Positions 1-33,256 of a DNA stretch of 33,256 nt are shown here, in pieces (position 1 is the stretch's first letter; each line of letters opens with the position of its first letter). The stretch covers positions 1 through 33,256 of the forward strand of contig JAPLKA010000096.1 in the NCBI GenBank assembly GCA_026388315.1, read 5' to 3'. The DNA is from Pseudomonadota bacterium. GTDB lineage: Bacteria > Desulfobacterota > Syntrophorhabdia > Syntrophorhabdales > Syntrophorhabdaceae. The position numbers and the translations under genes were made by a program. The notes under the pieces are model-generated. The model was not told the DNA's origin, did not search any database, and worked only from the letters and a program-made list of their open reading frames with translations.

Positions 1-1131
1 CAGAACAGGATTAACGAATACGGTAACACGTATTTCTATTCCGGTGAGACAAGGCTGAACATGCTCGTCAAGGGCCCTGACGCATGGGGCGCAAAGACAG
101 GCGCATTCATCGAAGGTGACTTCAGGGGCGCAAGTATCGGCCAGACTGCTGGCGTATTTGAATTACGTCATGCTTTCATGGAATTTAACTGGACACAGGA
201 CCAGTTGCTCATGGGACAGACATGGAATGAATGGGGCGCATTATTCAGCGGCCCTATCCTTGGTACCCTTGCTTTTAACGAGCTTACCGACGTCATGAAG
301 GGCGCAAGGCAGCCTCAGGTCAGGTGGACACACAAATGGAACAAGAACTTTTCGGGCTTCATCGGTATCTATTCCGAATATAACACGACGGGTAACCCGG
401 GCGCCGCCTCTTCTACTGCATCTGCACAGAATGACAGTGCGCGGTCGCTTATGCCCCACTACATGGGTGAATTTAAATGGCGGACCGACAGTTGCGGTAA
501 GATCGGCCCCTGGCTGACAGAGTTAGCCTTAGGCGGTTTCTACGGCCAGGAAAAAGTCACTTGGTTAGACACCAGCGGGACAAGATGGACAGATGAGAAG
601 GTGAATACCTGGATGATGGCATTAAAGGGCTTTATACCAATCATTCCCGAGAAGAAGGGCAATAAGGCTGGCGCATTTGCATTATCAGGCGCTATGTTCT
701 ATGGCCAGCTACCCACCAACACGGTATATTTGAACGCGAGCGCTAACCCTTATCAGACAGGCGCCACAGCAAACGGCACAAGAAACATATTTACACCCGT
801 AACATACGGTGGTTGGGGCGGTCTGACATACTACTTTACCGATGTAGTATATGTAAACGGTATTTATTCGACCCGTTCAAACAATTTGCCCAGTTATCCA
901 AAAGACCAAACCATAGGTAATAACGCCGTAGTCAAGACCAACCAGATGTACCTTGTAAACATAATGTGGGATGTAAACCCTGCAATAAGGCTCGGTCTTG
1001 AATATTCACGCAATATGACCGGTTACGGCGGATATGGTGCTGATGCAGTAAACGGCGCAGTTGCTGCCGGCAATCTCGACTCACAAGGCAAAGTTGACAA
1101 TGTAAGGATCGGCGCATTTTACTTCTTCTAA
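1..1131 (+). CDS. Outer-membrane porin, 5' end outside the window
   Basis: The reading frame is open from base 1, so the gene starts upstream; the first internal ATG at 61 is not the true start. The visible 376 residues alternate polar and aromatic residues as beta strands do, are rich in Gly, Asn, Tyr and Trp, and end in FYFF. A terminal Phe is the usual signal for outer-membrane barrel assembly. The text around GAFIEGDFRG, LRHAFMEFNW and MGQTWNEWG resembles DcaP-like trimeric porins, which pass small anionic solutes. The family is inferred from this pattern; the substrate cannot be told. A strong terminator follows the stop by about 20 bases, so the gene ends its transcript. Confidence 0.8.
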   Translation, partial: QNRINEYGNTYFYSGETRLNMLVKGPDAWGAKTGAFIEGDFRGASIGQTAGVFELRHAFMEFNWTQDQLLMGQTWNEWGALFSGPILGTLAFNELTDVMKGARQPQVRWTHKWNKNFSGFIGIYSEYNTTGNPGAASSTASAQNDSARSLMPHYMGEFKWRTDSCGKIGPWLTELALGGFYGQEKVTWLDTSGTRWTDEKVNTWMMALKGFIPIIPEKKGNKAGAFALSGAMFYGQLPTNTVYLNASANPYQTGATANGTRNIFTPVTYGGWGGLTYYFTDVVYVNGIYSTRSNNLPSYPKDQTIGNNAVVKTNQMYLVNIMWDVNPAIRLGLEYSRNMTGYGGYGADAVNGAVAAGNLDSQGKVDNVRIGAFYFF

Positions 1132-1150
1132 GATCCGACAGAACAGTATC

Positions 1151-1182
1151 AAAAGGGAGGCTAAAACGCCTCCCTTTTTTTT
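1151..1182 (+). terminator. Rho-independent terminator of the porin gene
   Basis: The stem gggaggc (1155-1161) pairs with gcctccc (1168-1174) across a six-base loop. Flanking A and T runs extend the pairing, and a run of T follows. It lies about 20 bases after the porin stop. Confidence 0.9.
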
Positions 1183-1768
1183 ATCTCTCATCTTAACCGG
1201 TAACTCCTCAGTTTTCTTCACGCTTGCTTTTGAAGAGGCAGTATCAGTGAGGCAACATCAACCTCAGGGTTTTCTGCGATCTTGCCGAGAATGTTTTTGA
1301 AGACGGATTCAAGAGGCTCTTTCCCCCTCTGTTTATTGAGTGCATGAAGCACCGACATGAGGAACATGGTGGACCTCATAGAGCTATATACCAAGTGAAA
1401 GTGAAAGAAACGGTGGGGTTATTGGGTAGAGTAGAGAACTGGCGCCTTGCTGTAGCCGCTTTCGAGTCCCCAAGATTGGGGCCGGACCAAACCAACCCAT
1501 TGAAGTAAGGAGTTTTATGTATGGAAATGGCTAAAGTGCTGTTTTTTGGGGCAATTTGTAAAAAAAGGGGTGTGGTGTGGACGGGGGTTGTGAGTGTGCT
1601 GGCAAGCTACAACCGGAGGCCCGAAGACCTGCCAATGGTTTGTTTTGGTTGCGGCCCTGGCCGCGCTGTGTTCCCTGCGGCCTCAAACAACCCCGCTGAA
1701 AAGCGGGGGAGTGGGCGAGACGAAGAAGGCAGTTATGAATTATACGTTATGAATTTTAATTTTTCCTC
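1183..1768. other. Gene-poor decayed stretch with remnants and small hairpins
   Basis: I see no intact gene here. On the minus strand 1218-1418 is open and could encode a short tail ending in SLILPLQKQA, possibly the end of a lost transposase, but I cannot name the family. On the plus strand, 1521-1772 is open for 83 codons but looks chimeric; only its middle resembles a protein, see the ParB-like remnant at 1575-1634. Two compact hairpins are visible: ccccaagattgggg at 1471-1484, and ccccgct/agcgggg at 1691-1708 closed by a GAAA tetraloop. The stretch looks like the scar of past insertions. Confidence 0.5.
1575..1634 (+). pseudogene. Remnant of a ParB-like gene
   Basis: Translated in the 1521 frame this piece reads VVSVLASYNRRPEDLP. 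The ParB-like gene at 5044 contains FMSDLVSYKRRPEDLS in its own reading frame. At the DNA level 1604-1631 and 5469-5496 match at 25 of 28 positions, and weaker similarity runs upstream for about 25 bases. Nothing ParB-like remains on either side. I take it as a fragment of a second copy or relative of the gene at 5044, lost through rearrangement. Confidence 0.5.
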
Positions 1769-1803
1769 TTGACAAATTGTTGGCACGTTGGTATTTTTAC
1801 CAA
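1769..1803 (+). promoter_or_regulatory. Promoter of the arsR operon with an overlapping operator
   Basis: TTGACA (1769-1774) and TATTTT (1792-1797) are 17 bases apart. The perfect palindrome TTGGTATTTTTACCAA (1788-1803) covers the -10 element. ArsR/SmtB repressors bind such imperfect or perfect inverted repeats at their own promoters, so autorepression of the gene at 1829 is the natural reading. Confidence 0.8.
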
Positions 1804-1828
1804 TAATAAAATTAGAGGATAAACCATT

Positions 1829-2149
1829 ATGATAACCTTCGAAGAAGCAGAAATAAGGAGTAGAATTATTAAGGCCATGTCTCACCCGGTCAGGTTGATG
1901 ATTATTGAGGTGCTCAAGGAAGGTGAATTGTCCTTTTCGAAGATTAATGAAATGTTCGAATCCGATAAATCGACCGTTTCAAAGCACCTCCTCGTATTAA
2001 AAGAGTCAGGGATTGTGTCATCGAAAAAAAGCGGGTCTGACATGATCTACAAGCTGGAAGTACCGTGCATAACGGATTTTTTTGGTTGCGTTACGGCAGT
2101 GATTGAAAATACCGTAAAGAGACAGCAGGCTTGTTTATGCAAAAGATAG
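1829..2149 (+). CDS. ArsR/SmtB-family transcriptional repressor
   Basis: This is a 106-residue winged helix-turn-helix protein, the usual length for the family. RSRIIKAMSHPVRLMIIEVL (about 10-29) is the family opening and DKSTVSKHLLVLKESGI (46-62) is the recognition region. The classical ELCVC-type metal site of helix 3 is absent. Instead cysteines sit in the C-terminal part at 80, 87, 102 and 104, so the inducer may bind there or act by thiol oxidation. ATG 1829 follows an agagga ribosome site by nine bases. It is the first gene of an operon with a permease and thiol-redox proteins, and it probably represses the promoter at 1769-1803. The effector (metalloid, metal or redox) is not decided by the sequence. 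Confidence 0.9.
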   Translation: MITFEEAEIRSRIIKAMSHPVRLMIIEVLKEGELSFSKINEMFESDKSTVSKHLLVLKESGIVSSKKSGSDMIYKLEVPCITDFFGCVTAVIENTVKRQQACLCKR

Positions 2150-2191
2150 AGGATGGTTTTCTCGCAAAGCGCAAGTTAAGAGGTGCATTTC

Positions 2192-3139
2192 ATGCTGAAA
2201 TATTTGGCTGACAGTCTGGTTTACACATTGATAGGGATTCAACCGGGGACACGATTAGGGGACACCCTTAATTTCTTTTTTTATGACACCGCCAAGGTTT
2301 TTCTGCTTTTGATCACTATCATATTCGTCGTTGCAGTCATTCGGAGTTTCTTTCCTCCTGAACGTGCCCGCAAGCTCCTCGGTCATCACCGGGAATATGT
2401 GGGAAACTTTCTTGCTGCTTTGCTTGGTATTGTCACACCCTTCTGTTCCTGTTCTGCGGTGCCGATGTTCATCGGCTTTATTGAATCAGGACTGCCCCTG
2501 GGGGTGACCTTTTCCTTTCTCATTTCATCGCCTGCCGTAAACGAGGTTGCACTGGTCATGCTCTGGGGTCTCTTCGGATGGAAGATTGCCCTCCTTTATA
2601 CCGCTACAGGCATTGCCGTTGCCTTCTTCGGGGGTATTGTCATAGGGAAATTAAAACTGGAACACCTCGTAGAAGAATATGTGTATCAGATCAAGATGGG
2701 CGAATGCGAGATGGCTGTTCCCACGTGGAAGGAGCGGATTGAATATGCCCGGGGCTATACAAAAGACATCCTGAAGAAGGTGTGGATTTTTGTTGTTTTG
2801 GGAATCGGCTTTGGGGCCCTAATCCATGGCTATGTCCCCATGGATTTCGTATTGAAATATGCAGGACCGGGCAACCCTTTTGCTGTGGTTGTAGCGGTGC
2901 TTTTAGGCGTTCCCCTTTATTCGAATGCCGCCGGCACCATCCCCATTGTCCAGGCGCTGGTTGGAAAAGGTTTGCCCATGGGCACAGCGCTTGCCTTCAT
3001 GATGTCCATTGTTGCCATATCTGCGCCAGAGCTGATTATCCTTCGCAATGTTATCAAACCAAAGCTCCTGGCTATCTTTACCGGGATTGTTGCCGTAGCG
3101 ATTATTATTGTTGGCTACTTATTCAACGCTATTTTATAA
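2192..3139 (+). CDS. DUF318/ArsP-type membrane permease
   Basis: This inner-membrane protein has about eight hydrophobic segments. The motif TPFCSCSAVPMFIGF (Cys 85 and Cys 87) followed by SFLISSPAVNEVALV, and the second half-repeat GVPLYSNAAGTIPI, are signatures of the DUF318 (YraQ/ArsP) permeases. Some members export organoarsenicals; others have no known substrate. A GTG at 2183 would add three residues, but aagagg at 2178-2183 lies eight bases before ATG 2192, so I prefer that ATG (315 aa). In many anaerobes this permease is followed by a small thioredoxin, as here. The paired CxC cysteines may bind the substrate or be kept reduced by that neighbour; this is inference. Confidence 0.85.
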   Translation: MLKYLADSLVYTLIGIQPGTRLGDTLNFFFYDTAKVFLLLITIIFVVAVIRSFFPPERARKLLGHHREYVGNFLAALLGIVTPFCSCSAVPMFIGFIESGLPLGVTFSFLISSPAVNEVALVMLWGLFGWKIALLYTATGIAVAFFGGIVIGKLKLEHLVEEYVYQIKMGECEMAVPTWKERIEYARGYTKDILKKVWIFVVLGIGFGALIHGYVPMDFVLKYAGPGNPFAVVVAVLLGVPLYSNAAGTIPIVQALVGKGLPMGTALAFMMSIVAISAPELIILRNVIKPKLLAIFTGIVAVAIIIVGYLFNAIL

Positions 3140-3177
3140 TGAGCTGTGAAAAATATATATGAGGAGGTTACACTTTC

Positions 3178-3405
3178 ATGAAGATTCAAATTTTAGGATC
3201 TGGCTGCCAGAACTGCATGAAGCTTGCCAAGAACGCAGAGGAAGCGGTGAAAGCGAAAGGGACGGAATGTGAGATCGTTAAGGTAACGGATATCAAAGAG
3301 ATCATGAGTTATGGCGTTATGCAAACCCCTGCCATTGCAATCGACGGCAAAGTAAAAAGCGTCGGCAGAGTGCTTTCCGTAGAAGAGATTAAGAAACTAC
3401 TATAA
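3178..3405 (+). CDS. Small thioredoxin-like protein (MTH895/TM0996 type)
   Basis: This 75-residue single-domain thioredoxin fold opens with MKIQILGSGCQNCMKLAKNA; the CQNC at 10-13 is the redox-active pair. GVMQTPAIAIDGKV carries the cis-proline (TPA) typical of thioredoxin folds. Cytoplasmic, with no signal peptide. A perfect gaggagg ribosome site precedes the ATG by about ten bases. Members of this small family often sit beside DUF318 permeases, and probably reduce a cysteine pair in the permease or handle its substrate. The length is normal for the family. Confidence 0.9.
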   Translation: MKIQILGSGCQNCMKLAKNAEEAVKAKGTECEIVKVTDIKEIMSYGVMQTPAIAIDGKVKSVGRVLSVEEIKKLL

Positions 3406-3435
3406 AAACAGGGGTCAAGAACGAGGAGGAAAACC

Positions 3436-3627
3436 ATGCTGGAAGAAAAGGATGTTTGTTGCAGCGGGAACGTGAAAACGCTCATTCTCGCCTGTTCAGG
3501 CGGATCGAATGTGGGTCAGATTTCGAACAATGTAATGATTGAACTGGGCGTCACGAAGAGCCATGACTTCAGTAAACTGGAGGAGGAGACCGGCTCCGTG
3601 CTGGGTTCCGTCACAGCAAAACTATGA
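3436..3627 (+). pseudogene. Truncated DGC-domain (putative zinc-binding) protein
   Basis: The frame encodes 63 residues. ILACSGGSNVGQISNNVMIE (residues 18-37) is the hallmark start of the DGC domain, whose proteins normally run to about 110-130 residues and contain a second Cys motif around DGCPVACA. Here similarity stops after about residue 40 and the DGC and CPxxC parts are missing in all three frames downstream, so the gene looks cut by a deletion. Two adjacent cysteines (8-9) sit at the N-terminus. A good aggagg ribosome site precedes ATG 3436, so the short protein may still be made, and its stop overlaps the next start as ATGA, which would couple translation of the VKOR-DsbA gene. Confidence 0.6.
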
Positions 3628-4628
3628 AAGGGACGCTTTCATCCAGCAAAGAACAGAGACAAAACATCTGTCAAACTGTCTGGAAATGGGCACAATCGAA
3701 AAGATACGTCCTGAATGTAATACTTGCTTGTGCAGCAGTAGCTTTGGAGGTCTACTACAGTATCTGCGGAGGTGAATGCTCTTATCTTCGCGGGAGACTA
3801 TTTGGTATTGATCTGCAATACATCGGCATTGCCTTTATGGCTCTGATTATATTCTTAAGCATTATAAAAAAAGACCTTCTCCTGCTCATTGCTCTTTCTG
3901 CGGGAATTGGGGTTGAAGTGTATCTTATAGGCTTCCAGGTGTGGTACAATACGTACTGCACATACTGTCTTGCATTTGGAGGTGTAATTGTGGTTCTGTT
4001 TTTTCTGAATATTCGTAAAACATTGTCAAAAATTGCAATTTTCTGCGCAGTCCTGACTCTTATGCTTTTCGCTATGTTCTTCAAAGGTTCTGCCACCCCC
4101 TTATATGCAGCGGATACGCTTGTTCCTTCGTTCGGGACAGGCGCCGTTAAAGTGAGGATCTATACGGATTACTTCTGTCCGCCCTGCAGGGCCATGGAGC
4201 CGAAGATTGAACCCATCCTTGCCGAATTGGTGAAAAAGAACATAATTAATCTTACTTTTGTTGATACACCTATCTATAAGTCTTCTGCCCTCTATGCCCG
4301 TTACTTTCTCTACATCCTGAACGAAAAAAATGAGTTTGAATTCGCTCTCCTATCGCGGTCTCTACTGATCGGCGCTTCCCTTGAGAAGATCTCTGATGCA
4401 TCGAAGCTGGAGGCATATCTGAATGGAAAGGGCATCAGATTTAAGGCCTTCGACATCCAACCAACCATTGATATTTTCAATGGCTATTTAAAAAACGACA
4501 AGATTAATGCAACACCAACCTGTGTGATTGAGCAGGATGGAAGGACAGAAAAGATCGCAGGTGGACCGGAAATTACTGATGCGCTCGAACGTTTAAAACG
4601 GGAATCGGTGAAAAAGGCAAAAAAATGA
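3624..4628 (+). CDS. VKOR-DsbA fusion: membrane thiol oxidase with periplasmic thioredoxin domain
   Basis: The N-terminal half (about 28-158) has four to five membrane segments with the VKOR pattern: loop cysteines 48 and 52 in SICGGECSYL and the quinone-side active pair CTYC at 112-115. The C-terminal half (about 172-330) is a DsbA-like thioredoxin fold with the CPPC active site at 185-188 (YTDYFCPPCRAMEPKI) and a cis-Pro in NATPTC at 297-300. Such fusions form disulfides in exported proteins and pass electrons to quinone. ATG 3624 overlaps the stop of the preceding DGC fragment; no ribosome site of its own is evident, so coupling is likely. In this operon it could reset the redox state of the permease or of the small lipoprotein downstream. 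Confidence 0.85.
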   Translation: MKGTLSSSKEQRQNICQTVWKWAQSKRYVLNVILACAAVALEVYYSICGGECSYLRGRLFGIDLQYIGIAFMALIIFLSIIKKDLLLLIALSAGIGVEVYLIGFQVWYNTYCTYCLAFGGVIVVLFFLNIRKTLSKIAIFCAVLTLMLFAMFFKGSATPLYAADTLVPSFGTGAVKVRIYTDYFCPPCRAMEPKIEPILAELVKKNIINLTFVDTPIYKSSALYARYFLYILNEKNEFEFALLSRSLLIGASLEKISDASKLEAYLNGKGIRFKAFDIQPTIDIFNGYLKNDKINATPTCVIEQDGRTEKIAGGPEITDALERLKRESVKKAKK

Positions 4629-4650
4629 TGGAGGAAATAGAGGTATCATT

Positions 4651-4779
4651 ATGAAAACACTGATTATAATTTTGCTGCTATTCGCTATGGGCATTTTCAT
4701 GTATGCATGTTCAACAGCATGTGTTGTTGTCCCAAGAGAAGGGGGTAAAGAACCCGTAACCATCCAGTACCCGAAGTAA
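4651..4779 (+). CDS. Small lipoprotein, 42 aa
   Basis: This short gene starts at ATG 4651 behind gaggaaatagagg. The product begins MKTLIIILLLFAMGIFMYAC, a lysine followed by a hydrophobic stretch and a lipobox-like MYAC with Cys 20 as the lipidation site. A second Cys (24) follows in CSTAC, and the mature tail of about 22 residues is polar. It is separated by 22 bases from the VKOR-DsbA gene in the same direction and is probably the last gene of that operon. I do not recognise the family. A membrane-anchored peptide with two cysteines beside a periplasmic disulfide enzyme is suggestive, not proof, of a partnership. Confidence 0.6.
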   Translation: MKTLIIILLLFAMGIFMYACSTACVVVPREGGKEPVTIQYPK

Positions 4780-5043
4780 TGTTGTGAATACGCAAAGGCG
4801 CCTGCTCTTAACGGCCTGTCGCCCAAATATTTCCAGTTGTCCAAATCTCGCTTCCGCTTGTGAATGAGGCACAAAGTTGTCTTAAAAAATGGGGGAGACT
4901 GAAGGGGGAAGAGGCAAATAACCAATCTTCCAAATCATACCTGTCTGCCTCGTCCAAGGCACAGGCAGGAACAGTTTGGAATTTCGGGTACCCGCTTGCG
5001 GGTGTTGATTATTGGAATTTGCAGTGAACAAGGAGGATAAAGC

Positions 5044-5613
5044 ATGACCGAACAGGAAAAGAGTGGTAGTCCGGAATTCATGTACCTGCCTCTGAAAAGC
5101 ATTATAGTGGAAGAACAGATTCGCTCAGGGATTGATACGGAGGGAGAGTCTTTTAAGACCCTCATGGAATCCATTAAAGACCGGGGCATCTTGGAGCCTG
5201 TCCTTGTAACACCAAAAGACGGCAAATACCTGCTCCCCTACGGGGAAAGGCGTTATCAGGCTGCACAGAAGCTGGAACTGGCATCCATCCCGGCACTTAC
5301 CGTCAATATGATCACCCAGAAGGATGAAATCCTTGCCTATCAGTTAACAGAGAACCTCCAGCGGGAAGACTTCAATCCCATGGATCAGGCCAAGGGAATA
5401 CTCGCATATATCCAGGCGAAACTCCCTGATAAGGGGTACACCGTGGATAGCTTTATGAGTGACTTGGTAAGCTACAAGCGGAGGCCCGAGGATCTGTCAG
5501 ATCAAGTTGCTCCAACGGTTGGAGCAATGGTAGAAATCACCGGAAAGTCAATGTCTACGCTGTTTATATATAGGCAACTTTTGTTTGATGAGGTAAAATG
5601 TGATAACGAATAA
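5044..5613 (+). CDS. ParB-like nuclease-domain protein, C-terminally truncated
   Basis: Residues about 14-115 form a ParB N-terminal domain: LPLKSIIVEEQIRSG, the box GERRYQAAQKL and TENLQREDFNPMDQAKG. A helix-turn-helix begins at EITGKSMSTLFIYRQLL and stops after DEVKCDNE. Chromosomal or plasmid ParB proteins run to about 280 residues or more, so the C-terminal half is lacking at 189 aa. The break coincides with a sharp shift to AT-rich DNA and the start of the SIR2 gene, whose GTG overlaps the last 14 bases. ATG 5044 has an excellent aaggagg site. The 264-base gap upstream holds an acccgc/gcgggt inverted repeat near 4990-5003 and no gene. No parA is present, so a gene-regulatory or relic role is likelier than partition. 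Confidence 0.75.
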   Translation: MTEQEKSGSPEFMYLPLKSIIVEEQIRSGIDTEGESFKTLMESIKDRGILEPVLVTPKDGKYLLPYGERRYQAAQKLELASIPALTVNMITQKDEILAYQLTENLQREDFNPMDQAKGILAYIQAKLPDKGYTVDSFMSDLVSYKRRPEDLSDQVAPTVGAMVEITGKSMSTLFIYRQLLFDEVKCDNE

Positions 5614-6535
5614 TACTGTATTTATTTTAGGAGCTGGTGCAAGTAGTTCTTATGGGTATCCAACCGGAGCCGAATTAAGGCGTAGAATATGCTCAGAATA
5701 TGCAACAAAATTAAACAACCTTCTTACTGGTAATATCATTATTGACGATAATAACCCTTTTACAGAGGTTCACGAAAGCATCAAACTTGCCACAGCATTT
5801 AGAGAGTCAGATATTAAGTCTATTGACCGTTTTCTTGCAATAAACCCTGAATTTTCTGACATAGGTAAAATGGCAATCGCGATGCTTATATTGGATGCCG
5901 AGAAGACTGACATTTTTCGGGATAATCTCGAAGATAACTGGTATTTTTATTTATATAATAAAATGATTGATACTTTTACAACTGGTGAAGCCTACAAATG
6001 GTTTGGAGTAAATAAGATAACTTTTATTACATTTAATTATGATAGATCACTGGAGTATTATCTCTTCAGTCGCCTCAAAAGCCTCTATTACAAGATATCG
6101 GATTCAGAAATAATAGAGCAAATAAATAAAATCCCGATTTACCATGTCTATGGTCAAGTTGATGATCTACCATGGCAGGGTGGAAATAAACAATATGGCT
6201 CCACATATAAATATAATGATATTCATAGTATTAAAGACAGAATAAAAGTAATCTTTGAAAGAACTGATACAGAAATTGAATACATAAGAGCGGCAATTGG
6301 CCAAGCAGAATTAATTTATTTTCTTGGGTTTGGCTATGATAAAATTAATATGAAAGCTATAGGACTCCCAGAGTCTATAAATGCTGGGTCAAAGGTCTTT
6401 GGTACTGCATTCGAAATAACAGAAAAAGAAAAGAGGGATATCATAACTTATTTAACAAGTACAGGAATAATTCAACGCCCTGATGTTAAACTCCGTGACT
6501 GCAATTGTGTTGAGCTTTTGAAGGAATATTTATAA
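5600..6535 (+). CDS. SIR2-family NAD-binding protein, probable defence NADase
   Basis: The protein has 311 residues. VFILGAGASSSYGYPTG (7-23) is the Rossmann GAGAS loop; SIDRFL (74-79), ITFNYDRSLEYYL (143-155), HVYG with the likely catalytic His 182, and IYFLGFGYD (239-247) complete the pattern of SIR2-like domains found in antiphage systems. In those, the domain cleaves NAD and halts the cell. No second domain is visible, so the sensor must lie in the last hundred residues or elsewhere. GTG 5600 follows gaggt by six bases and overlaps the ParB-like stop. Base composition is clearly more AT-rich than the neighbours, a sign of transfer. No partner such as an Argonaute, HerA ATPase or TIR gene lies beside it. 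Confidence 0.75.
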   Translation: MITNNTVFILGAGASSSYGYPTGAELRRRICSEYATKLNNLLTGNIIIDDNNPFTEVHESIKLATAFRESDIKSIDRFLAINPEFSDIGKMAIAMLILDAEKTDIFRDNLEDNWYFYLYNKMIDTFTTGEAYKWFGVNKITFITFNYDRSLEYYLFSRLKSLYYKISDSEIIEQINKIPIYHVYGQVDDLPWQGGNKQYGSTYKYNDIHSIKDRIKVIFERTDTEIEYIRAAIGQAELIYFLGFGYDKINMKAIGLPESINAGSKVFGTAFEITEKEKRDIITYLTSTGIIQRPDVKLRDCNCVELLKEYL

Positions 6536-6768
6536 AAACCTTACTAACAAATTTAAGAAGGTCAAATTTTTTTCGCTCAAAATACAAAATCAAATACCCT
6601 TTGATAATAAGATTAAATACTCTCTTATTTAAGTAACTGTAAGATTATTCGGAAGTGACTTATAACATTTTATGCACTTACACTATCACACCCCCCTTCA
6701 TGTTTAACATGATTTCACTTTTGAAGCTCTCCGATGAGATTAGGATGGCAATTATCCCTCCGCTGTCG

Positions 6769-6816
6769 GGATTAAACCGTACGGAGGGACAATCCACAAT
6801 CCGTACGGTTTAATCC
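6769..6816. repeat. Perfect 16-bp inverted repeat, REP-like hairpin
   Basis: The arm ggattaaaccgtacgg (6769-6784) is the exact reverse complement of 6801-6816, with a 16-base loop. Its right arm continues into a repeated unit found again at 7930-7964. Confidence 0.8.
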
Positions 6817-6831
6817 TGCCGAAGGCGGGAC
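6797..6831. repeat. 35-bp direct repeat, copy 1
   Basis: The 35 bases are identical to 7930-7964. The second half folds by itself (cctgcc-gaa-ggcggg). With copy 2 it brackets the TMEM175-like gene, in the way REP-type or small mobile repeats scatter between genes. Confidence 0.8.
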
Positions 6832-7083
6832 GATGAAAATGGGATGGGGGAAGGTGACATCCACACCAGCTCGCCTCCTTCCCGAAAGCCAGTTTTTAGA
6901 ACCTACGCCAGATATACGACATTATAATTGGTAATCAACACCCAATTATATATTGTTTTTTTTGGTAGATATTGTCGGGTTTTTAGCCATAAAATCGGCA
7001 CGTTCATATTGATAATCTGTTTTTCTTTTGTTATTCATATAGCATGATGAAAAGCAAATTCCTATCAGTCAATTAAAGGAACG

Positions 7084-7752
7084 ATGAACGCAGACAGCAA
7101 AGAAATCAACGTTGCTTCAAAAATATCCCTCAGGCGTCTTCAGACCCTTACGGACTGTATCTTTGCCCTGGCACTGATTCTGCTCGTCATTTTCATTGAA
7201 AAGCCAACGGAGGGTATGAAGCCCACCGAAGAAAATATAAAGAAGTATATTTTTGGCCAACTTGACACAGTAGCCGTATACATAATTACATTTCTGAATA
7301 TAGCCTTTTACTGGTTCTTTAACCACAACCAGAGTAAGCATTTCAGACGATCCGATGGCGTCCATATTTGGCTTACTTTGCTTACCCTCATGTTCGTGGG
7401 TCTCCTGCCTTACTCCAATGCCCTCAATGTTGTTTTTTATCAATCCTTTTCTGTCCACATTTTCTATAGCGCTATTGTCTTTGTTATTGGCTTGCTCTTC
7501 TGCATCGACTGGCTTTACGCGACACGGGATGACCGTCTTGTTGACCGCTCCATCAGCCCCGGTACTGTTGAGGAACTCATTGTGGAATCTCTTGTTCAGC
7601 CCGTTGCGGCGCTTCTATCTTTTGGCGGCGCCCTCATCAGTACTTTCTGGTGGGAAATGCCCTTTTTGATCGCCCCCTTTGCAATATTTGCAATAAGTAA
7701 ATTGTGGGAATGCAGAAGGACAAAACGGGCCAATACCATCCAATCTGAATAA
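7084..7752 (+). CDS. TMEM175/DUF1211-like membrane protein
   Basis: The protein has 222 residues and about five to six membrane segments. The first hydrophobic helix, RRLQTLTDCIFALALILLVI (17-36), follows the TMEM175 pattern in which R, then FSD, leads the pore-lining helix; here FSD has become LTD. FYWFFNHNQSKHF fits the conserved segment after the second helix. Bacterial members are tetrameric potassium channels lacking the usual selectivity filter. The degenerate FSD makes channel activity uncertain. The gene stands alone between two copies of a 35-bp repeat. ATG 7084 follows aaagga closely. Confidence 0.65.
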   Translation: MNADSKEINVASKISLRRLQTLTDCIFALALILLVIFIEKPTEGMKPTEENIKKYIFGQLDTVAVYIITFLNIAFYWFFNHNQSKHFRRSDGVHIWLTLLTLMFVGLLPYSNALNVVFYQSFSVHIFYSAIVFVIGLLFCIDWLYATRDDRLVDRSISPGTVEELIVESLVQPVAALLSFGGALISTFWWEMPFLIAPFAIFAISKLWECRRTKRANTIQSE

Positions 7753-8080
7753 GGTTAATGATGCAAAACATACATTTTATCTTCGATGTGGCAGATAAAA
7801 TTAAAAATATCAAGCATTTGAAGATATGGCAAAGAGTCCTGTCCCCGAACGGGGGAATAATAATGAGCTTGATAAAATGTCTTCAACTGTTAGCTGTTAA
7901 CTGTTCACTATTCCACAATCCGAAATCGGCAATCCGTACGGTTTAATCCTGCCGAAGGCGGGACAATCGCTACCAAATGTGTCATTGCAAGACCCCTTTT
8001 GCTTTTCCAAGGGGAACGTCAAACAGTTTCCTACTTTTTAAAAAACGCCCCGTCCCCTTGCTCCAATGGGGGTATAAAAC
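7753..8080. other. Intergenic stretch with the second repeat copy
   Basis: I see no convincing gene. It holds a small cccc-gaac-gggg hairpin near 7842-7855, the second copy of the 35-bp repeat at 7930-7964, and a cccctt/aaggggg-type stem near 7995-8015. A short open frame at 7758-7946 runs through the repeat and has no recognisable product. Confidence 0.5.
7930..7964. repeat. 35-bp direct repeat, copy 2
   Basis: Identical to 6797-6831. Unlike copy 1 it lacks the left arm of the 16-bp inverted repeat, so only the short inner hairpin can form here. Confidence 0.8.
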
Positions 8081-8456
8081 ATGAAAAAGAATAAACAGAT
8101 TGCAAAACAAAACACGTTTACAGAGTTTCTGCTCTACACTACGCCAAACGGCAAGGTTAAAGTGGAGATATTTTTGCGTGATGAAAATTTGTGGCTGACT
8201 CAAAAAAGAATGGCTGACCTTTTTGACGTTGGCATACCGGCGATAAACAAGCACCTCAAAAATATCTTTGAAAGCTGGGAGATACAGGAAGATTCAGTTA
8301 TTTCCATTTTGGAAATAACTGCCAAAGGTGGTGGCATTAGCCGAAAGCGAATATGAAAAGTACCGCGATATTCAAGACCGCGTAATTGAATCCGACTTTG
8401 ATCGCGAAGTGAAGAAATTGCTTAATTCAAAAAAGAAAAAATTACGACCTATTTAA
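8081..8456 (+). pseudogene. RhuM-family protein with a large internal deletion and frameshift
   Basis: The first part (8081 to about 8330) encodes the RhuM N-terminus, TEFLLYTTPNGKVKVEIFLR and NLWLTQKRMADLFDV and INKHLKNIFESWE. Intact proteins run beyond 300 residues. At about 8330 the frame shifts, and the frame from 8331 to 8456 encodes LAESEYEKYRDIQDR and ESDFDREVKKLL, which belongs to the C-terminal end of the same family. The roughly 190 residues between are gone. RhuM proteins occur in genomic islands and beside toxin-antitoxin or restriction genes; their role is unclear. The remaining open frame stops at 8356 after an unrelated tail, so the gene is dead or makes only a DNA-binding-like stub. 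Confidence 0.8.
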
Positions 8457-8562
8457 ACGAAGACACATTGGTCCAGCAAACAACCACCGATTACCAGGAG
8501 GTAGCTTTTTCCGGTTTCTTTTGCTTGTTTTGTTGAAAACCAAATAAACCAGAGAAACAGAT

Positions 8563-9450
8563 TTACAATCCCTGACCCGTTAAGATTTCCAATATCTCTA
8601 TATAACGTGCTCTGGTTTTTTGAGCAATCTCCGCCGGCAATTCCGGACCGGGATATTGTTTGTTCCAGTCAAGGGTGTTCAGATAATCCCTTACAATCTG
8701 CTTATCGTAACTGTCCTGGGGCGCTCCGGGCTTATAATGCTCCATAGACCAAAACCTTGAAGAATCAGGGGTGAGCATCTCGTCGATTATAATGATTTCT
8801 CCATTGAATACGCCGAATTCAAATTTGGTATCCGCAATGATAATACCCCTTTTCTCAGCAATAATGCATGCCTTTTCATAAATGCGTATGCTTAAATCCA
8901 TAAGTTTTGTGGCAAGTTCTTCGCCTGTTGAACGGACAAGTTGATCAAAGGTCACACTCATGTCGTGTCCTTCATCGGCCTTTGTAGTTGGGGTAAAAAC
9001 TGGCTTTTCCAGTTTCGAAGATTCAAGGAGACCACTCTTTAACTGGATGCCACAAATGTTTCCTGTTTCGCAATAATCCTTCCATCCGGAACCTGCAAGA
9101 TATCCCCTTACGACGCACTCCACGGGAATGACTTTAGTCTTTTTCACCAGCATGCTCCTGTCTTTCAGGAAGTCGCTGTATTGTCTCAGCGGCTCAGGGA
9201 ATTTCCCGGCATCAACTTCCAGCAAATGATTCTTTATGATGTCTTCCATCTGTTCGAACCAGAAGACGGAAAGTTTTGTTAATACCTTTCCTTTATCCGG
9301 GATACCGGTAGGCAATACAACATCAAAGGCTGATAGCCTGTCGGTAGCAACTATGAGGAGTTTATCGCCCAGGTCATAGACATCCCGGACCTTGCCGCGT
9401 TTTAGTTGCCCGATATCTGTAAGGTTTGTCTCTCGTAGCGCGTTGTTCAT
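8563..9450 (-). CDS. purC: SAICAR synthetase (phosphoribosylaminoimidazole-succinocarboxamide synthase)
   Basis: This enzyme joins CAIR and aspartate using ATP in step 8 of purine synthesis. The 295 residues contain KRGKVRDVYDLGDKLLIVAT near the N-terminus, PVECVVRGYLAGSGWKDY, KADEGHDMSV and DTKFEFGVFNGEIIIIDE with the metal-binding acidic residues. The length fits the long bacterial and yeast-type form. The frame is open upstream, but ATG at 9450 gives the family start (MNNALRE) and has a gaggag ribosome site; it lies seven bases after the stop of the flavin reductase-rubredoxin gene, so the two form an operon. No other pur gene is nearby. Confidence 0.95.
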   Translation of the reverse strand: MNNALRETNLTDIGQLKRGKVRDVYDLGDKLLIVATDRLSAFDVVLPTGIPDKGKVLTKLSVFWFEQMEDIIKNHLLEVDAGKFPEPLRQYSDFLKDRSMLVKKTKVIPVECVVRGYLAGSGWKDYCETGNICGIQLKSGLLESSKLEKPVFTPTTKADEGHDMSVTFDQLVRSTGEELATKLMDLSIRIYEKACIIAEKRGIIIADTKFEFGVFNGEIIIIDEMLTPDSSRFWSMEHYKPGAPQDSYDKQIVRDYLNTLDWNKQYPGPELPAEIAQKTRARYIEILEILTGQGL

Positions 9451-9457
9451 AGTATGA

Positions 9458-10150
9458 TTACTCCTCTTTATCAAACTCGCTTTTTGGCGCGCTGCATATA
9501 GGACATAACCAGTTATCCGGGAGTTCCTCGAACGGGGTGCCCGGTTTGATGCCCGAATCGGGGTCGCCATTTGCAGGGTCATACACATACCCGCATACTT
9601 TACATCTGTATTTACCGGCTGCAGGGGTCTTTTCCTTTGGTTCCTCTTCTTTGATATAGGTTGGCGCTGTCTTTGGAGACTTACCGCCTTTGACCTGGTG
9701 ATAGTATGCATACGTCATGGGCTCGGCATCGCTTAAGTTGTCACAATCAACAATCTTTCCTATAAAAACCGTATGAGTCCCCACATCGGTACTGCCCACA
9801 ACTTCACAATCCAGATATCCCACTGTATAATCAAGCACTATAGGCGATCCGGTGACGCCAATCCTGAATTTTACCTCTTTAAACTTGTCTATATCCCTGC
9901 CGGATTTAAAACCAAAGTTTCCAATCAGAGTCATGGGTGCTTCCTTTGACAGGATTGAGACAGAGAAAACCTTGCTTTCCTGAATATATTCATGTGTAAA
10001 ATTCTGTTTATTGATACTGATCGCCATCGTTGGCGGGTCAGAGGTAATCTGAAAGGCAGTGTTTGCAATCTGACCGTTTATGTTATCACCTCTTTTAGAG
10101 CTTATCACATATAGGCCGTAACATATTTTCTGGATAGCCTTTAAGTTCAT
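9458..10150 (-). CDS. Flavin reductase-rubredoxin fusion (high-molecular-weight rubredoxin type)
   Basis: Residues about 1-160 are a flavin reductase-like FMN domain ([42 protein letters not shown]). After a Lys/Glu/Pro linker (about 160-178) comes a complete rubredoxin: CKVCG at 183-187 and CPIC at 216-219 with [15 protein letters not shown]. The same fusion in Moorella, called Hrb, passes electrons from NAD(P)H to the flavodiiron protein FprA for nitric oxide or oxygen reduction. That role here is by homology; no FprA gene lies in the window. ATG 10150 follows gaggagg. It is the first gene of an operon with purC. Confidence 0.9.
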
Positions 10151-10277
10151 TCAGCTCCTCCTCTTCAATGTGTCTTTATTTGTTTTGCCGTCGTATTTGT
10201 GAAAAATACCAGCCAATTATAAACTATTTCATGTTAAAAGTGTATCTATTATACTGAAACCCTGATCCGGCTATACA

Positions 10278-10352
10278 GCTCACACAGTGAGCGAGAGGGG
10301 GAGGATCGGGCGGCTTGGCTGCTGGAGGGGGCGACCCCCTTACGGGGACAGG
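10278..10352. other. Cluster of three GC-rich hairpins between divergent genes
   Basis: GCTCAC-ACA-GTGAGC (10278-10292), GGGGG-CGA-CCCCC (about 10327-10339) and an element with GGC-GCAA-GCC inside outer G/C pairs (about 10344-10362) follow one another. The flanks are AT-rich. No coding frame explains it. It matches no riboswitch consensus I can recall. Confidence 0.4.
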
Positions 10353-10419
10353 CGCAAGCCCCAATAATAGATAATTTTAATTAGCAATCATCTGCCATCT
10401 GTAGTAACATTTTTATCTT

Positions 10420-11094
10420 ATGAAAATTCACCATTGCTTTATTCAGCGGAAAACTTCATGGAGGCTGACCTGGTTCGGTAAGCTGGTCGTGGGGCTGTTC
10501 TTACTGTTTCTGGTATTCCTGACCAGGAATTTCTGGTCAAATTGTGCCATATCATTTATAACAGCAAGGGATACGGCCCGCCAGGCAGATGCAATATTAA
10601 TTGAAGCATGGAAATATCCACATGGGTCACTCGTCAGGACTTCGCTGGACCTGCAATCACAAGGCATTGGCAAACACCTGTTTTTTGTGGAATATCTGCC
10701 TTCTCATGCAAGTTCAATGACCGACCTGGAGATTCCCTATTATTACCACGAGATGCTTGATCTCTATTTTAAAAGTGATGGTATTGACCCAAAAGCGGTG
10801 AAACGGATCCCTATGGAGCTTAAAGACCCTGTGACATGGAATACAGCCTTCGCTGTAATGGAGGCGCTCGCTGCTCAGGGATATCGTTCGATGATTCTTG
10901 TTTCCCCCTGGCATCACAGCAGGAGGAGTTGCGATGTCTACACAATTGCAGGAAAAAAGAAGGGGATCGAAGTTACCTGTAAACCTGTTGAAGGTGGTTT
11001 GAGGAAAGACAACTGGTGGAAATCACATGTAGGCATGAGTACGGTTCTGGGGGAGGTAGTGAAGCGAATTTATTACATTTTCAGGATTTCATGA
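10420..11094 (+). CDS. DUF218-like (YdcF/SanA/ElyC) membrane-anchored protein
   Basis: The 224-residue protein has one membrane helix (about 20-39) after a basic N-terminus, so the rest probably faces the periplasm. DAILIEAW replaces the first conserved strand of the family. LKDPVTWNTAFAVMEALAAQ and MILVSPWHHSRRSCDVYTIA correspond to the DUF218 E-x-T-x-N and HxxRA-like motifs. Members act in cell-envelope processes with unknown chemistry. The match is moderate because the first Gly-rich loop is altered. There is no clear ribosome site before ATG 10420 and no operon partner. Confidence 0.55.
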   Translation: MKIHHCFIQRKTSWRLTWFGKLVVGLFLLFLVFLTRNFWSNCAISFITARDTARQADAILIEAWKYPHGSLVRTSLDLQSQGIGKHLFFVEYLPSHASSMTDLEIPYYYHEMLDLYFKSDGIDPKAVKRIPMELKDPVTWNTAFAVMEALAAQGYRSMILVSPWHHSRRSCDVYTIAGKKKGIEVTCKPVEGGLRKDNWWKSHVGMSTVLGEVVKRIYYIFRIS

Positions 11095-11173
11095 GATCAA
11101 AACTTCAGCAGGCTGAGCATCCCGCCCGACGCAACTGCACAGTAACATTTTAACCCAAATCTGTCATTGGGAA

Positions 11174-11313
11174 GGTGTCGGGGTATCCCGGAGCAAACCG
11201 TCGTGAGGCAAGGAAGCTCGGTCTTTTGCGTATGCAAAAGTTCCGAAGCCGAACGCGAGTGAATGGAACCGCCGGAGCGGAATGAGCGTGTTTGCGAGGG
11301 ATTATACGACACC
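11174..11313. repeat. 140-bp noncoding element with imperfect terminal inverted repeats
   Basis: The ends ggtgtcggggtatccc (11174-11189) and gggattatacgacacc (11298-11313) are reverse complements at 12 of 16 positions, the outer seven being perfect. Inside, cttttgc (11223-11229) and gcaaaag (11234-11240) form a hairpin closed by GTAT, lengthened by cgg/ccg. No coding sequence is visible. It could be a miniature inverted-repeat element or a structured RNA. Confidence 0.5.
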
Positions 11314-11341
11314 GATAGTGATTCTAATGATAAATCCGGGT

Positions 11342-12205
11342 TTAATAGTATTCTTTTAACGTTTCCTGTACGGCGTTTTTCATCACTGTAAAATCTATGG
11401 CTTGTTTGACGAGTGGTTTCTCCTTGATTACGGGAATCCTCTCTTCTAAGGTAGGTCTGCTATTCCTGTAAATTACCCCGATGGGGATTCTGTCGCCCCA
11501 CTCAAGGGCCTTTTGAAATGCCTCTACCCTGTTTTCCGGATTATAGCCGGATTCAATCTTGTAAACCCTCTGGCCGTACCATTCATAGGTGTTTGTCTTA
11601 TTGAAGGTGACACAGGGTTGCAGTATATCCACCAGCGAAAATCCTTTGTGATTCACCGCTTCCTTGATAAGACCTTTTAAATGTTCGTGATCACCGACAT
11701 ACCCCCTTGCCGCAAAGCTGCAATCAAGGGCTATTGCAAAGGCCATCGGATTAAATTGCTCTGAAAGCACCCCGAAAGGCTGGTTTTTTGTTATCATGCC
11801 CTCCATGCTGGTGGGAGACGCTTGTCCTTTTGTGAGTCCGTATATCTGGTTATTATGGACAAAGCGTTTTACATTGATATTTCGCCTCATGGCATTGATG
11901 AGGTGGTTCCCCCCTTCGCCATAGCAATCCCCGTCACCGGCTTCAGCTACGATGAGGATCTCGTGGTTGACAAGGCTGATTCCTGTGGCAACCGGGAGAG
12001 ATCTTCCGTGGAGGCCATTAAAGGTATTGCATTTCAGGTAATGGGGAAATTTTCCGGATTGTCCTATACCGGAAACGATAATGAACTGATGCGGCTCAAT
12101 ACCCATTTCAACGAATGCCTCTTTAAAGGCCTTAAGAATTGAAAAATTGCCGCACCCCGGGCACCATGCCGGTGTTTGTCCTTTATAATCATCCAATGTG
12201 GGCAT
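11342..12205 (-). CDS. 2-oxoacid:ferredoxin oxidoreductase, beta (TPP-binding) subunit
   Basis: With the large subunit it decarboxylates a 2-oxoacid to an acyl-CoA and reduces ferredoxin, or runs the reverse reaction. The 287 residues show PAWCPGCGNF (Cys 15 and 18, cluster ligands), GDGDCYGEGGNHLINAMRRN (90-109, the TPP and Mg site) and NNQIYGLTKGQASPTS (118-133). The sequence sits closest to the KorB/2-oxoglutarate or broad 2-oxoacid group rather than pyruvate-specific forms; the substrate is not settled. ATG 12205 follows aggaga and overlaps the end of the large-subunit gene by 17 bases, which implies coupled translation and balanced subunits. No delta ferredoxin gene is present. Confidence 0.9.
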   Translation of the reverse strand: MPTLDDYKGQTPAWCPGCGNFSILKAFKEAFVEMGIEPHQFIIVSGIGQSGKFPHYLKCNTFNGLHGRSLPVATGISLVNHEILIVAEAGDGDCYGEGGNHLINAMRRNINVKRFVHNNQIYGLTKGQASPTSMEGMITKNQPFGVLSEQFNPMAFAIALDCSFAARGYVGDHEHLKGLIKEAVNHKGFSLVDILQPCVTFNKTNTYEWYGQRVYKIESGYNPENRVEAFQKALEWGDRIPIGVIYRNSRPTLEERIPVIKEKPLVKQAIDFTVMKNAVQETLKEYY

Positions 12206-13937
12206 TAAGTTCTCCTGTCAGCTCTTCCAGAAGGAAGGGTCTTCCGTCATACCGGTTGATTGCTGCATCAAATTCATAGCCTGTTTCAACCTTTAAAAGA
12301 CGTGCAAACTGGCCTGTAGCGTTCTGTTCGATACAGATTGTTTTTTGCGCATTGCGGAGGATTTCGAGAAAATTCATCCTTCCATTTTCCTTCTCCCGTC
12401 CGGGTAGGGGTATAGAGGAGGGCAGCGGATAGATTTCGCTGAAGTGGAGCATGGCGATATTTTTCGTTTTCGACAGCATATCTACTGCCTCTTTCATGAC
12501 CCCGTATGTGGAGCCCCAACCAACAATAACTATATCGGGCTCGCTGTTCCCATAAAAAAGCGGAGGGCCTATCTCATCTCTTATGAAGGATATTTTTTTA
12601 AAAAGCCTTTTATGCATCATTTTAATGCGTGTCTCTGCATCTTCGACGAGATGCCCCTCTTCATTGTGCTCGTCGCTGTCTGTTACGACAACGTGTTGTG
12701 ACTCACCAGGCACGCCGAAGGGTGAAACGCCATCGCCGGTATAGGCATGACGTTTGTATTCGTTCAGCCCGGCGAATGCATTGCCTCTCAGCCGATAATC
12801 ATTATAGATGAGCTTATCCGTATGAAGCCCATCCAATGTCCACTGGACATCCGAAAGATACTGGTCTGTGAGTATTAATGCCGGAATCTGGTATTTCTGG
12901 GAGAGTTCAAAGGCCTTGTTGGTAAGATTGAAGGCCTGTTCCGGTGTTCCCGGTGCGAATATAAGCCTTGGAAATTCACCGTGCCCGGCGTGGAGGGCAA
13001 ATAATAAGTCTGCCTGCTCGGTGCGGGTCGGAAGCCCCGTAGCAGGTCCCGGTCTCTGGGCAAGAGCTATAACAATGGGGGTTTCCGTTATTGCAGCAAG
13101 AGAAAGTCCTTCCACCATGAGGGCAAAGCCTCCCCCTGAGGAGCCTGTCATGGACCTCACGCCTGCATATGATGCGCCGAGCGCCATGTTGATAGCTGAA
13201 ATCTCATCTTCTGCCTGCTCGACAATGATCCCATATTCTTTGGCGTGAGCGGCCATGTAGAGCATGATGCCGGTGGACGGCGTCATGGGGTACGCTGAAT
13301 AGAATTTACACCCCGAAGCAATAGCGCCCAACCCTACCCCATCGTGAACACCCATGAGCATCTTTGCTGATGAGAGTGGTGATACGGCAAAGGAGCAACG
13401 AAGGCAATGCGTCTGGGCAAAATCCCTACCTGCAACGGCGGCTATTTCATTGATATTGAGAACTTTATCGCCCTTTTTCTTGAGTTCATCCTTCAGGATA
13501 TCGTGGAGCGGCTTGATGCTTAAACCAAGCATACCGAGGACTGCGCCCGTGGCAACAGTATTTGACATGATTCTGTCGCCGCCGCTTTCGTTGGCAAGCT
13601 GAACAAAAGGGATATCCAGAAAGCAGGGTTTTTCAAACTTCTCTTTAAGTGTTGATGAGTCATAGACAATTATTCCGGCATCAGACAATTCCCCTTCATG
13701 ACGTACGATGCTTTCTTTGTCGAGGGCAACGAGGATGTCTACCTTTATTCTGGATGCTGAAATCGGTCTATCCGACAACCTTATCTGATAGAAATTGTGT
13801 CCGCCCCTGACACGTGATTCATAGTCCTGATGAGAAAATACATAATACCCTGAACGTGAAAAGGCCTTTGCAAGGGCATCGCCGATCGTCTGTATGCCCT
13901 GTCCTGCCTCACCGCCGATTTTGATCGTATAGTCCAG
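12189..13937 (-). CDS. 2-oxoacid:ferredoxin oxidoreductase, fused gamma-alpha subunit, CTG start
   Basis: The N-terminal gamma domain (about 1-190) opens DYTIKIGGEAGQGIQTIGDA and continues FSHQDYESRVRGGHNFYQIR; the alpha domain follows with SAYPMTPSTGIMLYMAA, EQAEDEISAINMALGASYAG, TGSSGGGFALM and RPGPATGLPTRTEQADLLFA. The complete protein is 582 residues. An ATG/GTG/TTG rule would begin at TTG 13778 and lose 53 conserved residues, including the Gly-rich loop. In the same frame the only fitting start is CTG at 13937, six bases after a perfect AGGAGG; a stop lies just upstream. Homologues begin with Met at this very Asp-Tyr-Thr. The beta subunit gene overlaps the 3' end. Confidence 0.9.
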   Translation of the reverse strand: MDYTIKIGGEAGQGIQTIGDALAKAFSRSGYYVFSHQDYESRVRGGHNFYQIRLSDRPISASRIKVDILVALDKESIVRHEGELSDAGIIVYDSSTLKEKFEKPCFLDIPFVQLANESGGDRIMSNTVATGAVLGMLGLSIKPLHDILKDELKKKGDKVLNINEIAAVAGRDFAQTHCLRCSFAVSPLSSAKMLMGVHDGVGLGAIASGCKFYSAYPMTPSTGIMLYMAAHAKEYGIIVEQAEDEISAINMALGASYAGVRSMTGSSGGGFALMVEGLSLAAITETPIVIALAQRPGPATGLPTRTEQADLLFALHAGHGEFPRLIFAPGTPEQAFNLTNKAFELSQKYQIPALILTDQYLSDVQWTLDGLHTDKLIYNDYRLRGNAFAGLNEYKRHAYTGDGVSPFGVPGESQHVVVTDSDEHNEEGHLVEDAETRIKMMHKRLFKKISFIRDEIGPPLFYGNSEPDIVIVGWGSTYGVMKEAVDMLSKTKNIAMLHFSEIYPLPSSIPLPGREKENGRMNFLEILRNAQKTICIEQNATGQFARLLKVETGYEFDAAINRYDGRPFLLEELTGELNAHIG

Positions 13938-13949
13938 AAGGCGCCTCCT
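13935..13949 (-). promoter_or_regulatory. Ribosome binding site and CTG start of the gamma-alpha subunit
   Basis: On the minus strand AGGAGG (13949-13944) is followed by six bases and CTG (13937-13935). The next codons read Asp-Tyr-Thr-Ile-Lys. No ATG, GTG or TTG in frame lies between this site and the conserved gamma domain. Confidence 0.75.
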
Positions 13950-14062
13950 GTCTGTCCATTATACAATTGGGAAACTAAAAACATCAAGTTTTATGTGGAA
14001 TGAAGAGCATTCAATAATTGAAGACCGATTCAACGAAATCGATCTGAATCCCGCCAAGGGTT

Positions 14063-14092
14063 TTGACACGAAAGCGAATAAATATCTAAAAT
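14063..14092 (+). promoter_or_regulatory. Probable promoter of ampG
   Basis: TTGACA (14063-14068) and TAAAAT (14087-14092) are 18 bases apart, about 40 bases before the ampG start. It lies in the 200-base gap between divergent genes. Confidence 0.6.
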
Positions 14093-14133
14093 AATTGTGT
14101 CCCGATAAGACAATCTGGTAAACTGTCCACGCA

Positions 14134-15444
14134 ATGGACGCGAGCCAGGATCAAAAAAACTCAAAACTCAAAACCATGCCCTCGAACAACTCTATCGAGG
14201 GTCAGAACTCAAAACTTTCTTACTTTAAGATTTTCACCAGTCGCAACATCGCCGTTATGCTCATCCTGGGCTTTTCTTCAGGACTGCCCCTGCCACTGAC
14301 AGGTGGAACGCTGCAGGCGTGGCTTACCATGACAGGCGTTGATTTACGTACTATAGGTATTTTCTCACTCGTGGGGCTGCCCTATACACTGAAATTTCTC
14401 TGGTCTCCCCTTATGGACCGTTTTGCGCCTCCATGGCTTGGCCGGCGGCGCGGCTGGATGATCCTCACGCAAATATGCCTCCTCCTTGGCATTGCCATCA
14501 TGGGCCTTATTTCCCCTCAATATGCGCCTTTAATGCTTGCAGTCCTTGCAATGTGTGTTGCCTTTGTTTCTGCCTCCCAGGATATTGTTGTTGATGCTTA
14601 CAGGACTGACGTTCTTCGCGAGGCAGAAAGGGGCCTTGGGGCTGCCACATTTGTAACCGGTTACCGCATCGCAATGCTTGTTGCCGGGGCACTGGCGCTC
14701 ATCATGTCTGACCAGATAGGCTGGCAGAATACATATCTGATAATGGCGATGCTCATGGTGTTTGGCATGGCCGGAACTATCTTCGGGCAGGAGCCTGATA
14801 AAAAAGTAATGCCGCCGAAAAGCCTTGAAGAGGCGATATGGGGGCCACTCAAGGATTTTATTGCACGCCCTTCGGCCATGGCTATGCTCCTGCTTATTAT
14901 ACTGTACAAATTGGGTGATGCCTATGCGGGAACCATGACCACAACATTTTTATTGAGGGGTGTGGGCTTTTCAGCTACAGAAGTCGGTACGATTAACAAG
15001 GGCATGGGTCTTGTTGCAACCATCGTTGGGGCGCTGTTTGGTGGTACCCTCATGGTGAAGCTTGGCCTTTACCGTTCACTCATGGTCTTTGGAATGTTGC
15101 AGATGGTTTCCAATCTCACCTTTATGGTCCTTGCCTGGACAGGAAAAAATTATGGAGTGATGGTCTTTGCCGTGGCATTTGAGAATCTTTCCGGCGGTAT
15201 GGGGACAGCAGCTTTTGTGGCGCTTCTTATGGCCCTCTGCAACCAGCGTTACAGCGCTACCCAATTTGCATTATTATCATCCCTTTCGGCCCTCGGCAGG
15301 GTCTTTGTTTCCCCTACATCAGGGTATGTCATTGAATCAATAGGGTGGGCAATGTTTTTCCTCCTCACGACCTTCACCGCATTGCCTGGATTGTGGCTTT
15401 TGTGGCGTCTCAGAGATGCAATTGCCTCCCTCAAAAGAGACTGA
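14134..15444 (+). CDS. ampG: AmpG-type muropeptide permease (MFS)
   Basis: AmpG imports GlcNAc-anhydroMurNAc peptides from the periplasm for cell-wall recycling. The 436 residues contain about twelve membrane helices. LILGFSSGLPLPLTGGTLQA (43-62), GVDLRTIGIFSLVGLPY and KFLWSPLMDRF...GRRRGW (87-108) follow E. coli AmpG nearly word for word. The first 30 residues are polar and absent from E. coli AmpG, so a start downstream, for example Met 15 at 14176, is possible; no strong ribosome site marks either. It stands alone, without ampD or nagZ beside it, and has its own promoter at 14063-14092. Confidence 0.85.
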   Translation: MDASQDQKNSKLKTMPSNNSIEGQNSKLSYFKIFTSRNIAVMLILGFSSGLPLPLTGGTLQAWLTMTGVDLRTIGIFSLVGLPYTLKFLWSPLMDRFAPPWLGRRRGWMILTQICLLLGIAIMGLISPQYAPLMLAVLAMCVAFVSASQDIVVDAYRTDVLREAERGLGAATFVTGYRIAMLVAGALALIMSDQIGWQNTYLIMAMLMVFGMAGTIFGQEPDKKVMPPKSLEEAIWGPLKDFIARPSAMAMLLLIILYKLGDAYAGTMTTTFLLRGVGFSATEVGTINKGMGLVATIVGALFGGTLMVKLGLYRSLMVFGMLQMVSNLTFMVLAWTGKNYGVMVFAVAFENLSGGMGTAAFVALLMALCNQRYSATQFALLSSLSALGRVFVSPTSGYVIESIGWAMFFLLTTFTALPGLWLLWRLRDAIASLKRD

Positions 15445-15536
15445 TCATTCCGTATCTTTGTCGTTTTGCGAATCGTTCACTGTTTTTCTCAACATTTCCA
15501 TTGTCTAAAAGAAAGTCAGAATGGTATTATGTAAAT

Positions 15537-15716
15537 ATGGCAGATAAAATGACTGTTGGCTCACCTGAAACCACATCAACAACCATAAAAACACCTGACA
15601 ATTTAATCATCGTTAACCCTGACCAACCACTTTACAGTACGGAACATCTCTGCATATATCTTAGCGAGCTCCCGGAGCTTTCACCCGATGGAAAGGTGAT
15701 AGACGACTCCAGGTGA
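15537..15716 (+). CDS. Small hypothetical protein, 59 aa
   Basis: Starting at ATG 15537 the product reads MADKMTVGSPETTSTTIKTP and ends LSPDGKVIDDSR. It is acidic, soluble-looking and without a membrane segment or Cys pair; one Cys is present. I do not recognise it. A TTGTCT (15501-15506) and TGGTATTAT pair lies directly upstream, which would give an almost leaderless message, or instead serve the flavoredoxin-like gene 60 bases downstream. No ribosome site is evident, so the gene is uncertain. Confidence 0.35.
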   Translation: MADKMTVGSPETTSTTIKTPDNLIIVNPDQPLYSTEHLCIYLSELPELSPDGKVIDDSR

Positions 15717-15775
15717 ACCGTTCAAGTAGTTCGGGCGGTTTAAGCTGTTTGAACATTCAATAAAGGAGGATAATC

Positions 15776-16351
15776 ATGAAAGTGCCTGTAGGGACAAAGG
15801 CAGTTGTATATCCGGCCCCCGCCTTTGTGGTGGGGACATATGATAAAAACGGAAAACCGAATGCGGCAACGGCGGCATGGTGCGGGATTTGCTGTTCACA
15901 ACCACCCTGTATAGGGGTTTCTTTAAGAAAGGCCACATATACATATGGAAATATTGTTGAGCGAAAGGCTTTTACTATCAATGTACCTTCTGAGGTGCAT
16001 GTAAAAGAGGTGGATTACTTCGGGATTGCTTCAGGCAGGAAGGTGGATAAATTTGCCAGAACAGGCATGACCCCTGTAAAGAGTGACCTCGTAGACGCCC
16101 CTTATATTGCAGAATTTCCGTTTATTCTTGAGTGCAAGCTTATTCATACTATTGAACTCGGGCTCCATACCCAGTTCATCGGTGAAATCCTTGATACCAA
16201 GGCTGATGAATCGATAATCGGGGACGATGGAAACATCGACGTAGAAAAGGTAAAACCGATTATCTTTGCCCCCGGGGTCCGCAAGTATTTCGGAATCGGT
16301 CAATACCTTGGGAAAACATTCTCCATAGGAAAGAAGCTCGGAATTAATTGA
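15776..16351 (+). CDS. Flavin reductase-like (flavoredoxin family) protein
   Basis: This 191-residue FMN-binding split-barrel protein opens [20 protein letters not shown] and continues [19 protein letters not shown] with four nearby cysteines, then [36 protein letters not shown] and [13 protein letters not shown]. The pattern is that of Desulfovibrio flavoredoxin and related electron carriers. It is a paralogue of the flavin domain at 9458 but lacks rubredoxin. ATG 15776 has a perfect aaaggagg site. Its last eight bases overlap the end of panD on the other strand. The electron donor and acceptor are not known. Confidence 0.85.
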
Positions 16352-16712
16352 CTAATCTTAACAGGTTTTTTGACCTGTTCTGTTCATCCACATACACCTT
16401 TTTCGGTTCAAAGGTGGCCAGCTCTTTTTCATCATAGCTTGCATAAGTCGCAATGATAATAATGTCATCCTTCCTTGCCTTGTGGGCTGCCGCACCATTT
16501 ACACACATGACGCCCGAATCCCTTTCACCCTTGATGGCATATGTGGTAAAACGCTCGCCGTTTGTTACGTTGTATATCTGGACCTGTTCATACGGTATTA
16601 TATCTGCCTGTTCCATTAGCGCTCCGTCTATAGTGATGCTTCCTTCGTATTGAAGATTGCCTTCAGTGACTCTCGCTCTGTGGATTTTTGATTTCATCAT
16701 CGTTTTAAACAT
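16344..16712 (-). CDS. panD: Aspartate 1-decarboxylase
   Basis: This pyruvoyl enzyme makes beta-alanine from aspartate for pantothenate. The 122-residue precursor is cleaved between Gly 24 and Ser 25 in QYEGSITID, with Ser becoming the pyruvoyl group. [10 protein letters not shown], the catalytic Tyr in [12 protein letters not shown] and NGAAAH also match. Starting at MFKTMMKSK puts the cleavage site at residue 24-25, exactly as in E. coli, which supports ATG 16712. It follows the panC stop by one base and is the last gene of panB-panC-panD. Confidence 0.95.
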
Positions 16713-16713
16713 A

Positions 16714-17565
16714 TTAAGCCTCCGTCAAAATTGTGTTGTCGATGAGCCTTGTTTTGCCCAGCCTGCAGGCAATAGCAAGGACTGCTTTGTTGTTGTGTAT
16801 ATGAACAAGCTCCGTCAAGGTCTCGGCATCGGATATACTTACATATTCAATATCGATTCCATCTCTGGAACTCAAAATCTTTTCTGCTTCTTTTCTGAGT
16901 ACTGCCACATCTCTCTCTCCATCTTTAAAGAGTTCCTCTACCTTTTTCATGGATGCATAGATAAGGAGCCCTTTTTCACGTTCTTCGGGGCTCAGGTAGG
17001 CATTCCGGGAGCTCATAGCAAGGCCGCCATCTTCCCTTACCGTGGGGGCGGGTACAATTTCAAGGTCCATATTAAGATCTTTTACCATTCTCTCAATGAT
17101 TTTTAACTGCTGGTAGTCCTTCTGTCCAAAAATAGCATAATGGGGTTTCACGATATTAAAAAGCTTTGCAACGACTGTTGCCACACCCACAAAATGCCCC
17201 TTTCGCGAGAGACCGCAGAGGTGGTTTTCCAGATCTCTTACCTGGATATAGGTGGAATACCTGTCGGGATACATCGCTTTTCTGTCGGGGAAGAAGATAA
17301 TGTCGGTCTTTTCCTGTTCGAGAAGGCTCTTGTCTCTCTCCATGTTCCTGGGATATTTATCAAGGTCCTCGTTTGGACCAAATTGTGTAGGATTGACGAA
17401 TATGCTTACTACGACGATATCGCTCAATTCCCGCGCCTTTCTTACGAGGGCGAGATGGCCTTCGTGGAGGTAGCCCATAGTGGGAACGAAGCCGATCTTT
17501 TTCCCTCCCCTTCGCAGGGTCTCGGCTGCTTGCTGCATGTCTTTTACTGTCTCTATTATTAGCAT
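16714..17565 (-). CDS. panC: Pantothenate synthetase (pantoate-beta-alanine ligase)
   Basis: It joins pantoate and beta-alanine with ATP through a pantoyl-adenylate. The 283 residues are the family length. [18 protein letters not shown] (27-44) has the HEGH nucleotide motif; [28 protein letters not shown] and [16 protein letters not shown] complete the active site. ATG 17565 follows an aagg site. About 100 bases separate it from panB; this gap carries a 15-bp inverted repeat and a scattered 25-bp repeat, so read-through from panB may be modulated. Confidence 0.95.
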
Positions 17566-17592
17566 AATAAAAACCTTGCACTTATTTTCTAA

Positions 17593-17617
17593 CCCCGATA
17601 AACGAGATAAGAAAGTT
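17593..17617. repeat. 25-bp intergenic repeat, copy 1
   Basis: It matches 21214-21238 at 23 of 25 positions (core ccccgataaacg, then gataag and aagtt). It sits between panC and panB; the other copy follows cobO. Confidence 0.6.
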
Positions 17618-17620
17618 TAC

Positions 17621-17659
17621 AAAATTGTTTTCTGCCAAAAAAATGCAGAAAACAATTTT
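17621..17659. repeat. Perfect 15-bp inverted repeat between panB and panC
   Basis: The arm aaaattgttttctgc (17621-17635) pairs exactly with 17645-17659 across a nine-base A-rich loop. Read on the minus strand the stem ends in TTTT, so it may act as a weak terminator or an mRNA processing stem inside the pan operon. Confidence 0.7.
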
Positions 17660-17665
17660 AACTTA

Positions 17666-18451
17666 CTAATGAAAGGAATGGCTATCATCAGGGAATGTGC
17701 CCCCTTTAACCTCCTCAATATAGCCCTTTATCGCCTTATCCATATCTGCCCTTAAGTTAAGATATGTTTTTACAAACTTGGGTCTGAAGTCGCCGAGAAG
17801 ACCGAGCAGGTCATGGATGACAAGCACCTGTCCATCGCAATCGGGGCCTGCGCCGATTCCTATCGTTGGGATGCTGAGCGTTTCGGTAATCTTTTTTGAA
17901 ATATCCCTCGGTACACATTCGAGAACAATGGCAAAAGCGCCTGCTTCTTCCACCGCCTTCGCGTCCTCCATGAGTCGCTCTTCCTCTTTTTGAACCTTGT
18001 AGCCGCCCATGCTGTGTACAGACTGAGGGGTGAGTCCGATATGACCCATAACGGGTATGTCAATATCAGAGATAGCTTTAATAACTTCCTTCATCCTTTT
18101 GCCGCCTTCAAGCTTTACAGCCTCAGCGCCACTCTCTTTTATCATTCTTCCTGCATTCCGTTTCGCCTGTTCTATGCTCTCATGGTATGACATAAAGGGC
18201 ATATCGATGACAATAAGCGCCTTTTTTGCGCCTTTCACAACAGGTTTGGTATGGTGAATCATTTCCTCTACAGTAACAGGGATTGTGTTCGGATAACCGA
18301 GTAAAACCGAGCCAACGGAATCACCGACAAGGATCATATCTATACCGGCATTGTCCATGATGTTTGCAAAAACATAATCGTAAGCGGTGAGCATGGTGAG
18401 TTTTTCTTTACCTTTTCTTGCCCTTACAACCGGTACAGTTATCTTCTCCAT
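17666..18451 (-). CDS. panB: Ketopantoate hydroxymethyltransferase
   Basis: It transfers a one-carbon unit from methylene-THF to 2-oxoisovalerate, the first committed step of pantothenate synthesis. The 261-residue sequence has LTAYDYVFANIMDNAGIDMI, LVGDSVG with the metal Asp 44, the second metal site DMPFMSY, KLEGG, MGHIGLTPQSVH and VLECVP with the catalytic Glu. The frame is open upstream to 18586, but the protein starts at ATG 18451 (MEKITVPVVRA) behind aaggggg. Promoter and terminator-like hairpin upstream suggest attenuation. Confidence 0.95.
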   Translation of the reverse strand: MEKITVPVVRARKGKEKLTMLTAYDYVFANIMDNAGIDMILVGDSVGSVLLGYPNTIPVTVEEMIHHTKPVVKGAKKALIVIDMPFMSYHESIEQAKRNAGRMIKESGAEAVKLEGGKRMKEVIKAISDIDIPVMGHIGLTPQSVHSMGGYKVQKEEERLMEDAKAVEEAGAFAIVLECVPRDISKKITETLSIPTIGIGAGPDCDGQVLVIHDLLGLLGDFRPKFVKTYLNLRADMDKAIKGYIEEVKGGTFPDDSHSFH

Positions 18452-18465
18452 ATAAGCCCCCTTAA

Positions 18466-18500
18466 TAAAAAAAGCCTTCCGAACAGAGTTCAGAAGGCTA
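18466..18500 (-). terminator. Terminator-like hairpin in the panB leader
   Basis: On the minus strand agccttc and gaaggct form a seven-pair stem, with a further four-pair inner stem (gaac/gttc), followed by at least seven T. It ends about 15 bases before the panB start and after the predicted promoter at 18558-18586. No gene lies upstream on this strand, so it does not end another transcript; an attenuator is the likeliest role. Confidence 0.7.
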
Positions 18501-18557
18501 ATAATCCATCTCCTTCCGTCCCGGTCCAGATGCTGGATCCAAGCGGTTTGTGCAAGT

Positions 18558-18586
18558 ATTGAAACAGAGATTGTTTTGAATGTCAA
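18558..18586 (-). promoter_or_regulatory. Probable promoter of the pan operon
   Basis: On the minus strand TTGACA (18586-18581) and TTCAAT (18563-18558) are 17 bases apart. The leader would be about 100 bases and include the hairpin at 18466-18500. Confidence 0.55.
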
Positions 18587-18627
18587 CTATTTTTTTATCA
18601 AAATTTCCCCTTTTTAGAAGAACGTGG

Positions 18628-18636
18628 TGGTATAAT
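18628..18636 (+). promoter_or_regulatory. Extended -10 promoter of the archease-rtcB genes
   Basis: TGGTATAAT (TGN plus a perfect TATAAT) lies 43 bases before the archease start. No good -35 is present, as is common for extended -10 promoters. A 15-codon frame beginning at 18635 and ending over the archease GTG is probably chance. Confidence 0.5.
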
Positions 18637-18678
18637 GAAACAGAAAGATGTGATCAAACAGATTATGAAGACGGATAG

Positions 18679-19113
18679 GTGAATTTGAAAAAAAACAAAC
18701 CGGAAGAGCAAAAATACAACATCATCGATCATGAAGCCGATATTGGATTAGAGGTATATGGAAAATCGCTGGAAGAGCTTTTTATCAATGCCGTTACGGG
18801 ACTTTTCTCGTTGATTGTTGATGCAAAGGATGTACAGCCCGAGAAGGGGAAAAGGTTCGACACAAACGGGAACGGCGAAACACTCATCGTTTTCCTCAAT
18901 GAACTTCTGTATATGTGGGACGTGGAAGGGTTCATCCCAAAAGAATATGCTTTAAAGATAGATAACAACAGGCTTACAGGCACTGTAATAGGGGGAATAT
19001 TTGACCCTGCCAAACATACAGCAAAGCAGGAGGTAAAGGCCGTTACCTATCATGGATTTTCAATCACACAGAATAAAAATGGTTTCAAGGCAAGGATTAT
19101 AATGGATGTGTAA
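18679..19113 (+). CDS. Archease, activator of the RtcB RNA ligase
   Basis: Archease speeds RtcB guanylylation and turnover. The 144-residue product has the family opening YNIIDHEADIGLEVYGKSLE (13-32), with acidic residues of the metal site, then ELFINAVTGLFSLIVD, LIVFLNELLYMWDVEG, KQEVKAVTYHGF and the C-terminal ARIIMDV. I take GTG 18679 as start because it keeps the whole domain; TTG 18685 is an alternative, and neither has a strong ribosome site. The rtcB gene follows after 57 bases, the common pairing in bacteria and archaea. No tRNA splicing is expected here, so RNA repair is the likely task. Confidence 0.9.
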   Translation: MNLKKNKPEEQKYNIIDHEADIGLEVYGKSLEELFINAVTGLFSLIVDAKDVQPEKGKRFDTNGNGETLIVFLNELLYMWDVEGFIPKEYALKIDNNRLTGTVIGGIFDPAKHTAKQEVKAVTYHGFSITQNKNGFKARIIMDV

Positions 19114-19170
19114 AAATCCGTGATGCATAAAGCGTGATGGGTTATGGGTTAAAAATAAAGAAACGTATAT

Positions 19171-20634
19171 ATGGAAAAGACAAGGGAATATCTGAAAAAA
19201 ATAGATGACAATCGTTATATGGTGGAAAGACACGACCGGATGAATGTTGATGGTATAGTCTATGTCAACGAAGAACTCCTTCAGATAATGGGTACCGATG
19301 AGAGCATAAAGCAGGTGGAGAATGTGGCATCTCTCCCCGGGATTGTAAAAGCATCAATGGCAATGCCTGATATTCACTGGGGATATGGTTTTCCTATCGG
19401 AGGGGTGGCGGCTTTCGACATGGAAAAGGGTATTATTTCTCCGGGTGGTGTCGGATATGACATCAATTGAGGTGTCAGGCTTTTGCGCTCCGTGCTGAGC
19501 GTTCAGGAAATAAGAGACAAAATACCTGAAATTATTGACAGTTTCTATAGGAATATCCCAAGCGGTGTAGGTTCTCACAGAAAGGACTTCAAACTTCCAA
19601 AGGATGAATTAAAAAGGGTGCTCGTGAAAGGGGCACGCTGGGCCGTTGAGAACGGATTTGGCACACAGGAAGATATTCAGTTCATCGAAGACGGCGGCCA
19701 GATTCAGAATGCCATGCCTGATAACGTATCTGACAGGGCTTTTGAACGGGGGAAAGACCAGCTTGGAACTCTCGGTTCGGGAAACCATTTTGTCGAGATT
19801 GGATATGTTGTTGAAATTTATGATAGAAATGCCGCTGAAGCCTTTGGTCTTTTCGAAGATCAGATAACCGTTATGATACACACCGGCTCTCGCGGGCTTG
19901 GATACCAAGTCTGCGATGATTATATCAGGGAAATGTTAAAGGCATCGGAGAAATATGGCATATATCTTGCCGACAGGCAGTTGTGCTGTGCGCCGATTGC
20001 GTCGCCGGAAGGACAGAGATACCTTTCGGCCATGGCCTCTGCCGCAAATTATGCATTTGCAAACAGACAGATGATAACGCACTGGGTGAGGGAAACCTTT
20101 GAGCATATGTTCGGAATGAGTTCCGGCAAGCTCGGTCTCTCCCTTGTCTATGATGTATGCCATAACATTGCAAAGATCGAGAAACACAAAACCATTGAAA
20201 AAGGCAAAACAGAGGAAACAACCCTCTGTGTCCACCGGAAAGGGGCTACAAGGGCATTTGCAGCAGGCAGCCCTGCAATACCTCAAAGGTATATGTCAGT
20301 TGGTCAACCCGTCCTTATCCCCGGCGATATGGCGAGGGCATCATATGTACTTTGCGGGACAGAACACGCTATGAATGAAACCTTCGGCAGCACATGCCAT
20401 GGCGCAGGCCGCGTGATGAGCAGGAGTCAGGCGATCAGGGTGTCAAAAGGCCGTCCTGTTTCAAAAGAGCTCGAATCAAAAGGGATTTATGTCCGGGCCG
20501 CCAGCAAGGCAACGCTTGCAGAAGAGATGCCCGAAGCATACAAGGATGTATCAAAGGTCGTACAGGTAGTTCATGATGCGGGAATTGCAAAACTCGTTGC
20601 AAAAATAATACCTCTTGGAGCCATTAAAGGCTGA
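19171..20634 (+). CDS. rtcB: RtcB RNA ligase, probable selenoprotein (in-frame TGA at codon 100)
   Basis: RtcB joins RNA 2',3'-cyclic or 3'-phosphate ends to 5'-OH ends using GTP and Mn. From ATG 19171 the frame runs 488 codons, interrupted only by TGA at 19468-19470 in [18 protein letters not shown]. The family has an invariant Cys there, a metal ligand (Cys 98 in Pyrococcus horikoshii). All other active-site residues are intact with a constant shift of two: Asp 97, His 206 (GNHFVE), His 237 (HTGSRG), His 331 (CHNIAK) and the guanylylated His 410 (TCHGAGR). The downstream part has no start of its own. A SECIS-like hairpin follows the TGA. I therefore read codon 100 as selenocysteine; a dead gene or a sequencing error is less likely. 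Confidence 0.85.
19480..19507 (+). promoter_or_regulatory. Candidate bacterial SECIS element of rtcB
   Basis: CGCTC (19486-19490) pairs with GAGCG (19497-19501) around the loop CGTGCT. A G-U pair and, past a small internal loop, three more pairs lengthen the stem. The apical loop begins 20 bases after the TGA and has G in its second position. Bacterial SECIS elements place the loop about 16-37 bases after UGA with a G among the first two loop bases. Confidence 0.65.
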
Positions 20635-20678
20635 GCAGCCCGTTACGCATCACGTTTCACGATTTTTGAGGAGGCTCT

Positions 20679-21206
20679 ATGAAAAAGGAAAAAGGCCTTA
20701 TTGTCGTTTTCACTGGTGATGGCAAGGGCAAAACCACGGCAGCTCTGGGGATTGCGCTCCGTGCAAGCGGTCGCGGCATGAATACCCTTATGATTCAGTT
20801 CATAAAGGAAGATGGGAAATCAGGCGAACAGAGCGTATGCCCGTCACTTATCAAAAATATAGAGATATATCCCTTCGGGATGGGTTTCATATTCCACGGA
20901 GATGATCCGAGACCACAGATGGAAATAATTGAAAAGGCCTGGTTTTTTATGGAAGAGATGCTTGAAACAAAGAAATACAATATACTTGTTCTCGATGAAC
21001 TCAATGTAGCGCTCAGCCTCGATCTTTTTCCAATAAGAAAGGTTACGGATTTTCTCCGGAAAAAAGACAGCGCTCTCCACGTAATTATCACCGGAAGGGA
21101 CGCACCGGCAGAACTCTTAGAGTTAGCTGATATTGTTACAGAAATGAAGGAGATAAAACATATATTCAAAGCCGGGGCGAAGCCAGCAATCGGTATTGAT
21201 TATTGA
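20679..21206 (+). CDS. cobO: Cob(I)alamin adenosyltransferase, CobO/BtuR type
   Basis: It transfers the adenosyl group of ATP to cob(I)alamin or corrinoid precursors, making coenzyme B12. The 175-residue protein has the P-loop GDGKGKTTAALG (13-24), FIKEDGKSGEQ, and the Walker B-like VLDELNVAL; this is the BtuR/CobA fold, not the PduO type. The ATG has a gaggagg site. It comes 44 bases after rtcB in the same direction and may be cotranscribed, though no functional link is obvious. A 25-bp repeat related to 17593-17617 follows the stop. Confidence 0.93.
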   Translation: MKKEKGLIVVFTGDGKGKTTAALGIALRASGRGMNTLMIQFIKEDGKSGEQSVCPSLIKNIEIYPFGMGFIFHGDDPRPQMEIIEKAWFFMEEMLETKKYNILVLDELNVALSLDLFPIRKVTDFLRKKDSALHVIITGRDAPAELLELADIVTEMKEIKHIFKAGAKPAIGIDY

Positions 21207-21213
21207 AACCTTG

Positions 21214-21238
21214 CCCCGATAAACGGGATAAGTAAGTT
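21214..21238. repeat. 25-bp intergenic repeat, copy 2
   Basis: It matches 17593-17617 at 23 of 25 positions. In this copy cccg-ataaa-cggg can form a small hairpin; in copy 1 one arm carries a mismatch. Confidence 0.6.
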
Positions 21239-21300
21239 AAAAATCTTTAAAAGGCATCTTTACATCTTGACAAAAAAAGAGTAAAAAAATTTATCGCTAA

Positions 21301-21329
21301 TTGAATATAGCAACACATTTTTGTATATT
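21301..21329 (+). promoter_or_regulatory. Possible promoter of pyrF
   Basis: TTGAAT (21301-21306) and TATATT (21324-21329) are 17 bases apart, but the start site would leave only about ten bases before the ATG. A TTGACA at 21267-21272 with a weak TTTATC at 21290-21295 is the alternative. Confidence 0.35.
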
Positions 21330-21346
21330 ATGTATCAGGAGGAAAC

Positions 21347-22069
21347 ATGGACCCAAAAGAAAAACTAATCTTTGCCCTCGATGTAGAACACTTTGAAGAA
21401 GCCCAGAAGCTTGTTATGGAATACAGGGAGCATGTGGGCATGTTCAAGGTGGGCAAACAATTGTTTACCCATTGCGGTCCAAAAATCGTAGATTTTATTA
21501 ACATGAAAAATTCGAAGGTCTTTTTAGACCTTAAATACCACGATATACCCAATACCGTCTCGAAAGCAGCCATAGAGGCAGCAAAACTCGGGGTCGATAT
21601 GTTCAACGTTCATACCATGGGCGGCCTGGCCATGATGAGGGATGCAAAAGCAGCCCTGGTGAATACTGCAAAGAAACTGCAACTCCAGAGGCCAAAAATT
21701 ATAGGTGTTACTGTTCTCACGAGTATGGATGATGAAACGCTTGCAGGGATGGGTATCAATATAACGGTAAACCAATTAACAAAGAATCTTGCGCTCCTTG
21801 CAAAAGAGGCAGGCCTTGACGGTGTGGTTGCCGGGGGAAGCGAGATAGAGATGATACGGGAACTGTGCGGAAATGACTTTATTATTGTAATGCCAGGGAT
21901 TAGGCTGGACGACAGGAAAGATGACCAGAAGCGGACAATAACGCCAAAAGAGGCTATTCTTAGAGGCGCAACGTACATTGTCCTCGGCAGGGCAGTCAGG
22001 GACAGCGAAAATCCGCACGCGCTTTTTGAAAAAATCTATAAAGATATCGACAATGCCCTATCTCATTGA
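21347..22069 (+). CDS. pyrF: Orotidine 5'-phosphate decarboxylase
   Basis: This enzyme makes UMP from OMP, the last step of pyrimidine synthesis. The 240-residue barrel begins LIFALDVEHFEEAQ, has the substrate Lys in FKVGKQLF, and the catalytic Asp-x-Lys-x-x-Asp in FLDLKYHDIPNT (Asp 61, Lys 63, Asp 66). GVTVLTSMDD, VMPGIRL and TYIVLGRAVRDSENP with the phosphate-binding Arg close the barrel. An aggagg site precedes ATG 21347. The 3' end overlaps the rRNA methyltransferase gene by 17 bases. Confidence 0.96.
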   Translation: MDPKEKLIFALDVEHFEEAQKLVMEYREHVGMFKVGKQLFTHCGPKIVDFINMKNSKVFLDLKYHDIPNTVSKAAIEAAKLGVDMFNVHTMGGLAMMRDAKAALVNTAKKLQLQRPKIIGVTVLTSMDDETLAGMGINITVNQLTKNLALLAKEAGLDGVVAGGSEIEMIRELCGNDFIIVMPGIRLDDRKDDQKRTITPKEAILRGATYIVLGRAVRDSENPHALFEKIYKDIDNALSH

Positions 22070-22787
22070 TAAAAGCAGCATCCTTGATGTTATCCGTAAT
22101 AATCCTGAATATGTGCGCAGGCTCTGGATAGAAAAAGGCTTCGAAGGAGTATCCCAGGAGGTCATCAAGGAGTCGAAAAGACAGGGCGTACCGTTCAAGA
22201 TTATCCCGGGAGATGCGTTTCTGAGGAAATTCAGAGACACCAAATCACATATTGTCCTTGAAAAGGAAGGCATGCTTTATACTGACCAGGATGTGTTACT
22301 CAATGAGATAAGACAGGGAAAGGCAAACACCCTGTGTGCCTTTGACGGAATCTATGACCCTCAGAACCTCGGAAACATCATACGAAGCGCTGCATGTATG
22401 GGCGTGGACGCCATCATTATTCCCAAGGACCGGTCATGCGGGATCACAGATACCGTTGTTAATATTTCGAAGGGTGGTATTGAGCATATCAGGATTGTTA
22501 AAGTGGTTAACCTTGCACGGTATATCGATGAGATGAAGGATGCGGGCGTCTTTTGTTATGGCCTTGATGAGGACAGTGAAGCCCCCCTCTTTGATATAGA
22601 CTTAAAAGGACGCATCTGTCTGGTATTTGGCAGTGAAGAAGGGTTAAGGAGACTCACAAAAGAGAAATGCGATGCCATAGCAAAAATCCCGACAAAAGAA
22701 GCCTTTCCGTCCCTCAACGTAGCCACCTGCTTTGCCATCTCTGTCTATGAGGTGGTGAGACAAAACTCAAAGGCGAACATCAAATAG
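22053..22787 (+). CDS. SpoU/TrmH-family rRNA 2'-O-methyltransferase (RlmB-like)
   Basis: It is expected to methylate a ribose 2'-OH in rRNA or tRNA using SAM through a knotted SPOUT fold. Residues 1-75 form an L30e-like substrate-binding domain (IDKSSILDVIRNNPEYVRRL). The catalytic domain has the three SpoU motifs: YDPQNLGNIIRSAACMG, CLVFGSEEGLRRL and FPSLNVATCFAISVYEV. The domain order and 244 residues fit RlmB, which acts on 23S rRNA, but the target cannot be fixed. The frame is open further upstream within pyrF; ATG 22053 gives the natural N-terminus, so translation is probably coupled to pyrF. Confidence 0.85.
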   Translation: MPYLIDKSSILDVIRNNPEYVRRLWIEKGFEGVSQEVIKESKRQGVPFKIIPGDAFLRKFRDTKSHIVLEKEGMLYTDQDVLLNEIRQGKANTLCAFDGIYDPQNLGNIIRSAACMGVDAIIIPKDRSCGITDTVVNISKGGIEHIRIVKVVNLARYIDEMKDAGVFCYGLDEDSEAPLFDIDLKGRICLVFGSEEGLRRLTKEKCDAIAKIPTKEAFPSLNVATCFAISVYEVVRQNSKANIK

Positions 22788-22945
22788 AAGAACCCCCCCC
22801 AATTGGCCATTCTCTTATTCCTTGGGGAAATATTTCACGTCACTGATATTTTGTGATATTATACCTTCTTTCACACATTCTGAGGGAGTGCGGAATTTGG
22901 ATGTTCAATATTGGAATTTGCCTCGTTTCTGTGGTATAAGTGGGC

Positions 22946-24181
22946 ATGTTTGCTATGAGAAAGTTGATTATATTACTTTCCCTTATAGGGCCTGCGATTA
23001 TCACCTCAAACATCGATAATGATGCCGGTGGTATTGCTATTTACTCTATTGCAGGGGCGCGGTATGGATATAACCTGCTGTGGACTTTAATCCCCACCAT
23101 ATTTCTTCTTATTATATATCAGGAGATGTCGTCAAGGATGGGGGTTGTGACCGGCAAGGGTCTCGCCGATCTTATACGTGAGAATTATGGCATAAAAACT
23201 GCCTTCTGGGTCATGGTATGTCTTTTTTTTACGAACCTTGGGAATACTATGGCTGAGTTTTCAGGGTGGGCAGCGAGCATGGAGTTATTCAGCATAAGTA
23301 AATACGTTTCTGTGCCATTGGGGGCTTTTTTTGTATGGTATTTAGTGCGAAGGTGGAATTACAGCATATTTGAAAAGATATTTCTTTTTGTTTGCTTGAT
23401 ATATCTAACGTACATTTTTTCGGCATTTCTGGCGAAGCCTGACTGGAATGAAGTGATGATCAAGACGGTGACCCCCTCTATTCAATGGAATATGGATTAT
23501 CTGATTATCATTGTGAGCATTATCGGTACATCTATTACCCCGTGGCAGCAGTTTTATCTCCAGTCCGTTGTGGTTGAGAAGGGATTGAACGAGAAGGACC
23601 TCTGGGCAGCAAGGTTTGACGTCATTTTCGGGTCAATTATGATGGGGGTCGTTGCATATTTTATTATCGTTGCGTGTGGAGCAACGCTCTTTCCGGCAGG
23701 CATCAAGATAGATTCGGCAGAAGAAGCTGCCCTCTCATTGAAGCCGTTGGCCGGGAAATATGCCTATATCCTCTTTGCCGTTGGTCTGGCGAATGCATCA
23801 TTGTTTTCAGCATGCATCCTCCCGTTAGTAACGACTTACTACATATGTGAAGCAATGGGGTGGGAGGCAGGTGTAGGCAAGAGCTTTAAGGAGGCCCCTC
23901 AATTCAGTTTTATTTTTACCTCCATCCTTGTAATAGCTGTTGCAATCGTTCTGATACCGAATTTGCCCCTTATAAAGGTCATGTGGTTTTCACAGATAAT
24001 AAACTGTCTGCTTCTGCCGGTCATATTGATATATATGCTGCAACTCATTAATAACAAGGAGCTTATGGGGGAGTACAAGAATTCCATGTGGGTAAACATA
24101 GTATCCTATTTCAGCACACTCATGTTGATTGTCTTGAGTGTTATACTCCTTTACAACACAATTATTGGTGTTTTTCGGTAG
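22946..24181 (+). CDS. Nramp-like divalent metal transporter
   Basis: The protein has about eleven membrane helices in 411 residues. Helix 1 carries GPAIITSNIDNDAGGIAIYS (15-34), where the DPGN metal motif of classical Nramp is DNDAGG. Helix 6 carries IGTSITPWQQFYLQS, in place of the MPH motif. This variant is the Nramp-related branch whose members carry Mg or other divalent ions; substrate is unknown here. Three starts are possible (GTG 22940, ATG 22946, ATG 22955) and none has a ribosome site. A TTGGAA/TATAAG pair (-10 at 22934-22939) would start transcription near 22946, so a leaderless message is conceivable. Confidence 0.8.
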   Translation: MFAMRKLIILLSLIGPAIITSNIDNDAGGIAIYSIAGARYGYNLLWTLIPTIFLLIIYQEMSSRMGVVTGKGLADLIRENYGIKTAFWVMVCLFFTNLGNTMAEFSGWAASMELFSISKYVSVPLGAFFVWYLVRRWNYSIFEKIFLFVCLIYLTYIFSAFLAKPDWNEVMIKTVTPSIQWNMDYLIIIVSIIGTSITPWQQFYLQSVVVEKGLNEKDLWAARFDVIFGSIMMGVVAYFIIVACGATLFPAGIKIDSAEEAALSLKPLAGKYAYILFAVGLANASLFSACILPLVTTYYICEAMGWEAGVGKSFKEAPQFSFIFTSILVIAVAIVLIPNLPLIKVMWFSQIINCLLLPVILIYMLQLINNKELMGEYKNSMWVNIVSYFSTLMLIVLSVILLYNTIIGVFR

Positions 24182-24311
24182 CCGCAGTCCTGCCTTGCGG
24201 GATAAGCCTACGTTCATTATTATGTTCGTTGACTTTTTCACATTTATACTATAACTTAACTATGTAAATCCTTGTGATTATGGGATATTGACTAATAATG
24301 AGGGGGCAGAT

Positions 24312-24743
24312 ATGTCAAATGTAAATAAAGTAATACTTATAGGCAGGCTTGGAGCAGACCCGGAACTCCGCTACACAACGGATGGTACATCTGTTGCTAC
24401 CTTTAACATGGCAACAACGGAAACATGGAAAGACAAGGGTGGCAACAAACAGGAAAAAACAGAATGGCACAGGGTAGTTGCCTGGAGAAGACTGGGTGAA
24501 ATTGCAGGGGAATATCTCAAAAAAGGCAGGCTTGTCTATATAGAGGGGAGAATCCGGTCTCGTGAGTATGATGCAAAGGATGGAACCAAAAGAAAGGTAT
24601 TCGAAATTGAAGCAACAGATATGAAAATGTTGCCATCCGGGACAGCATCCGACAGAGACGAAAAAACAACCTCCGGGTTTAAGAAGGAACGCACTGAAGA
24701 GGGATTTGTGCCGGAAGTCGAAGAAGATGACTTACGCATGTGA
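24312..24743 (+). CDS. ssb: Single-stranded DNA-binding protein
   Basis: This OB-fold protein protects single-stranded DNA in replication, recombination and repair. NKVILIGRLGADPELRYTTD (5-24), ATFNMATTETWKD, EWHRVVAWRRLGEIAGEYLK and YIEGRIRSREYDAKDG span the fold (1-108). A short acidic, disordered tail follows and ends EEDDLRM, a diverged form of the usual DDDIPF tip that docks partner proteins. The length of 143 residues is short for the family. An upstream TTG would add eight residues, but ATG 24312 has a gaggggg ribosome site. Confidence 0.93.
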   Translation: MSNVNKVILIGRLGADPELRYTTDGTSVATFNMATTETWKDKGGNKQEKTEWHRVVAWRRLGEIAGEYLKKGRLVYIEGRIRSREYDAKDGTKRKVFEIEATDMKMLPSGTASDRDEKTTSGFKKERTEEGFVPEVEEDDLRM

Positions 24744-24809
24744 TTTTAGCGTAGAGCGCATAGCATAGAGGTGTAGCTGATAGCTGGTAGCTTAATAGCG
24801 GGGTGAGTT

Positions 24810-26258
24810 GTGAATTATAGTGATTACGAAGGTGTTATGGGGCTTGAGGTTCATGCCCATCTGTTGACACAGAGTAAATTATTTTGCGGATGTTCGACAA
24901 AGTTCGGCGCTGAGCCGAACAGCCATACCTGTCCTACGTGTATGGGGTTGCCCGGGGCATTACCGGTTCTGAACAGGAGGGTTGTGGATTTTGCCATAAA
25001 GCTCGGGCTTGCACTCCATTGCGATATCAACAGAAGAAGCATATTTGCACGAAAGAACTATTTCTATCCCGACCTTCCGAAGGGATACCAGATATCACAG
25101 TACGAAGAGCCTATTTGCGAGAACGGATACCTCGATGTCTTCATGGGTGATACTAAAAAGAGGATCAGGGTAAAGAGGGTGCACATGGAGGAAGATGCGG
25201 GAAAGCTTGTCCATGAAAGCACCATTGAAACAAGCTCTTACAGCATGGTGGACTATAACCGGTCGAGCGTTCCTCTCCTTGAGATCGTCAGTGAGCCCGA
25301 TATTCGAACACCTGAAGAGGCAACCCTCTATCTCAAAATACTCAGGGATGTCCTCATTTACCTTGAAATATGCGATGGAAACATGGAGGAAGGCAGTTTC
25401 CGTTGCGATGCGAATGTCTCGGTGCGCAGGAAAGGCGAGGCCACCCTTGGCACAAGGGCGGAATTGAAAAACTTAAACTCCTTCAGGTCTATTGAAAGAT
25501 CTCTCGATTACGAGATCACAAGGCAGATCGAGCTTATCAAAAAAGGCGGCGAAGTGGTCCAGGAAACCCGGCTTTTTAATGTAGATGAAGGGATTACCTA
25601 CTCCATGAGGGGCAAGGAAGAGGCGCATGATTACCGGTATTTCCCGGAACCTGACCTTCTCCCGCTTGTGGTTGACGACAAGTGGATTGCAGATGTGAGG
25701 AAAACATTGCCTGAGCTTCCCATGGAAAAGATGGAAAGATTCATGAACGAATACGGCCTGCCGAAATACGATGTAGAGATACTCTCATCGGATAAAGGGC
25801 TTGCAGGGTATTTTGAAGAAACAGTGAAGATATTCCCCGAGCCGAAGATGGTAAGTAACTGGATCATGACAGAACTGTTGAGGGAATTAAAGGATGGCAA
25901 TGTATCGCCAAAGGATTCACCTCTCTCCCCGGCCCATCTCGCAGAGTTGCTGGCCCTCATCAAGGACGGAACAATAAGCATTAAAATGGGAAAAGAAATC
26001 TTTCCCGAGCTTTGCAAAAGCGGTGCATCTCCGAAAAGACTTGTTGCCGACAAAGGACTTGTCCAGATATCCGATGAAACTGCAATAACTTCCATTGTTG
26101 AAGCAGTCATTGCCCGTTCTCCAAAAGAGGTAGTTGAATTTAAGGCCGGTAAGGAAAAACTCCTGGGGTTCTTTGTGGGACAGGTGATGAAGGAGATGAA
26201 AGGAAAGGCAAATCCAAAACTCCTTAATGAATTGCTCTTGAAGAGGCTCAAGAGGTAA
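24810..26258 (+). CDS. gatB: Aspartyl/glutamyl-tRNA(Asn/Gln) amidotransferase subunit B
   Basis: With GatA and GatC it converts Glu-tRNA(Gln) or Asp-tRNA(Asn) to the amidated forms. The 482-residue subunit has VMGLEVHAHLLTQSKLFCGC, zinc Cys 26, 28, 41 and 44, KNYFYPDLPKGYQISQYE, SSVPLLEIVSEPDIR, EGSFRCDANVS and EAHDYRYFPEPDL, and a C-terminal YqeY-like helical tail that grips tRNA. It starts at GTG 24810 behind ggggtgag. gatA and gatC are elsewhere, so the operon is split in this genome. mtnA follows after three bases. Confidence 0.96.
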   Translation: MNYSDYEGVMGLEVHAHLLTQSKLFCGCSTKFGAEPNSHTCPTCMGLPGALPVLNRRVVDFAIKLGLALHCDINRRSIFARKNYFYPDLPKGYQISQYEEPICENGYLDVFMGDTKKRIRVKRVHMEEDAGKLVHESTIETSSYSMVDYNRSSVPLLEIVSEPDIRTPEEATLYLKILRDVLIYLEICDGNMEEGSFRCDANVSVRRKGEATLGTRAELKNLNSFRSIERSLDYEITRQIELIKKGGEVVQETRLFNVDEGITYSMRGKEEAHDYRYFPEPDLLPLVVDDKWIADVRKTLPELPMEKMERFMNEYGLPKYDVEILSSDKGLAGYFEETVKIFPEPKMVSNWIMTELLRELKDGNVSPKDSPLSPAHLAELLALIKDGTISIKMGKEIFPELCKSGASPKRLVADKGLVQISDETAITSIVEAVIARSPKEVVEFKAGKEKLLGFFVGQVMKEMKGKANPKLLNELLLKRLKR

Positions 26259-26261
26259 CAC

Positions 26262-27290
26262 ATGACTGACCACATTTACTGGAAAGATGGTTCTCTTTAT
26301 TTGCTTGACCAGAGAGCGCTGCCGTTCAAGAAGACGTATCTGCAATGTAAAGGCTTAAAAGATATCGTCTATGCTATTAAAAGTATGGTTGTCAGGGGGG
26401 CGCCGCTTATCGGTATTGTGGCGGCCTATGGTGTTGCGCTGGGAATCCAGGAGATTTTAGCGTCAAAAGACCGGATTAAGGATGACGACATTGATAAGAT
26501 ATGTGAAAAATTAGCGAAAACACGGCCCACGGCAGTAAACCTCTTCTGGGCCCTGGAACGAATGAAAAACGCCTTCAGGCAATACAGTAACAAGGCTGAC
26601 ATGCTCGACCTTATGACAGATGAGGCAATCGCAATCCACGTTGAGGATATCGAAAATAACAGGATGCTCTCTCTGTATGGTTCTGAATTGATTGATGATG
26701 GTGATACGATACTGACACATTGCAATGCGGGCGCACTCGCAACAGGCGGGTATGGGACAGCCCTCGGTGTAATCAGGGCAGCACATGCGAGCGGCAAAAA
26801 GATAAAGGTCATCGCCACGGAAACAAGGCCATATCTGCAGGGCGCAAGACTTACCGCATGGGAACTATATGAAGAGGGGATTGATGTTGAGCTTGTCCCT
26901 GATAACCATGTGGGATTCCTCTGTTATAATAAAGGTATAAACAAGATAATTGTAGGGGCTGACAGGATTGCCCTTAACGGAGATACGGCAAATAAAATCG
27001 GCACCTATATGATCGCACTCTGTGCCTCTCATTACAAAATCCCTTTTTTTGTGGCAGCGCCTGTTTCGACATTTGACAGGAATATCGATAATGGGGCATA
27101 TATCCCTATAGAAGAAAGGGACAGTAAGGAAGTAAAATATATTCACGGCAAGCCCCTGACACTCGAAGCCATAAAGGCACGATATTACTCCTTCGATATT
27201 ACTCCGGAACGGTATATTTCCAATTTCATAACCGAAAAAGGAATAATCGAAAAGCCGTTTAAGAAATATATTAAAATGCTCTTCTCTTAA
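26262..27290 (+). CDS. mtnA: Methylthioribose-1-phosphate isomerase
   Basis: It isomerises 5-methylthioribose 1-phosphate to the ribulose form in methionine salvage. The 342 residues carry VRGAPLIGIVAAYG (44-57), THCNAGALATGGYGTALGVI with catalytic Cys 154, ETRPYLQGARLTAWEL and VGADRIALNGDTANKIGTY with catalytic Asp 234, spaced as Cys 160 and Asp 240 of the B. subtilis enzyme. The Cys and Asp separate it from eIF2B-like relatives. It lies three bases after gatB and five before the SAM hydrolase gene. Confidence 0.95.
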   Translation: MTDHIYWKDGSLYLLDQRALPFKKTYLQCKGLKDIVYAIKSMVVRGAPLIGIVAAYGVALGIQEILASKDRIKDDDIDKICEKLAKTRPTAVNLFWALERMKNAFRQYSNKADMLDLMTDEAIAIHVEDIENNRMLSLYGSELIDDGDTILTHCNAGALATGGYGTALGVIRAAHASGKKIKVIATETRPYLQGARLTAWELYEEGIDVELVPDNHVGFLCYNKGINKIIVGADRIALNGDTANKIGTYMIALCASHYKIPFFVAAPVSTFDRNIDNGAYIPIEERDSKEVKYIHGKPLTLEAIKARYYSFDITPERYISNFITEKGIIEKPFKKYIKMLFS

Positions 27291-27295
27291 ATACA

Positions 27296-28072
27296 GTGAA
27301 AACAATTACTCTTCTCACAGACTTTGGATTAAAAGACCCTTACGTCGGGATTATGAAGGGGGTTATCCTCTCCATTAATCCCGATGTCAGGATTGTTGAC
27401 ATTACCCACGATGTGGAGCCCCAGGATATACGGGAAGGCGCCTTCCTCTTAAAGGAATACTATCAGTACTTTCCAAGGGACTCTATCCATGTGGCAATAG
27501 TTGACCCTACCGTGGGAAGCAGCAGGCGGGCATTAATTCTTTATAAAGATGGCCATGTATTTGTGGGACCCGACAATGGTATTTTTTCTTTGCTTATCGA
27601 AAGCGATACCGAGAGCTATGTGATAACCAACAGGGATTTCATGTTGAAGCAGATAAGCTCGTCTTTCCACGGAAGAGATGTCTTTGCACCCATTGCAGCT
27701 CACGTTGCGTATGGGCTTCACCCTTCAGCGCTGGGTGAGAAGGTGATCGATCTGGTGTGCCTCACAAATATCTATCCTGATATCATCAATGCGGTGCTCA
27801 CTGGAGAGGTAGTGAGGTTTGACAGGTTCGGGAACGCCATAACGAATATCGATATTGAGACCTTCAATGATTTCGCTGGCGGTAATGATTTCAGGATACA
27901 TATAGGCGATATGGACTTTGCCTCACTCCACAAAAGCTATTATGAGCAGGATTTCACCTGTCTGACAGGGAGTTCGGGCTACCTCGAATTCGGGTATTAC
28001 AAGGGGAGCTTCCAGGAGAAGACGGGAATCAGCAAAGGCGAAGCAGTCGCTGTAAAACTCTTTGAATTATAA
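27296..28072 (+). CDS. SAM hydrolase (S-adenosyl-L-methionine hydroxide adenosyltransferase, DUF62)
   Basis: The family splits SAM with water into adenosine and methionine and is related to chlorinase and fluorinase. The 258 residues open ITLLTDFGLKDPYVGIMKGV (4-23); VDITHDVEPQDIREGAF, the Asp-Arg pair in IVDPTVGSSRRAL (Asp 70, Arg 77) and His 125 in SFHGRDVFAP form the hydroxide triad; DRFGNAITNI opens the C-terminal barrel. The start is GTG 27296, five bases past mtnA, with no clear ribosome site. Beside mtnA it suggests an operon handling SAM by-products. Confidence 0.9.
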   Translation: MKTITLLTDFGLKDPYVGIMKGVILSINPDVRIVDITHDVEPQDIREGAFLLKEYYQYFPRDSIHVAIVDPTVGSSRRALILYKDGHVFVGPDNGIFSLLIESDTESYVITNRDFMLKQISSSFHGRDVFAPIAAHVAYGLHPSALGEKVIDLVCLTNIYPDIINAVLTGEVVRFDRFGNAITNIDIETFNDFAGGNDFRIHIGDMDFASLHKSYYEQDFTCLTGSSGYLEFGYYKGSFQEKTGISKGEAVAVKLFEL

Positions 28073-28100
28073 AGAATAATCCGCCATCGTGTATCCGCAA

Positions 28101-29456
28101 TCACGATGTTTCATCAAGTTGTAGACCCTCTTCGAGGGCTATGGCCTTCTGTCTGCCCAGTTCATCTATCTTGCGGAGAGGCCTTTCGAGCATGTTGCTC
28201 CTTGTCGTAACGAGGGTATCGTACTCTGTCTTTGCGGCATCAAGCCTATCGCCCATTGCCTTGAATTTTTCTTTGTAGGCTGTCCACTGTTTGGAAAACT
28301 CAGTGAGAAGCTTCAGTATTTCAGAGGCGGTCCGCTCAAGGTTAAAGTTTTCAATGGCCTGTCTTATCACTGCAAGAACAGCATAAAGGGTAAAGGGCGA
28401 ACAGAGAATAACCTTTTGCCTGAGCGCTTCATCCATAATTGCAGGATCGGCCTCATGGATGAAACTGTATACCTGCTCATTGGGGATGAAGATAATCACA
28501 TAGTCCACGGTATTTTCGGAAGGGTTAATGTACTCGCGGGTTGTAACCTGCTTGATCATAACCCTTGTGTTTTTAAGGAGTTCGTCCTTGTACCGTTTTT
28601 TGTCATGCTCTGATTCTGTATTCATGTAGTGCATATAATTATCGAGAGGGAATTTCACATCCATATTTATTTTCGTGCCATTGGGCATAAAAAATGTATA
28701 ATCAGGCCTACCGGAGGAATTTTCGAGTGTCTTTTGTTTTATGTAGTTAATCCCTTCTGTCATGCCTATGAGCCGCACGATATCTTCCGCCATGCGCTCA
28801 CCCCACTCGCCTCTCTTCTTCGAACTTGCAAGGGCATTGCCGAGATGTGCTGTAGTATCGTTGAGTTTTTGGGTGACCTCTTCGTGTTTCTTGATGAGGG
28901 TCGCAACTTCAGTAAATTTCTCTCCGCTTGTTTTTCCAAAATCCTCAACCCTTTTCTGCACCTCCGTTAAGGTTTTTCCTATTGCCTCGATATTCTGGTC
29001 AATGAGCTCTTTCTTGCCTTCAAGCTCCTTTTTCCCCTCCGTGGTCTGCGATTTCAGCTTTTCCTCGGCAAGCTTTATAAATTCGTCAGCATATTTTTTG
29101 AATTCGTCAGTATTCTTTGTCAGTGCATCAAGTGAAAGCGCCTTAAATGTTTCGCTCAATTCTTTTCTTACGGTCTCAAACCGCTGCACCTCCTCTTTAA
29201 AGTGTTTTTCTGATTCTTCAAGCCTTGTCAGTGCTTCTACTTTTGACTGCCGCTCAATGCTGAGCTCGTTTCTGAGCTGGTTGAGTTCTTCTTCTCTCTG
29301 CAGAATTTGTTTCCCTCTTTCTTCAACAACCGCCTCAGCGGAGCTTGCCCTTCCCTCAACCCCGGCATACTTCTTTTGGGAATATGCTGAAGAAAGAAGC
29401 CAGGCAACCACACCTCCTGCAATCAGGCCAACAATGATATAAATCAATATTTCCAC
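28101..29456 (-). CDS. rmuC: RmuC-family DNA recombination protein
   Basis: RmuC limits inversions between short repeats; its biochemical role is unsettled. Residues 3-23 form a membrane anchor, about 35-205 a long coiled coil rich in Glu and Lys, and about 210-400 a PD-(D/E)xK nuclease-like core: KKRGEWGERMAEDIV, then SGRPDYTFFMPNG and INMDVKFPLDNY with Asp 252, Asp 266 and Lys 268. The total of 451 residues is normal. It starts at GTG 29456 seven bases after aaggag. It faces the SAM hydrolase gene; a catcgtg/cacgatg inverted repeat at 28085-28108 sits at the shared 3' end. Confidence 0.9.
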   Translation of the reverse strand: MEILIYIIVGLIAGGVVAWLLSSAYSQKKYAGVEGRASSAEAVVEERGKQILQREEELNQLRNELSIERQSKVEALTRLEESEKHFKEEVQRFETVRKELSETFKALSLDALTKNTDEFKKYADEFIKLAEEKLKSQTTEGKKELEGKKELIDQNIEAIGKTLTEVQKRVEDFGKTSGEKFTEVATLIKKHEEVTQKLNDTTAHLGNALASSKKRGEWGERMAEDIVRLIGMTEGINYIKQKTLENSSGRPDYTFFMPNGTKINMDVKFPLDNYMHYMNTESEHDKKRYKDELLKNTRVMIKQVTTREYINPSENTVDYVIIFIPNEQVYSFIHEADPAIMDEALRQKVILCSPFTLYAVLAVIRQAIENFNLERTASEILKLLTEFSKQWTAYKEKFKAMGDRLDAAKTEYDTLVTTRSNMLERPLRKIDELGRQKAIALEEGLQLDETS

Positions 29457-29587
29457 TTTTTTACTCCTTATTCAAAACCAAGTAGATTTTCACGTACTTA
29501 CGTCATTTGATAGTGTGTAAAGTAAATGTTTGTTTAAATCTCAAGTCTCGACGTTCCACCCGTATTTGTTAGTTTCATGACTTGCAT

Positions 29588-29932
29588 TTATAGATTCAAA
29601 TGTATCCTGAGGGTGTTGTTTATTGATTCCTGAATACCGTTGCGGGCAATGAGTCCAATCGAATTTGTAAGCCTTTCCTTTGATATCGTTCTTATCTGAT
29701 GAGTAAGTATTATAGAATCCAGTAAAATTCCTCCTGTTCCCGCATTCAGCAAGACTTCATTCGGATAAACCTTTCTCCCTTTTTTAAGCGTCGTAATGGG
29801 CAGGATGGTTACTACGGGCATAACACTGTTAAAGTCTTCGTCGCTTATCACGAGGACGGGCCTTTTTCCTCCCTGTTCAGAGCCGGGAATAGGGCACAGG
29901 TCGGCAATAAATATGCCCCATTTATAATGCAT
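29588..29932 (-). CDS. MazF/PemK-family toxin
   Basis: These toxins are ribonucleases that cut mRNA at short sequences. The 114-residue protein has WGIFIADLCPIPGSEQGGKR with the catalytic Arg 24 that follows GGK, PVLVISDEDFN and VVTILPITT with the active-site Thr region, then ILLDSIILTHQIRTISKERL, the usual strand and helix. Everything needed for activity appears present. The ATG shares its first base with the last base of the antitoxin stop, the normal layout of such pairs. Confidence 0.9.
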   Translation of the reverse strand: MHYKWGIFIADLCPIPGSEQGGKRPVLVISDEDFNSVMPVVTILPITTLKKGRKVYPNEVLLNAGTGGILLDSIILTHQIRTISKERLTNSIGLIARNGIQESINNTLRIHLNL

Positions 29933-30180
29933 TACTCAACCCCTTCAAAATCAGGGTATTTAAAATCTTCTTTAATTTCTCTTATATCAGCGAGAAAAAG
30001 GGCATCATTCCCTGCTTCTAAAATGGCTTTTCTTATCTCTTCCTTTTTAATTCGATCAAGCTCGTCTTTTATTGCGTTCTCCACAAAGGAATTGATGGAT
30101 TTATAGAGCCCTTTTCCTACAGCTTCTCTCACTCCTTCCACAACTTCTTCGTCGAGTACGTAAGTTACCTTTTTACCCAT
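29932..30180 (-). CDS. Ribbon-helix-helix antitoxin of the MazF pair
   Basis: The 82-residue protein opens KKVTYVLDEEVVEGVREAVG, a short strand followed by two helices as in ribbon-helix-helix DNA-binding proteins, and ends in an acidic tail (IREIKEDFKYPDFEGVE) that would fill the toxin groove. It should bind the toxin and repress the shared promoter. ATG 30180 follows aagggg. No family name beyond RHH antitoxin can be given. Confidence 0.8.
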   Translation of the reverse strand: MGKKVTYVLDEEVVEGVREAVGKGLYKSINSFVENAIKDELDRIKKEEIRKAILEAGNDALFLADIREIKEDFKYPDFEGVE

Positions 30181-30262
30181 AATGTTTCCCCTTTAACCAG
30201 CCAAAACATGGTATCATGAGGTGGTATTTAATGCAAGCAAATTATATGGTATTAATAACAAG

Positions 30263-31087
30263 TTATCCTTTTGTTTTACGCCCGATAACCGTATAGGCCG
30301 TAAGCGCTGCCAAGAAACTGCCTTTCCCTGTTCTATTGATAAGTTCTTCGATCCAGCAGCAACCTTGAGCCGCGGAAATAAATCCTCCTGCAGTGGCCCT
30401 TCGTACCGTTTCACGTAAATTGTACACCTTGTCAGCCGTTTCAAAATCCGTTATAACCGAAGTGCTGGGGTAAATTTTTACATCTGATAAGCCGGAGGAA
30501 ATGAAATAATCGCACAAGTTACGGCCGATCCAGTTGTTCGTAAAAGAATCACACCACAAATTTTCAAGGGTTCGGGTAATTTCAATATTCTGAGAAGTTA
30601 TTGAAAATGTCCCCCAATCATTATCATGGGCGAGAAGCAACCCATCCGGCTCAAGAACACGGACTAACTCGGAGATGGCCCTTTCCGGTTGCGGAATGTG
30701 TTGCAGCACCCGATCAATCCGGCATCTTGCAAAGGAATTATCGGGAAAGGGCAGCGCTTTTACATCTCCTGTTTGGAATTGAACGGGTAGCTGCGCAGAA
30801 AGTTCCCGTGACCGTGCTTTCTCAATCATTGCGGCACTTGAGTCAAGACCGACTACTTTTCCGCCTGGCATTATTCGCTCAGCGATCCTGAAAGCATCAT
30901 CACCAAGTCCGCAACCAGCCTCAAGCACCGTCATCCCATGCTTAAGCTGCAACAGCTCGTAGCTTTTCAGCTTGTATTCCCTGAAATACGCTAACGAATC
31001 CAACAAGGCTAAGCAGGCAAAATATGCATCCTGGTTCTTTGCACCGTCAACGTCGGCAAAACCAGTCGAGAGATACTCGTCGTTCAT
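30263..31087 (-). CDS. SAM-dependent class I methyltransferase
   Basis: The 274 residues contain a Rossmann methyltransferase core: motif I VLEAGCGLGDDAFRIAERI (55-73), acidic strand 2 end VVGLDSS (Asp 82), TGDVKALPFPDNSF (Asp 108) and the strand 4 region VLQHIPQPERAISELVRVLE (127-146) as in UbiE-like enzymes. The substrate is unknown. A start seven codons upstream (31108) is open, but ATG 31087 has aaggag at the right distance. It is a single gene between a toxin-antitoxin pair and cassette-like DNA, so it may be accessory. Confidence 0.85.
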   Translation of the reverse strand: MNDEYLSTGFADVDGAKNQDAYFACLALLDSLAYFREYKLKSYELLQLKHGMTVLEAGCGLGDDAFRIAERIMPGGKVVGLDSSAAMIEKARSRELSAQLPVQFQTGDVKALPFPDNSFARCRIDRVLQHIPQPERAISELVRVLEPDGLLLAHDNDWGTFSITSQNIEITRTLENLWCDSFTNNWIGRNLCDYFISSGLSDVKIYPSTSVITDFETADKVYNLRETVRRATAGGFISAAQGCCWIEELINRTGKGSFLAALTAYTVIGRKTKG

Positions 31088-31143
31088 CAAAACTCCTTCC
31101 CAACCCATAGACGCCTTCTGTGTATATGAATTAATACAAAAGT

Positions 31144-31184
31144 GTTACCTATGTACCCAGAATAATCTGGTTACCTATGTCCCC
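31144..31184. repeat. Tandem 15-bp direct repeat, possible IS end remnant
   Basis: gttacctatgtaccc (31144-31158) and gttacctatgtcccc (31170-31184) differ at one base and start 26 bases apart. Spaced repeats of this kind form the ends of IS21-type elements. No transposase is present. Confidence 0.4.
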
Positions 31185-31228
31185 GTTCGCTCATTTTCCT
31201 CGATAGCCCTTTCAAATTAACTGAAGAA

Positions 31229-31708
31229 TCAAAAATCGAGGATGGGAGAACTTTCATTCGGCACCTTTCTAATATTCTGATCCTTTACAATAATGAAAAC
31301 TGCGAACAATAGAAACAGTAACTGTACCAACAAGGACCACCAAACCGGAGCGGTGGTTATGTATGCCGGGGCTTTTAGACTCCCTCCCCGGAGCACATAC
31401 AAACACAATGTGTGAATGTTTACGAAAGAAACCGCGGCCTTGAACCCGATCAGACAGCAGGTCACCATGAACCAGTGTCGAGGCGCCATCTTCACACCAG
31501 CGACTACAAAGAGCAGCGGAGCAAAGAAGCGCCATATCAACTCGTCTGTGTACGGGCGAACACCGGCAAATGGTATAGCTCTGAAGATGATTTGGTATAC
31601 GCTCTGCGCAGCCAGATCCGCCGCGAACGCCAGCGGTATGACTAATAGCCACCGTAGCCATGTCGGAAGCCTCAAAATGAGTTTATCGACCCATTGTTGC
31701 ACGAGCAT
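31229..31708 (-). CDS. Small integral membrane protein
   Basis: This unrecognised protein of 159 residues has four hydrophobic segments (about 17-42, 58-72, 79-106 and 122-141) and a polar C-terminus. A tgggggctg stretch just before ATG 31708 may serve as ribosome site, though close. The gene starts 31 bases after the GTTGGGC core of the attC-like site at 31739-31802 and points the same way as the nuclease-like gene, so it would be the gene of the next cassette. Its own attC site was not found downstream, where an IS-like repeat lies instead. Confidence 0.6.
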   Translation of the reverse strand: MLVQQWVDKLILRLPTWLRWLLVIPLAFAADLAAQSVYQIIFRAIPFAGVRPYTDELIWRFFAPLLFVVAGVKMAPRHWFMVTCCLIGFKAAVSFVNIHTLCLYVLRGGSLKAPAYITTAPVWWSLLVQLLFLLFAVFIIVKDQNIRKVPNESSPILDF

Positions 31709-31738
31709 CAGCCCCCATCTTCACATATTTATTCATAT

Positions 31739-31802
31739 GCCCAACATCGGCGTCAGTCAGAGGCCTGATTTCAGGCCGATTGACTGAACGCAATTGTTAG
31801 CT
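31739..31802 (-). other. attC-like recombination site, 64 bp
   Basis: Read on the minus strand: AGCTAAC, five bases, GCGTTCAGTCA, a central ggcctg/caggcc hairpin, TGACTGACGC, five to six bases, GTTGGGC. The inner arms pair with one extra T left out, like the unpaired bases that steer integron integrase. GTTGGGC fits the GTTRRRY core. It begins three bases after the stop of the nuclease-like gene, the usual position of attC in a cassette. Confidence 0.7.
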
Positions 31803-31805
31803 GAC

Positions 31806-32978
31806 TCATTCATTCACGCCGAAATAGGTGTTCCTATGTGGCCCGTCCAGAGTCAATTTCCCCTTTTGAATGTGCCAGAATGTTTCGTCAACCTCTTTGA
31901 GACATTCGGGTAAATTGTTAAATATCTCAACCGAAGAAAAACGCATCACATAGAAGCCGTGTCGCTGCAAATAGCGGTCACGAATGCGATCTTTAATGTA
32001 TGCATTGGCCTTTGCATGAAACTCAAGGCCATCGCACTCAATTGCCAGAGAAGGTCCTTTCGCTGTCTTTATCACAAAATCGATTTTATACTTGTGGTGG
32101 TTGTCATGGGCTTGGTACTGCGGCAGCCACAGAAGCCCGGCAGATTTTAGACCGTCTTCCATCAATTTCTCGATTGGACTCGATGGCGAGAAACTATACC
32201 AGGTCAGATTCCGGTCTCTCTTCAAAAGCTTACCCATATTGGTTTTGGTATATGCTACAACGGTATTAGCTGACGAGTATGGATACAAAGCATCAACCAG
32301 ATTATATACGCATAGATTCTGATCATCTCTCGTTTGAGGGCAGACCCAATTTCTATCACCTTTCTTTATGAACTTCTTTGGGCAGCAATTAAATAATGCT
32401 ACAGAGACTACCTCTGCCGCTTGGCCAAGGTCCACTGAGTCTATCACTTCGGACCATGAGTTCCTAGTGTGTCGGACCATGTCTTCAAAAATATGATTTA
32501 CATCCTGACCCATAAAGCAGAATCGACTGAACCAGTTGGATAGAACAAACGAGAGAGTTTGGAAAGTAATCTTTGCCCCCGATTGATTTCTAAACATATA
32601 GTCATGAAACATTATTTCTCGATTGATCTTGTATTCATTTGGGGCTCGGTCTTCAGAGGGTGTGCCTTTTTGACTGATGTACTTTTGAAGCCAGTCAGCA
32701 TTTTCATTCCACTCTCGCCACCCGGCAGGCAAATCCACGTAGCCAATAAAAGCATTCTCTGCCTTAAAGTCTGGTGCTTGTTTGCCAGCCCATGCCATTA
32801 ATAACTTCTTAAGGGTGCTGTCCTTTCCTTGAACTAAGACATTGCCGTTATTGTAGAATGTACATGGGATCTCAAACACACCATCTGTTACGCTTATTTG
32901 TTTTCCTTTTTGAACGTCTCGCTCATCAAGGATTTTGAGTTTTTGAGTATCTACGAAAAGCCTAAACCTTTCAATCAC
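31806..32978 (-). CDS. Putative nuclease: DUF559/Vsr-like C-terminal domain with TBP-like N-terminus
   Basis: The protein has 390 residues. The C-terminal domain reads HKYKIDFVIKTAKGPSLAIE (295-314), CDGLEFHAK, DRIRDRYLQRHGFYVMRFSS: Asp 300, Glu 314, Asp 316 and His 321 fit the restriction-endonuclease-like fold of DUF559 and Vsr. The N-terminus, with IPCTFYNNGNVLVQGKDSTL (37-56), resembles the TBP-like substrate domain of RNase HIII. The middle (about 90-290) is unknown and has six Cys. The frame is open to 33077, but GTG 32978 has a gagagg site and avoids reading through the attC-like site. The layout, one gene between two attC-like sites, makes it a cassette gene; a defence role is possible, not shown. 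Confidence 0.7.
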   Translation of the reverse strand: MIERFRLFVDTQKLKILDERDVQKGKQISVTDGVFEIPCTFYNNGNVLVQGKDSTLKKLLMAWAGKQAPDFKAENAFIGYVDLPAGWREWNENADWLQKYISQKGTPSEDRAPNEYKINREIMFHDYMFRNQSGAKITFQTLSFVLSNWFSRFCFMGQDVNHIFEDMVRHTRNSWSEVIDSVDLGQAAEVVSVALFNCCPKKFIKKGDRNWVCPQTRDDQNLCVYNLVDALYPYSSANTVVAYTKTNMGKLLKRDRNLTWYSFSPSSPIEKLMEDGLKSAGLLWLPQYQAHDNHHKYKIDFVIKTAKGPSLAIECDGLEFHAKANAYIKDRIRDRYLQRHGFYVMRFSSVEIFNNLPECLKEVDETFWHIQKGKLTLDGPHRNTYFGVNE

Positions 32979-33007
32979 TTTAACCTCTCTATGGTACGTT
33001 GCGTTGC

Positions 33008-33098
33008 AGCTAACGGGGAGCTGAGCGGTGGCACGACCCTGCCCACACCGAAGGTGTGACTGCAGAGGGAGTGACAACGTTCCAGCGTTTTGTTAGGC
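33008..33098 (-). other. attC-like recombination site, 91 bp
   Basis: On the minus strand GCCTAAC (33098-33092, fits RYYYAAC), five bases, GCTG..., a central cacacc-ttc-ggtgtg hairpin, then CAGC, five bases and GTTAGCT (33014-33008). CTAAC and GTTAG pair. GTTAGCT is the exact reverse complement of AGCTAAC at the far end of the next site, which defines a cassette of about 1.27 kb. From here to the window end (33099-33256) no gene is seen. Confidence 0.65.
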
Positions 33099-33256
33099 GG
33101 ACCGCTGGTAGCGGTACGCCGTGCCCACAAGGGCAACAAATCGATGAGAGCGTAGCTCAGCTCCCCGTAAGGCGGACGAGGAACCGAGCGGATCAACGAA
33201 CGAAGTGAGTAGCGAGGTGACGAGAGCGTGGAGGAGCGCCCATTGCTTTTAATTGC

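Follow-up and report, generated by a model that had tools for sequence, protein, structure and literature searches.

Sedentary chromosomal integrons, as found in Vibrio and Xanthomonas, and CALINs, which are clusters of attC sites without intI, have been defined in IntegronFinder 2.0 (PMC9024848; PMC12444791), and integrons have been reported, at varying prevalence, from many phyla, including Desulfobacterota and Spirochaetota (PMC9668308). Defence genes have been described in both chromosomal and mobile integrons (Darracq 2025, Getz 2025 and Kieffer 2025, as cited in PMC12444791), and Shedu has been reported in cassettes of Xanthomonas (PMC12444791). The window analyzed here, a stretch of 33,256 nucleotides, is contig C96 of genome G000, and a lone gene encoding a predicted nuclease lies near its end. 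Like sedentary chromosomal integrons and CALINs, the genome has an IntI with a divergent array, attC sites that fold on the bottom strand, cassettes mostly of one gene, toxin-antitoxin and defence cassettes, and attC clusters remote from intI. It differs from them in belonging to an uncultured clade, in an assembly broken at the arrays, in the long N-terminal extension of its 482-aa IntI, and in having two size types of attC and two repeated ORF-less cassettes. The window gene also resembles the integron-borne anti-phage cassettes, as these are outlined in the citing article, in being a single, predicted defence gene in a genome whose other cassettes hold Shedu and further systems, but differs in that no PADLOC system could be matched to this putative defence nuclease along its whole length. 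The unit in the window belongs to a known kind, the integron cassette, and is a probable defence cassette.

Boundaries and attC sites of the putative nuclease cassette

The features of the unit are as follows.

31745..33013, minus strand: very probable gene cassette in the form in which it would excise, 1269 bp, from TTAGCT... to ...G, with 7/7 complementarity to its own R''
31806..32978, minus strand: cassette ORF of 390 aa, GTG start at 32978 with GAGAGG upstream, C-terminal REase_MTES_1575/DUF559 domain
31739..31802, minus strand: attC of the nuclease cassette, R'' AGCTAAC (31802-31796) and R' GTTGGGC (31745-31739), identified by covariance and fold
33008..33098, minus strand: attC of the preceding ORF-less cassette, 91-bp type, R'' GCCTAAC and R' GTTAGCT

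The ends of the cassette are placed between the G and the TT of both R' boxes, where integron biochemistry has established the cut. The minus-strand heptamers GTTAGCT (33014-33008) and AGCTAAC (31802-31796) are exact reverse complements over 7/7 bases, and this match, which the original prediction had read from the raw sequence, proved right at the same positions. Among 61 attC sites in the genome each of the two heptamers occurs once, both from the window cassette, and hence they form a unique pair.

An earlier pattern scan had overlooked R'' boxes with A at position 3, and a covariance model (R1) was used instead, trained on 18 attC-like sites of the genome, all from contigs other than C96, with both window sites held out. 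Over the whole window and up to E=10, R1 finds two matches only, both on the minus strand, and these are the two sites that had been proposed to flank one gene in the same orientation. The covariance score, far above background, is 50.0 bits (E 5.2e-12) for the held-out site at 31739-31802 and a modest 19.9 bits (E 0.0027) for that at 33008-33098, likewise held out. As a control, the model detects eight canonical attC sites at the ends of resistance cassettes in two class 1 integron plasmid regions with scores of 20.6-40 bits, and two of these, at 20.6 and 22.6 bits, come close to the score of the weaker window site. Single-strand DNA folding also sets both sites apart from dinucleotide shuffles, with z -5.3 for 31739-31802 (equalled by 0/200 shuffles) and z -2.55 for the bottom strand of 33008-33098 (equalled by 1/200). 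The bottom strand folds more strongly than the top at either site (-19.0 versus -13.9 kcal/mol at 31739-31802; -16.4 versus -15.7 kcal/mol at 33008-33098), and together with the extrahelical bases this is as expected for attC. The unpaired base claimed for the stem of 31739-31802 was recovered as extrahelical bases in its L''/L' stem, and its R'' indeed begins three bases past the stop codon of the 390-aa ORF. A search of Rfam over 28000-33256 gave no relevant match. Thus, the unit has its own 3' attC, a start complementary to its own R'' and an attC of the same orientation ahead of it, which are the hallmarks of an integron cassette, and we hold with high confidence that 33013-31745 is a gene cassette, part of a cluster of cassettes on the chromosome of an IntI-encoding bacterium.

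The integrase and the genome-wide set of attC sites

The original prediction had suggested that intI be sought beyond position 33256. The contig stops at that position, and the integrase, with an array of its own, was found on another contig of the genome.

C46:8311-9759 (L017): integron integrase IntI, 482 aa, uninterrupted, TIGR02249 383 bits (cut-off 265)

This protein matches the IntI4 structure (PDB identifier 2a3v) at 2e-72, and the tyrosine-recombinase residues and the extra patch typical of IntI are conserved in the alignment. Its array is divergent from intI and occupies the minus strand of C46 1-8300. The protein has about 165 extra N-terminal residues, and Phage_int_SAM_4 matches two stretches of it, a pattern suggestive of duplication of the core-binding domain; another IntI of this family (L089) is likewise extended.

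Genome-wide, R1 yields 48 attC matches on 20 contigs at E<=0.001, of which up to 18 are its training sites. Some matches are solitary, and numerous sites are close to the ends of contigs, where an assembly broken by near-identical sites would be expected to leave them. Of 37 cassettes, each delimited by two adjacent sites, 20 have a start heptamer whose four variable bases all match the cassette's own R''. Random pairings match at 4/4 in 6.3% of cases, and the observed total was reached in none of 100,000 permutations (p<1e-5). Matching of the start to the R'' of the preceding site is not above chance (a mean of 1.70 of 4, against 1.75). The pairing of start and own R'', offered originally as the signature of a circular cassette, therefore extends to the genome as a whole; recombination of circular cassettes accounts for this pattern, which other hairpin repeats would not leave.

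Two ORF-less units recur among these sites. The first, of about 320 bp, has near-perfect inverted ends, GTAAGGCGGACCGC and GCGGTCCGCCTAAC, and an attC of the 91-bp type, and is seen whole or in part in six places, on C84, C109 (twice), C69 and C75 besides the window. The 91-bp type of attC seen at 33008-33098 also occurs on C84, C109 and C128, in copies 96-98% identical.

33092..33256, minus strand: 3' part of an ORF-less cassette cut by the contig end; the full form is about 320 bp, GTAAGGCGGACCGC...GCGGTCCGCCTAAC plus attC
L019 (C84):7448-7767; L018:15538-15782 and 17508-17828; L020:10420-10580; L022:1-141; window 33092-33256: copies of the unit of about 320 bp
L017:1956-2088, 4676-4806 and 7937-8067; L019:9393-9522; L058:4837-4966; L060:7052-7181; L064:3650-3780: copies of a further ORF-less unit, about 130 bp long

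In the full copy at C84:7448-7767 the start agrees with the R'' at 4/4. The start box of this unit reads GTAAGGC instead of GTTAGGC wherever that end is present. The second unit (start GTTCTCC, own R'' GGAGAAC) occurs in seven copies that are nearly identical, the one beside intI standing first in its array; an eighth copy is split (L021:17715-18330).

The recurrence of the 91-bp site and of the 320-bp unit across the genome is reminiscent of a repeat family, and part of the attC-like matches are solitary, which could be taken to mean that the window sites only resemble attC, being terminators or palindromic repeats of a dispersed, REP- or MITE-like kind, and that they enclose an ordinary chromosomal gene. 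We regard this as very improbable, since REP and MITE sequences do not show matching to an own R'' (p<1e-5), the same sites form an array headed by an integron integrase, and R1 detects class 1 attC sites as well. As a cassette, the unit could be moved in the manner of other integron cassettes: IntI would recognize the folded bottom strands of the two flanking attC sites and could excise the cassette as a circle through pairing of R' with R'', and the circle might then reinsert at attI or at another site. We infer that the cassette may be mobile and expressed.

The cassette gene and other cargo

The prediction of a nuclease-like gene is borne out by Pfam, in which the C-terminal domain of the 390-aa protein matches REase_MTES_1575 (PF18741) at 48.9 bits, above the gathering cut-off of 38.2 (7.3e-13), with DUF559 as the second-ranked match. 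The MTES_1575 and DUF559 domains are akin to the Vsr repair endonucleases. A single full-length homologue was found, in Prevotella (L025:4995-6197; 38% identity over 389 residues), and the motif K-x-D-F...AIECDG...H is conserved in both proteins, with D300, E314 and D316 among the conserved residues; the conserved D, ECDG and H motifs and the C-terminal position of the domain are shared with the Vsr-like nucleases of this family. At the N-terminus, a TBP-TOTE match is seen only in the Prevotella homologue and lies below the cut-off (0.012; 15.6 bits against 27), a faint likeness to TOTE-type conflict systems. An AlphaFold model of the cassette protein from two sequences had a pLDDT of 49, too poor for a fold search. 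From its sequence the product is predicted to be a Vsr-like (PD-(D/E)xK-type) nuclease with an N-terminal region resembling nucleic-acid-binding domains, and its nuclease activity is likely.

In PADLOC no described system matched the protein over its full length; its matches stronger than 0.01, which include PDC-S37 and Hhe, are confined to the nuclease domain, and in contrast to the large, multidomain proteins of those two systems the window gene is lone and encodes 390 aa. Matches in NCBIfam are far below cut-off, those in plasmid records cover the domain only, and no relative was found in viral contigs and phage records. Homologues in a conserved non-cassette context, which would have spoken against a cassette, were not encountered: among 395 genomes of the phylum there is a single match, to the C-terminal domain, and the gene is otherwise absent from the sampled relatives. 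The Prevotella homologue has an OLD-like ATPase gene (PADLOC HEC-04, 3e-43) on one side and a gene of unknown function on the other, in an operon bracketed, as judged by eye, by IS66-type transposases, and no attC matches are present at that locus; the window cassette differs from this operon in being without the ATPase partner.

Kinship of the domain with Vsr could indicate a DNA-repair or other cellular enzyme, but we find this unlikely, as the gene is missing from sampled relatives and sits in a cassette, and its Prevotella counterpart shares an operon with an OLD-like ATPase between transposases. A role in anti-phage defence, with the predicted Vsr-like nuclease acting as a putative DNA-cutting effector, is favoured to a fair degree by the domain, the setting and the company of the gene. 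That company includes a Shedu gene, SduA, in the intI-linked array of C46 (L017:152-1033; PADLOC 1e-92; start GTTCGGT, own R'' ACCGAAC). Cassettes of C46 and other contigs also encode an AriA-like ATPase (9e-45), DUF2971/PDC-S31 proteins, a protein kinase, a trypsin-like protease and the toxins BrnT, HicA, ParE and PIN. The predicted nuclease gene is probably among several anti-virus genes that the cassettes of this genome carry, and the clade is a usable source of candidate defence genes (Shedu, AriA-like, PDC-S31 and the window nuclease, as predicted). More speculatively, the protein might represent an undescribed one-gene anti-phage nuclease family, with a TBP-like N-terminus and a Vsr-like C-terminus, that is solo in integrons and partnered by an OLD-like ATPase in Bacteroidota, and the clade would then keep its defence library spread over numerous cassette clusters, which lie at various chromosomal loci and are all supplied by one IntI. 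The clade also lends itself to testing whether a single IntI is able to supply numerous clusters in different places.

Chromosomal setting and insertion-sequence ends

The last 99 bases of contig C69 and the first 99 of the reverse complement of C96 are identical, an overlap that appears typical of neighbouring contigs in a graph assembly. Joining the two puts the cluster next to RmuC (28101-29456) on one side and a rhodanese gene of C69 on the other. The overlap would lead back to chromosomal genes and therefore, with intI on C46 and not on C96, the window cluster is probably a CALIN. The sister genome G395 has no array at this place: about 540 bp, holding one 85-aa gene, separate its RmuC from the same rhodanese gene. 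In a closer relative, G286 (rhodanese 93% identical), the rhodanese side carries a gene for a 350-aa NucS_C-like protein (L115:155-1207) and none of the window's cassettes. The array-free locus in one relative and the different gene in the other make this a variable locus, and the spot seems to host differing nuclease-type genes. The expectation that the unit would be cleanly absent elsewhere was thus borne out for the locus as a whole in G395, and in these relatives absence was seen at that level only, with no clean loss of the single nuclease cassette. Within the segment absent from G395, between RmuC and a methyltransferase gene, lies a toxin gene of the MazF/PemK type, preceded by an antitoxin-like ORF (29588-30180).

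The original prediction had called cassettes rarely noted in this kind of anaerobe, a remark that the relatives contradict: attC-like sites are present in 28 of the 40 genomes searched, this one included, and several have 20-48 sites, the number reaching 48 in one relative. The clade is thus one in which cassettes are common, not rare, and an uncultured clade joins those with large cassette collections. An integrase above cut-off was found in only some of these genomes.

Downstream of the array, the window holds the end of an insertion sequence and one further gene.

31091..31195, plus strand: decayed IS481-like insertion-sequence end, lying downstream of the array; copies adjoin other arrays
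31229..31708, minus strand: predicted membrane protein of 159 aa, past the last attC, possibly the last cassette
Window 31091-31195; L019:2248; L067:3015; L056:6216; L063:2479; L061:5025; L110, L111, L112, L113, L116, L118 and L125: locations of IS481-like ends

The 159-aa protein has no match in Pfam, PADLOC or NCBIfam, and R1 recognizes no attC downstream of its gene in the window. An intact transposase of the IS481-like element is present in L120. The 105-bp element near array ends is the end of this IS481-like element, and readings of it as an array terminator or as an attI/attG-like site were rejected for that reason.

The window cluster could be a dead remnant, in which the cassettes are genuine but have ceased to be moved by IntI (a stranded CALIN, or one brought in together with an IS481-like element). 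The contig is without intI, decayed IS481 ends stand beside many arrays in the same orientation, and there are relatives with many attC sites in which no intact intI was found. We nevertheless consider this a doubtful reading, because the uninterrupted 482-aa IntI of the same genome could act in trans and the cassette keeps a perfect 7/7 R'/R'' pair and sound attC.

The decayed IS481-like ends beside attC clusters have the same relative orientation in 13/13 co-located cases, in this genome and in relatives, and the co-location may stem from target preference or from shared history. The methyltransferase ORF (30263-31108) opens with MGWEGV, which is the start of the IS481-like transposase (window 31085-31108), and its first residues seem to derive from the IS remnant.
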